Shown piece after piece: positions 1 through 64,000 of a stretch of 64,000 bases of DNA (its first letter is position 1; each line of letters begins with the position of its first letter). The DNA is taken from the NCBI RefSeq assembly GCF_000801105.2, contig NC_079515.1, positions 36,045,407 to 36,109,406 on the forward strand, read 5' to 3'. The notes under the pieces are model-generated. The model did not search any database. It worked only from the letters and a program-made list of their open reading frames with translations, and was not told the DNA's origin. The DNA comes from Raphanus sativus. Its lineage: Eukaryota; Streptophyta; Magnoliopsida; Brassicales; Brassicaceae. Position numbers and translations under genes: made by a program.

Positions 1-46
1 CTTTTTACAAAAGAAGTAAAAAAAAAACTTAAATTTTAGAGATTGT

Positions 47-120
47 TGCTCTCGTTGAGAGTCGAACTCAAGACCTCCCGCTTACTAAACGGGTGCTCTA
101 ACCAACTGAGCTACGAGAGC
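47..120 (-). tRNA. tRNA-Thr (anticodon AGT)
   Basis: The reverse strand folds into a complete cloverleaf: 7-bp acceptor stem GCTCTCG/CGAGAGC, D arm with GCTC/GAGC, anticodon stem CCCGT/GCGGG around loop TTAGTAA (anticodon AGT, A34 expected to become inosine), T arm TTGAG-TTCGACT-CTCAA, and discriminator A at 47. No intron is present and the CCA is not encoded. A run of about ten A residues at 18-28 is a T-run on the tRNA strand and fits a Pol III terminator. It reads Thr ACU/ACC codons. Confidence 0.95.
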
Positions 121-347
121 TTTTTAATGAGTAGAATCATATGATATATAAGAACTACGAAATACGAGGAACAGAACTAGGATATTCTGTTTTTATAAAT
201 AAAATAAAAATAATAATCGCCTGAGGAATTAAATTACATACAGATCAGGAACAGAACAGCTTAGACTCTTCTTCTTCAGGGGGCACAGAGAGTTGGTAAA
301 ATCTCCACTTTTAGATCCGTTCAGCATTTAATCTCTTTCCGATTTCG

Positions 348-1807
348 ATGCCTTCCCGTAGACGTACCCTCCTCAAAGTCATCATCCTCGGCGATAGCGG
401 GTTAGCTTTTGTTTTTTTTTTTTTAAATGTTTTTGGGTTTGTTCTATTATACTGGTGTGTTTTCTGATAGAGAGTAATTGTTGTCTAGGTTTTGAGATTC
501 TGAATATTTTCGTGTCTTTGTTTGATTACTCGTTCTTTGATCTGGAGGTTGTGTGATTTCTTTTATTGAGGTTTTACTTTACATATGTGTGGTTGTTGAT
601 CATGTATCACAAAGGATGCTAGTTGAAAAACTTGACTTAGACTCTGTATTACTTTGACTTTACTTATTCACCACGGTTTTATACTATATATATTGTCCTG
701 TTATTTAGTGAAAAACTAACTAGGACTCCTTCTCTCACTTGTGTTATTTTGCAGGGTGGGGAAAACCTCTTTGATGAATCAGTATCCTTCTTTTTTTTTT
801 TTTTTTTTTTGAGTAAACAACTAACTAACAAGTATTAATATATTTTGTAGAGTTAGATTAGTTCTTTTTGCGTCTTTTTGTTTTTTGGGTTTAACTTTTT
901 TTAGATATGTTAACAAAAAGTTCAGCAACCAGTACAAGGCCACCATTGGAGCTGACTTCTTGACTAAGGAAGTCCACTTTGAAGATCGTCTTTTCACTTT
1001 ACAGGTTTGTACCAGTGGCTCTATCAGTTAATTACTTCTTTTGCTGTTTAAGTAAGCCTGCGTGTGCTTAACACCAATGTTACTTTTAAGCTTTAGAAAA
1101 CGCTAATTATTGGTTAGTTTTATGGTAGTGTCAGACAATTATTTGCTTGAAACAAAGCTCTCATTTGTTTTTTCTGTCAATGGGTGAGTTATTATAATAG
1201 ATATGGGATACAGCTGGACAGGAAAGGTTCCAGAGCCTTGGTGTAGCTTTCTACCGGGGTGCTGATTGCTGTGTACTTGTATATGATGTCAACTCCATGA
1301 AATCATTTGAAAACCTCAACAACTGGCGTGAAGAGTTTCTCATCCAGGCTAGTCCATCTGATCCAGAGAATTTTCCTTTTGTTCTTATCGGAAACAAGGT
1401 CGACGTGGATGGTGGAAACAGCAGAGTGGTATGTGTAATGAATTAACGATGTACCTAACTTAATTTTTCCGTTGAGAGATGTAACTATTAACGTCCCCAC
1501 ACATCTCATTGATCATCACACGCAGGTTTCAGAGAAAAAGGCTAAAGCTTGGTGTGCTTCAAAGGGAAACATTCCCTACTTTGAGACCTCTGCTAAGGAA
1601 GGCACCAATGTTGAGGAAGCTTTCCAGTGCATTGCCAGCAACGCGCTCAAGAGCGGCGAAGAGGAAGAGCTGTAAGTTTTCTCTATACATGTTTTAGAGT
1701 CACGAGTTTGGTTGGTCTCAACGTTTCTCTTTTTTTTTAGATACTTGCCAGACACAATCGACGTGGGGACAAGCAATCAACCGAGATCTTCAGGGTGTGA
1801 ATGCTAA
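348..1807 (+). CDS. RABG3F: RAB7-type small GTPase, RABG3F-like
   Basis: Six coding exons (348-400, 755-781, 905-1004, 1201-1428, 1526-1671, 1741-1807) join in frame to a 206-residue protein, the usual length of plant RAB7/RABG3. Visible motifs: P-loop GDSGVGKT (residues 15-22), DTAGQE (63-68), NKVD (125-128), SAK (158-160) and a C-terminal CEC for double geranylgeranylation. The family acts on late endosomes and the vacuole membrane in vacuolar trafficking. Intron 2 (782-904) starts GTATCCTTCT and has TTTAAC 10 nt before its AG, which looks U12-type. The gene is convergent with the PLT5-like gene. The RABG3F assignment rests on the neighbouring PLT5, as in Arabidopsis; RABG3 paralogues are very similar. 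No break is seen. Confidence 0.95.
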
Positions 1808-2303
1808 AAGGGTTTGTATCTATCTCTCCGAGAAGAATGCTTTTGAGTTCAACAATGTGTTTTGGTCTCTCCCCTCTCTTCACCAGCTATCTCTTCAAGT
1901 TTATTACATGCTGTAAAAAAATTTCTTTTGTGTGAAAAAAAGAATCCTTCCTTCAAAACCATTTGATTTGTTCAGTGTTCCTTCTTTTTCATAACATAAC
2001 AAGTTGTTTTGAAAGTTTTTTTTTTAAATATAAGCTTTTCCAATTTTTATATTTATTTGATATAGTATACTAATTATGAATTTATAGTTTACAACTTTTT
2101 TCATAGTTAGCTGAGTTACATATATTTTCTATATTCATGTTTTTATCTAAAAATCAGTTTATAATGCAATTAATATTAGTATGAAAAAGAGTAACTATTG
2201 GTGGTTTAGAAAACATATTATTTCTTTCATATTACATATCTGATCAAATTTATACATCTTTTGTATGCCATATTCCCTTCAAAACTCTTTAATAAAAAAA
2301 GGC
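1808..2303. other. convergent 3' intergenic spacer
   Basis: AT-rich spacer between two convergent genes that must hold both 3' UTRs. No other structure is recognised. Confidence 0.6.
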
Positions 2304-4981
2304 TCACTGTTTGTTTAATCCAATCTCAACCTCCTGATTCGAACCAGAGTTCTTGTTCTTATTCTTGGAGTCTCTCCACCTAAATCCACTAAAAAGCTCA
2401 TCCATATCCTCAAGCATCCTCCCTTGCGTCTCCGGCAAGAAAGTGTAAAAGAACACCCAAGCCACCGTCGCAATCCCACCGAACAAGTAAAACGCTCCTC
2501 CCGTCGTCATCCCTTTCGACATGGGCAAAAACGTCATCGATATCACACCGCTCGTCACTCTGTTCACCACCACGCCCATACTCGAGCCCTGCGACCTCAG
2601 CCTCAGCGGGAATATCTCCGAGCTGTACACCCACGTGATCGGCCCAGCTCCTATCGAAAACGTCGCCACGTAAGTCATCACCGTCGCGATGCTCAGCACC
2701 ACGGCCCACATCACTTTCTTATCCGACTGGTCTATTACCGTCAGAGAGGTCCCCAGCACCGCGAGAGACAGCACCATCCCTCCGACACTGGTCAGAAGCA
2801 GCGGTCTTCTTCCGACACGGTCGAGCAAGAAAGTGGCGACGAGTATGAACGACGTCTTGACGATCCCCACCGCGACCGTCGCGAGGAGCTGCTCGTGATC
2901 CGTCTCGAGCCCCGCGGTTTTGAAGATCCTCGGCGAGAAGAGAACCACCGCGTCGATGCCGGAGGCCTGCTGGAAGAAGTGGATCCCTATGGCGGCGATC
3001 ATGACGCGGCGGACGGCCGGAGTGGGGCGGAGGAGGAGCTCTTTCCACACTCCTTCCCCGTGGCTGTTCCTCCTCGACACCTGGACGACGTCGTCGTGGC
3101 AGTCGGCGGGGATTCCGGCGGCTTCTTTGATGTCTTCGAGGCGGAGGGAGGCCTCGGCGGGTGAGTCGGAGGTTCTGTCGAGGACTCGTTTGGCCTCGCC
3201 GAGGCGGCCTTGCATGACGAGCCAACGTGGAGACTCGGGCATAGCGAGGACGCCGAGGGCGAGGATGACGGAGGGTACGGCTCCGATGCCGAGCATGAAT
3301 CTCCAGCCGAGCTTCAGAGGGAACTTGGAGAAGGCGAGGTTTGATACGTAGCCGAGCATTATTCCAGCGTTGATGAATACCTGTACACGTCAGCAAAAAC
3401 GCTCTGCCACGTCAGATACTATTGTCTTGACTCTTTTAATTAATTTTCTTATAAAGTTAATTGTTTAAGTATTTTTTGGTAATTTTATCATAATCTCTTT
3501 TGAAAACATGCACCTACCACCAAACTGTCTATATTTTGGCCAAACGTTATAAAGATGATGAAGCAAAGTCAACGATTTGTTGATAATGATGTTTATTATA
3601 TTTTTTTTACAAAAGACGTGTTAAAAATACATTTCTTTTTTCAATGACAATATGAAAAAATGCATTTAACGTTATGCTCTGAATTTTTGTTTACTAGTAA
3701 TTATTAGTCAAATGATTTTTCTGTTAATATAACGTAAATTTTAGAACATACTTAAAGAAGTTAAAACATGCGGCCAAACCTACCAAATAACTATGTTTTG
3801 GCCAAATCGTTATTAAATTTTTTATATTTATTTATACTTTCTTACCAAAATCACTAAATGTAAAAGACATATACTAAGACTATTAAAAACTATATTTGGT
3901 AACGTCATTTTCTGAATTTTTGTTTACTAATTATTATTATTAAATGTTTTTCTGCTAAAATAAAGTAATCCTAGAAAATAATAAAATAAGAAAAATAAAG
4001 AATTCTGTTGTCTTTTATCTTTGCTGGTTTACTAAGTAATTATGCAAATATTGAGAATAGAATAAGGCCATTTCTACTAGCTATTCGAAAAAACAGGGGA
4101 AAATTAATCTCCAATGAATCTAATTAATTTCATTAAGCGTTAGGCTTTCAGGAAAAAAAAACTAATTTTAAATATTAACTTCATTTTTTGATCAAAAAAA
4201 AAATATTAACTTTATTTGTTTTAAATATACCTCAGGGAAGGAGGTGAGGAAGCCGCGAGAAGATGCCGGAGAGACTTCGGCGGTATAGACAGGTGCGATC
4301 ATGAGGGCATAACCAACTCCTACTCCGGCGACAAACCTCCGAACATGAGAAAAGCGTAGTTAGGTGCGAATCCCATGAGGAGTGCTCCGGCGAAGAATAT
4401 AGCTCCGGCCAACACGATTGTGTAACGCCGACCAATCCAGTCAGATGTTCTACCGGCGGCGCCAGATCCAAGAAGTGAATAAATGTTGAGGCTTCCGGCG
4501 AGGATACCGATTTGAAGATCATTAATCTTCAAGTCTCTCTTGATATAAATCATTGCTCCACTCATCACTCCTATATCTATAAATTACCGGGAACAAATTT
4601 GATTATCAGCTGCAAAAACGAGATTGGTACGACATAGTAACACATCTAAACAAACATAGTGTATTGTAACACATAAATTATTGTGATGCTAACAACATCG
4701 ACATCATTTCTTTAGTTAAAAATGTGTTTGTCCGACCGTAAAGTATGTGTTGCTTGTATAATTAGTGAAGGATTTTTATTTTATTTTGCGTTGACCAGGA
4801 AAAGAGGCTAACGAGAAAACTAACCATAACCAAGGAGGATAGAAGTCATGGAAGCTAAGATTGCACACGCGAATGCATACTTGTTCCTCTTTGGTTTAGC
4901 CTGCGGACCTAACTCCGGAACATGTTTTCTTGCCGGTGCTGGCGCAGGGACCGCTTGGTTTTCCGGCGTTAAACCTGTCAT
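2304..4981 (-). CDS. PLT5: polyol/monosaccharide transporter, PLT5-like, with one-base frameshift
   Basis: Three exons: 4981-4825 (start MTGLTPENQ), 4576-4231 and 3380-2304. The protein is a sugar-porter MFS carrier (12 TM expected) that imports polyols and monosaccharides with H+ at the plasma membrane. Family motifs seen are GRTSDWIGRR in exon 2 and PESPRW, GRRPLLL, GPITWVYSSEIFPLRLR and PETQGR in exon 3. The splice sites restore the family sequence (SFPE|VFINAG). The coding sum is 1580 nt, one short of a multiple of three. Exon 2 loses frame at about 4336-4341, where FLMFG should continue RFVAGVG but reads into a stop. This is either a pseudogene or a base-calling error, since the rest is well conserved. 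The C-terminal tail is shorter than in Arabidopsis. A (GA)n tract lies just upstream of the ATG. Confidence 0.88.
3500..3990. repeat. diverged tandem duplication inside PLT5 intron 2
   Basis: Two related units of about 230-250 bp lie in the intron. Each begins near a CTACCA...TATxTTTTGGCCAAA stretch (about 3512 and 3778) and shares CTGAATTTTTGTTTACTA (about 3680 and 3912). The copies differ by several indels, so the duplication is old. No coding content is seen. Confidence 0.55.
4170..4212. repeat. micro-insertion flanked by a 12-bp direct repeat
   Basis: AAATATTAACTT occurs at 4170-4181 and 4201-4212, separated only by about 19 bp made of a T-run, GATC and an A-run. The layout fits a target-site duplication around an almost empty retroposition product. 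Confidence 0.5.
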
Positions 4982-4994
4982 TTAGAGAGTATGG

Positions 4995-4998
<4 letters not shown>

Positions 4999-5051
<53 letters not shown>
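4999..5051. repeat. (GA)n microsatellite
   Basis: An uninterrupted 53-bp GA tract lies 17 bp upstream of the PLT5 start codon and reads (TC)n on the gene strand. It is in the probable 5' UTR or core promoter and is likely length-polymorphic. Confidence 0.95.
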
Positions 5052-5053
<2 letters not shown>

Positions 5054-6924
5054 GTGAGGACTGAGTATACCACAACTTGTGGTAATGACTAATGAGATAT
5101 GACTTAAATAGACGTTTGTAGTCAGACGAGTCTCATGGAAAGGGCAAACTTGTCCGATACAATGGGAACACTGCCTGTTCAAAGTTACATGCATCACATT
5201 GGCATGTTTCGTTAGAGACAAAACATAAATATCCGTAGGGGAACGGCAACTAATGATGCATTAGTTTCGTTTTAATATGTAATTAGTCTGTACAATTTTA
5301 TATTGCACTTTCTTGGATTTACACTACCAACAAGGACGACCACATTGAAAAATCTGGGAGGGCTTAAAGGTAATCTCGTAAATGGCTACTTGTTGTCCAT
5401 GTGAGCTTGTTGATCTTGAGGATTGGACAACTGAACACGTAAAACACGGCTCAAATAGTGTTGTTTATTTCATTTTTAAAAAAATTTCCTGCAGCTTGAC
5501 AAAAAAAAAAAATCTTCTGTGACCTACTGGACTAAATAAATAAACGAAAAACAACCAGCGCCCAGCGGACAGCTAATATATTAATACGATATAAGGTAAG
5601 ATAAAATACACCAATAGCCGCAGTTTACACAGTTTACAGATTCGGATCGGTGGCACTGGACATAGTCAATCTCCAGCCAAGAAATCTGTATTAGTTTCCT
5701 ATTTTTTCCTTAATATAAAATCGTTGTGTTATTCTGCGTACGGCGTACCTTGCTTTGAGGTTGAGACAGAGCTTATCCAACAATGAGCCCTTATGAGAGT
5801 ACTTCCACTTTAATTTATGAGGGCGAAAGGAAACACATATACTCATGTAAATAACTTTTTATCTAAAACAAAGATAAAAGTGTAACGCATATCTTTTGCT
5901 AAATTACAATTTTCAAATCAATGATTGAAGGTGTTAGAAGAACTTGACCTTAGTTTTGTTCTCTTTGTTCGAATATCCTTTTGTAGCTTTCTATGACTAT
6001 TCACGTACGTGTGCATGATTTTCACGTATGAACCCAGAAAACAATCAACCTAACAAAATATTTATGCGTAATTTGGGATTCCAACTAAAGTAAGTTGATT
6101 AATTAATGACTTTTCACAACTGAAATTAATAGAATTAATCTAACGAATTATTTTTAGTATTTTGATAAAATTTATGTGTTTATTATTATTATTGATTGTT
6201 AAAATTATGTTCATTATCGAATATTAATTACTATATATAAACTAATGTTCCTTAAAGAAAAAAATAATAATGTTCATTAGAGAAGCAGGGTCAACACACA
6301 CAACAGTCCAAAACCACATGTCTGGATTCTTCAAGATGATCAGTGCTAAATTAATCACTCTAACAACAATACCAAAAAAAGATTCCTGCAATATTTTTTG
6401 TGTTATTATTCATATATGATATTTATGGATATACTTGCAAGAAACCATCAGTCGAGAAGTCGTTGGCTTACGATAGCAATCGCTATTATGAAGACTATAA
6501 ATTTTCAAAACACCTTGCTTGTACTTGTAGACTCTTTTTAGTCAAATTACAACAATAAAAATCTATGTCATCTTCTTGAGCTGTGACTGTGAGACACCCG
6601 TTTAATCTGTTTCTAGATTTCCAGGAGCGTTTTGGTTGTGGTTAAGGCCGTTGAGATTTTTTATTGCCATATTGAAATCGACTATAGCCTTTCCATGGTA
6701 CTAAAAGTATGGTCCAGCAGCTCCGCCAAAAATAACAAATTCTTAATTCTTATGAGTTTAGGTGTAAGATATATCACACACATACATTACTCATGGTAAT
6801 ATTAATTTTTATTGACTGTCGAGATATTTTGTTAAAGAAGATGGGGGAAAATAAAATAAATGCATCTAAAGACTTAAGAGGCCAGTTATATTACATAGGA
6901 TAACATCTGGTTTTTAACTTTCGA
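5052..6924. other. gene-free AT-rich region upstream of PLT5
   Basis: No protein-coding pattern longer than chance and no recognisable RNA gene is seen. The part next to 5052 should contain the PLT5 promoter. TATTTAAG on the minus strand near 5104 is a weak TATA candidate. Confidence 0.5.
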
Positions 6925-7185
6925 TACTCCCTCCGTCCCACTTTAAATGATGTTTTAGGATTTTTATTTTGTCCCATTTTAAGTGATGTTCTCACTAATC
7001 TAGGTAGAATTTAATATGATTTAAATTTTATGACCAATTATAAAATACTGTACTTTTTATTATTGGTTAAACTAGTTTTATTTAATGTATTTTTATGTTA
7101 CCAAGATAAACTACATAAGAATATGTGTTTTCTTAATCTATGTAAAATAACCTAAAACATCACATAAAATGGGACAGAGGGAGTA
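6925..7185. mobile_element. Stowaway-like MITE 1
   Basis: The 257-bp element (6927-7183) starts CTCCCTCCGTCCCA and ends with the matching inverted sequence TGGGACAGAGGGAG. It is flanked by TA on both sides (6925-6926, 7184-7185), the Tc1/mariner-type target duplication. It is non-coding and AT-rich inside, as in the Stowaway family. Confidence 0.85.
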
Positions 7186-7241
7186 ATATATTTAGTCGGA
7201 AGCTTTCTCGTATCCACATTACTACTATTACTTCTTTTTGC

Positions 7242-7276
7242 CAAAGGGTTTACTTTTTTCTGTGCAAAGGGTTTAC
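7242..7276. repeat. micro-insertion flanked by a 12-bp direct repeat
   Basis: CAAAGGGTTTAC stands at 7242-7253 and 7265-7276 around an 11-bp insert, TTTTTTCTGTG. The T-run and direct repeats fit a tail-only retroposon in minus orientation. Its right repeat overlaps the left repeat of the next micro-insertion by two bases. Confidence 0.5.
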
Positions 7277-7322
7277 AACTACTACTTTTTTGTTTTTTTT
7301 GGTCAAAACAACTACTACTTTT
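7275..7322. repeat. micro-insertion flanked by a 15-bp direct repeat
   Basis: ACAACTACTACTTTT stands at 7275-7289 and 7308-7322. The 18-bp insert is T-rich and ends GGTCAAA. On the minus strand it reads TTTGACC then poly(A), resembling the TTGACG-poly(A) ends of the two LINE-type elements in this window. Confidence 0.6.
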
Positions 7323-7718
7323 CTTATGTAATCGAAGTTTCCCATTGCGATGCTTATAGTATGTACAGCTGTCTTTAAATAAAGAAATATGTATCTGTGG
7401 GAAACATCTTTATATAGCAATATATGAACATACATCTTTTATCTAATGAAAAAAAAACAATGTACGCTTTCAATATTATGCAGTACCTTATTTTAGTTTA
7501 TGTGTGTTTTGTCAATATTACCTCAACACATCAAAGTTAGAAAAGGGACCAATAATTGAAGCCGCAAATGGTGAAATGGGCCAAGTTTTAGCAGTAATGG
7601 CACCATCACACGTGACCATAACTTTACGCAGCTCGGCCATTTGGACTCTCATCCGATATGATTTGACTTCCACTTTCTCATTTCCAAGGTGAATTTACGT
7701 GAAATCAGAAATGTTTAT

Positions 7719-7990
7719 TACTCCCTCTGTTTTTAAATAATACATGTTTTGAGATTTTCACACTTTTTAATAAAACATATTAAAATTTACTTATTAGTGC
7801 ATAGTTTGTTGTTATTTTATATTTCCTATATTTCTAAACCAATAAAATTTAAAGAAATGCAATTAATGTTTTTGAGATTCATAATTATTCATAATTAGTT
7901 GACAAAAATTACATTGAAAATATGAAAAATACATCTTTTTGAAACAAAAAAAATTCCTAAAACATAGATCTTTAAAAAACAGAGGGAGTA
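7719..7990. mobile_element. Stowaway-like MITE 2
   Basis: The 268-bp non-coding element (7721-7988) begins CTCCCTCTGTTTTT and ends AAAAACAGAGGGAG, which are inverted copies, with TA on each side. It is the same superfamily as the element at 6925, but the internal sequence differs. Confidence 0.85.
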
Positions 7991-8453
7991 TTTGAACTGT
8001 CAAGTAACTATATTTGTGCTCGTTAACAAAAGTACACATTTCCAAAAGCATCTTAAAAGGCGAAGAGGTGGAGATAATATTTTTCAATTATTGCATCACA
8101 TAGACATCATATCTGATATCTCTTATCTACCATTTAATGCATGATGTAAAAAATAACGTCCTTATTCGAAATTCGTTGACTTGAAAGTTGATACCCGATA
8201 GTAGTATAGACATATATATGCACTTGAATGGGACCATGACTCAGTAAGACAATATCTATTTGTTTATAAAACGAGACTATAAATTATCAACAAATAATCA
8301 CATACTTAGGGAAGATATTATTACATGTCCAACATAAAACAATCACTATCTACACACATATATATATGTATATATATGAAAGAAGAGATTATAACGAGCT
8401 GCGAAAAAGGAGCGAAGCAGTAGTACTCACGATCTCATTTAGATTTATGTTAA

Positions 8454-8716
8454 TACTCTCTCCGTACCAATATAAATGGGGTTTTATGATTTTTATTTTG
8501 TTTCAGAATAACTGAAGTTCACACTAATCTAGATACAATTAATTGTCATTTGAAATCTCTAGCCAATTACAAAATAGTGTATATTTTTTTAATTAGTTGA
8601 GATAGTATTGTTTAATGCTATTTTTATACAAACAATATAAACCACATAAAATTTTGTGTTTTCTTAATCCTTGTGAAAAAATTTTAAAATTCACTTATAG
8701 TGATACAGAGGGAGTA
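8454..8716. mobile_element. Stowaway-like MITE 3
   Basis: The 259-bp element (8456-8714) begins CTCTCTCCGTACC and ends GATACAGAGGGAG, flanked by TA. The interior resembles the element at 6925 (ATGGGGTTTTATGATTTTTATTTTG near the start), so these two belong to one subfamily. Confidence 0.8.
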
Positions 8717-8881
8717 TGAGTTACCGATCAGTTGAGTGTAGACTTCTTGTATAGGCATGGTTTTCAAGCCTCGTGCGCAGAGTCCACATAATTTTCTAAG
8801 CTGTAAAAAAGTCCACCAAGTAGTGCTTTTAAATCTCTTTGCTTCTTTTTTATTTGAAAATTATGTATATTTATTACGTTC

Positions 8882-8927
8882 ATATCGCTTAGGATTTCTT
8901 TATTTTTTTGCCAAATATCTCTTAGGA
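8882..8927. repeat. micro-insertion flanked by an imperfect 13-bp direct repeat
   Basis: ATATCGCTTAGGA (8882-8894) and ATATCTCTTAGGA (8915-8927) differ at one base and flank a 20-bp T-rich insert ending GCCAA. It looks like an older member of the micro-insertion class. Confidence 0.4.
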
Positions 8928-9470
8928 AAACGAGACAGCGAAATATAATTGTTAGATAAAGGAATACAAATCATGTATATTAACCATATCAGAAAAGTAT
9001 ATGCTTACCGAATATAGAGAAGGAAAAACAGCCAGTAATACATATTTAATCGTATCGGATTGAAAGATATGAACTATATACTATATTATATGGATTCCCC
9101 AGCTAGCTGTCTCTATACGTGAATAGAAGTTTCTGACAGCTTAGATGCCCTGAAAACCAGCAATAATATAATTCATAAAAGTATCATGGTATTATGTAAC
9201 TAGCCGAGAGCAAACATCCTGCAATATTAAGTTATTAACAAAGGATCATAACAATATATTACAATTTGCAACTAATTTGTTTCATTATGGTAGTTGACAT
9301 TTCAAGAAATTATATACTCGTAAATTACATACTTTTATCTAGCATATATTTCGACCTAAAATGCGAATAAAAGGAGAAATTGTTGACGTTTAATAAAGCC
9401 AAAGGTGTCACGTCGACATCGGCAATCAATAACAACATATAGACGACTCGTTGGGCGACGACATAAATCG

Positions 9471-9536
9471 AAAAACAAAACAAATGTTTTTTTTTGTTTT
9501 TGCTTAAACTTTGGAAAAAAAAACAAAACAAATGTT
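9471..9536. repeat. micro-insertion flanked by an 18-bp direct repeat
   Basis: AAAAACAAAACAAATGTT occurs at 9471-9488 and 9519-9536, around a 30-bp insert that begins with a T-run. The exact 18-bp repeat is within the range of non-LTR target duplications. Confidence 0.5.
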
Positions 9537-10276
9537 ACAAACAATCACTTTAACATACCACGAATTCATAAAAGGTACTCTTTGTGGTATATATTGACTT
9601 CCAACTGAAATCAATAGTCTAAGACTGTTTTCCACCGTGTTTGTTCTGTTTCTTGATAATAGTTTCTTCATAAGTTGTTTTGATGTTTGTTGTTTACGTG
9701 ATTAGTTTTCTTTTACGACACAATATAAATGATTTTAGTGGCTGCGTAAAATGTAATATATATAGTTAGTCCGACAGTATACTACTTACATATGTAATTA
9801 GTTACATTTTGGCGGATAACACTTTCTTACAAACGCAGCTTCATTTTGAATTGGTTGCTATTATGTGTTTTGTCATTTGTTTTGTTCGTTCTCGAATTCT
9901 TTAGTTTTCCTTCTCTGCATTGTCAGTTCCAAATGATATCCTTTTTGGGGAAGTAGAAAATGAATAATGATAAGTTTAAGTTTAAATAAAAAATGTTTTT
10001 TGTTTATTCAGTCTTTTTAAGAAATCAACAATCCCCTTTAAGCCAACGACCTCTCGAATTCTTTAGTCTTGCCGTGATTTTTGAATGCTTTAGCAAAAAA
10101 AGAAAAAAGAACAATATCCCTTTGTATACTTAGGAAACTACCAGTCTCCCATCATATATTTAACGTGCATAATTGATCATGTATATACCGAGCTCAGCAT
10201 ATTCTAAGATCATGATGAGAAAATACATTGATACAGTGATTTTGGTAGAATAAAGAGGGACGAAATCATCACGCTG

Positions 10277-10816
10277 TAAGAGTATTTCCAACAGTGTTAT
10301 CATCACCGGAGTCCTTAACATTATTAAATTATTTTTATTTTTTTTTGTTTGAATAGTTAAAGACTTTAATCAAAATTGTATGTCTAATGGTGTTTTCCAA
10401 TTTAAAATTATTAAAAATAAAAATATTAAATTTTAAAACATGTGAAATTAAATTTTTTATTTATTGCACGATTAAATATAAAAATACAATAATTATTAAT
10501 CTTTATCACTAAATTTGTTCTAAATATTTCTAGTTATCATTTTTCAATTGTTCATATATACGCCATTTCATCGAGAGGACTTTTTTCGTACTGAGTCGAG
10601 AATAAGAAGTTTTTTTCCAAAACGAAACACATTATTCCACCGATCCAATCCACCGATCCAATCAGACGATGCCACGTCTTTAAGGACCGAGTCCTTGTAA
10701 TCTTTAATTAAAGACCAATCCTTAGCTAATTTAGGTTTTATAATATTATTATATTCATATTAACCTAGGATTAAGTATTAAGGACTTGTGATAAACCTCC
10801 ATTGCAGGTACTCTAA
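10277..10816. mobile_element. PIF/Harbinger-like (Tourist-type) MITE
   Basis: The 534-bp AT-rich non-coding element (10280-10813) is flanked by the trinucleotide TAA on both sides. Its ends are imperfect inverted repeats: GAGTATTTCCAACAG on the left, and the reverse complement of the right end reads GAGTACCTGCAATGG. Trinucleotide TAA/TTA duplications are typical of PIF/Harbinger. The ends match only in part, so a hAT-like origin cannot be excluded. Confidence 0.55.
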
Positions 10817-12308
10817 GTAGACAAGGCAACGTTTTTCGAGTCAAAAGCGATAGATTAAGGAAAAAAGTTATATATTTTTTTGTCTTCATCGATATTGATT
10901 TTACATATAAATATATATATGAAAATCTAAAGGCAACGAGGACGTTTATTTACATATGAACTATTTTTTTATTTAAAAGTAAATATGTATATGCGAAGTT
11001 CCTTTTGTCCAAATCAACATTATCGTTACATTAGCAAGCATTTGCAAAGTGAAGTACGTGGAAAGGTCCTAAACTAGATACGGGTAGATTCGTGGACCAG
11101 TTAAAGATAGTTGTGTTATTTTTTAATATATTGTAGAAAACATATGTAAGGTTATTACAGATACTGTTTTGGTGAGATTCGAGATGATACCAATCAGTTA
11201 ATCATGTGTATTCATGTTTGCTAGACGCTCATCATTTTGAGCAAATGATTGTATTCTAAGTGGCTACAGATAATTTATAAGTTGGTGATCCATGTATATT
11301 GTTTGTAAACTGTAACCGATTCAAGTGGCAGCCGATAAGTTTCAGGACTATTGTAGTTCTGCTTACCCAAATATGCTTCATGTGAACATATGATATGAGA
11401 TATACATACGATTTTGCTAAATGCACAGTTTATTGAAGGATATGTAAGATTAAGATATTTCATAAGGTTTTAGAGGGTTTTACTGGATCAAGGATTCAGA
11501 AGGATTTTTTTTTTTTTAAATCCCGCCTTAATTGTATCTAGCATTTACAAATTTGAAATCTAATCTTATTGAATTAGTTATTTGTAAAAGTCCTCCTAAA
11601 TTCTACCTTATTGAAAAATGGGTTTATTGGAGTTAGGATGATATTTTATAGTAAAAAAACAATGATCGAAATATAATTTACTAATATGATATATATTTGA
11701 AACCTAAAAAGATTACTTTACATTTTTTTTTTTAAAAAACAAACCTTGTGAAATGAAAATATAATAAAAAATTCTTTGAAATTAAAATTTAATTTTATAT
11801 ATCATATATATTTTAGAAAACTATAAAATATCAAATTATAGTAATTTAAAAAATAAAAAAAATAAAAAAAATTAAATTTTTTTTTCTAAAAACTCTGCAA
11901 TTTCTCCAAAAACCCGTAAAACTTGTAAAAAGATTTATTCAAATCTCAGATTTTCTTGGATTTATTCAAAGCTTTATTTTTTTCAAATAGTTGATTCAAT
12001 AAGTTCCATTTAGTGTTTTATTGAAAACGAAGATATGTAAAATTATATATGTTTGTGTAAATATGTATATGCATAGGTATATCAATCAAACTAAGCAAAG
12101 TATAACCCAATATCATAGTCCAAAGTTCAAACTGCGACCATAGAAAAAATAGCAAAAGGTGTAAAATAATAATGATATATTTTGAAAATCAGGAAAAAAA
12201 CACAAGTGGTACAAAAATAAAATATTATTACAATAATTTATTAACGGTCTTGGATTTATAAGCCAATTATAGAGCCCAAATAATTTATTCCTAGAATTTG
12301 TCCGAGGC
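10817..12308. other. gene-free AT-rich region
   Basis: No gene is recognised. 11470-12010 is very AT-rich with homopolymer runs and may be a decayed transposon, but I could not define its ends. Confidence 0.45.
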
Positions 12309-12800
12309 TTGACATGAAGCTTTAATGGAGCTGGTTTAACCTTGACAACAGTCTCATCGAACCAACTGGTTAATCTCTACTCAAAAACGGCTTAGTGCGG
12401 GAAGCTCGGAATATGTTCGACAAATGCCTGAAACTTGAAAGAAACGTTTACTCATGGAACGCTGTGATAAAGTTCAACGATTTGAAGGAAGCGCTTGAAA
12501 TTTTCAACAAGGCAAATTCTGAACGAGATTTGAGAGTGAAGCCATTGAGATGTTTGATGAGATGCAAAGGAAAGGGGAGGATGGGGTTTGGTCCGGATTG
12601 ATGGGTTCAATCTCACTACAATGCTTAAACTTTCTGCTAAGTTAGCCAATGGGTTTTATGGTGAGCAGTTGCATGGCGTTATGGTGAAAACATAGAATGA
12701 TGCAACTAAGTTTGGTCTTGGTCACTTGGTGCATGATCCTTACAAGCTTCTACGGAACCAGGGAAGGAGATTCATGGTCACAGCTTCTATGGAATCTCTG
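12309..12800 (+). pseudogene. relic of a PPR gene (At3g18840-like)
   Basis: Translated pieces in several frames follow a PLS-type pentatricopeptide protein: SSNQLVNLYSKNGLVREARN, then ERNVYSWNAVI, KFNDLKEAL, later LSAKLANGFYGEQLHG, and finally KEIHGHS from much further along the protein. Frameshifts, an in-frame stop after the LHGVMVKT-like stretch and large deletions break the gene; about 0.5 kb remains of a gene of about 2 kb. Intact PPR proteins bind organellar RNA. Its position between PLT5 and the PLAA homologue matches Arabidopsis At3g18840 from memory, so this is a decayed syntenic copy. Confidence 0.85.
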
Positions 12801-13124
12801 TTTTTTTATTCATTGCTCGCATCGTGTCTGTAACATGTTTTTGAATTGAAGTGAACTTGTTCACTACATGTTTGCTTTCTGCAATCATTCACTTATATTT
12901 TTTTTATGGTTTTATTATTTTGAAGAAATCAAGCAACACCAATACAATACAAGTTAAGACGACAACAACTGAAACAACGTCAAGCCAACACAGAATAACA
13001 ACAGCAACACACAAACTACAACGAGAACAATGGACTCATGAAGAAAATCAAAACACAAAGCGAGACCTTCCAAAAGAGAACCTGTCTTAGCAAGTTGCCT
13101 TATAAACCACACTTCTCCGGGAGT

Positions 13125-13286
13125 TTAGAAGCAAGGTTTAATTAAGTTGATCCCACTGAGAAAGGGATCGGTTTTGGTTTTCTGCTTGCATAGACACTGG
13201 ACGTCGGCTTTGGCCAGGGCAGTGCAGCAAGAGCCCTTTGGATCAATCGGGGTGACTTTCTTTTCCTTATTGTGAGACCTTAACAT
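13125..13286 (-). pseudogene. fragment resembling a lipid-transfer/DIR1-like 8-Cys protein
   Basis: A 53-residue reading frame contains PIDPKGSCCTALAKADVQCLCK followed within 20 residues by a final Cys. The CC...CxC spacing is that of the second half of plant lipid-transfer/DIR1-like proteins, which bind lipids outside the cell. The signal peptide and first two cysteines are missing, and no upstream exon is evident. It is therefore probably a truncated relic rather than a working gene. The family call rests on this short motif only. Confidence 0.4.
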
Positions 13287-13747
13287 AATCTAAATACCTT
13301 CCTTTGCTATGTTCTTGACGTTATCATAATCATCATCCGAGTTCATATGGTTACAACAGCATCATAAGATTTCTTTGCACAACAATATACTTCACCTGCA
13401 GTTACATGAACGATCTAAACAAACCTGAGATAAAACATAATGTATATTAATCAACAAAAAAAGTATAGAATTTAATAGAAAAAGCTTGAGAAGCTGAGAA
13501 ATCCTAAATGGTTCATATGATAACTTCCATATTTAGTGAGACTAATTAGTAAATAACTAAATATATACTAAAAATAGCTAAACCGGATATGAAACCGAAG
13601 CAAAAAAAATTCTGGATTCGGTTTAGTTCGGTTTGAGGGGAACAAATATTACAAGAGATTAATAAGATCTCTCTTCTTCTTCTTCCTCCTCTCGCAAGTC
13701 ACTTTTGAGTCGTTTAGTATCTCTCTATCTGCTACTCCTTCTCAGTC
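13287..13747. other. upstream region of the PLAA homologue
   Basis: It contains CCGGATATGAAACCGAA/TTCGGTTTAGTTCGGTTTGAG (13583-13637), a CGGTT-type dispersed motif also seen near 50.8 kb, then a TCT-rich leader (13668-13695) that is probably 5' UTR. Confidence 0.5.
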
Positions 13748-16700
13748 ATGATGGATATCGATTTCAACGAATACAAGCTCAGATGCGAGCTTCGTGGCCA
13801 CGACGACGATGTAAGATCTCTCTCTCTCTCTCTCTCTTTCGTGATCGGTTCTTCTCCGACAAGTGTTCAGCTCCGTGATTCCACCTTCCTTCTAAGATCA
13901 TCCACTTGAATGTGATTTCTCGTTAGGGTTTAGCTCCAATTTCATGTGCCGATTTGATAAATTAGTGTCACTGTTGTGTATTGTAATTGACCTGATTTAA
14001 TCTGATTTATCAGGTCCGTGGAATATGTGTTTGCACTGACGAGAACATAGCTACCTCATCAAGAGACAGAACGATAAGGGTATGGTCACTTGCTTCTGAT
14101 GATAAGCGAAAGTATTCAGCTTCTAAGATTCTCTTGGGTCATACAAGCTTCGTTGGGCCTCTTGCGTGGATGTCGCCGAACGAGGAGTACCCTGAAGGCA
14201 GGCTCGTCTCTGGGAGCATGGATACTTGTGTTATGGTTTGGAACCTGGTCAATGGAGAGGTTGTTCAGTCATTGAAAGGTCATAAGATGCAAGTCACTGG
14301 TGTTACTCTTGATGATGACGACATTGTTTCATCTTCAGTTGACCAGTATGTCCTCCCATTTTAAGTTTCTTGCTTGAAATCCAATGAGTGTATATTAGCT
14401 TGTGGTTTTCTTTTGCTGTTTGATATTATATATGATTCTTGGCACTAGTTATAAGGGTGTTAACTGTATGTGTTATTCTCGTGATGTAGCTTGTTAGCTT
14501 TAGTAATACATGGGTATAGAGAGATTCATCAAATTTTGGGTTACTCTCTACTGTTTGTGTAGTGTGACATAAGTTCTCATTTGATTTTTTTTTCTTCTTT
14601 TGTTGCTCTGAAGAACTCTGAAGCGATGGAGAAACGGCCAGCTTGCTGAATCTTGGGAGGCGCACCAGTCGCCTGTACAGGCAGTCTTGAAGCTGCCGTC
14701 TGGGGAGCTCATTTCAGGGTCAAGTGACACAACTCTCAAACTATGGAAGGGGAAAACAAATCTACGAACTTTTACAGGGCATGCAGGTGAATTTACCTGT
14801 GCCTTCGTTTCTTTCTAGTTTCTTTTTCACTGTGAGAAGATGCAGTAAGATATCTTGTCTTGCGAAGTGCTAAGACACTATGATACGTTTGTTCTTATCG
14901 CACTAACCTATTTTCAGGGATTTTCTTTTCACCGGAGAAAGTAATCTCTGACATAATTACTTTTGGGTTTTGCAGATACGGTTAGAGGGTTAGCCGTGAT
15001 GCCTGATTTAGGATTTCTTTCAGCATCACATGATGGGTCAGTTCTTTGCTTCCGACAACCTCTTGCCTTATTCCATTCTATTTGTCCAGTTAATCATGCT
15101 CATCGATGACCTCATCCGTATGTTCTTAACCAGAATCTCTTGTTTATCAAAACAGTTCCATCAGGTTGTGGGCCCTAAGTGGCGAAGTTCTTTTGGAGAT
15201 GGTTGGACACACCTCCATCGTTTACTCAGTTGACGCACATGCATCTGGCTTTATTGTTAGTGGGAGTGAAGATCGCCATGCCAAGATATGGAAAGGTAAT
15301 GATGGTTTTCCTTTATCTGAAATCATGTTTCTTATAGATTAATATGTTATATCTTGTTGCTTTTGTTTGGTACAGATGGAGTATGCGTTCAGAGTTTGGA
15401 ACACCCGGGCTGCGTCTGGGATGCCAAGTTCTTGGAGAGCGGAGACATTGTTACTGCATGTTCAGATGGTGTGGCTCGCGTCTGGACAGTACGTGATGGT
15501 ATGATTGCGGATCAAATGGAGATTGATGCTTATGATTCCCAACTTTCTCAGTACAAATTAAGCAGGTAATCTGATATTTAAAGTTCTGTGTCCATAGAGT
15601 ATTTCTTTTCCTGGCAGTATAATAATGTTGTGTCTTTTATGTTTTAACCTCAGGAAAAAAGTTGGGGGAATGAAACTTGACGAGCTGCCGGGGCTTGATG
15701 CTCTGACGTTACCAGGTGCCACTTGTTATCCAAATTTTGTATACTCTTAATCATCCGGTCGAAAGCTGTAGCTGATATTGTCTGGCTAGGTCAGTCTTGT
15801 AACATCTTCCACTATTTGATGTATTCTATCAGGTACCAGCGATGGCCAGACAAAAGTCGTAAGGGAGGGAGACAATGGTGTTGCTTATGCATGGAACATG
15901 AACGAACAGAGATGGGACAAAGTAAGTCAACATTATATCTTTTTCTTTTCTGGCTTTTTTGTTTATTCACTGCATGCCATTTTTGCTCTAGACTTGAATA
16001 CTGCTTTGTTATCAACTTTTTTCAGATCGGTGAGGTTGTTGATGGCCCAGATGGTGTGGGTGACCGTCCTATCCTCGATGGAGCTCAGTATGATTTTGGT
16101 TAGATTTTAAACTTTGTTATGGAAGCTTTAGATTCATTTAATATCAAAATGACCAAAACTCTTAGCACGTTTTATTTTATTTTATTTTTCTTCTAGTTTT
16201 CGATGTTGACATTGGTGATGGGGAACCTATCCGGAAGCTTCCTTACAATCGAACAGGTACCTGAATTGTGTTGACCTTGTCTTAATTCCTTACTGCATCT
16301 ACAAGCAAGTGCCTCAATTTATTTATACCCAAATGGTTTCTTGTCTTGCAGACAATCCTTATGATGCAGCTGACAAGTGGCTTCTGAAAGAGAATCTTCC
16401 CGTCGCATACCGTCAGCAGATTGTTGATTTTATATTACAGAACTCTGGGCAGAAAGACTTCAATTTTAATCCATCTTTTCGTGATCCCTTCACGGGCGGT
16501 AATATTTCTAATTTTTTTAAAAAAAATTTGTTTGGGATTTTGTCTTCAGGTTTCACTGTAATTTTTTATGGTCTGCCTTCTTTGCGTAACAGCAAATGCT
16601 TATGTTCCTGGGCAAGCATCTCATTCAGCTGGTATGAATACATCGTGAGACTGAGTTATTTTTTCTAATAAAGGATTTCGTTTTTTTTTAAATAATATTC

Positions 16701-18678
16701 TTCCTTTTTGAGGTTTGACGAACTTTGACCCTTTTCTGTTGCAGCAACACCAGCAAAACCTTTATACAAGCACATTCCTAAAGTACGCTAGTTTTCTTCT
16801 TTCTTTATTCCTGTTTGTTGTTTCTAGCTCCTGATCATTTGTTTCTTCCTTTGTTTTCTCCAGAGAGGAGTGCTAGTTTTTGATGTTGCTCAATATGACG
16901 GGATCTTGAAAAAGATGACAGAGTTTAACAATACTCTACGATCTGACCCAGTAAGCTCTCAATAGTAACTTCTGGCACACGAGCACCGTTACTCCAAGAA
17001 CGATTCAGTGATTATTTGACTTATACTAGTGTTGGTAATTTGTGTGTTTTGAAAAAAAATTCCCCTTTTTTGAAGGTACATACTGACAAGTCCATGACAG
17101 AAGCGGAAGTATCCAGAGTGGGCGCAATCGTGAATATACTCAAGGACACATCACATTACCACGCTACCAGTTTTGCTGACATCGATATCGCTTTGCTTTT
17201 GAAAGTGATACAAGCATGGCCACCTGCGATGATGTTTCCGGGTAAATCTTCTCTTTTCAATCAATTAGTCAAAAAAACCGTTTACTACATGTTTAGCTTT
17301 CCATAGTAACCATATAGCTAAAAGTCAGTTGATTCTCTGATATGCTTATACAACAACCAAAAATGAGATATGTTTTGGTTTTTATGAACAGTATTCTTGG
17401 TTTCCATGGCCGTAAATCATTTTAACTTTTTGCTAGCCACTCTATTTTGTGACAATTGTTGGTTTCTAGCTCTTATGCTTATGGTTTTTGTACAGCTACT
17501 GATTTAGTCAGGATGCTCGTTTTGCATCCTCATGGAGCAAGCCTACTTATTAAGCATGTGGAAAACAACAATGGTAATTATCTCACGTGAAGTTACGGTT
17601 TCCCTCTGTATTTAATAAAAGTATCAGGCGACTTTCTTTATTTAACTTGTATCTTTCTGTGAATAAATTTTAATCAGATCTGCTTCTGGATGTTATAAAG
17701 AAAGTCACAGAAGATTCGGCTCTTCCTGCAAATCTTCTAACAACTGTTCGTGTCCTTGTTAATCTATTCAAGAATCCTTCATTTCATTACTGGCTACAGA
17801 AGCATCATAGTCAAGTAAGTACTGTTTCGTTTCTATGGGTTTATATCATAATTTGTGAATCTGATGACCTCCATGAACCAGCTTTTGGTTTCTATGTCTA
17901 ATATCCGTGTTTGAGCTGCGTTTGTGAATGCTTAGAAACGAAGTTTATAATTTTACTTAACTGTAGCGCCTATAGATTCGTGTTTTTGTGTGTTTATTAT
18001 GTTAATTTGAAGAAGTGGTTTCTCGGGTACTCATCGTTGGATATGTGCTGTCTATTGGATGCAGATTCTTGATGCCTTCTCAAACTGTTATTCATCACCA
18101 AATAAGAATCTGCAGTTGGCGTATTCGACGTTACTTCTCAAGTAAGATACTCTCTTATACTAAGTTTGCTCTAGAATCTATATTACTCACTGTTGACACA
18201 TAACATCAACACCATCGTCTATGTTTTTTTTTTGCAGTTATGCAGTGCTACTAATAGAGAAGAAAGATGAAGAAGGCCAATCTCAAGTCCTTTCAGCAGC
18301 ATTGCAGGTAGGTCTAATCTGAGAGAACCAATGTACCAAAAAGTTTCCGGAGTTTTCTTTCGTTGTGCTAAAAAAATGATAATTTAAACAGATTGCAGAA
18401 GAGGAAGCTGCAGATGTTGATTCCAAGTTCCGGAGTTTGGTAGCAATAGGCTCGCTGGTTAGTTCTCAAACCACTAGAGTTCTATACTTGTTGGTTACAT
18501 AACTGTTTTAAATGGGTGTATGTTGTTTGTGTAATGATGACAGATGCTTGAAGGGCTCGTGAAGAAGATAGCGATAGATTTTGAGGTGGAGAGCATTGCC
18601 AAATCAGCAAAGGCATCTAAGGAAGCTAAGATTGTGGAAGTTGGTGCTGATATCGATCTTCTAATTCGCCAGCCTTAA
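13748..18678 (+). CDS. PLAA: PLAA/DOA1(UFD3)-like WD40-PFU-PUL protein
   Basis: Twenty-one exons with canonical GT-AG borders join to 2283 nt, giving 760 residues, which as I recall is the length of Arabidopsis At3g18860. The N-terminal ~290 residues are WD40 repeats (LRGHDDDVRG, GHTSFVGPLAW, SGSMDTCVMVWNL, LKLWKGKT, SEDRHAKIWKDG). A PFU ubiquitin-binding domain follows (VREGDNGVAYAWN...GEVVDGPDG), then a long PUL domain to the end (ANLLTTVRVLVNLF, LAYSTLLLNYAVLL, MLEGLVKKIAID). In yeast and animals this protein binds ubiquitin and CDC48/p97 and helps maintain free ubiquitin and turnover. A second ATG lies at 13751. The gene appears intact; a partial copy of its last exon lies at 26585. Confidence 0.95.
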
Positions 18679-19139
18679 AAATGGAGTCTTTTGAGATTAG
18701 GATTTTTCTTTTATTTGTATTTTGCTTACGTTTCAAGCAGAGTTTCAGATTTCTGAATACATATTTGAATATAAGTCAGATATGGAAAGTGACTCTGCTC
18801 TTGTCAACAGAATTTGAATATTTTTTTATAAGAACTTAAATTATAATATCTCTACTACCACTCAAATTCATATCATCTGTTATTAGAGCCGAAGTCTTCC
18901 CCCTTCCCGGTGACAGAACCTCTTTACTAAACATACAACAGATTTCGCGGAGATGATAACAAGGCGGAGTGAATAAGAGTTTGTTACAGGAGGAGAAACA
19001 AAAAAAAAAAATTGGAAGGTTGAAAACATGCCTTTGAGTTTTAACAACTACGTTTTACCCCTGAAACTTGTACAAATTAGCAAATACTCTTTACGTATTT
19101 AAGCTCTGATCATTTTGGGAATATTGTGCAGATTTTCTT
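18679..19139. other. 3' spacer between the PLAA homologue and peptide gene A
   Basis: It contains the PLAA 3' UTR (GCAGAGTTTCAGATTTCTGAATAC near 18737 recurs in the duplicated fragment near 26835) and the 3' region of the convergent peptide gene. Nothing else is seen. Confidence 0.5.
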
Positions 19140-22100
19140 TTAATCATTGCAGCAATTTCTGCTTTTGGCAGGAGGTGAACGGCTGACTCTTACGCTGATC
19201 TTGTTTTCCTTGCGAATGTGAATCTTTCTTCCTTCTTCATTGACTTGTACCACACTCAAAACTAATTAATTTCCTATATATATATTTTACACATAAATTT
19301 ATTTAGATGAAGCAAAAGACTTACCAGAAAACGTGCCCCTGAAGTCACTCTCAGCTTCCTCAGAAAATACTTTGTCGCTGGCCATAGGAGCAGTGAGAGC
19401 CAGCATGGGTCTATTAGCTTTCATTGAGGCCGCCATAAACTTGTTTGGGTTGACATTCAGGTCCCAGTTGCATCTTTCTATCTCCTTCTCACCATAGTCA
19501 AAAACCGGACCCTTCCCTTTGTTAAGATCTGTTGTGAGTAAAGGTGCAGCTTCCAATCTCAAAACAGTCCTCTGAAGAATAGGATCCCTTTCTGTTTCAG
19601 CAACAGACTTCTTCACCTTGTCAATCTTAATTGCAAGTGCTTCACCTGTGTCTGCTAGCAGGAACCTTCTCATCTCTTCAAGCACTTCCTCCGCAATTCT
19701 AGGTCTACCAGTTGATGTATTGATGCCCACCTGTTCCTCTTCAAGGACTCCAAAGAGAGGATCGTTTTGCTTAAGCACTGGTGCCGCTTTACTCTTCTCA
19801 GTGATAATTTTTTCCCTTCTAGCACTTGCAGCCTCTTGTCTCTTCTTCACCTCCCAAGGACAGTTTGCCTTTTCATGATTCATCCTCCTGCAGGTGTAGC
19901 AGCGTTTCTGGATTTTTTCATAGTCAAAGTGGATAGTATGAGTTTTACCACCCCCCATGTTCAAGACTCTAGCCATTTTCAGAGGATTGGCTACATTGAA
20001 ACGGACTTGAACTCTGATGAAGGTTGAGTAATAGGCTTTGATGGATCGAAAGCCACCACCTTCACTTCCCCTAGCATTTCCCCCAAAGAAAACAGAGCCG
20101 GCACCGTGTAGTAGTTAACCGGGATCTTGCTTATCTGAACCCACAGAGGAATATATTGGAGATAATCATCCGGCGGATTCTCAACCCACCTCTCCACCAC
20201 TATAACCCAGTCCTGGTAGGTGTGAACTCCTTTGTCGAGAACATCAAGCAAGTCATGTTCAGTTTTGAAGATGAACTGAAACTTTTCATCTGACAGCGCC
20301 ACTCCCCTGACTTTTCCTTCTTTTTGCCATTTGCGAGGCATGGTAAGGATGAGACCTGACATTTTTTGACGTTCAGGGTAGAGGGTTCTTCCTATGAGAC
20401 TGAGAGCATTTTCTTCTGCCGAACTAAACCCAGGTAGCTCCGGCATAGTGAACGGTACTTCTTCTTCTTCATCTTCCAGTGATAGAGCCATAAGAGCTCT
20501 GTCCATTGCAGCAGACATCTTGAATTTTTCGGTATAAAAACACAGAAATCTCAGATCTAACTTTAATGTTCAACCAACGTCTTCAAAGAGGAAGAACGAG
20601 TAGGTAGAAAAACACTTAATATCTTGTACTCTCACAGCAGAATATAGGAATAAAATATAAAAGTACTGAACTTTCTGAAAGATAACGTGTGAAATTTGCT
20701 TAACTCACTCCTCGATTTAATGTTTTACTGGACCCACAGTGAACAACTTAAACCCACAAGGGGATTCTAGAGAGCACGTTTCTCGCCTAAGGTTTCTGAG
20801 GCAATGAACTCTGATCTTACAAGAAGAGTTTCTAAAGAAGAAATTAGAGAAGCTTTTTTTTCCATCAACGCCGACAGTGCGCCTGGCCCGGATGGTATGA
20901 CAGGAGCCTTCTTTCAGAAGTATTGGGAAATTATTGGCGATCAAGTAACGAAAGAGATACAGGAGGTCTTTGAGACAGGGGTTTTACCGAAGGATTGGAA
21001 CTTCACATACTTGTGTCTGATCCCAAAGATTCCAAACACTGAGAACATGACTGATTTGAGGCCGATAAGCTTATGCTCGGTATTATACAAAGCCGTTTCG
21101 AAGATCTTGGTGAAGAGGCTCCAACCTTTCCTGAACTCCTTGGTGTCTGTGAACCAATCGGCATTTGTGAGTGAGAGGAACATTGCAGATAACATCGTCA
21201 TCGCTCACGAGGCTGTACACGCACTGAAAGTCCATCCATCTGTCTCGAAAGAGTTCATGGCGGTCAAAACGGACATGTCCAAGGCTTACGATCGTGTTGA
21301 ATGGAGCTATTTAAGGAATCTCATGACAGCATTGGGCTTTGACCCGAAGTGGGTAGAGATGGTGATGATGTGTGTAACCTCAGTCACATTTGCAGTACTG
21401 ATGAATGACCAACCTTTTGGTTTGATCACTCCACAAAGAGGCTTGAGACAAGGAGATCCATTATCTCCATTTCTATTTGTGCTATGCACTGAAGGACTCA
21501 CCCACTTGCTCAATGTGGTAGAAAGAAATGGACTCTTTAATGGTCTGCAATTTTCGGAAGAAGGCCCGGCAATACACCATCTTTTGTTTGCAGATGATAG
21601 CTTGTTTATGTGCAAAGCTACACAAGATCAGGCCTCGACTCTCCATAGAATCCTGCAGTTTTATGGAGCGGCGACGGGACAGAGTATAAACCTACAAAAA
21701 TCTTCCATATCTTTTGGGGTGAGGGTTGCGGAGGAAGTTTGCTCAGAGATAAAGAACATCTTGGGGATTATGAATGAGGGAGGAGCAAGCAAATACCTAG
21801 GTCTTCCGGAGTGTTTCTCGGGTTCAAAAATTGAGATGCTGTCATACATCAAAGATAAAACTCAAGGAAGGCTAGAAGGATGGTATTTGCGACATTTATC
21901 TCAAGGAGGAAAGGAGGTCTTGCTGAAGTCTTCAGCGGGAGGGATACCGGTTTTTGCAATGTCTGCATTCCGGCTTCCAAAAAAATTGATATCAAGCTTG
22001 ATAAGTGTTTATGCAGACTTCTGGTGGGGCTCGGATGCTCATAAGAAAAAGATTCATTGGGTCTCATGGGATAAGATGTGTCTACCTAAGAAGCTTGGGG

Positions 22101-24026
22101 GTGTTGGTTTTAGAGATTTGGAATGTTTTAATCAGGCTTTGTTAGCCAAACAAGCTTGGAAAATTCTTAACCAACCCCACTCCTTACTGTCAACTTTCTT
22201 ACAGAGTAGATATTTTAAGGATGGAGATTTTCTTTCGGCTTCAATGGGAGAGAGACCATCCTTTGCATGGAGGAGTCTTTTGTTTGGGAGAGAATTGCTC
22301 CAAAAAGGCCTGAGACACAGAGTGGGAGATGGCAAAAATACAAGAGTATGGCTGGACAAATGGATAGATGATCCAGTGGAAGGACTCAGAGCTCCATGGT
22401 TTAAAAACCTTCGTTTTGATGTAAACTTGATGGCAAGCTCACTCATTGATCCAGAGACAAAAAAGTGGAATGAAGCGGGCTTGGAGGAAGTCTTTGTGTC
22501 CTGTGATGTTCAGATGATCATGAGGAACCAACCTGTGGCTGCAAGACAGGATTTCTTCACATGGAAATTCAACAAAAGTGGGGAACTAACGGTGAAATCG
22601 GCCTACTGGCTTGCTTCCTCTTTAAAAACAAGAGAGCAGAACCCAGAAGCCTTTAGAGAACCCTCCACCAATGTGCTTAAGGAGAAAGTTTGGAAAGTTA
22701 AAACAGTTCCAAAGGTTAGAGTTTTCTTATGGAAAGCTTTGAGCAATGCACTTCCGGTGGCAGACTTGATCAGGGCAAGAGGAATGAAGATTGACAATCG
22801 TTGTCAAACCTGTGGAAATGAGACAGAATCGATAAATCATGCATTATTTGAATGCACCTTTGCTAGATTAGTATGGGCAGTCTCACCCATTCCTCAACGC
22901 AATGGAGGTTTTTCTGAAGACTCTGTTTTTACAAACATGAATTTTCTTCTCAATCTTAATGGAAATACTAACCTGCGGGAGGAAGATAAGAGGGTATGGC
23001 CCTGGATCCTGTGGAATCTTTGGAAGAGAAGGAACGAGATGGCATTTGAAGGGAGATGCCTATCTGCGGAGGAACTGGTAATCAAAGCGGTGAGAGACTC
23101 CGATGAATGGTATGTGGCTCAAGAAACTGACGCTGAGTGGGCAAAAGCAGAAAAAACCACGGGAACCTCTCTTCACCGTAAATGGAACCCGCCAGAATCA
23201 GACTGGGTGATGTGTAACGTGGGAATGGATTTTTCCAGTGAAAAGGAATGTGTGGGAGGAGCTTGGGTTTTGAGAAATGACAGAGGTGTGGTCCTTTGCC
23301 ATAGTAGGAGAGCTTTCTCTGGAATAAAGAATAGAGAGGATGCAAAGCTGGTGGTTGTTTTATGGGCCTTTGAAAGTATGAGAAGCCAGAGACAATCTAA
23401 TATCATCTTTGCAGGAGAGTTTGCAGATTTATTTGGAGCACTTCAACGTCCTCGAGCGTGGCCCTCCTTCCTATACCAAACTTCTGTTATGGAAAAGGAG
23501 CTGGAAGGGATCACAAACTGGAAACTAAAGGTGGTGACGAGAGAAGCCAATAAAGGGTCGTCACTCATTGCTCAAAGTGTCAACAAGTATGGACTGATAA
23601 ATTCTTATGTCGCTAGAGGGCATCCATCTTGGTTGTTTGAATTCTTTGTGAATGAAAGTCGAGGTCTCTAATTGTGGTCTTAGTTGAAGATCGTTGGGGA
23701 AGAGCTGAGATAACATTGAAACGGTGAAATGAGTTTAGGACAGAAGTGTGAAGGCCTCTGTTTTATAGTGCTCTGTTTTGTAATTCTCTCTTGCTCTGTT
23801 TTTTGGGTGGGCTGATCTGGGTAGTTGCAGGAAGCTCCCCTTTTGTAAGGAGGTTTTGGCTTTATTGCCTTTTATATATAATGAATCTATCTTGACGGAA
23901 AAAAAAAAAAGAAGCAAAAGACTTACAAAATTTCTGGTTTCTGAGAAATGGAAGGATTGCCGATTCAGAAGATGGGATGCATAAAAGTAAAAGTGAAGCT
24001 ATTAATAGGATGAACTTGAGACTCAT
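19140..24026 (-). CDS. candidate small secreted peptide precursor A (SCOOP-like), intron interrupted by a LINE
   Basis: Exon 1 (24026-23927) encodes a signal peptide, MSLKFILLIASLLLLCIPSS, then ESAILPFLRNQKF, and ends in phase 1 at a GTAAGT donor. Exon 2 ends with stop 19140-19142. The acceptor at 19244 gives 67 residues and a native intron of 82 nt; the acceptor at 19262 gives 73 residues and 63 nt. Both keep one frame ending ...SVRVSRSPPAKSRNCCND. The C-terminal SRSPPAK stretch is short, basic and rich in Ser/Pro, as in Brassicaceae SCOOP phytocytokine precursors. Exon 1 length, intron phase and the xNxK[FL] end match gene B at 25405. The intron now also holds a 4.6-kb LINE. No database check was possible; family membership is inference. 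Confidence 0.45.
19309..19324. repeat. left target-site duplication of the LINE
   Basis: GAAGCAAAAGACTTAC, identical to 23911-23926. On the minus strand it reads GTAAGTCTTTTGCTTC, which is the first 16 nt of the host gene's intron, so the insertion duplicated the splice donor. Confidence 0.9.
19325..20518 (-). pseudogene. LINE ORF1 (gag-like, DUF4283 and CCHC zinc knuckle), truncated and frameshifted
   Basis: Starts at 20518 (MSAAMDRALMALSLEDEEEE). A DUF4283-like domain follows (LTMPRKWQKEGKVRGVAL ... VVERWVENPPDDYLQYIPLWVQI), then the knuckle RCYTCRRMNHEKANCP. The frame changes once near 20020-20035: FDPSK should continue YYSTFIRVQVRFNVANPL, which is found in another frame, so about one base is missing. 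The reading frame runs out into the flanking target duplication at 19325. ORF1 proteins bind element RNA. The segment is inverted relative to ORF2. Confidence 0.85.
20804..23671 (+). CDS. LINE ORF2 fragment: reverse transcriptase, zf-RVT, RNase H-like
   Basis: An uninterrupted 955-codon frame. It holds a non-LTR reverse transcriptase (APGPDGMTGAFFQKYW, LRPISLCSVLYKAVSKIL, MSKAYDRVEW, GLRQGDPLSPFLF, catalytic HLLFADDSLF), then a zf-RVT domain (FLWKALSNALPVADLI with CQTCGNETESINHALFEC), and a C-terminal RNase H-like region (VGMDFSSEKECVGGAWVLRN). The N-terminal endonuclease expected in L1-type ORF2 is absent, and the related frame begins just upstream at FSPKVSEAMN. Position 20804 is the first Met after the inversion junction, not the natural start. 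The open frame suggests a fairly recent insertion. Confidence 0.93.
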   Translation: MNSDLTRRVSKEEIREAFFSINADSAPGPDGMTGAFFQKYWEIIGDQVTKEIQEVFETGVLPKDWNFTYLCLIPKIPNTENMTDLRPISLCSVLYKAVSKILVKRLQPFLNSLVSVNQSAFVSERNIADNIVIAHEAVHALKVHPSVSKEFMAVKTDMSKAYDRVEWSYLRNLMTALGFDPKWVEMVMMCVTSVTFAVLMNDQPFGLITPQRGLRQGDPLSPFLFVLCTEGLTHLLNVVERNGLFNGLQFSEEGPAIHHLLFADDSLFMCKATQDQASTLHRILQFYGAATGQSINLQKSSISFGVRVAEEVCSEIKNILGIMNEGGASKYLGLPECFSGSKIEMLSYIKDKTQGRLEGWYLRHLSQGGKEVLLKSSAGGIPVFAMSAFRLPKKLISSLISVYADFWWGSDAHKKKIHWVSWDKMCLPKKLGGVGFRDLECFNQALLAKQAWKILNQPHSLLSTFLQSRYFKDGDFLSASMGERPSFAWRSLLFGRELLQKGLRHRVGDGKNTRVWLDKWIDDPVEGLRAPWFKNLRFDVNLMASSLIDPETKKWNEAGLEEVFVSCDVQMIMRNQPVAARQDFFTWKFNKSGELTVKSAYWLASSLKTREQNPEAFREPSTNVLKEKVWKVKTVPKVRVFLWKALSNALPVADLIRARGMKIDNRCQTCGNETESINHALFECTFARLVWAVSPIPQRNGGFSEDSVFTNMNFLLNLNGNTNLREEDKRVWPWILWNLWKRRNEMAFEGRCLSAEELVIKAVRDSDEWYVAQETDAEWAKAEKTTGTSLHRKWNPPESDWVMCNVGMDFSSEKECVGGAWVLRNDRGVVLCHSRRAFSGIKNREDAKLVVVLWAFESMRSQRQSNIIFAGEFADLFGALQRPRAWPSFLYQTSVMEKELEGITNWKLKVVTREANKGSSLIAQSVNKYGLINSYVARGHPSWLFEFFVNESRGL
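23911..23926. repeat. right target-site duplication of the LINE
   Basis: GAAGCAAAAGACTTAC directly follows the poly(A) and equals 19309-19324. It is followed by the last bases of exon 1 of peptide gene A (minus strand). Confidence 0.9.
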
Positions 24027-24269
24027 TTTTCTGCCCTATGTATCTTTTGTCTAGCTAAAGCATAAATAGTAAATAAATAGTTGTTAGTGTAAGACTGTTA
24101 GGTGGCGATCATATCAGCGTCGTTCTCACCATAGTTGGTGAAGATTTGTATAAGTCAATGCATTTTTAATGAGCGGATGTTGGCCTTTTAATCTTTAGTT
24201 TCTTCTCCTTATACTTGCATTAGAAGAAAAAAAATACCATGAATAAGTACCTTTATGTGTATCGAAATT

Positions 24270-24420
24270 ATCTAGTAGTAGTGGTTTAATGGTTTTCCAG
24301 ATCAAAGATCGATTCTCCTCCAATGTAAAATTGTTAACTCCACATGTGGCTACCTGTCGCCGGCCCACATGAGCAGGATTAGTCGGGATTCGCCTAGACA
24401 TCTCTCATGTTTAATAAATA
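24270..24420 (+). repeat. possible tRNA-derived SINE
   Basis: An A-box-like AGTGGTTTAATGGT and, 20 bp later, a B-box-like GATCGATTCTCC are followed by GCCCACATGAGCAGGATTAGTCGGGATTCG, the style of Brassicaceae SINE 3' ends. No clear poly(A) or target duplication could be fixed. Confidence 0.35.
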
Positions 24421-25404
24421 TATAAAATATCTCCAACGTTAATCATCAATTTCGGTAAAACAATGAGACGCACAAGATATATGGGTAATGGAATCCATGC
24501 TTCAGTACTCACTCGACAGTCCAAAATTTTGGATCAAATAGGCAATAGATACTCACAATGACTCAATATCCTAGGGTTTGACATAATTTTTCAACTGAAC
24601 TCAAAGAATTTGGAAGATTAAGAAAAGGCTCCAGAGCATTCGGTGTGTCCTATACGTAACTCGTGTGGCAAACTGTATAACTGATTCTTTTATCTTTTAG
24701 CTAAGAGTGCGAGATTTTTTTTTGTAGGGTTATTCTTCCGACTTGCTTTTAGTGTTGTTTTTGATTTCTATTTTTAAAACCACCTCAATTTAGAGTAATA
24801 AAATAGTTATTATGTTAAAAAAAAGAAGGCAGTACACCTAGCTGCTATCCAGAATCGAGATGAGGGGTTACGAAAGTTGCCCGGACAAAAGTGTAAGAAA
24901 GGTATCTTGATCGTGACTCGTGAGGTTGTAGAGGGTGACGAATAGCATGAAGAGAAACCTTAGGCGATCAAGACAATCGATCTTGCTGCAGAGAATCTGG
25001 TGAATCTCTCTCTAACCAAGTGAGAATATGTTTGGAGATGGAGGCATATATAATTGAATGTTTCTCTCCTTCCACAACTACTATACATACAATGAAATTC
25101 CATTTCTTTTATTCATAAGAGTATATAACATACATAATGAAATAACAGTGTAACAAACAATTAGAGACCACTTATTAGAAGATGTATACAATAGATGGAT
25201 GGAAACGAAAGACAATTATATGTCATAGCTTAGAAATAATTAGGGGGATAGATCTACAAAGATTTCATCTTGGCGCCTAAAAGACACCCAAATGCATATA
25301 GATGGAGATTACTGTATTCATAGGGATTCTGTTCAAGCGAAAGTTAAATGTATCTATTTTTGTAAACGGTCCATTTAACCACCACGAACCATAGATTGCC
25401 GTTC
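24421..25404. other. gene-free spacer
   Basis: AT-rich sequence between the two peptide genes. No gene, RNA or repeat is recognised. Confidence 0.5.
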
Positions 25405-25646
25405 TCATGGTTTGCCTGCCGGTCTTGACTTACTAGGGCATGCTTCTATATTTACTGTTTGATGAATTCATGACGCTAATCAGTAAACCAAAAATGTAAA
25501 ATAGAGAGTACAAGTGGAATGATAAATTTTCAGGATTCCTTACAAAGTTTGCGGTTGTGGCATGACTGAGTTGAAGCTGCATAAGATGAAATCAAGAAAG
25601 AGAGAATCAGAAGAACCAAAGCAATCAACAACACGTTTCTCTTCAT
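25405..25646 (-). CDS. candidate small secreted peptide precursor B (SCOOP-like)
   Basis: Exon 1 (25646-25544, 103 nt) encodes a clear signal peptide, MKRNVLLIALVLLILSFLIS, then SYAASTQSCHNRKL, ending in phase 1 at a GTAAGG donor. The 89-nt intron ends ATCAAACAG. Exon 2 (25454-25405) adds LNIEACPSKSRPAGKP and stop, giving 50 residues. The C-terminal SKSRPAGK is basic and has the S-x-S spacing typical of SCOOP peptides. It resembles SRSPPAK of gene A, and exon 1 size, intron phase and junction residues also agree. A TATAAATA box lies 43 nt upstream of the ATG. The gene is also compatible with another small secreted peptide family. The exon model is mine and lacks transcript support. Confidence 0.5.
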
Positions 25647-25688
25647 TTTCTATATTTATGTGTTGTAGGTGAAAAAGTTATGTGTGTG

Positions 25689-25696
25689 TATTTATA
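25689..25696 (-). promoter_or_regulatory. TATA box of peptide gene B
   Basis: Reads TATAAATA on the minus strand, 43 nt upstream of the proposed start codon, which allows a short 5' UTR. It supports the gene model at 25405-25646. Confidence 0.6.
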
Positions 25697-26584
25697 CCAG
25701 TTACAGATTTTTTATTCTTTCAAATGTGAAGTCTACAATGAAGCAGCGTATAGAAGACCTTTTCTGATCTTTTATTATCCGACTTGAAGGAGTCTTCGAC
25801 GTAGACAAACATGATAGTTCTCTTTACACAACGCGTGGACATATTGCATGTTTTTTCTTTTTTGAATATCAACAAAGTTTGAAACCGAAATCTCTAATTT
25901 CTTAAATTTGAAACCATAACATTTAATGTTAGTTTTTTTTTAATATTAGTTTCATTCCTGCTATTTTTAACAACTTATAAATTACGAATTTACGATTTAC
26001 TTTACTGAAGTCCTTTAATCCCTTTTCCAAGAGGAATGGTAGTGATGCTTATAAGTTATAACTATGACATAAAGTTGCCCCTTTACAAAGAAAAAAAACT
26101 TATGATACAAAAAGTACGCATAAAAATGAAGCATTAAAGAATAAACAGAACTCCAAAAACCAATGTGATATCTTTTCTCCCCAATTCTACCTGCATGTAA
26201 GGTTAAAAAAGGTCAACTTGCATGTCCACGTCCTGTCTCATCAGCCGAGAATGTTTCAAAGTCACGTAATTTGAATATACTTAGCGGCTAATAAAAGACA
26301 CTAATAAACCTAATAATTATCAGCACAAGAAATTGGATCATGACTAAATTGATATTGTTAGCACGTTGGAAACAAACAAAAACTCTAAATCTGAAGTGTC
26401 TGATTGGGTATTGGTTATAGGGTCTTTCTTTGAAGAACGATCCTTAAATCACGCATATTTCTTCATGAAACAGCGACATTTAAATATGTCTAGATTAAAA
26501 ACTGTATAACAAATTTTAGATCATGAGTCATGAGACATGACTAGTGAAGACTCATGTGTTTGTGTCTGTAACTACAATGCTACA
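25697..26584. other. gene-free AT-rich spacer
   Basis: Upstream region of peptide gene B. No further gene or repeat is recognised. Confidence 0.5.
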
Positions 26585-26713
26585 ATGCTTGAATGTCTCG
26601 TGAAGAAAATACAGATATTTTTTTTATGCGGAAACATTCTCAAATCAGGACCATCTTTAGAGAAGCTAGAAGTTCGGGTTGATGTCGATCTTCTAACTCG
26701 TCAGCATTCTTAA
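26585..26713 (+). pseudogene. partial duplicate of the last exon of the PLAA homologue
   Basis: ATGCTTGAATGTCTCGTGAAG matches the start of PLAA exon 21 (MLEGLVKKI). The end, CTAGAAGTTCGGGTTGATGTCGATCTTCTAACTCGTCAG, matches the final VGADIDLLIRQ codons. The middle has indels. Similarity to the PLAA 3' UTR continues to about 26880 (GCAGAGCTTCAGATT). It is an old partial duplication, not a functional gene. Confidence 0.75.
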
Positions 26714-27306
26714 GAGAGAAACTTGTGATTGCGCCTTATATTTGATAAATGTTAGCAAAAAAGATGTTTCTCTTTACAGTTTCACACGATCTGTATTCCT
26801 TTTCACTTGAAATGCATGGCAAAGTTTCCTAGCAGAGCTTCAGATTAAATCTGAAAACAGATTTAAATAACAAACAGTTGTATACAATGAAAACAGAGGG
26901 CAACTAAAAGAGAGACTACTCTGTAAAAATGCCCCAAAGAAACCATATATATGTAGATGAAATTATGCTTAGAGATTTAATTTGGAATTGTAGTTTTTCC
27001 AACTAGAATCATAATCATTTTCCGTGAAAAATTCTTTGTAAGAAGCTAAGCGTTTTAGCTAGCTCCCATATAATATCAGTAATGTTATCATTATCAATAA
27101 CATTTTGTAGGAAACCAAAGGCGCAATTTAGATCCGTGCCTTCTCAAATGTAACATTATTCTCCACCATGTAACTAATCATAAATTACCTTTGGTCAAAT
27201 TAAATCGACAGCTAAACAGAAAAATTAGTAGTATGAACACTTGAACAGAAAGCTTAGCAAACATTAAACTCCGTGATATAAAAGCAGTTAGGCGACCGAC
27301 AATACT
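26714..27306. other. duplicated 3' UTR-like stretch, then unassigned AT-rich sequence
   Basis: Up to about 26880 the sequence resembles the PLAA 3' UTR. Beyond that nothing is recognised. Confidence 0.4.
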
Positions 27307-27369
27307 AAAGTTATTATAGAAACGAAAGTTAAACGAGATTGTCGACTTCGTCGTTTCTATAATAACTTT
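27307..27369. repeat. perfect 19-bp inverted repeat (hairpin)
   Basis: Arms AAAGTTATTATAGAAACGA (27307-27325) and its exact reverse complement (27351-27369) are separated by a 25-nt loop. The arms are AT-rich. It could be a small-RNA-like foldback or the core of a tiny inverted-repeat element. No TA or other target duplication is evident. Confidence 0.7.
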
Positions 27370-27771
27370 GGCAGGTTTGGAAGTTAATGCATTTGACACT
27401 CCAAGAGAAATACAGTAGTTTATAGTTTTATACTACCAAAACAGTCCAGTCTTCGATCTTTGGATCGAGTTCAGTTGTCTTTGGACCAGGATCAGTTCGG
27501 ACCCTCTCAGCTTTGGCGTATGCCACTGCACATAGAATTTTTATACACCACTAATAAATCAGGTAGAGAAACTGCAAAATAAACAAATGAATAAACGAAC
27601 CTTGTTGTTGTTGTTGTTACGAAGCAAAGAAGCTTGAGCATTTTCTGAATCTCTCTTCTCTGTTTCGTCCCATTTAAATTCCATTTAATGCCAAACCCCA
27701 CATTCCCATTAATGCTCTTCTCCTCCTCTCCTCCCCACTCTCCCTTACCATCACCACCGTCCAATCTCATG
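27370..27771. other. 3' flank of ATL65
   Basis: It contains the probable ATL65 3' UTR (minus strand), including a TTG-repeat at 27602-27618. No gene is seen. Confidence 0.45.
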
Positions 27772-28875
27772 TTACATATCCACCCTACACGTGTCCCCTC
27801 TCCTCCATCTCTCCGGCGACAACAGCGCCTCTGGATCACCGCACCTCAGCCGGCTCGACGAGTGCGGTGCTGTTCTGAAAAACATCGGACTCGTCATCGA
27901 CTTCGTCCGCCTCGACGACGAGCTTCCCGTCGCCGGAATCCTCTCCGATATCGGGAAGAACACCCCCGATCGCCGCCGCGATTTCGCGCTCCTGTGGTAA
28001 CGCAACGAGAACACTCTCGATTTCGACATTAGGTTTCCGAACGGAGACTGACGCTGCTGCTTGCTGCTCCACGTGGATCTCCGGTGTCTCCACGGCGTCG
28101 CTGCCGATTCTTCCCTCTCGTAACCGAACGAGTAAGATCGCTTAAACTCCCGATCCGGTGATCGCTCCTCCACTGACGCTGTGATCTCCTCGTCGATCGC
28201 AGCAGCAGCAGCAGCGATCTCGTCGTCGAAGCTCGGACGAATCCGTGGAGCCATTAAGGGGACGAAAGGCGAGGTAGATGAAACGACGCCGGATCGGAGA
28301 ATAGCCGTGCGGCAGAGGGGACAGTTAGGATGAGAACGTAACCACTCGTCGATGCACTCGACGTGGAAAGCATGGAAGCATAACGGAAGCGTGCGCACGT
28401 AATCTCCATCCTCGAACTCCAACAAACAAACAGCGCAATCAACGGCGGAGGAGGATTTAACGGTGCAAGAGGCGGTGGAGTAGAGAAACAGAGGAAGCGT
28501 TTTGATAACGGAATCGTCTAATCCGTAGGAGGAGTGGTGAAACGAGTCGAAAGGCGATCGGAGATGGGAGGATGAAGTCGAGGCAGAGGATAGGTGAAGT
28601 AGACGGCGGCGACGGGATCTCCACCGTCGAAAACGACGGAGAACGGGAGATATAAAACGGCGGGAGATGAGGCGAGAGTAGGTCACGAAGAGAAAAGTGG
28701 CGGCTAGAACAACCACCATAGCGATCAAAGGAGGACTGAACTGGAGAGGAGGATCAGAAGAACGGGAAAGAATCTCATCTGCTTCACCGGGATACGGTGA
28801 AAGTGACGGGGAAGGCGCCGGTGAGGGAACTGGTGAGATATCGCCGGAATGTGGCGGTGGCGCCGCGAATCGCAT
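27772..28875 (-). CDS. ATL65: RING-H2 E3 ubiquitin ligase, ATL65-like
   Basis: Intronless, 367 residues, as usual for the ATL family. A Pro/Ser-rich N-terminus is followed by one membrane span (about 50-67, IAMVVVLAATFLFVTY), a basic stretch (71-91), the GLD motif (118-120) and a RING-H2 domain from C147 to C188 (CAVC...LCFHAFHVEC...CPLC). The C-terminal half is Arg/Ser-rich and ends EALLSPERWRRGDTCRVDM. ATLs transfer ubiquitin to membrane-linked targets. The proposed start is the first in-frame Met before the hydrophobic span. Naming follows sequence style and position after the PLAA homologue; other ATLs are possible. GC content is clearly higher than in the flanks. Confidence 0.9.
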   Translation of the reverse strand: MRFAAPPPHSGDISPVPSPAPSPSLSPYPGEADEILSRSSDPPLQFSPPLIAMVVVLAATFLFVTYSRLISRRFISPVLRRFRRWRSRRRRLLHLSSASTSSSHLRSPFDSFHHSSYGLDDSVIKTLPLFLYSTASCTVKSSSAVDCAVCLLEFEDGDYVRTLPLCFHAFHVECIDEWLRSHPNCPLCRTAILRSGVVSSTSPFVPLMAPRIRPSFDDEIAAAAAAIDEEITASVEERSPDREFKRSYSFGYEREESAATPWRHRRSTWSSKQQRQSPFGNLMSKSRVFSLRYHRSAKSRRRSGVFFPISERIPATGSSSSRRTKSMTSPMFFRTAPHSSSRLRCGDPEALLSPERWRRGDTCRVDM

Positions 28876-30143
28876 GATAGTTTGGGTTGTTTATGTTAAA
28901 AAAACAAAAAAAAAAGTATAACAAGAAAAGCTCTTACAAAACAGAGCTTCCAGTGAAAGGCTTAACGTAAATGAATATTCAGCGTTGACTAAAGGTAAAC
29001 GGTATTCGGACACTAATTGTGCCACGTCACTGTTTTAAAAAAAAAAAAATCTAATGCTGACATATATATATATAACGATCAAAATCACTCATAATTGATC
29101 AAATAAATACAGATTTGGAAGCAATCCGATCGTGGAATCTAGTTATTTACATATAAATGTAGTTTTCTGTATTATACTATAAGATATTAATCACTAAATA
29201 ACTAACTGTAGTGTTATCATTTAGCTAGGAAAAGAGATAAGCAAAATCTAGCAATATGGAGTTTCGAGGGGAATAAAAGAAAAAAAAAGAAGAAGATAGT
29301 GGCTCCTTTAGGGTTGTTTGATTTTAATGTGGATTTGATTTGATGTGGTGACCCAGTCTGATACTGATGGTCTTGGAACTTTATTAAGTGGATTTTTTAT
29401 GACTTTGTTATATCTTTTACATCCAAGCCTTTAGAAAATTCTCGTTTCATTTTCATACTGCCTAATAAAGCCAACCAAGTGAAAACTTTGTTATTTACGA
29501 TGTATGTCATTTCTCTTCTAGATGGTTATATTCCTCGTTTTTATAATGTATGAGATCATTATTCATATGATTTTGACTAAAGACATGCTTATTTGGTGGG
29601 TGGATGTTAATTTTAAAATTAATGTAAAATTACATAAGAAGTAGAATTTTCAGGTTGACTAATATGATACAAGACTCTGATCATATTATACATATACATG
29701 AGAGTATGAGACTGTACAAGTCTTTGAAATAGCCAAGAAAAAAATGTATCTACTAAGAACCAAGTCACATGTTCATAAGTTAAGTCCACATTATCCTCAT
29801 TACTTCTTTTAAGATCTAGAGCTCCTTGCTTGTGACCCAAAGAGAAGAAAACTTTACTTGCATGAAATAATATGTAAAGTTAATATGTATTTCTGATGGC
29901 AATAAAGGTGCAATAAAAACCGGTCAGAAGTACTTGGCTTGGCCTATCTATACAATGAAACACAATGACTCCAGAATTTATTGTTCAACTACTTTCTTTT
30001 TAGTCCCAGAGATATTTTTGACATTATTGTTCATTAAAACTCTATTTGTTTGCACTTTGCACCCTTATCCTCATGGATTTAGAAACTTGTTACCATCTCC
30101 TATGGCTAGCGCTGGACAAGGGACTTCCACTTTTAAACATACA
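28876..30143. other. ATL65 upstream region, otherwise empty
   Basis: Contains the ATL65 promoter by position and AT-rich sequence to the MULE insertion site. No gene is recognised. Confidence 0.5.
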
Positions 30144-30152
30144 GGCTTTATC

Positions 30153-30297
30153 GGGAAAACGACCTATTTCCCCACCGTAACTATGGCATAGTAATAAATG
30201 TACACAAAGTTTAAGCCTCGTCCCAATTGCACACATACCAACTATAACAACGCATTTCCACATACGAGAAAAGATCGAAACCCGTTTCCCCCTCAAC
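30153..30297 (+). repeat. left TIR of the MULE
   Basis: Begins GGGAAAACGACCTATTTCCC. It matches the reverse complement of 34226-34370 over 145 bp with about three differences. Confidence 0.95.
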
Positions 30298-30508
30298 CAA
30301 GATTTAAGTTGGTTTTAATGGTTTATTACATGAACCGATAGTAAACCGGTTCGTATTGGTACACTTCGACCCAGATAAAGATCCGAGTAAGAAACGATTT
30401 AAACCCGACCCGAAACCCCTTTAAAACCCCCAAAATCGAGTTCATGTCTTTAGAACCCTAAAACCTAAAAATTCAGAGAGAGATTCTATTTGCCCAGACC
30501 CAAAAAGT

Positions 30509-31071
30509 ATGAGTCATGAATCGGGAAATTCGAGTGGAGTCTCTACGGGTCGAGCAAGAGGTCGTGTTGTTGGTGTTCCGAAGAGATGTTGGTGTGGAGA
30601 ATTAGTTATCCCCTTGATGTCAAATTCGAAGCCAAATCCTTGCAGAAGATACTTTCGTTGTGCTTTTGCGGCAGAGAAAAGGGTTAGTTTGTTTCTAATT
30701 ACAGTTACAAATGTGATTGTTCAAAATGTGATTGTTCAAAATGTGTGGGTGAATCAATTTTTCTGTGTTTGTAGCTGAGTAATGATAATCACAGTTACAA
30801 ATGGGTTGATGAGGCTTTGTTGGATGAGGTTGAAGCATTGTCGTTTAGGATAGGGAGACTTGAACAGGGCATGTTGACTGGTCGTGTGGAAGAAGAAAGG
30901 GATGCCCAAGAAGAGAAGACAAAGTTTGAAGAGTTTGGATTGAAGTTAGAGACCGAGATTTCTGCAAGAATGGAAGATGTTGTGAATGAAGTCAAAAGTG
31001 AGGTGAAGAAGGCGCTGGTGCTTGTTGTTTTAGGATGTGTGGGGATGGTTGTGTTGGCTAAGATACTATAA
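30509..31071 (+). CDS. GRF-type zinc finger protein with coiled coil and C-terminal membrane anchor, carried by the MULE
   Basis: Two exons (30509-30682, 30775-31071), GT-AG and phase 0, give 156 residues. Residues about 26-58 (RCWCGELVIPL...NPCRRYFRC) are the first half of a GRF zinc finger, and YKWVDE after the intron is its end. The fourth zinc ligand expected before the aromatic is not obvious (AAEKRLSNDNHSYKW), so the finger may be degenerate. Residues about 70-130 are charged and helical (LLDEVEALSFRIGRLEQ ... EVKSEVKKA). The last ~20 (LVLVVLGCVGMVVLAKIL) form a membrane anchor. Its place inside the TIRs next to the transposase suggests an accessory protein or a captured host gene. Its role is unknown. 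Confidence 0.8.
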
Positions 31072-31514
31072 TTTTTCTCGATTTGTTATGTCTAATGGTG
31101 GTATGTTTAAGTGTCTAGTTTGTTTCTGTTGTGTCTGTTGTCTAAGATGATGATTTATGTTGTGTCTGTTGTTTAAAATGATGAAAGAAGGATGTTATTT
31201 TAAGATGATTATGCTGTTAAATTGTGAGAATCAAGAATTCTAAATCCTTTCAAAAGCATTCAAAAGCATGACTAAAGCCATTAAAATATCATACATTGAC
31301 CCAGCAACATATCTTGAACACACTAAAATAGAGTCTAAATCCATTAAACTAGTTCATATACCCGAGAAACAAGGTCATGAAACGTGCAAAAGGAATCTAA
31401 AGCCGAGAAACAAGGTCCTAGACCCTCAAAAAAACACCTAAAACCGAGAAAAAACACTTAAAACACCACAAAAACAGACCACTTCTTCAAATCTCTCTTC
31501 TCTTCTTTGCATAT

Positions 31515-33727
31515 TCACTTCCTAGACTGAGAGCCTTGAGTGCAAACACCTTGGGAGGCTTCAGGCTGAGAAGATTCACCACTCACAAAAGTCTGAAAAC
31601 ACATCACATCCCCAATCAATTCAACAAGCTTCATTTCAATCCAAAACACATCATCATAAACAACAAAACCGAGAGAGAAACCGAGAGAGAAATGAAACAA
31701 ACCTTGTTCTTATGGAACCTGATGTTATGATTAGCAGCACCACATTGCCCACAGTGCATGATCCGCTTCAAGGTCTTGTCTTTTTTCTTCGATGGTGATT
31801 CATTGACTCCTCTCTTCCTCTTTTTATCTGCTTTAGTCACCTTCTTACGGCCTGGTTGATCTGGGATCACAGGTTCAATTATAGATGGTTCTTCTCCTAC
31901 GGGCCAGAACTTTGCTCCACGCAATGGTACAATCCCTTCAGCATACGTACGCCTCCACGTAGGTGTCTTAAACCAGTGAACCACATAGTCTTGAGCCTCT
32001 AGACCTTTCTTCAACATAACTCCATAGGCGTGCTCACAAGGGATCCCTGTAATCTCCCATCTCCTGCAACTACAAGTTCTACTCTCCAAGTTAACCCTAT
32101 GTGCACAGCCATAGCTAGTAGTACATTCATATGTCTGGTTGGTGGAAGGTCTAATCGTCGATTCTGAAGCTTTCTGGTGCAACTTCTCGAGCATCTCAAC
32201 GACATACGGTGTGCAAATCCCTTCGTAACTGCTGCAGATGACATCCCTTTTCGCTATACGAACCATTGCCAAGCGAGCTATTGTCTCCAACATAGGTACA
32301 AAGGGTTTGTCTCGGGCTTTACCTATGGAGTTGTTGAATGACTCGGTTGAATTGTTCTCCACGTCTTCACAATAAGGTCCAAGCTTGTGAAACGCCCTGC
32401 ACCACTTCTCTGGCTTTGCCTTCATCACGTCGTCATAAACAGCTGCATCGTACATCTGAATGTCTAAGAGGTTTGCTCTGTAATCAGCCTCATTGTAGCT
32501 CCAAGCAAGGTTCCAAAGCTTTAGCTTCATATCTGGTTTCTTTCCATGGTTCTTCTTCAAGTTACCATAGATGTGTCTAACACACATCCTATGCTCAATT
32601 CCCGGCAGTGCTCTCTTCACAGCAGCAATCAATCCCTTCTGACGATCTGAAACCATAACATAACCATCTCCTTCTTCTAGTCCTAGATCAACCTTGATCT
32701 TTTTCACAAACCACAACCAGTTGTCTGTATTCTCTACTCCTACCACAGCCCATGCGATAGGGTAAATAGAGTTATCGGCATCGCGACCCAAAGCCACTAG
32801 CAGCTGCCCTTTCATCCTAGACTTCAAGAAACATCCATCTACTCCAATTAGTGGCCTGCATGTTTCTTTCCAGCTTCTCCTCAGAGCATCAAAACAGACA
32901 TAAAATCTGTTGAAAACGTCAATGCCAGCATCATTCTTCACACAGTCAAGCTCCACAGAAGAATTTTGATTCGAGCTTCTTATCTCAGCGCAGTAATCCC
33001 TCAACCGCCCAAACTGCTCATCATACTCTCTTGCAATCCATCTGACCGCCTTGTTCCTAGCATGTTGGCATTGCGGCCTACTAACATTGATCTTCCATTT
33101 CTCCATAACAAGCTCCTCCATCTTCATGGGCATGAAATATTCTGGTTCTTCTCTGATCTTGTCAACAAACAAGCGAGCTATTTGTGGAACTTTAAGCATC
33201 TCACAAGTACCTGTAGGAACACAAGTATGATCCTTCTTCATGATTTTCACCTGCCATTTGTTGGGATACTTTGCTGCAACTGAGGCGTAGACGCGCCACG
33301 AGCAACCTTTGCCTTCACATACAAATCCGATCTTTGTGCTGTCATATCGATTCTGCTTGATGTTCCTTCCCGTTTTCAGAGCATAATCGAGCACTGCTTC
33401 CTTAAACGCAATTCCATTGATGAACACCTGCCCAACAAACAACTCCCCACTGCCTCTTCTAAACTGATCGCGCCTGTAGATAGTTCTCTGAACCTCTTTT
33501 CTCTGATTCTCTTCCACGTCTGCCTCTTCATCTGATTCTGTCTCTGGATACAGGTTATGCTTCACTGGAGGCTCATCAACAAAGTTCATGGCATCCTTCT
33601 CAATGTTGTAGTCGTTGCGCTCTCTTCTATCTTCACCATCAGAGTCAATATCAGGAGAATCAGGTGTCCCCGGATCGAAAGCAGGTACATCATTCCACTC
33701 TACATTCACATCAGACCATGGCTCCAT
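31515..33727 (-). CDS. MULE transposase (MURA/MuDR type)
   Basis: Exons 33727-31703 and 31592-31515 join in frame to 700 residues. Order: acidic N-terminus, MuDR DNA-binding-like region (FVGQVFINGIAFKEAVLDYA ... GFVCEGKGCSWRVYAS), MULE catalytic domain (LIGVDGCFLK, VMVSDRQKGL, CVRHIYGNLKK, and a downstream acidic residue near SYNEADY), SWIM zinc finger (CSCRRWEITGIPCEHA), then a basic tail and a knuckle-like HCGQCGAANHNIRFH. It excises and integrates the element. I start at MEPWSD because upstream codons come only from a CT-rich repeat and an acceptor-like TTTTGCAG precedes the ATG, suggesting an intron in the leader. No disabling change is seen. Confidence 0.93.
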
Positions 33728-33759
33728 TGTTGATACCTGCAAAACAAAGACATACAAAA

Positions 33760-33960
33760 TGGTAAGAGACAACGAGAGAGAGACCAAGAGAGAGACAGAG
33801 CGAGAGACAGAGAGAGAGACAACAAGAGAGAGACCAAGAGAGAGACAGAGCGAGAGACAGAGAGAGAGACAACGAGAGAGAGACAACAAGAGAGAGACCA
33901 AGAGAGAGACAACGAGAGAGAGACAGAGAGAGAGACAGAGAGAGAGACAAGAGAGAGAGA
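33760..33960. repeat. GAGAGA-rich low-complexity tract in the MULE transposase leader
   Basis: Irregular copies of GAGAGAGACAACAAGAGAGAGACCAAGAGAGAGACAGAGC fill about 200 bp between the TIR side and the transposase start (CT-rich on the gene strand). It produces long Ser/Leu or Arg/Glu frames that are not genes. Confidence 0.9.
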
Positions 33961-34225
33961 TGTCGAATTTCCCGAACTGGAGACAATCAGAGACAATCGG
34001 AGACCTTCTTCTTCGCCAAAGAGAGGGGTTGATGTTTTAGGGTTTCTAATTTGATTAATCGGGTCATGGGTTGATATATGGGGATTTAATTGGGTTTTAA
34101 TTCTCTAATCGGGTGATAATCGGGTTGTTTTTGGTTAAGATAGGTTAGTCATTGGTTAAGTCTGGGTTTTAGAAACACTAACCAACTATTAACCACGATA
34201 TGTCGGTATTAGTCTGATTTTCAAA

Positions 34226-34370
34226 GTTGAGGGGGAAACGGGTTTCGATCTTTTCTCGTATGTGGAAAGGCGTTGTTGTAGTTGGTATGTGTGCAATTGG
34301 GACGAGGCTTAAACTTTGTGTACATTTATTATTATGCCATAGTTACGGTGGGGAAATAGGTCGTTTTCCC
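34226..34370 (-). repeat. right TIR of the MULE
   Basis: Inverted copy of 30153-30297, ending CGTTTTCCC at the right target duplication. Confidence 0.95.
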
Positions 34371-34390
34371 GGCTTTATCATACTCCTTTT

Positions 34391-34440
34391 GGGCCGATAA
34401 ATTTATCATATTCTTGGGCCGATAAATTTATCATACTCTT
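34391..34440. repeat. two 25-bp tandem units
   Basis: GGGCCGATAAATTTATCATA plus five bases is repeated twice with one difference, directly right of the MULE. The palindromic core is GATAAATTTATC. Confidence 0.85.
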
Positions 34441-36212
34441 GGGCTAAGAATAGTCCTTAAACTGAAAAAGCCCAAATAATGTATCTCACTTTAATATCAC
34501 GTATAAACTTGGTTTTCCATCCATGTGAATTGGATCTATGCAAGTAGCTACATTCGTTTAATTTCTACACTTGCATTTTAGTCATGAAATGCTTCTGTTT
34601 CCTTGAATTTGATCGATTACAGTAGCTACGTTTGTTTAAATTCCTCACAATATGTACTACGCATGTAACACTAGTTGCTTTTAGTAACTATTACATGCAA
34701 GTGCCAATGAAAAATGCAAAATACAGAACGCAGCTACTCAGGGTTTGTAGTTAATGACTTATATTACTGTTTTTACCTTGTTATAAACTCAAGTTCATAC
34801 GTAACTAGTGTATGCGTGCATCATGGATGAGAAGAAAAACGATCTCCTCGGAATCTTTTTGTCTAATGGCCATGTATAAGTGTTGCCATTATGTCATAAT
34901 CTGAACTCATTGAGCTATAAAGGTTAAAAAAAAAACAATATAGCGAACACCAAAAACGTGTAATCATCTATGATTTATAGAAAACCTTTTTATTCAGCAT
35001 GAAGTGATTGATCAGACAATTATTGCCTTAAACAAATCTTTGACAAATAAAAGATAATAATTCAAATATGGATGAGTTAATCATTTAAAATGACATGCAA
35101 ATACTTTATGATGTATTGATCTTGGCTGCTTCTTTGGTTGGGTACACTCTGTTCCTTTATCGCTCTTCTCTGTATAGTTGTATTGTATACATGAAAAATA
35201 ATGATGGATGAAACTAAAATTTTCCACCCTATTGGCAATAATCAACATTAAAATCAACACCAGAATATTACAATAGACTGACACGTTTTTCCTAAAAAGA
35301 TATCGTAATATATTTAGGCATTGTAAAATAAAGAAAATAAGCTTGCATGTGTTAAAATTTGATTACTGTGGAAACTAAAAAGAAGATTATTAAAAACGAA
35401 AATAATTTAATTAAGTGAATGACACCCATACGTCAAGGACTGGTGGACCAAGCAGTCCATATTAAAATGATACATTATGCATAAAATCTTATCCTCTAAT
35501 CGAAAACTCTTACTTTGTTCATGAACCATGTCTTAGTGTCTTCGTCATATATATGTCTTCGTCATCCTCTTAGTCTAATTTACAACTCGAACCAAAATCT
35601 CAACAAACAATCATTTTTAGTAAAATATTTTTGTTTTCAAGATCACACATGTCCTTGCGATAGTCTTCCATGTGTGTTTGCTGTATCCCAAAAAAAATCT
35701 TGATTTTGGTTAGCTTCTAAAGATAATATCGGGTAGTGTTTTCTCTTCGTCAAACAAGGCCAAATGTGTAGCACGATTTTCTTACAATGTTAAGAAACAA
35801 ACATAGATTATATTTTATAGTTAACATTTAAATAAGTAAACCAATAGCGACGGTATATGATACAAATAATTAATGATTTTTTAGATAAGTAAATTATTTC
35901 TCTTTCTCGAGACGCTTACATAAATCTCACCTAACAAATACACTGATACTAGTTTTCATATATACATGGACATGGTGATGTCACTTCTGAGTTTGATGCA
36001 TAACTCATAGCGTAATACGTGTACAGTTTTAGCTAAAACTATAGTGTCTTTGGTTTTCTGACTCAACCTTTAATCAGTGCCGGACCAATCTTTGATACTG
36101 CCCCAATCAAAATTTAAAATTATATCCTTATACATATTTTATTAATATTGCAAAACAGTAAAAATGTTTTAAATATTCATTAAAAATCAAAATCTATAAT
36201 TTATTTATAAAA
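34441..36212. other. gene-free AT-rich spacer up to the assembly gap
   Basis: No gene, RNA or clear repeat is recognised. Confidence 0.5.
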
Positions 36213-36312
36213 NNNNNNNNNNNNNNNNNNNNNNNNNNNNNNNNNNNNNNNNNNNNNNNNNNNNNNNNNNNNNNNNNNNNNNNNNNNNNNNNNNNNNNNN
36301 NNNNNNNNNNNN
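36213..36312. other. assembly gap of exactly 100 N
   Basis: One hundred undetermined bases, a common placeholder for a gap of unknown length. The right side starts inside CACTA subterminal repeats and the left side does not, so the missing DNA includes at least the left end of that element. Confidence 0.98.
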
Positions 36313-36620
36313 CATTTCCTCGTAAATCACTCGCCTAAATTCCTCGTACAAACCACGTGAACTCGCGTCGTTACTTACACGTAAGATCCTTGAAATCATA
36401 TCCTCGTAATTCGATGTAATATCCTTGAAAGGATTTCTCGTAAAATCGATGTAGAATCGTTGAAAGGTTTTCCTCGTAAAAACTCGAAAAGCCTTTCCTC
36501 GTAAAGACCTCGAAGACTTCCTCGTAAAAACCTCGAAACTATTTCTTCGTAAATTTTCTCGGAAACATTTCGTTCGTAAATAACTCGTAGACTTCCATTT
36601 TTCGAATTAATAAAAATTTT
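36313..36620. repeat. CACTA subterminal repeats, left side
   Basis: Many short copies of CCTCGTAAA, some with one substitution, at irregular spacing. Such subterminal motifs are binding sites of the TNPA-type protein in En/Spm. Confidence 0.75.
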
Positions 36621-36722
36621 TGATAAATAATAATATATAATTTAACAAATAAAATATTTAAATATTGGATTTATAAATAAATTTTAAATAAAATTCACAA
36701 GCAAACAAAAATTTATATATAA

Positions 36723-38479
36723 TTAAGTTTGGATTTTATAATACATAAACCGAAAAAAACTAAAAAAACTAAGGCTCGTCATCGCCTCGTAGAATTTCCT
36801 CGCTCTCCTCGTAACATCCTCCTCGTTATGTGTGCCCGATGACTCGCCTGGAATGGGATTTTTGTTGTTCATGTTCCTCAACAAAGCTTCCCATTCCGAT
36901 TTGTGGACGCTATAACGTCGATGAAGGCTCGAGTCCACTCACACGGCTTTTGGTCGCGCCCAGCTCGGAACGCAAACTGAGTGACTTCTTCGTCTGCTCT
37001 GGGCATAAGATGATGTCGCTCTCGGGACATCATTGACGGAAACCGATCCCCAACGTACGTCCCTTTTTCTTAGGGACAACCTTAAAACAAAAAAAATTAT
37101 ATATTGTTAGTTAAATTTAAAAGGGATTTAATCAATTATAATTAAAAAGATATAATGTTAAAAAATTTACCTCCTCGTAAATCTTATCCACTTCAGTTGT
37201 GGATAAGGTAACTGGTAATTCCGTCGCCCCGTGACTGCTGGGTCAGCTGAGTCTGGCGCTCCTCAACCCGAGCAATTACGTTGTTGTAGATTTGCTCGAC
37301 TTGCCATCCTAAAAACTGGCCCGCCTTGTTTTTGTGGGTCCGCTCGTAAAGTTCCGGAAGAGTCGGAAGACGTCCCAACTCTTTGGCCTAAAAACATTTA
37401 AGAAAATTGTTAGAAATAATATTTAATTATATTAAATAATAATTAAATATTTAATTACGTACCATTTTCAAACGGACACCGGCATGTGGTTTTTGGCCCG
37501 TAAGAGTGTAGCATCGGGCCGTTACCGTGCTCGTCTACCGTGTTACGGGCGGCAGCACAAATGTTTGCGATCCTAATGGAGTTAGGATCCTTCCAGTAAA
37601 CGGATGAGGCCGTCCCAAACATCCGTGGTAAGCTCAGCGGGTTTGCCACGGGTGTACCCCTTGACGATCCAGGCACCCTTCCAGTTGCAAAACCGTGTCC
37701 GACAAGCGAACTTGCGCCTTTTCGTAAAACGCCTTCCTCACTCTCTCACTGACCCCGATGGACCAATGATACTTTTGCTGCAAAAAAAAATTAATAATTA
37801 GTTAATAAAAAAAAATTAATAATTAGTTAATAAAAAAAAAATTATTAATTAGAATTACTTACAGCGTAAATATTTGAACCACGTCTTTCGGATGTAGATC
37901 GGCGTCAAATTTCCAGTTTGGATGCGCCATGGAGAAGTAACCTTTAATCGTCTCGGTTACATCTGTCGCAAGGGAATTGTCAACCCCAAACCTGGAAAAA
38001 AAATGAAAATTTAAATTATTTAATGAAGTTATAAATTAATTAATTAATTTAAAAAATACACTTACCATAAAGTCCCGTCGGGTCTGTCGGGGTCTATGAT
38101 TGGTAAACCAGCTCTGCCTGGCATACCAAGAATATCCTCGACAGTGTACTGCGAGAACGGAACAGTAGGTGGCACCATGAGATCGGGATGAACAGCGGCG
38201 GGGATCTCAGGAGGAGCCATCGGAGGAGGCACCGGAGGGAGCCATCGGAGGAACCATCGTTGAGCCATCGGCTGAGCCATCGGCTGAGCCATCGGCTGAG
38301 GCTGAGCCATCGGAGGAGGAATCGGAGGGAAAGAAATGCTGAGTCTCGGGAACAGACTCCTGATCTGAAGAACCTGAACCGCCGGCACCTGAAGAAGAAC
38401 CTGGCGGGTCTAACTGACTACCAGGCTCACCGAATATCTCCCTGTAGTGAGCAGTAAGCATGCGCTGGCGAACCTGCAA
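36723..38479 (-). pseudogene. CACTA second gene (Transposase_24/TNPA-side), multi-exon and frameshifted
   Basis: Fragments in order on the minus strand: MQVRQRMLTAHYREIFGEPG with a Ser/Gly-rich linker (38479 on), then in another frame [20 protein letters not shown] (to 38062), MAHPNWKFDADLHPKDVV (near 37900), YWKDPNSIRIANICAAARN (37676-37455), MGRLPTLPELYERTHKNK (37378-37193) and KSEWEALLRNMNNKNPIPG (36938-36780). This is the Transposase_24 layout of plant CACTA second genes. A frame change falls in the ATGGCTCAGCC-type repeat near 38250-38330. Exon borders are only approximate. Confidence 0.65.
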
Positions 38480-39044
38480 AAATATATTTTTTTGAGATTA
38501 TGATCATCAATAATTAAAAAGCTATCATCAATAATTTAAAAATCTATCTAACAAACATAAAATCCGTAAACCTATCTAAATTCTCTAAACTAACCACCTA
38601 AATTAACCACCTATCTAAATTGTCTAAACTAATAAAGGGGCGAGGAAATTACCATTTTCGGAGGAGAGAGGAATGGGAAAGGGTTAGAGACGAAATGGGA
38701 GAGGAAGTGGAGAGGAAGTTGGGAGGAATGGACAGTGTGAGGTTTGTGAGGTTGTATATATAAGTTACGGAGGTCTCGCAATTTCCTCGTAAGTTTACGA
38801 GGAATTAAAGAGGCCCGTGTTCCTCTTTCTCGTAAAAACCTCGTAAGCTTACGAGGAAATTGCGAGGCCCGTCCCAAATTAAACGATAAATTAGCGAGGC
38901 CCGTCTTTTTGTTACTCGTAAAACCCTCGTAACATTACGAGGAATTGCGAGGCCCGTCCCAAATAAACGATGAAATTCGAGGCCCGTCTTTCTGTTCCTC
39001 GTAAATGCTTCGTAAGTTACGAGTTATTAACGAGGTTATTTTCT

Positions 39045-40450
39045 AAACCTCTAAACTCTAAACCCCAAACCTTAAACCCCATCTTTTCTTATATTCTACT
39101 TCATATATTCATAACATATCAAACCTCAAAATTTATAACCACAATTCTTTAACTTCTAATATCAATCTCTTCTTCTAATTTAAACTTATACAAATCAAAT
39201 TATTTATTTAAATATAATCATTTGAAGATTTGAAAATATATCTTTTGAAGATTTAAAAATATAATCTTTTGAAGATTTGAAAAATATAATCATTGAAGAT
39301 TGAAAATATAATCTTTTGAAGATTTAAAAATATAATCTTTTGAAGATTTGAAAATTATTAATGGGGTTTGGAGTTTTGGGATTTAGACAAAAGAGATAAG
39401 AAAGATGGGGTTTGGGGTTTAGGGTTTAGGGGTTTAGACAACATATCTCGTTAAAACCTCGTAAACCTACGAGGAAATAACGAGGAAAAAAAAAAAAAAA
39501 AAAAAGCCTCGTTAATTCCACGTAAGCTTACGAGGTCGTTACGACGATTTGTGCTTACGTGGAATTACCGAGGCCCGTGTATTTCTTTTTTTCTACTTTC
39601 CTCGTCGTATTTCGTCGTAAATTACGAGGAATTAACGAGGTTTTCTTTCTAAACCTCTAAAATCAAAAACCCCAAACCACAAACACCATCTTTCCTATCT
39701 TCTACTCTTCATATTCCAATTCCAAACCTCAATCCTTTATTTTTCATTCAAAACCTCAAACCTCAATATTCTTAACATTTCAAACCTCAAAATTTATAAT
39801 CACAATTCTTTAAATTCTAATATCAATCTCTTCTTCCTAATTTAAACTTATACAAAATCAAATTATTTATTTAAATATAATCATTTGAAGATTTGAAAAT
39901 AATATCAATTTTTGAAGATTTGAAAATATAATCTTTTGAAGATTTAAAAATATAATCTTTTGAAGATTTGAAAATATAATCATTTGAAGATTTGAAAATA
40001 TAATCTTTTGAAGATTTAAAAATATAATCTTTGAAGATTTGAAAATTATTAATGGGGTTTTGGAGTTTGGGATTTAGACAAAAGAGATAAGAAAGATGGG
40101 GGTTGGGGTTTAGGGTTTAGGGTTTTAGACAACATATCTCGTTAAAACCTCGTAAACCTACGAGGAAATAACGAGGAAATAAAAAAAAAAAAAGCCTCGT
40201 TAATTCCACGTAAGCTTACGAGGTCGTTACGACGTTTGTGCTTACGTGGAATTAACGAGGCCCGTGTATTTCTTTTTTTCTACTTTCCTCGTTATTTCGT
40301 CGTAAATTACGAGGAATTACGAGGTTTCTTTCTAAACCTCTAAAATCAAAAACCCCAAACCACAAACACCATCTTTCCTATCTCTACTCTTCATATTCCA
40401 ATCCAAACCTCAATCCTTTATTTTTCATTCAAAACCTCAAACTCAATATT
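39045..40450. repeat. tandem duplication of about 0.6-0.7 kb between the CACTA genes
   Basis: Units 39045-39650 and 39651-40333 share long identical stretches (for example CAAAAGAGATAAGAAAGATG at 39388 and 40079, 691 bp apart), and a partial third unit starts at 40334. Each unit has a TTTAGGG-like stretch and an imperfect palindrome around CCACGTAAGCTTACGAGG. Confidence 0.85.
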
Positions 40451-40516
40451 TTTTTTTATAATCGAATCACATGCATTAAGTCTGAAAATCAATCATCATT
40501 TAAACACACAAATACA

Positions 40517-43500
40517 TCAATCAGATACATTTTCGTCATCACTAGAAACATCATCATTTTCATTAAACTCGTCTTCAACAGCTTCATCTGTGCCATCGTC
40601 GGTAAGATCTTCATACTCATGATTATGCGGATCAATGAGAAGAATGTCATCAATTTGTTGTTCAGGTTCCTCGACTTCATTTATCTGTTTCTTTGCAATG
40701 GTGGTTCTTCTCCACTTATGATTCGTCCTCGAGGTGTAACTTTGATCACGGATAACCAATTTATTCCCGATTCTCTCATCCGAGGGTATGGAAGGTAGCT
40801 AACTTGATCTGCTTGTGAAGCTAAGATGAAAGGCTCGAATTTGTTGTACCTGAAAATAAAGAAAACATAGAAATAAGCTTATTCTACTCATGTATGCCAA
40901 ATAAAGAATTGTTGTACCTTCTTCCACCATTGACATCAACTACACCGAATTTGTTAACCGAACACCTCTGTTGACGACGGGGTCGAACCACTCACATTTG
41001 AAGAGGACGCATTTCAGCTTCAATATCCCTGGAAATTCCACTTCGATAATCTCTGTCAAGATACCGTAGAAATCGGTTTCCCCTTTCACACATATTCCAT
41101 AGTTACTGGTTGCCCGCTGTCTACCATACTCATATGTGTGAAAAGTATAGCCTCGTGTGAAATACATCTGTGAAGTGGTGACCTTTACATGTGGAGATTG
41201 AATTACTCATGTAACCACTTAGGATAATCTGCATCGTCGTCAAAATCAACCTGCAAAAACAAAGTGAACGTTAAAATACAAATCATTTATGAATAAAGAG
41301 TTTGAGTTAATACCTGACTCTTCAACCATTTTATAAAGTGTTGATCTTTCCTTTTGTACGTCAGTTGTGGATATACCAGGGAATGTTTCTTCGACTTGTG
41401 AAAACAATAGGCTTGTAAAATCACTTTTTATATTAATTAATATTTGGCAATTATATATATGTGTTAATTTATATATACGTGTCCATTTATGTTACCTTTC
41501 AAATAACGAATCAATGGATCCTCACAATTAAGTAGAATATAGGTGTGTGCACTATGAGCGTCTTCTTCACTCGACCACCAAACCTCTTTTGATTTTCCAC
41601 CCAGTCGCCCAATCTGGCTAAAGATGTCTGGAAAACACCAGCAACTGCGTATGTTGGCGCGACACCACCATCATCATATCTCCTTGGAGCTCTTTTCCGA
41701 GTACGTACTTTTGACGCAAAGTAGTACGATGTGAAGTGAGAAGTTTCTTCCGTCAAACTTCCAGCAATTATAGAACCTTCAACCTTTGCAAGGTTCTTTG
41801 CTTTTCCCTTCAAATATTTCATGGCTCGCTCATACTGATACATCCATCCGTAATGTACAGGTCCACGAAGCAATGCCTCATATGGAAGGTGGACAGCTAG
41901 ATGCTCCATTACGTCAAAAAACCCAGGAGGAAATATCTTCTCCAAGTTGCACAATAAGATGGGAATGTTCTCTTGAAGCTGTTCCACGACTTCTACTTTA
42001 AGGGTGCGGGTGCTCAGATCCCTGAAAAATGCTCCAATGCCTTGTATATTCCAAAAACAATTATACACATATTAGTCATATATATTTCAAACTAAATCAT
42101 TATATATAAAATAACTGCAATAATAAATATAGTACCTGCAAGTGCTTCATGTACGTTTGTAGGAAGTAGCTCCGCAAAAGCAAAGGGAAGTAGTCGTTGC
42201 ATAAAGACATGACAGTCATGACTCTTCATCCCAGAGAACTTTTGACCCTTTTCAACGCATCTAGACAGATTTGAAACATACCCATCGGGGAATTTCACTT
42301 CTGATGCTACCCAGTTGAACAACACCGACTTTTTTTCTGAAGACAATCTGAATATCGGAACAGGAACTTGCCCATTGCTGTTTATATGTAACTCGCTTCT
42401 TGAGCAAATATCCGGCAAGTCTAACCTTGATTTTATGTTGTCTTTTGTCTTCCCCGGGACATTCAATATTGTATTCATGATGTTCTCAAAGAAATTCTTC
42501 TCTATATGCATCACATCGAGGTTGTGGCGCAGAAGAAGATCCTTCCAATATGGCAACTCCCAAAATATACTCTTCTTGTGCCAGTTGTGATGAACACCGT
42601 AAGAATCAGGCATATTAGGGGGAACATGCCAATTACCACCACGAGGAACTGTTTCCAAAACTCCATAGTAATCGAGTTGCTTTTCAGTTTCTTCTCCAGT
42701 TAAATATGGAGGAGGAGTGTCTCTCACAACCCTTTTGTGCCTAAACAATGTCTTGTTTCTTCGGTACGGATGGCCAATGGGAAGAAATCTACGATGACAA
42801 TCGAACCAACTTGTCTTCCTCCCATTCTTCAGTTGAAACGCATCTGTCGCTCCATTACAATATGGACAAGCTAATCTCCCATGTGTAGTCCATCCCGACA
42901 ACATCCCATAGGCAGGAAAGTCACTTATGGTCCACAAAAGCATCGCTCGCATCGTGAAATTCGTCTTCGTTGAGCAGTCATACGTCCTCTCCCCTGTTGA
43001 CCACAAATCCTTCAACTCTTTTATCAGTGGTTGCAGGAAAACATCCAGCGACCTTTTAGGATGTTTCGGACCAGGTATTAATATGGTCAAGAATAGCAAC
43101 TCCCGTTGCATGCACATCTCCGGTGGCAGGTTGTATGGCGTAAGAAAGACTGGCCACAATGAATATTGTCTCCCTGACATTCCGAATGGACTAAATCCAT
43201 CTGTGCATAATCCGAGATACACATTCCGGATATTGCTAGCGAATTCCGGATATACTTTGTTAAAATGTTTCCAGGCTCTTGCATCTGATGGATGTGTCAT
43301 CTCACCATCCGTCTGAGTATGCTCGGCATGCCATCTCATCTTTCCAGCAGTCTGCTCTGATTGGTACAATCTTTTCAATCTGTCTGTAATTGGTAGGTAC
43401 CACATCCTTTGGTACGGTACCCTATTACGTCCCCGTCCTTGCGGCTTGAATCGTGGCTTCTTGCAGAATCGACATTCTTCTAACTTCTCATCATTTCCCC

Positions 43501-44245
43501 AGTAGATCATGCAGTTGTCGATGCAAACATCTATCATCTCCGAAGGCAACCCAAGACTATACACCAGTTTCTGAATCTCATAATAAGAATCAGCAGACAC
43601 ATTGTCTTCCGGCAAATACTCTTTGAACAAGTCTGCCCATTCATTCATGCAACTTTCCGGTAGATTGTGATCAGTTTTAATATTCATCATTCTAGCAGCC
43701 AACGACAATTTAGAGAGACCTTCTCTACAACCACTGTAAAGTGGTTGATTCGCCGCATTTAACATTTCATAAAACTTTTTTGCATCTATGTTAGGTTCTT
43801 CATCTTCATCATGAGCTACAAATGCATCAGTTACCATATCATGAACCCTATCAAAATCTACCATCTGCTCCTCCTGATGGTAACTAGGTTCATTATGCAA
43901 ATGAAGAGCAACCGGTTCTTCCTGAAAATTGCTATTACTACTACTAGCTTCATTCTGATCATAATTATTATAACCTTCTCCATGTTGAAACCAGATATAG
44001 TAATTTGGCGTGAAACCTCTATTTATTAAATGCTTCCAAACATTTTCACGATTTGCCAATTTCGAATTGTTGCATTTCCGACATGGACAGAACATCTTAC
44101 CGCTTTCTAGGGCGAGCGGTGTGGAATCTGCTTGATGCATAAATGTCTCCAGTCCCGCAATGTATTCTTTCGTCACTCTCCCGTTAGCATCTCTATGCAT
44201 ATACATCCACCTCCGCAACTCGTAGACATTCCCAGAGCCTGACAT
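40517..44245 (-). pseudogene. CACTA TNP2/TNPD-type transposase, frameshifted
   Basis: Exon 1 (44245-42136) has the Transposase-associated domain (MFCPCRKCNN ... WKHLINRGF) and the Transposase_21 region (GLCTDGFSPFGMSGRQYSLWPV, RLACPYCNGATDAFQLKNGRKTSWFDCHRRFLP, DVMHIEKNFFENIMNTIL). Exon 2 (from 42040) carries DUF4218 (FPPGFFDVMEHLAVHLPYEA). Later pieces carry DUF4216 (GICVKGETDFYGILTEIIEV, 41167-40940) and an acidic tail to 40517. Two extra bases near 41632-41635 break the frame: the expected PDIFSQIGRLGGKSKEVWWS and DAHSAHTYILLNCEDPLIRY are found in the next frame. It would catalyse element movement; this copy is probably dead unless the two bases are a read error. Confidence 0.85.
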
Positions 44246-44339
44246 TTTTTTCCTTTCACGTTTTTCTTTTTTTTTCTTGTTGGTGTGTTTAAAATGATGT
44301 TGAAACTTCCATATTTATAGAAAATTTTCGAATCTGGTA

Positions 44340-44721
44340 GTTGAAGTTTTGCGATGAATTTGCGAGGAAAAGGTAGGTAGCAAAAAAAAACGTGCTTTAA
44401 AATTCTTCGTTAAGTTCACGTATATCATTTCCTCGTAAAGGTGACGTAAATTTACGTTGATTTAACGAGGAAATTATATTTCCAGTTTTCCTCGTAAAGA
44501 TAATGCAAGCTTTACGTGGTTTTGACGAGGAAAATGTATTTCCTCGTAAAGACCACGTAAAGTTACGTGGGCTTTACGACGAAATGTTATCTTCGTTAGT
44601 TTACGAGAAAATAACGAGGTTTATTTCTTTCGTTGTAAATTCCTCGTAAGTTCCTCGTACATTTACGAGGATTATATTTCCTCGTTAACTTTCCTCGCCA
44701 AAATGCTGTTTTCTTGTAGTG
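44340..44721. repeat. CACTA subterminal repeats and right terminus
   Basis: Repeated TCCTCGTAAA and ACGAGGAAA motifs in both orientations end in the terminal inverted repeat CACTACAAGAAAACAG (minus strand, from 44721). Confidence 0.85.
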
Positions 44722-46099
44722 CACATGCACTTCAAAATACTTTTAGGTTATAGATTTGATTTAGTAAAAGTGGTGAACGTGACCACCTAGTTAGGCTATA
44801 AAAGGAGAAACCGAGTACATGTATTGTACCCCATCTAGTTAGGTTACAGAGAGAGTATTTTAATGTATGATAGTTATAAATATCAAATCATCGTGGGCAT
44901 GGCAAGTTAAAACATTAGCAACGATGCTACAAACTTGATCATGTTCAACCCCAAAAAATAAGAACTATGATTCATACTCTTATTTTTTGTTAAGGAGATG
45001 AAAATTAAAAGTCAACTTTTTGTGAGAGATCAACTTGAATCACACGTGCCGAGTGCAATCGAATTGGGATCTGGGAAAAAGAATGTGGGAAGGTTAAGCT
45101 GGCACCTCAGAAAACGTTGTGCCCATCATTACGAAACTACTTCTGATTTTCATCGCTACTAATATGATTACATTTGATTCTCACTATTTATTATATGAGT
45201 TATATGAGGCAGGCCATGTTCAAGTTTTATATTATAAAGTTCCATATATATGGCAGGCCACGTTCATGTCTTTTTGTTGAAGAAAAGTCAATTAAGGTTA
45301 GTTTTCCTGAATTTAGAATATAATTAATTGATCCTAGAGATCTAGCTTTTCTCCCTCTCAACTTTACTAGTAGTGGCACACCACAATCCACCCATAAAGC
45401 TTTTTTGCTTTTTTGAAATATGGATTTGTTACCTCTAAATTCATATGATTTAAGCCCTACATGTGATTAAAATCAGATGGATCATAGCGAGTAACTTTAT
45501 CAAAAATAGTGTATATTTTTGGTATAAAGTTTTTTTCAGCCATGAAATTTCAGTTTTACCTATCAATATATTTTTCCGTTGATATTATACTTTATACTCA
45601 TATTGTTAGACAATAGCATGAATTTATAAGTGTGCTAAAATAAAGTTTTTGAAAGAAAAGGATACGAGCATGAAGCATACATCCGTCCAATCATTGTTTT
45701 ATTAACAAAACATACACATTAAAATATATAAATAAATAAATGAACAAGATATTAAGGTGTAGACAAACAAGAGATGATGCCACAATTACATAGATAACTG
45801 TTTTTTTCCTCTGTTTTGAGGTCTGATGTACTTTTACAAAATAAATGACATCGTCCAATTATTAAAGTTGGTGAATTATTATTTGAAGAAAGAAATTAGT
45901 ACTGAATTATTTCAGGGATCAAAGATTGACAATAATAGGATCAAGAACCTAACCATTATTTGTTTTTGGTGAGACGAACCACTTGAATATCATGTACACA
46001 TTACACCGGCAGGTTACGGTGTTTATGAACTTATGATTATGTGGAATCAATTCAGAAATTATGAAATTCGTAAAAAAAATTAGCAAAAAAAAACACATC

Positions 46100-46147
46100 C
46101 TTAAAACCAAATTATTATTATTTTTGTCACTTAAAACCAAATTATTA
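46100..46147. repeat. micro-insertion flanked by an 18-bp direct repeat
   Basis: CTTAAAACCAAATTATTA stands at 46100-46117 and 46130-46147 around only 12 bp, TTATTTTTGTCA. Confidence 0.6.
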
Positions 46148-46304
46148 ATTATTTTTTGGTTTTTTGGGCTTTTATTAATAGACTCAGAACGACCTGGCAA
46201 CAACTGGTCCAGTCGCACAAGAATCCAAGACTACTGAAAATCTGTTGGGCCCAAGATATGATCTTTGAGAGTTTCAACTTGATCTTCATCAAGAAGGGAG
46301 GGAT

Positions 46305-46365
46305 GAAGGTAGGCTTATATCTTTTTTGATTTTTTTTCAAAAAAAGAAGGTAGGCTTATATCTTT
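46305..46365. repeat. micro-insertion flanked by a 20-bp direct repeat
   Basis: GAAGGTAGGCTTATATCTTT stands at 46305-46324 and 46346-46365 without mismatch. The 21-bp insert is a T-run followed by CAAAAAAA, like the one at 4182-4200. It is the longest duplication of the class. Confidence 0.65.
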
Positions 46366-48847
46366 GTGATATTAATTTTAGATGTCCATGTCTCTATTTA
46401 GATGGGTTTTGAAAACCATGGGCCTTTGGACCACCTAAAGCAGTAGTTTAGTTCTTCTAGTGTTTAGCTGTCACTCGAACATTCCAAGGTTGTCTCTCTA
46501 GGACAGGGCGAATTATAAACCACAAATATATGGAAGAAGAGATTTATATTTGACAACATTAACAATGGTTATTAATTTATCGTACCATTTTACTTTTCTC
46601 TGATTAGTACAATATTAAAAAAAACCACCCATTTTGTTATCATCTGATTTAGACTCTATGGTGGTTTTCATATGCTCGGATCACATTCTATCTTAGACTT
46701 TATGGTGGTTGACTATTGGCCAAGCGTACTGCAAGCTCGTCACTAGCTTCCAATGATAACAAATGGAAGTACTACATCTTATGATAGAATGCAGTCCAAG
46801 TAAGCAAACTAGTGCGCATAAGAGGACTGATAGGACCATGACAACATTTGCATCAAAGCTCATATGGTGTGTATAGGAGTGAGATGCTTCATGAGCATCT
46901 GCAAAGGGAGGCGTTGCCGTTGTAGATGGTTAATAAGCTGTATGAAGTAGTTGACATGATAAACCTTGTTTGAAGAGTTAGTTAAGATAGATCTTCTAGG
47001 TTTTGTTCTAGGTTCTATATATATTGAAAAGGTACAGGTTTCATATATACTTTTCTCATATATAAATGGAAACTGTTTTAAACTGACTTTTTCTAAATTA
47101 TGGTTGGTGGAATATGCTGGGGAAATTAACAAAGTCCTTTAGTGCTTCGTTTTATTTATATTTATTAGTCTTCATATATGGATTCTCCACTGAAAATCTT
47201 AGTGTGATTTCTTATTGAATATGAGTGGCCCATTCATACCATTTACTGACTTGTCTAGGTTCAGTCTCTAACTTGTATCTGGAAACCATGTGGCAGTAAA
47301 TTTGGAAAATCAAATCCCTTAGAGTTGCTCACAGGGACACACATGTGCTTTAGCTGGAGCAGCAATGAACTTTCCCTAATCTTTGAGACAGCACTGAGAT
47401 AACACACCTCTTGGGTCTTAGCTCATGTCACTGATCTCTCTCTTTTCCGTCTTAGGGCTTTTAGTATATCTTTTGTTTGATGCCAACTAAATTATGCAAT
47501 GACATCCATCTATACTGATTATATTTGATTTAGATCCAAGTAATGCATTGATTAGGGGTGGATTGATGTGTATTATGAATGATGCAAGGCAGGGGAGATA
47601 TATCCTTTGGCACCAGTCTCACTCTGAAAACTACATAAAGACTATACAAGCGTATCTGAAAATGATGTGTCTTCTTCTTTTGCTTATGCCACTATAGGTT
47701 CCAGCTACGAACATATAGTGGTTTGTTTTTTTATTCCTTTCCTGAGTGATTAACTCTGCCTTTATTGCTTTATGTTACTTGGGATACTAGGTTATCCTCG
47801 TGCATGCTTTGGTTGACATTCTTGATTTGATAGTCTTCCTACATCGTGATTATTAGAGTGGAGTAAAGAAAAGAGCATCAAGATGTGAAATAGATTAAAG
47901 AAAGAGCTCACAACAATGTCGACAGAATTTTTCCATTTTTTTGTGCATTTTTCTGGATTATCCGAATTGAACCTCTAATATCCATTATACTCATGCACCT
48001 TCTATACACATTGAGTGCACCACCATGCATCGGTTTCTCGTTAATCGTTCAGTTAGGTTCGTCTTTGTAATGTTTTTATCACTGTAAGCACATTGTTAAA
48101 TTGGAGCTTTCAATTATGGTCTCATACCATGTGTGCCTTTGCTTGACATATTACAAGTATTCCCCAAGGTAGCTTTTAGGTTTGACTATCACCCACTCAC
48201 TTGGGTGGATTTGTTTGACCTTATTATGAGCTGGGTCCATATAACTTTCCAGACACATAGAGCTGGTTTTTTTTATCATTAGAACTAATCATCCTTAATA
48301 TACTTCTTACCCTCAATGCTTACAGTGGATCGGTTTTTGGGCATATAGACGATGTTACTTCGGATGGATTTGTAACTGATTAGAGCAGATCGAAGTTGCA
48401 TCATTGTTGTCTTTGTTTTGCTTTCTTCATGCAATACCTTGGTGTCTCTGAACTTCACTGAAACAATCTATTGTCAGTAGTGGTTACTTAGTCTTGTCTG
48501 TGTTTTGTGATATGAAATGCAGAGGAATTCTCTGAAAAGTATTTATCAAACTTTCCTTCCAGATGACGGTTTCTATTATTAGCTTTGGATATGAGTACAT
48601 GTATTTCTATTTGTAAATAGCTCATATACCACCTCCATAACACAGAAAAATCTGATGAACTTATGATGCCATGAAAAGCTTAAGATATATTCTCTTTACA
48701 TTTTGAGCTTCAGGGCAAAATAAAAATAAACAAAAAGGCTCCATTGTGTTTGATTTTGGAATCCTACTGGCTAGAGACATAAACTCTGTTCCAATGTTGT
48801 TGACGAACTAAAATCTTGAAATCTAGTTGTTTATTCGCACATACTCT

Positions 48848-49513
48848 CTAGCTGCTTTCTCTAAAAGTGCTGACTCTTGCTTCAGGTTCTACAGGATCAA
48901 TTCTCACCTCTATGCTCTCCCTTGGTGTTGCTTCAACCTCATCAGCTTCATCGCAATCTCCTAATATCTTTTGACATGTCTCAACCAGACAGTGTCTACA
49001 TTTAGGACAAGTCATATGTTGTGTAAGCCACTTGTCGATACAACGAACGTGGAACCCATGGTTACACTTTGGAAGCAGCCGTATCTGTTCTCCAGCTACG
49101 AAATCAGACAAGCAAATGACACACTCTTCGCCAACCCCTGACAAGTTCATCTCAGGTGAGTAAGTCACTACCGGGAACATCTTGAGAACTTTCTTCTTGA
49201 TGCCTTTGTTTGCTGCTGAGCCTCGTGGTGTGGACGGGATTGGGATGGGATCAGAGATCATGAAACTCGAGGAACGTCTAAATGCGCAACGGATTATGTA
49301 ATGCAACCCTAGTGAGCAGATGATACCGCAGACAAGGATAGAGAGAAGCAGGAGAATGTTGCCGCTCAAGTTGTTCTTGTCAGGTACTTGAGCTTGTTGC
49401 TGTTGTATGTTGTGATGAAAAGGAAGCTGCTGAAGCAATTTTCTTGAGAGTAAGCTGTTGATGGAGTGTTCTTGGAAGGCTTGAGATGAAGAAGGTGAGT
49501 GATCTGAAGACAT
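48848..49513 (-). CDS. ATL77: RING-H2 finger protein, ATL77-like
   Basis: Intronless, 221 residues. Ser/Gln-rich N-terminus, one membrane span (about 52-74, NILLLLSILVCGIICSLGL), a linker with KMFPVVTYSPEM where other ATLs have the GLD box, and a RING-H2 domain C131-C172 (CVICLSDF ... LPKCNHGFHVRCID ... TCPKC). It is an ATL-family E3 ubiquitin ligase. The closest relatives I know are the ATL75-80 group on Arabidopsis chromosome 1 and ATL77 on chromosome 3; position beside the bS6-like gene and WNK6 favours ATL77. A TATA box lies about 90 nt upstream. It appears intact. Confidence 0.9.
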   Translation of the reverse strand: MSSDHSPSSSQAFQEHSINSLLSRKLLQQLPFHHNIQQQQAQVPDKNNLSGNILLLLSILVCGIICSLGLHYIIRCAFRRSSSFMISDPIPIPSTPRGSAANKGIKKKVLKMFPVVTYSPEMNLSGVGEECVICLSDFVAGEQIRLLPKCNHGFHVRCIDKWLTQHMTCPKCRHCLVETCQKILGDCDEADEVEATPRESIEVRIDPVEPEARVSTFRESS

Positions 49514-49600
49514 CTTTACTCTTTTTTTTTTCTCTTTTGATTTGGTTTCTCTTATGCTGTTTTGCTATGTTTTATTCCCTTGAATGATTGAAATTGTTGC

Positions 49601-49610
49601 TTATATATAA
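49601..49610 (-). promoter_or_regulatory. TATA box of the ATL77-like gene
   Basis: TTATATATAA is symmetric and lies 88-97 nt upstream of the start codon on the minus strand. Confidence 0.5.
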
Positions 49611-50681
49611 GCTTTAATGATACTCAGTTAGTGGGGGGCTACAGGAATTATATGTTTTAGAGATAATTAATTGTTGGTTATGGAAAGTTCCTTCTCTATC
49701 TCTTGAAATGAGATGAGGACTTTGGGACCCAGGAAGAGCTTATCCAATTCCATGAGTCCCCATGTGTACAGATTGTGCCTCCGTCCATATCTTTTCCAAT
49801 TACAAAAGGGTTTTGTAGGGACAATCATATAGTTTTAGAAATACAATAATTGATAATATATTATTATATGATGCTTGCATTAATCAAGAGAAGTTGTTGT
49901 ATCTCTATTATGATGGTCTGAAAAGAAGTGCTGTGTTTTGTTGCTTTTATAAATTCTCTGTATTATTGTGCTTCTCTTTCCATGTGTTATGTCGCTTCAT
50001 AATTCTCTCTATATTTTAAAAATATCAAAATTTTTTTTTTAAATAATAGATAGTTTATTTATTTTTCTGGACATATTTTATTTTCTTGTGTAAATTTCCT
50101 GATTTGGAAATGATTGCGACTAAAGTCAGTGAAATGACTATATATGTAAAAAAAAAATAGAATTATGATTGCTTATAGTGGACGATTAAAAGATAGATCT
50201 ATATGTTGGTTGTCATTAGACCATTGTTCTTTTCATTTCATAATTCATATCGTTTACTCTTTACAGGTAATATATGCAAAATCGTTCTTGATACTGTAAT
50301 GATTTTCCAGGATCTAATCGATAAACTTGTCTCCATATATTTGAAACTTTTTCTGAATAATTTTGATATATAATATTTATTCGTTTTCCCAAAAGCCAAT
50401 GAAACAAAACAGATGTAATCTGCTCTATAGCCCCTTTTTGATTCTACTCCACAAACGTTATCGTTTGGATTTTGGTTTTGTCTTTTGCGGCGTCATAATC
50501 TTTCCTAACCTTAATCTATGGTGCCATGTTTAGTTGCTTTTAATGAATGATTCCGCTTCATCGTTCTTATGTAATTATATAACTCAAACACAATTCTCCA
50601 ACCTCCAGAGAGTCATCGGTCCTATTGATATGTAGAACGTATATTCGATTTCTACCATCCATAACATGATTTTTAATATAA
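49611..50681. other. gene-free AT-rich upstream region
   Basis: Nothing recognised beyond the expected ATL77 promoter. Confidence 0.5.
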
Positions 50682-50724
50682 GAAAATCGATATTTGGTCA
50701 AAAATAATATGAAAATCGATATTT
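50682..50724. repeat. micro-insertion flanked by a 14-bp direct repeat
   Basis: GAAAATCGATATTT at 50682-50695 and 50711-50724 flanks 15 bp beginning GGTCAAAAAT. The GGTCAA core recurs in other members, but here a T-run longer than three is lacking. Confidence 0.45.
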
Positions 50725-50734
50725 GTTACTAGAC

Positions 50735-51480
50735 GTGGGTATTCGAGGTCCCAATCGGATTTTGGTTTTATCTAATCGGGTTTCGGTTTTTCGAGTTTAT
50801 CAAAATCAGCCCATTCGGATTATTTAAAAGTTCGGTTCGGGACCGGTTTGGATTCTATCGGGTTCGGGGTTAGTAAATCTTCAGAGAACCGGTACAACCC
50901 AATGTACTTTCGGGTTCGGGTCCCAATCGGTTTTTCGATTTAAAAATATCTGATTTATACCTACTTTGTAACCAAAACATAAGTAAAATTGGTTTGTTTT
51001 GGTTTTGAATACCTAATTTGTAATTTTTTGTAACCAGAACCATAAATAAAATCGATTTAAAAATAAGAAAATAACATCAATCATGATCATTCAAAATCAA
51101 ACGAAAAAGAAATCATAAAACGAAAAGTACGACCTCATAAAATGAGAAACATTTTTTTACTGAAAACAAAATCTAAATCTAAATTTAAATATTTTAAAAT
51201 TTAACAGCCACCTTTAATCATCAATCTTCATATATTAGAACCACCAACCTTTATGTAATAGATAAATATTTCAGATGTTCAATATATTTTAATATACTTT
51301 GAATACATATTATGAATTGAAATTATGTTTGGTATAGATCTTTTTGGGGTTTTGAATGTTTCGGGTTCTATCGGATATCCATTTAGATTCAGGTTCGGTT
51401 CGGGTAATACCCATAACCCGAAATACCAAAAAACAAGATCCATTCGGTATTTATGTCGGGTTCATATCGGTTCGGATTCA
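50735..51480. repeat. CGGTTCGGGT-rich dispersed repeat
   Basis: Interspersed degenerate TCGGGTT/CGGTTCGG blocks at both ends (50735-50935 and 51355-51480) surround an AT-rich middle. This pattern is common in Brassicaceae non-coding repeats. No reading frame and no clear termini are seen. Confidence 0.55.
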
Positions 51481-51498
51481 TTTTGCTCAAAAGAAAAA

Positions 51499-51678
51499 AT
51501 GATCTCGCTGATGAAGCTTATAAGATTTTAAACACTAATTAAATACTTTTTCTTTTCCTTTTCAAAAAATACATATATTTTTCATTAATTGAAAAATTAA
51601 ATGATTTATACATATTAACTATTTCAATTTTGGAGTAGAAATGTTATAAAATCTTATAAGCCTCATCGGCGAGATCAT
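51499..51678. repeat. 32-bp inverted repeat around 116 bp
   Basis: The arm at 51499-51530 (ATGATCTCGCTGATGAAGCT...) and the reverse complement of 51647-51678 agree at all but two of 32 positions. The interior is AT-rich and not self-complementary, so it resembles the TIRs of a 180-bp non-autonomous DNA element. A TA-rich context hides any target duplication. Confidence 0.6.
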
Positions 51679-52680
51679 ATATATATATATATATAAATAT
51701 TCCTCTTAATCAACATAGTAATCTTAGAGCGAGTATTCATATTTTTGTAACTAAAAAGGGGCTTTAGTGTGTATATATGCATTGATATGTTGAATATTCA
51801 ATTATAGACAGAGATTTGGAGATAGATACAACTGAAATATGTGGTTGTGGACATGGATAGAGCACCCTCAAGAAACACAAGTGGGATACTTAGCTTTCTA
51901 ACCCTGCTTATCTCAAATTTTATTTGCCTCTTTGATTATTTTAATGAGTGACTGAGAAGAAAGTTTTGAGAAATAGATTTCATCTCTCCGGTACTTGGTG
52001 CATCATGGGAAATATTTTGCATGTCACGTAGCCTAATGATAAGTTATAGAATTCGAATATATATAATCTTGTAGTACCTTGAGAGATTTCAAGATGAATA
52101 ATGTTTTCCACATCGAAATTAACTAGTTCTGATTAAGCGTACATATATGCAGCATAGAATATTTTTGGAAGGTACGTATGTGTTGCTTAATTAATAAGAT
52201 CAATAATTAAATATCAAGAACCAAAGAAAGACCAATAAGAAGACGCCGTGAAAGTCAGTGCTAGGAGTCGAAAGCTTGATTTTCTTATTTTTTTTTTAAT
52301 TTCTTATTTCTTATCATTGAATGCATTATTAGTGTTTGTCAGATTTAATATTTTATAGAAATTTTTAATATACAATAGATAGAAAATCACTTAAATAATG
52401 GCATCATTTTTGTTTTATTTAGTTATGTGAAAAGACTATATGATCTTTTGTTCTTTCTTATAGGCCAGAAATATGTAGATGGGATGTAAAATGTAAATCA
52501 TCTCTTCGAAGATGATCAAAACAGGAGGGCAAAGTTCAAGCGATATATTTTATGTCTTGATGATTTTTAATGTAAAGAAGAATTACAAGATGAGGCAAAA
52601 ATTAATGGTACAAAAAGTACATAAAAGAATGTGGCTACTATTCATTAGTAGTCATATGCACAAGTTAAACAAAAATGACC
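51679..52680. other. gene-free spacer with (AT)n
   Basis: Starts with an (AT)n tract (51677-51695). No gene is recognised. Confidence 0.5.
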
Positions 52681-52760
52681 AATGTATATGATAGACGATT
52701 ACACAAGAATGATCTGGTTTCTTACTCAAAATGACCAATTGGTCATTAAAATACTCGGCG
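52681..52760 (+). pseudogene. short Ty1/copia integrase-like relic
   Basis: MYMIDDYTRMIWFL resembles the start of the copia integrase core (xxxDDYSRxxWxxxL), including the paired Asp. Only this short stretch is visible; no LTRs or other domains are found. Confidence 0.35.
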
Positions 52761-52828
52761 TAAACAAAACAAAAAACAATGATACGCAGTCGTTTAAAGT
52801 AAAAAAAAAAAGCGAATCTGGGAAGTCT

Positions 52829-52838
52829 AAAACCCTAA
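52829..52838 (+). promoter_or_regulatory. telo-box upstream of the bS6-like gene
   Basis: AAAACCCTAA, about 75 nt upstream of the ATG. Telo-boxes are typical of promoters of translation-related plant genes. Confidence 0.5.
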
Positions 52839-52912
52839 TAGTAAAAACTCCAAATCTAATTTGTTAGTCACTCTCTCTCGTCGGAAGGAAGGAAGAAGAG
52901 GAAGATCTCAAG

Positions 52913-53735
52913 ATGCCTCTGTACGACTGTATGCTTCTGTTCAAGCCAATAATCAGGAAGGAGGGTCTGATCGAGCTCGTTGCGCGCATAGGGAAACACG
53001 TTACAGCAAAAATGGCGTACTCACGGAGGTCAAATCATTCGGCAAGGTCGAATTGGGTTACGGTATTAAGAAGCTCGACGGTAGACACTATCAGGTAAAA
53101 GAAAACGCAGAGTGTTTCAATCAAGTGATTTAATTGAGTTCGTTTTGATTAGGGTTATCGCATTCCGATTCAATTGTAGATTTTAGGGTTTTTGGTTACT
53201 ATTTGATTTTACATATCTCTGATCGATCCATATTTGCTAAAGAACTAAGCTTTGAGTTGGATTGTGAATATCTTAATTCACATTAGCCACAAAGATCGTT
53301 GATTTGCCTACTTGACCTTACGCCTAGTCACAAAGATTCTTGATTCACCTAGTTGAGCTTATAACAGAACAGCTAAGGATTTGTCCAAAAGAGTTTGATT
53401 GGGTATGCAGAACCATGGGGTTTGCTTAGTACCATTTTGTGCCCTTGGGAGATTTGAATGTGTATATATATAATTAATATATGGGGTGAATGGTGGCGCA
53501 GGGACAACTGATGCAGATAACAATGATGGCAACACCAAACATGAACAAGGAGCTTCACTACCTCAACAAGGAAGACAAACTCCTGCGCTGGCTCCTTGTT
53601 AAACACCGCGACATCAAGATTGGATCATCTGAAATGGAAGATCGTCAGGACGAGTTCAGCAGAGTTACTAACAGGAGCTTATATGAGGAATCCTCAACGG
53701 ACGAAGAAGACGATATCCTTGGCTTAAGACGATGA
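52913..53735 (+). CDS. ribosomal protein bS6-like, with one-base frameshift in exon 1
   Basis: Exon 1 (52913-53094) starts MPLYDCMLLFKPIIRKEG. Exon 2 (53502-53735) continues GQLMQITMMATPNMNKELHYLNKEDKLLRWLLVKHRDIKIG and ends in an acidic tail. This is the bS6 fold of organellar small-subunit proteins (At3g18760-like, probably mitochondrial). Coding length is 416 nt, one short: after GKHV the frame should read YSKNGVLTEVKSFGKVELGYGIKKLDGRHYQ, which is found in the next frame, so one base (probably a T) is missing near 53000-53002. Without a correction the product stops early. Either a pseudogene or a sequencing error. A telo-box lies upstream. Confidence 0.88.
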
Positions 53736-54544
53736 TGAGGAGACGAGGAAATCGTTTTTTACTCAGACCAGAGTGTGTGTCCTTCATCTTTGTCTTATGG
53801 TTTTATTGGCTGATAAATGCAAACATGTATTGACACGTCATCTTTGCATGGGCAGAGATGTGTCTCTGTTTTTAGAATTTTCTCATTTTTGATTTTAATT
53901 ATTAAAAATAGAGGTGATCGTTGGTGAACAAAACACTTGTTGTCGTTGTTTCTATTTTTTACCCTTGGTCGCTCCATCTTCTTCGTCCATCGGTTTTCTC
54001 AATTAGGGTTTCCTCTCATTGTTGTTCTCCCCTTGTCCGTTCTCTTATCTCACGTTGGCGATTTTTATCAGACAAGAACAAAAGCTTCATCCCCTCTTAG
54101 GTAACTTCGAGGCTCAGAATCATACAACTCTGTTTTTTTTTCACTTTCTTTTGGGCGATACAAATATTTTTCATGGTATGGTTTGTTTGCATGGACGTGA
54201 AGTCTGTCTCTCTCGATTTGCTCATGTGGGTGTTTCTTCAAATGGTTCATGGTAGTTGTTTATGCATATCTTGGATGATAAAGATGCAACAATCCTAAAC
54301 TTTTGACCTCTATACTTAATTATTGTTCTTGTATCTGTTGATCGGAGCTTTACTCAATTAAAATGATGAAAAGTTGGATTCAAGGTTGTATTAGCGTTGT
54401 GGGGATGATAACTTGTTGTCTTTGAATATTCTTTCGTTGAAAAATGTTGCGCTCGAAAATAATCTAAGGATCTTTTAAAGATTCGGTGTGTGTTTTTGCA
54501 TTGTTGGTCTTGTGAGCCTTGCAGGTAAGGAGGTTTAGGAAAAT
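53736..54544. other. 3' flank of bS6-like gene and leader of WNK6
   Basis: The right half probably holds the WNK6 5' UTR with an intron (TTAGGGTTTCCTCTC near 54004). No coding frame is supported. Confidence 0.45.
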
Positions 54545-56877
54545 ATGGATGGTTCAGAGGATGGTTCTGTTCTTCACGAGCCTCCTGACCCCGAAGTGGT
54601 CGAAGTTGATCCAACTGTTCGATATATACGGGTACGAGGAACATGCCTAGAATGCTACTCTTTTACTCTCACATGGTTGTATTCTATAAAACCAAACATA
54701 GATCGATTAACTAAGATCCACATCTCTCTTGTCTTGTTTTACTTTTTTCATATGTGTAAGGTTTGAGTTATAGTATTATGGTTATTGATCTTTATGTTGG
54801 TTATCCATCTTTCAGTATAAAGAGGTTATAGGAAAAGGCGCATTCAAGACAGTGTATCCTTGTTCTCGGTTCATATAGATACTAGTTACATTCTGAGACG
54901 AGATTGTTCTTTGTAATCAGAAGCTCTCTTGTTGTTGTGTTCTCTATGTTCTTGGCACCTTTTTCTCGGTTTGTAATCTTTAACTCAGAAGATATCAGTT
55001 ACAAGGCCTTCGATGAAGTAGATGGGATTGAAGTAGCGTGGAACCAAGTACGAATAGATGATGTTTTGCAGTCACCAAACTCCCTGGAGCGTCTGTACTC
55101 TGAAGTGCGTCTTTTGAAATCATTGAAGCACAGTAATATTATTAGGTTCTATAACTCATGGATCGATGATAAGAACAAGACAGTGAACATCATAACTGAG
55201 CTTTTCACTTCAGGGAGTCTCAGAAGGTATGTATCTATCACCCAACACTTGTCTCCTCTTTATTGCTTCGTGTCATTTTGGAGCTTAAGTGCATCTCTAT
55301 TGGTTGTAGTTACCGTAAGAAACACAGAAAGGTGAACATGAAGGCTGTCAAGTGTTGGGCGAGACAGATTCTAATGGGTTTGAGATATCTCCACACACAA
55401 GAGCCACCCATTATACATAGGGATCTCAAGTGTGATAACATCTTTATAAATGGAAACCATGGAGAAGTGAAGATAGGTGATCTTGGTCTAGCCACTGTCA
55501 TGGAGCAAGCTAATGCCAAAAGTGTGATTGGTATAGTTTTCTTCACATTGCTTACTCTTTCTGCTTTTAACCAAAAACTTTGAAGTGTTTACTATGTTAC
55601 CAACAGGAACCCCAGAGTTCATGGCACCTGAGCTTTACGATGAGGACTACACCGAGCTGGCTGATATCTATTCATTTGGGATGTGTATGTTGGAGATGGT
55701 GACATTTGAATACCCTTACTGTGAATGCAAAAACTCTGCTCAGATATACAAGAAGGTCTCATCGGTGAGTTTAACTGCAATAGTCTCATTAGTTTGTTGA
55801 CCAAGATCTTAAACCTAATCTTGGTTCTTGTTGGTTTCAAGGGAATAAAACCTGCTTCACTCTCTAGGGTACAAGACCCTGAAGTAAAGCAGTTCATTGA
55901 GACATGCTTACTCCCTGCATCAGAGAGGTTATCAGCAAAGGAGCTTTTATTGGACCCTTTCCTTCAAGTGAATGGTTTAACGATGAACAACCCTTTACCG
56001 CTTCCTGACATTGTAATGCCCAAAGAAGGTGCGTTTGGAGAACGTTGTCTTATGTCTGAAGGCCCTCCTACAACACGGCGTAGTAGGTCAATGTCTATAG
56101 ATCTTGATGATGACAACAACCTGCCTATTGTTACCTTTTGCGACAACTCGGGATCTAGGTGTATTGAGGTTAGACGTGCGAAGAGAGGGAACTTCTTTGT
56201 CCTCAAGGGTGAAGAAAACGATGAACACTCTGTCTCGTTGATTCTTCGAATAGTAGATGAGAATGGTGAGGCGTTTTGGTTTCAGATCCAGTTAGGTTTC
56301 TGCTTTATGATGCTTAGTGTTTTAACGGTTTGTTGTTGTTGCAGGAAGAGTGAGGAACATTCATTTCTTGTTCTATCAAGAAGGTGATACTGCTTCAAAG
56401 GTGTCGAGTGAGATGGTTGAGCAGCTTGAGTTAACTGACCAGAACGTCTCGTTTATAGCCGAACTCATTGATATTCTCCTTGTCAACATGATACCCACAT
56501 GGAAAACTGATGTTACGGTCGATCATCTCATTCATTCCCAGCTGAATCAGAGCTCAAGAAGCCATCAGAGTGCACATAGACAAGAGGAGAGTGCTTTTCA
56601 CGACGCTTGTGAGTCGGTTCGTCACTCGTGGAACTCTGATTGTCGAAGATCAGAGGAGGAATATAAGCAGTGTGTGGATGGTGTTAAAGGAGAAGACATG
56701 AGCTCCAATCAAGAAGAAGCAGAGGAGGCAGTTGATCCGGTGAGGTTGAGAGAGGAACTGGAGGAGATAGAAGCTAAGTATCGGGAAGAGATGAAAGAGA
56801 TAGGAAGGAAAAGAGAAGAAGCAATAATGGAGTCAAAGAAAAGGTTGTCTCAGAAGAAGACTGAACAGGTTGGTTGA
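54545..56877 (+). CDS. WNK6: WNK (with-no-lysine) protein kinase, WNK6-like
   Basis: Seven exons (54545-54631, 54816-54853, 54999-55226, 55310-55530, 55607-55764, 55842-56265, 56345-56877) sum to 1689 nt, 562 residues. The kinase domain starts at about residue 30. The Gly loop GKGAFKTVY carries the catalytic Lys, and EVAWNQV lacks the usual subdomain II Lys, the WNK hallmark. [23 protein letters not shown] and [10 protein letters not shown] follow. After it come an OSR1-C-like segment ([34 protein letters not shown]), and a C-terminal coiled coil rich in Glu/Arg. Plant WNKs act in osmotic, clock and flowering-time signalling. Intron 2 (54854-54998) begins GTATCCTTGT and has CTTTAAC about 15 nt before the AG, suggesting a U12-type intron. 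Intact. Confidence 0.95.
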
Positions 56878-57310
56878 TTGAGTAGCTAAAGAACACACAA
56901 CAAAGAAGTCATCGGTGGTTTGTCTTTTTTTTCCTATTGTTTCTTGAGCGCAAAGAAAAGCACTCGTCTCCCTGAAAGTGTAGAAAGTTTCCTACAGGAT
57001 GAAGAGTGTCTCTGCTTACGGTTGTTTCTTAAATGGTCGCGGTTAAAGATTTTGGGTATATGGTCGGATGTTAAGAACCCAAGGATGATGTTAGAAAATG
57101 TCACGTTTCGTATCCTCTTTTTATTTTGTAGAAATATGATCAATGTAAAGATGAATTAAACGTATAACATTCAAGTCTTTGAAGAACACGCAAGTGCTTG
57201 ATAAAGCAGAGAAACAGGATGACAAAATCATAACAATCGATACACAATACCAAGGCAAGATCAGGCAAGAGACATCATAAGTAGCAGATGCCATTAACAG
57301 AAGTACATGA
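56878..57310. other. 3' flank of WNK6
   Basis: Should include the WNK6 3' UTR. No independent gene is recognised. Confidence 0.45.
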
Positions 57311-57439
57311 GCTCCAACCGAACCAGTAAGTCCGGAGGAAGAAGAGAAGTTCAGCCAAGTACCAGTAAAAGACGAGATAATAGCAAGGAGAAGAAAAGCA
57401 GCTGAAATAGAGAAATATGATTGGGTGGCAAATCAGTAA
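57311..57439 (+). pseudogene. unassigned coding-like fragment
   Basis: A 42-codon open stretch with protein-like composition (PVSPEEEEKFSQVPVKDEII, then ARRRKAAEIEKYDWVANQ, stop). There is no start codon, and the preceding sequence is frame-broken. It may be the last exon or relic of an unknown gene between WNK6 and RPL30. I do not recognise a family, and chance is possible at this length. Confidence 0.25.
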
Positions 57440-57707
57440 ATAACAACGACCGTTTTCATTTTCGTTTTGTATTTTTCCAATCTTTGTTAAGTTTGTTGGC
57501 TGAAGAATAAGTGAACAAGTCTATAGCAATTGGGAAAAAAAGTTAACCTAAAGTTTCATTTCATGCAACTGGTTCCATCAGTAGAGACGAAACTGTAATT
57601 AAGGAGTTTAAGAAAGAAACCAAACACATTCTGTCTTTTCCAAGAACACATTGCATAAAATCAAACAAAACATGGCTAAGACCGTAACAACCGAACAAAA
57701 CCAAAAA

Positions 57708-59495
<1,788 letters not shown>

Positions 59496-59548
59496 AACAC
59501 TTAGTTATGTTTTTTTTTTTTTTTTGGTCAAACACTTAGTTATGTTTT
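59496..59548. repeat. micro-insertion flanked by an 18-bp direct repeat
   Basis: AACACTTAGTTATGTTTT occurs at 59496-59513 and 59531-59548, around a T-run ending GGTCA. On the minus strand the insert reads TGACC-poly(A), like a LINE end with all upstream sequence missing. Confidence 0.65.
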
Positions 59549-59726
59549 CATTGAACCGTAATAGACAACTTAAAGAAAAATGTAGTATACATACATGCAT
59601 TTATATATGTGAAATAAATTAATAATAAATAATCGTTATAAAAACCTATTTGGTTATACGTACATAATCTTTCTCTAAATCTCACATTTTCTTAAGCAAA
59701 TATAAATTCTTGTCTTTTTAAAAAAA

Positions 59727-59768
59727 AATATCTGCTTGTCTTTTTTTTGTCGGCAATATCTGCTTGTC
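59727..59768. repeat. micro-insertion flanked by a 14-bp direct repeat
   Basis: AATATCTGCTTGTC at 59727-59740 and 59755-59768 flanks TTTTTTTTGTCGGC (minus strand GCCGAC-poly(A)). Confidence 0.6.
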
Positions 59769-59772
59769 AAGC

Positions 59773-59800
59773 AATGAGTTATTAAAAAAAAATGAGTTAT
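59773..59800. repeat. micro-insertion flanked by a 10-bp direct repeat
   Basis: AATGAGTTAT at 59773-59782 and 59791-59800 flanks TAAAAAAA. It lies five bases from the previous micro-insertion. Confidence 0.45.
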
Positions 59801-59992
59801 GTTTTTTAAAAATAAATTTTGGGTAAATTGATAGTACTCTTAACAGTTGACAAAAATAGTATTTTTAAAAATCGATCAATAAATAGAACGTAAACGAGTG
59901 TCAAATCAATCCGGGCGTGGCGGGTTGGGTTACTGGACACTCTGCATGACGAAGGCTATTATTATTTTTACGATTTTACGCTAATAAACCAA

Positions 59993-61014
59993 CCTTTGCG
60001 TGATTTTTTTTTTTTTTTTTTCGTCAAGGATTATATTAATAATATTGCAATGGGCCGAACCCAAAATTACACAGTCTAAGCCCACTATTACAAGGGCACA
60101 AGCCCATAACAAAAAGGCCACAAACCAGCCAGCTAAATGGGCCTACGCCTCAACCCAATATTGATCCGACGGCTTCGGCAGGACCACGCATCCAGTCCGC
60201 CTCAACAAGAACGATCTCCTCTGCAGTACGCCGTCGGCTCCACAACACCACCACTCGTTACGTCGGAGCTCAGAATCCTGCAGAGCCTCCGACTAAACCA
60301 TTTTTTCTCTTTTACGCTTTGCTTCTGCTACAGAGAGAAGCCTCGATCCAATCGAGCTCTCAACTGATTCAGAAAACCGTAAACCAAACTGATCTTCTCC
60401 GCCATGTCTTCACGCCAGCGGTTTCCATCGATACCTCCGACTTTGAACCCCATCAAACACTGGACATGCGAAGCGATAACCACAACTTTTCTTCCTTTGA
60501 CCCTCGTCACCGAAGCCGGAAAGCTTCATCGTCAACTGAGAAACCAACCGCCGTGACCCAAACACCATCTTAAACGGCACACCGCCGATGTAAAAACCAA
60601 AAAAAAATAAAAAATAAAAAAAGAAAATTGGTAGCTTTAACCCAAAAGACCTCGGGTTCTTAAACGGCAGTGCGGAACTTTGTGAGCTTCCGCCCTCCGT
60701 GAACAAGAGCCGGCGAAGGCGAAGACAATAGAGACTCCCCTTCCCGGAAACCGAAGGCGGCGACGGTGGATCTGTGCAAGCCTCCACCTCCCGCAAAACC
60801 GACGCCGACGGATCTAGGTAAGCCTCCGTCCCTCGGAACACAACCGCTAAGCTTGCAAAACGCTCCCTCTCCGCCGAAAACCTTCAAACTGACGCGTCGT
60901 AACTCCAAGAGCCGATCCACCGACAAGGGTAGACGCAGAACCAGAGATCGGACAAGGCGTACGATGAGCGGACGGCAAAGGAGGAGCACATACGGATCCT
61001 TTGCGTGATTTTTT
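59993..61014 (-). mobile_element. non-autonomous LINE-type retroposon, about 1 kb
   Basis: Direct repeats CCTTTGCGTGATTTTTT at 59993-60009 and 60998-61014 enclose a T-run (to 60020) followed by CGTCAAGGATTATATTAAT. On the minus strand the element therefore ends AATCCTTGACG-poly(A), like the LINE tail at 23888-23910. The 5' two thirds (60.1-61.0 kb) are C/G-rich with long open frames but no recognisable gag or reverse transcriptase, so it is an internally deleted or otherwise non-autonomous copy. Confidence 0.75.
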
Positions 61015-61693
61015 GGACTATCTTATTCACTCTTTCTATTTTTCTTTTTATTATTCTGTATTATATTTTACAAATATAAAATAGCTTCATGCACTATATA
61101 ATTATAATATAGTATATTTTTCATCCAATAATATAAGAATTAAGATACATATTTTTCTTCTTTTCATAGCTCATTGGTTGAACGAGTAAAAGATGACCCA
61201 CGGTGTTCTCTGGACGGTAATGAAGCTGTTGGCCTTTCTTTTTAAAATACCATGATTTTCCCAATTTCTTACCAATTAAACTTTACGAAATGCAATTATC
61301 AACAGCGTAAAACAGTTTAAAAAAAAATTATCAACAGCTTTGTATCAGAAATAAATAAATGATTAATTAGCTGAAAAATACTAAAGAAGTTAATTACGCA
61401 TTGAAGTAACGAGAATGTTGCATATAATTAATAGCTCATCACGTAAACTTTAATTACATCCAGACCTACTCACGATATATTTTACTTCTATTCTAAAGAG
61501 TTTACATAAACCAAAAAATAACAAAAAGATCGAGGAAATAATTAGAAGAGGTCAAACATCTGAAGCCCTACGTACATGTCAAAGCAAACATCAGAGATCG
61601 ATGAATGGTCTTCTACTGTTATCTTGTGTATGAGTGCATATTACATTATATTATATAAAGTACTCTAGGGAGAAAGAGAAAGACAGAGCGTGA
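61015..61693. other. AT-rich 3' flank of IDL4
   Basis: No gene seen. It contains the micro-insertion at 61294. Confidence 0.5.
61294..61338. repeat. micro-insertion flanked by a 13-bp direct repeat, plus orientation
   Basis: AATTATCAACAGC at 61294-61306 and 61326-61338 encloses GTAAAACAGTTTAAAAAAA, with an A-run before the second repeat as in a plus-strand retroposon tail. Confidence 0.55.
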
Positions 61694-61978
61694 TCACGGA
61701 GACAACAGGGCTTGTAGGCCAATGTCGTTGTGTTTTCTTGAAGGACCAGAAGCTGGAACAGGGAAGTGCCTTGGCAAGAACCCTAAGAAATGGCCTCTCC
61801 TCATAGTGTTTTTGTTGTGATCGTTATTGGGATTTGTATAGAAAACGCTTGATGGTGACGAGGCTCTTGAGGCGTCGCAGTGGAGAATGAAAAAGAAGCA
61901 GAGGATCATCAGAGGAAGAAGAGCTTGTGGGTTTACTAATGATCTTTTTCTCCAGTAATGTGGATATGTGGGAACCAT
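61694..61978 (-). CDS. IDL4: IDA-like signalling peptide precursor, IDL4-like
   Basis: Intronless, 94 residues. Signal peptide or anchor around residues 18-34 (QALLPLMILCFFFILHC), variable middle, and the conserved C-terminal EPIP region FPVPASGPSRKHN (72-84) followed by DIGLQALLSP. IDA/IDL peptides are cleaved, secreted and sensed by HAESA-type receptor kinases in cell separation and stress responses. The IDA core normally reads PIPxSAPSKRHN; here the Ala before PS is Gly. The start at 61978 gives the length I expect for IDL4. Position beyond RPL30 and WNK6 fits Arabidopsis IDL4. Confidence 0.92.
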   Translation of the reverse strand: MVPTYPHYWRKRSLVNPQALLPLMILCFFFILHCDASRASSPSSVFYTNPNNDHNKNTMRRGHFLGFLPRHFPVPASGPSRKHNDIGLQALLSP

Positions 61979-64000
61979 TTTTAGGATTCAAATCTGAATC
62001 AGAGGAAGAGATCAATAGGTGTGGTTTTTGTTTGTTTCAGTTTTGGGGAAGTGGGTTTTGGCTGAGGATTTTCGATGGAGTAAAAGATGGCAAGTGGTAC
62101 TGAGGTCAGCAGATACAGAGAGAGATGAGCTTTTGAAAGCAACCTCTTTTGAATAGGTCTCTCTTTGGCTGGAAACAATTATAATGGCCAACAGAACTAA
62201 ATAAAGGTAAAGGGAACTGAACATAATTTATTGCATTATACTTTTTAAATCATGAGCTGAAATATATATTAACATATAATTATAATCACTTGCGTAAATA
62301 TATATATTTTTTAGAAAAAAATGTTTCTCTTTTGCGTGGAAAATGTATCCCTTTTTATATAATAGAAAAAATCATAGATTTGGAATTTATTCTTTTATAT
62401 GCATGCAGTGTCAGGTGGCCCGGGGGGCATGAGAAGCAGACTATTAGGAAATAGATAGTATTAAAACGAAAAAGCGATAATATAGTATTTCTAGACATGT
62501 TTTTTTTGAACAGCTTTTAGACATGTTTAAACCTTTTTATTTCTTTAAAATTTCACTATGATACCATTTTTATGCTATAGCCTATATGTTACTTAAGAGT
62601 TCACTAAAAGGATTTTTCCACAATATCTGCTAATGTATTTGCCACACAGTTACCACTTCTAATCTCTCCATACCGAAAAGGTAAATGATTTGCCTTCAGC
62701 CAGTAGCTTTAAACGGTATGCTTATTTTTGTTGCAAACTTTAAAAAACGTATGTCGACATACTAAAACTAGTATACGTACTTCTTCTCACCGACTTCATG
62801 ATGTCATTTGTCTCTCAGATTTTGTAAATTCAATGTAACGTGAACTTGTATAAGAAATTAATTATATACATCCGGCGTAGTGTCCTATCCTATGCATACG
62901 TTACTTATATCACACAATGTTTTGCAGAAAATTGTTGAAATAATGCATTAAAAGTTTGAAACATACAAATGGTCAGAGAATTAATAGTTTATAATAGGAA
63001 TTTGGATGGTCAATAGAGAAAGGTTTTTGGGTCCTAGCTAGTCCCCAAAGTTAAGGTTAAGAAGATAGAAAGTGGGAACAAGTTCCTCTGTCCTTTTTAT
63101 TATATTCTCAGAGTCTGTTTCTTGTCTTTTGATTTTACTATAACTAATGTTGTTTTATTTGGTTAGTGCCACTTGTAGAGTCTGATGAGCCAACCATTTG
63201 CACAAGTGCTATTTCTTGTTGTCAACGATTAGACTCCAATTACTTAATTAACAAAGTTCATAATTTGACAAAGATAGAGAAACTTGGAACCGTTTGGCTT
63301 TATATATCCACTTAACAGTTAACACTATAAAGCATCAGCTCTCATAAAAACCGTATGAATTTCTCAAAAACTAATATACTGAAAGAAAATGTGTATGTAC
63401 GTGAGGAATCATTTCTATTATAGATTTTACTTCTCTTGATTACATATAACTGTAACCAAAAGATTTCCCGTATATTAAGGAACAAAAGGATGATCTTTAT
63501 TCCATAACATAAGCAAAAATAAATTGTTATGGAATTATGTGTAATCGCACGCGAATGAATTATCAGTATACATTATGTAACTTTACGGTTCCTCATCTTT
63601 TCCTCATCATCTTTCGTAATTACACGTAGCGTGTGAATATATTCATCATTAGCAATTTATAAACTTTATTCTATTAAAAAAGTTCTTTAAAGAATCACTC
63701 GATTCTGACCATTTCAAATGGTGGCTATATTTTTGTTTTAGTTTTTTAAAAATTTTAATTTTTATATTTGAGATTTTTTATTATCTTATTTATATTTAAT
63801 ATTAATTTAATTTGATATAATAATGTTTTAAATAAATAAAATACATAGTTGGATATAACACTTATTAATATACCATTTAATTTTATATTATAGTATTTTA
63901 AATAAATAAAATATATAATTAGATATAATACTTATCAATATGTCATGTTACTAATAGAACAAATTCTATTAAAAATTTATAATATCAGTGTCTTACAATA
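61979..64000. other. IDL4 upstream region to the window end
   Basis: AT-rich. The first ~250 bp are probably the IDL4 leader and promoter. No other gene is recognised; the last 300 bp are nearly pure A/T. Confidence 0.5.
62492..62528. repeat. micro-insertion flanked by an 11-bp direct repeat
   Basis: TAGACATGTTT at 62492-62502 and 62518-62528 flanks TTTTTTGAACAGCTT. Confidence 0.45.

What the first reader, a model, noticed from the sequence alone, without database searches (positions are those of the whole stretch)
19140..25646. Tandem pair of undescribed-looking small secreted peptide genes with a shared C-terminal SxSxPA-like motif
Two minus-strand two-exon models share the same plan. A strong signal peptide is followed by 10-15 residues, then a phase-1 intron placed after RNQKF (A) or HNRKL (B), with exon 1 of 100 and 103 nt. 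A short second exon ends near the stop with SRSPPAK (A) or SKSRPAGK (B). The sequence shows both frames and splice signals, and gene B has a TATA box. Brassicaceae-specific SCOOP phytocytokine precursors are known to be small, secreted, tandemly arranged and marked by an S-x-S motif. That these two belong to that or a sister family is inference.
Basis: partly seen in the sequence, partly recalled or inferred. Interest (0 to 1): 0.78.

Follow-up and report, generated by a model that had tools for sequence, protein, structure and literature searches.

The report
Radish SCOOP/EWR1-type secreted immune-peptide gene pair
Two neighbouring radish genes encode tiny secreted proteins that look like precursors of the SCOOP family of plant immune signalling peptides, a known kind, and one of them carries a jumping gene inserted right at its splice site.

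Summary
The window lies in radish (Raphanus sativus). Both minus-strand, two-exon, phase-1 models are as described: A is 67 aa, B is 50 aa. They are real genes. A is 99% identical to annotated LOC108862778 and has relatives across Brassiceae, Camelina and Arabidopsis lyrata. B has an A. thaliana relative. A and B relatives are near neighbours by locus number in Camelina and Sinapis.

A and B are homologous to each other and to a tandem array on contig C370. That array lies beside YTH and Cpn60 genes, which fits the Arabidopsis EWR1 locus. EWR1 is SCOOP27, and SCOOP24-28 are reported to be active. S-x-S sits at the SCOOP position. The 13-mer of A's LINE-free copy shares 7 of 13 residues with SCOOP12 (2 of 20,000 shuffles do as well). 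Best reading: SCOOP-type phytocytokine precursors of the EWR1 branch. MIK2 activity is untested, the glycine tail is weak, and both hold cysteines.

A LINE-free copy (86-nt intron) lies in a nearby inverted duplication.

New members of a known kind.

The parts
25544..25646 (-). gene B exon 1 (signal peptide, ends HNRKL)
   Evidence: translation and splice sites; A. thaliana relative P0009
25455..25543 (-). gene B intron, 89 nt, phase 1
   Evidence: GTAAGG...CAG; same length in the inverted copy
25405..25454 (-). gene B exon 2 with stop
25408..25446 (-). gene B SCOOP-like 13-mer EACPSKSRPAGKP (S at 5 and 7)
   Evidence: coordinates derived from the model
25689..25696 (-). TATA box of gene B
23927..24026 (-). 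gene A exon 1 (signal peptide, ends RNQKF)
   Evidence: P0001 = LOC108862778
19244..23926 (-). gene A intron, 4,683 nt, of which 4,602 nt (LINE plus one target-site copy) are the insertion
   Evidence: the LINE-free copy has an 86-nt intron
19140..19243 (-). gene A exon 2 with stop
19158..19196 (-). gene A SCOOP-like 13-mer SVRVSRSPPAKSR (S at 5 and 7, R at 13)
   Evidence: coordinates derived from the model
19325..23910 (.). LINE insertion, 4,586 bp, 5'-inverted
   Evidence: junctions; Pfam RVT_1 and DUF4283; relatives with the two halves on opposite strands relative to this copy
23911..23926 (-). target-site duplication copy 1 (GTAAGTCTTTTGCTTC), starts at the splice donor
19309..19324 (-). 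target-site duplication copy 2, carries a second GTAAGT donor
20804..23671 (+). LINE reverse transcriptase ORF, 955 aa
   Evidence: RVT_1, 4.1e-32
19991..20518 (-). LINE ORF1 fragment (DUF4283)
   Evidence: 1.8e-22
24860..25130 (-). non-coding element conserved downstream of gene B and of C370-array relatives

Best explanation
A and B are precursors (PROSCOOP-like) of short secreted signalling peptides in the EWR1/SCOOP24-28 branch of the SCOOP phytocytokines. Exon 1 encodes the signal peptide and a short linker ending in RNQKF or HNRKL. Exon 2 encodes the peptide with S-x-S near the C-terminus. Shown here: real conserved genes, homology of A and B to each other and to the array on contig C370, exon plan, motif position. 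Inferred: secretion, trimming by apoplastic subtilases, release of a roughly 13-residue peptide around SVRVSRSPPAK(G/S)R (A) and EACPSKSRPAGKP (B), docking of the two serines in MIK2 with BAK1, and a defence or root-growth response. In this copy of A the short intron was enlarged by a twin-primed LINE whose target duplication begins at the 5' splice site. The normal protein is made only if the 4.7-kb intron is still spliced from the original donor.
For: Homologs named by source are all Brassicaceae: 55 of 58 proteins (the other 3 carry no name). Relatives of B and A lie near each other by locus number, on contigs of one length, in Camelina (LOC104765127/LOC104765128) and Sinapis (N665_0290s0065/0063, two numbers apart). 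S-x-[ST] lies after residue 26 in 56 of 66 proteins; of the 10 without it, 8 are 37 aa or shorter (two of the 66 are radish models that repeat database entries). A bridging radish gene on C9 has a B-like exon 1 and an A-like exon 2 ending FPSRSPPARR (P0015). Relatives lie in tandem on C370 near YTH (7.6e-15) and a Cpn60 match under its cut-off; the EWR1 neighbourhood holds At3g13460 'ECT2 like' (PMC3914955, passages). EWR1 has exons of 97 and 116 bp, an 87-bp intron and 70 aa; its B. rapa, B. oleracea and S. irio homologs end in two adjacent cysteines and A. lyrata's does not. The A family fits (P0028, P0029 with CC; P0058 without). The 13-mer of A's LINE-free copy shares 7 of 13 with SCOOP12 (2 of 20,000 shuffles), window A 6 of 13 (24 of 20,000); window B shares 5 of 13 with a B. 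napus PROSCOOP motif (242 of 20,000). EWR1 is called SCOOP27 with MIK2-BAK1 as receptor (PMC9578349, passage) and SCOOP24-28 are said to activate immunity (PMC11371470, passage).
Against: Window B against SCOOP12 is no better than shuffles (4 of 13; 4,020 of 20,000), and window A against SCOOP10 and the B. napus motif is not either (3 of 13; 8,938 and 11,947 of 20,000). A lacks the glycine-rich tail (only G12 in most relatives, S in the window). B lacks the final R whose deletion inactivates SCOOP12. Both proteins contain cysteine, which the first 14 PROSCOOPs lack. The CC ending is not exclusive to A: B-type relatives such as P0009 and P0011 end in CC too. TBP, a published EWR1 neighbour, was not found on C370. 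Intron lengths in other relatives differ from EWR1's (129 nt in C6 A; 123, 156, 266 on C370). dN/dS between radish paralogs is 0.67 for A and for B on few sites, not clearly below 1; B's first 24 codons alone give 1.5. Window B is on a long branch, and the tree program warns that the A rows and C9 rows are long branches that meet. No PROSCOOP profile was available to search. No transcript evidence.
Confidence: 0.74

Rival explanations
1. A and B belong to a Brassicaceae-specific sister family of secreted peptides that shares ancestry and plan with SCOOPs but acts through another receptor, or directly as antimicrobial peptides, as was once proposed for EWR1.
For: Weak glycine tail and conserved SxSxPA instead; cysteines near the C-terminus; the B versus SCOOP12 match is not above shuffles; the EWR1 authors discussed antimicrobial features.
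Against: EWR1 is reported as SCOOP27 with the MIK2-BAK1 complex as receptor (PMC9578349, passage); the B2 paralog on C6 ends SPSKSRSGGGGS, a typical SCOOP tail, 7 of 13 with a B. napus PROSCOOP motif (74 of 20,000 shuffles).
Confidence: 0.18
2. The window copies are decaying duplicates: A is knocked out by the LINE, B is drifting, and the working gene is the LINE-free copy in the inverted duplication.
For: LINE at the donor with a duplicated donor site; P0001 in the database equals the LINE-free copy's product, with glycine at 61, while the window has serine; 14 of 15 database A-type proteins have glycine there and P0007 cysteine; B has a long branch.
Against: Both frames and both splice sites are intact. 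In each gene one amino acid differs between the copies, with no synonymous difference.
Confidence: 0.3
3. The frames are chance ORFs.
For: Short ORFs are common.
Against: Annotated and conserved across genera; neutral simulation.
Confidence: 0.02

Closest known systems
EWR1 / SCOOP27 (At3g13437) and SCOOP24-28
   Same: Size, two exons of about 100 nt, an 86-89-nt intron in LINE-free A, B and B2 (EWR1 87), signal peptide, Brassicaceae only, CC in Brassica but not in A. lyrata A-type homologs, tandem genes; C370 relatives near YTH and Cpn60 genes.
   Different: The A/B locus itself is not at the EWR1 position: its C6 homeolog has an acyltransferase neighbour (LPAT5/AT3G18850 by recall), and the window's neighbours fit AT3G188xx by recall. 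The EWR1 sequence itself was not available to align.
SCOOP12 and the first 14 PROSCOOPs
   Same: Signal exon plus motif exon, S at 5 and 7, A at 10; R at 13 in A.
   Different: Glycine-rich tail weak or absent, cysteines present, precursors shorter (50-67 aa against 72-117).
PIP, CLE, CEP and IDA peptides
   Same: Short secreted Ser/Pro/Gly-type precursors.
   Different: No His/Asn-type C-terminus; compared by eye and recall only.

Membership tests
SCOOP (PROSCOOP) | N-terminal signal peptide | tested here: inconclusive
   Strong hydrophobic core in both; no SignalP.
SCOOP (PROSCOOP) | two coding exons, signal peptide in the first and motif in the second | tested here: met
SCOOP (PROSCOOP) | S-x-S at positions 5 and 7 of the C-terminal 13-mer | tested here: met
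   rule from PMC7846792 (passage).
SCOOP (PROSCOOP) | glycine-rich tail after S-x-S | tested here: not met
   Window A has no glycine there, window B one; the B2 paralog on C6 has GGGG. Reported as shared by the majority of SCOOPs, not all.
SCOOP (PROSCOOP) | no cysteine in the precursor (first 14 members) | tested here: not met
   A and B have cysteines; rule from PMC6382344 (passage). EWR1 homologs in Brassica also have them.
SCOOP (PROSCOOP) | restricted to Brassicales, tandem arrays | tested here: met
   55 of 58 homologs carry a source name and all 55 are Brassicaceae; tandem pair here and array on C370.
SCOOP (PROSCOOP) | match to PROSCOOP profiles | not testable with these tools
SCOOP (PROSCOOP) | MIK2/BAK1-dependent activity | not testable with these tools
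   Bench assay.
EWR1 (SCOOP24-28) branch | synteny or homology to the EWR1 locus genes | tested here: inconclusive
   Homology to the C370 array near YTH and Cpn60, but no TBP there; the EWR1 sequence itself not available; A/B's own position differs.

The most novel reading that the evidence does not exclude
Gene A is the radish counterpart of the vascular-wilt resistance gene EWR1/SCOOP27. In one of two recently duplicated (or allelic) copies a twin-primed LINE has landed so that its target duplication reproduces the 5' splice site. The intron then has two competing donors and the dose or form of an immune peptide may vary between radish lines.
Probability: 0.35. Interest if true: 0.55.

Novelty: new member of a known kind. 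Interest (0 to 1): 0.34.

Why it matters
It places two unnamed radish genes in a peptide family tied to Fusarium and Verticillium resistance, defines the exact peptides to test on MIK2, and gives a clean LINE-versus-empty-site pair at a splice donor for asking how a transposon in a tiny gene's intron changes peptide output. The family itself is already known.

Tried and rejected
Chance ORFs: rejected by annotation, cross-genus conservation and simulation. Known Pfam domain: A none, B only Fig1 at E 0.13 under its cut-off; of four relatives, P0058, P0009 and P0018 none and P0031 only Tra_M at 0.096 under its cut-off. Rfam in 23900-26500: one match, RT-17, 18.9 bits against a cut-off of 40.4. 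TBP as a marker of the EWR1 locus: 24 matches in the genome, none on C370 or C754; YTH and Cpn60 were found on C370 instead. Conserved structure of the downstream element: 29 predicted pairs, 9 with changes on both sides in at least one sequence, but consensus energy only -8.35 with a positive covariation term; not convincing. dN/dS from radish paralogs is too weak to use alone. Papers: LOC108862778, LOC104765128, N665_0290s0063, AtNW77, ISN45_At03g013410 gave none; 'AT3G188' with 'PROSCOOP' none; 'AT3G1885' with 'transmembrane protein' one unrelated paper, listing only. SCOOP, MIK2 and Raphanus sativus together: 3 papers, listing only, except passages of PMC9578349.

Open: whether the A. thaliana relative of B (P0009) is already one of the 50 PROSCOOPs; the Nature Plants 2023 paper is not held.

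Full report
What is there. The window is part of a 433-Mb genome. Product A is 99% identical to radish LOC108862778, from a contig of the same length (39,956,999) as C5, so the genome is Raphanus sativus. A: MSLKF...RNQKF | FNEEG...SRSPPAKSRNCCND, 67 aa. B: MKRNV...HNRKL | LNIEACPSKSRPAGKP, 50 aa. B has a TATA box 50 nt before its ATG. Hydropathy fits signal peptides in both.

They are genes. The search with A gave 8 proteins, all Brassiceae; 5 of the 8 have the radish junction and 3 (P0006, P0007, P0008) carry an insert there that would fit an upstream acceptor. The search with B gave one, from A. thaliana. A profile of seven family members gave 52. Of the 58 proteins in all, 55 carry a source name and all 55 are Brassicaceae. 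Relatives of B and A lie near each other in Camelina (LOC104765127, LOC104765128) and Sinapis (N665_0290s0065, 0063), judged by locus number and contig length. Simulated neutral drift of the two CDSs at K = 0.45, an assumed divergence, gave no open frame with at least 64% (B) or 60% (A) identity in 20,000 trials; at K = 0.3 the figures are 0.62% and 0.47%. The observed values are 64.7% (B versus A. thaliana), 63.2% (A versus Camelina) and 58.2% (A versus A. lyrata, below the threshold used). dN/dS between radish paralogs (0.67 for both) rests on 10.5 and 11.5 synonymous differences and does not by itself reject neutrality.

A and B are one family. Aligned, both keep S-x-S at the same place (S54 and S56 invariant in 12 of 12 rows). 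A radish gene on C9 joins a B-like exon 1 to an A-like exon 2, with IHIPKIK and SRSPPAR (it is annotated, P0015). Contig C370 holds five signal-exon matches. Three of the five open into two-exon models ending PPSRSSPARGHGGKKNHRL, PPSRTPPAHQCC and, with SxT, TPGSVTKPAGQGSESNRGGSPNAG; for the other two I saw no second exon with the motif in the stretch read. Across 66 proteins (58 database, 8 radish models, two of which repeat database entries) 56 have S-x-[ST] beyond residue 26. Of the 10 without, 8 are 37 aa or shorter and look like exon-1-only models. A few of the 56 matches (P0036, P0045) are outside the aligned motif. A tree of 37 chosen rows separates an A clade (12 rows, 100/99) from the rest, with the C370-type genes in a group of 11 (86/87). 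It rests on 68 columns, 13 of 34 inner branches are open, and the program warns that the A rows and C9 rows are long branches that meet.

Link to EWR1. C370 beyond the array carries a YTH gene (PF04146, 7.6e-15) and a Cpn60 fragment (1.5e-5, under the curated cut-off). The published EWR1 neighbourhood runs At3g13430, 13432, 13435, 13437 (EWR1), 13440, 13445 (TBP), 13450, 13460 'ECT2 like' (PMC3914955, passages); ECT2 is a YTH protein and At3g13470 a Cpn60 gene by recall. TBP was not found on C370. EWR1 is 70 aa, exons 97 and 116 bp, intron 87 bp, and its B. rapa, B. oleracea and S. irio homologs end in two adjacent cysteines while A. lyrata's does not. The A family shows the same pattern (P0028, P0029 versus P0058), although B-type proteins such as P0009 also end in CC. 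LINE-free radish A has exons 100 and 104 nt and an intron of 86. EWR1 is also called SCOOP27, with MIK2 and BAK1 named as its receptor complex (PMC9578349, passage), and SCOOP24-28 are said to activate immune responses (PMC11371470, passage). The EWR1 sequence itself was not available, so A = EWR1 is a lead, not a result. A/B's own position differs: the C6 homeolog of A lies near an acyltransferase, which I recall as LPAT5/AT3G18850, and the window's neighbours (sugar transporter; Rab-like, PPR-like and WD40-like translations by eye) fit AT3G188xx by recall.

Motif. SCOOP12 is PVRSSQSSQAGGR. Five radish mature regions were held against three known motifs, 15 comparisons, each with 20,000 shuffles. 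Against SCOOP12: LINE-free A 7 of 13 (2 shuffles as good), window A 6 (24), C6 A 5 (292), window B 4 (4,020), B2 5 (4,919). Against SCOOP10: B2 6 (424), window B 4 (1,079), LINE-free A 4 (1,639), window A 3 (8,938), C6 A 3 (14,101). Against a B. napus PROSCOOP motif: B2 7 (74), window B 5 (242), LINE-free A 4 (2,413), window A 3 (11,947), C6 A 3 (14,386). So A resembles SCOOP12 and the B type the glycine-tailed motifs; window B's own signal is modest and it joins the family by homology more than by motif.

The intron of A. The intron is 4,683 nt because 4,586 bp (19325-23910) are a LINE. Reverse transcriptase is on + (RVT_1, 4.1e-32) and the ORF1 piece (DUF4283) on -. A 12-nt A-run on + ends at the junction and a 16-bp target duplication GTAAGTCTTTTGCTTC flanks it. 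The first copy starts exactly at the splice donor, so the insertion duplicated the intronic side of the 5' splice site. The flanks joined without insert and one duplication align in one piece to C5:36020204-36021024 (98.9%, 821 columns, 5 gap positions). A search with 1,001 bp across the inversion point gave 42 matches (40 of 74 candidates scored). Apart from the window itself none covers query 399-486, and at 6 places on C5, C7 and C9 the two halves lie about 2.5 kb apart on opposite strands, 6 of 6, as expected if the window's copy is 5'-inverted (twin priming) and they are not.

The inverted duplication. Of 16 BLAST pieces over 300 bp, 12 (88-99% identity, inverse order) link window 10698-35235 with C5:36013004-36030967, and 36313-42228 with 36032525-36038458; the other 4 (76-93%) look like internal repeats. 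The fetched stretch began at 36013000, so the far end is not known. A and B there are intact; each differs from the window by one amino acid (A glycine-61, B cysteine-22) with no synonymous difference. Whether this is a real duplication or two haplotypes laid side by side in the assembly cannot be told here. P0001 is identical to the LINE-free copy's product.

How it probably works. By analogy with SCOOP12 and SCOOP10 (PMC7846792, PMC8448819, PMC9784617, PMC11331138, PMC6382344: passages only, and the start of each abstract in listings), the precursor enters the secretory path, is trimmed outside the cell by subtilases, and the two serines bind two pockets on MIK2, recruiting BAK1. All these steps are inferred for A and B.

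Verdict. Real, conserved, and most likely SCOOP precursors of the EWR1 branch: new members of a known kind, with a neat transposon insertion as the unexpected part.

Noticed in passing
window 24860-25130 (-); L024 4792-5041; L031 1054-1384; L029 4521-4717; L057 1831-1934; L055 4853-5083: A non-coding element at and after an AATAAA behind gene B is conserved (74-82%) behind C370-array relatives and persists on C6 beside A, where I saw no B frame; one copy (C6:16405k) had no peptide match nearby. 8 places (window and its inverted copy included), plus one by C370:13482. Function unknown.
   Followed up: partly
C5:36013004-36038458 versus window 10698-42228: Inverted segmental duplication (or second haplotype), main pieces 88-99% identical.
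   Followed up: partly
window 42092-44245: CACTA-type transposase (Transposase_21, 4.5e-78).
   Followed up: no
window 31631-33901: 756-aa ORF whose translation looks like a Mutator-type transposase by eye (not searched).
   Followed up: no
G000 C370 and C754: Two contigs carry parallel sets of peptide-gene matches with nearly equal scores: haplotigs or duplicates.
   Followed up: no
L030 4265-4557, L032, L033: Three copies of the B2 paralog (LOC108809632, LOC130503853 by P0018 and P0025), ending SPSKSRSGGGGS, the most glycine-tailed of the radish models.
   Followed up: partly
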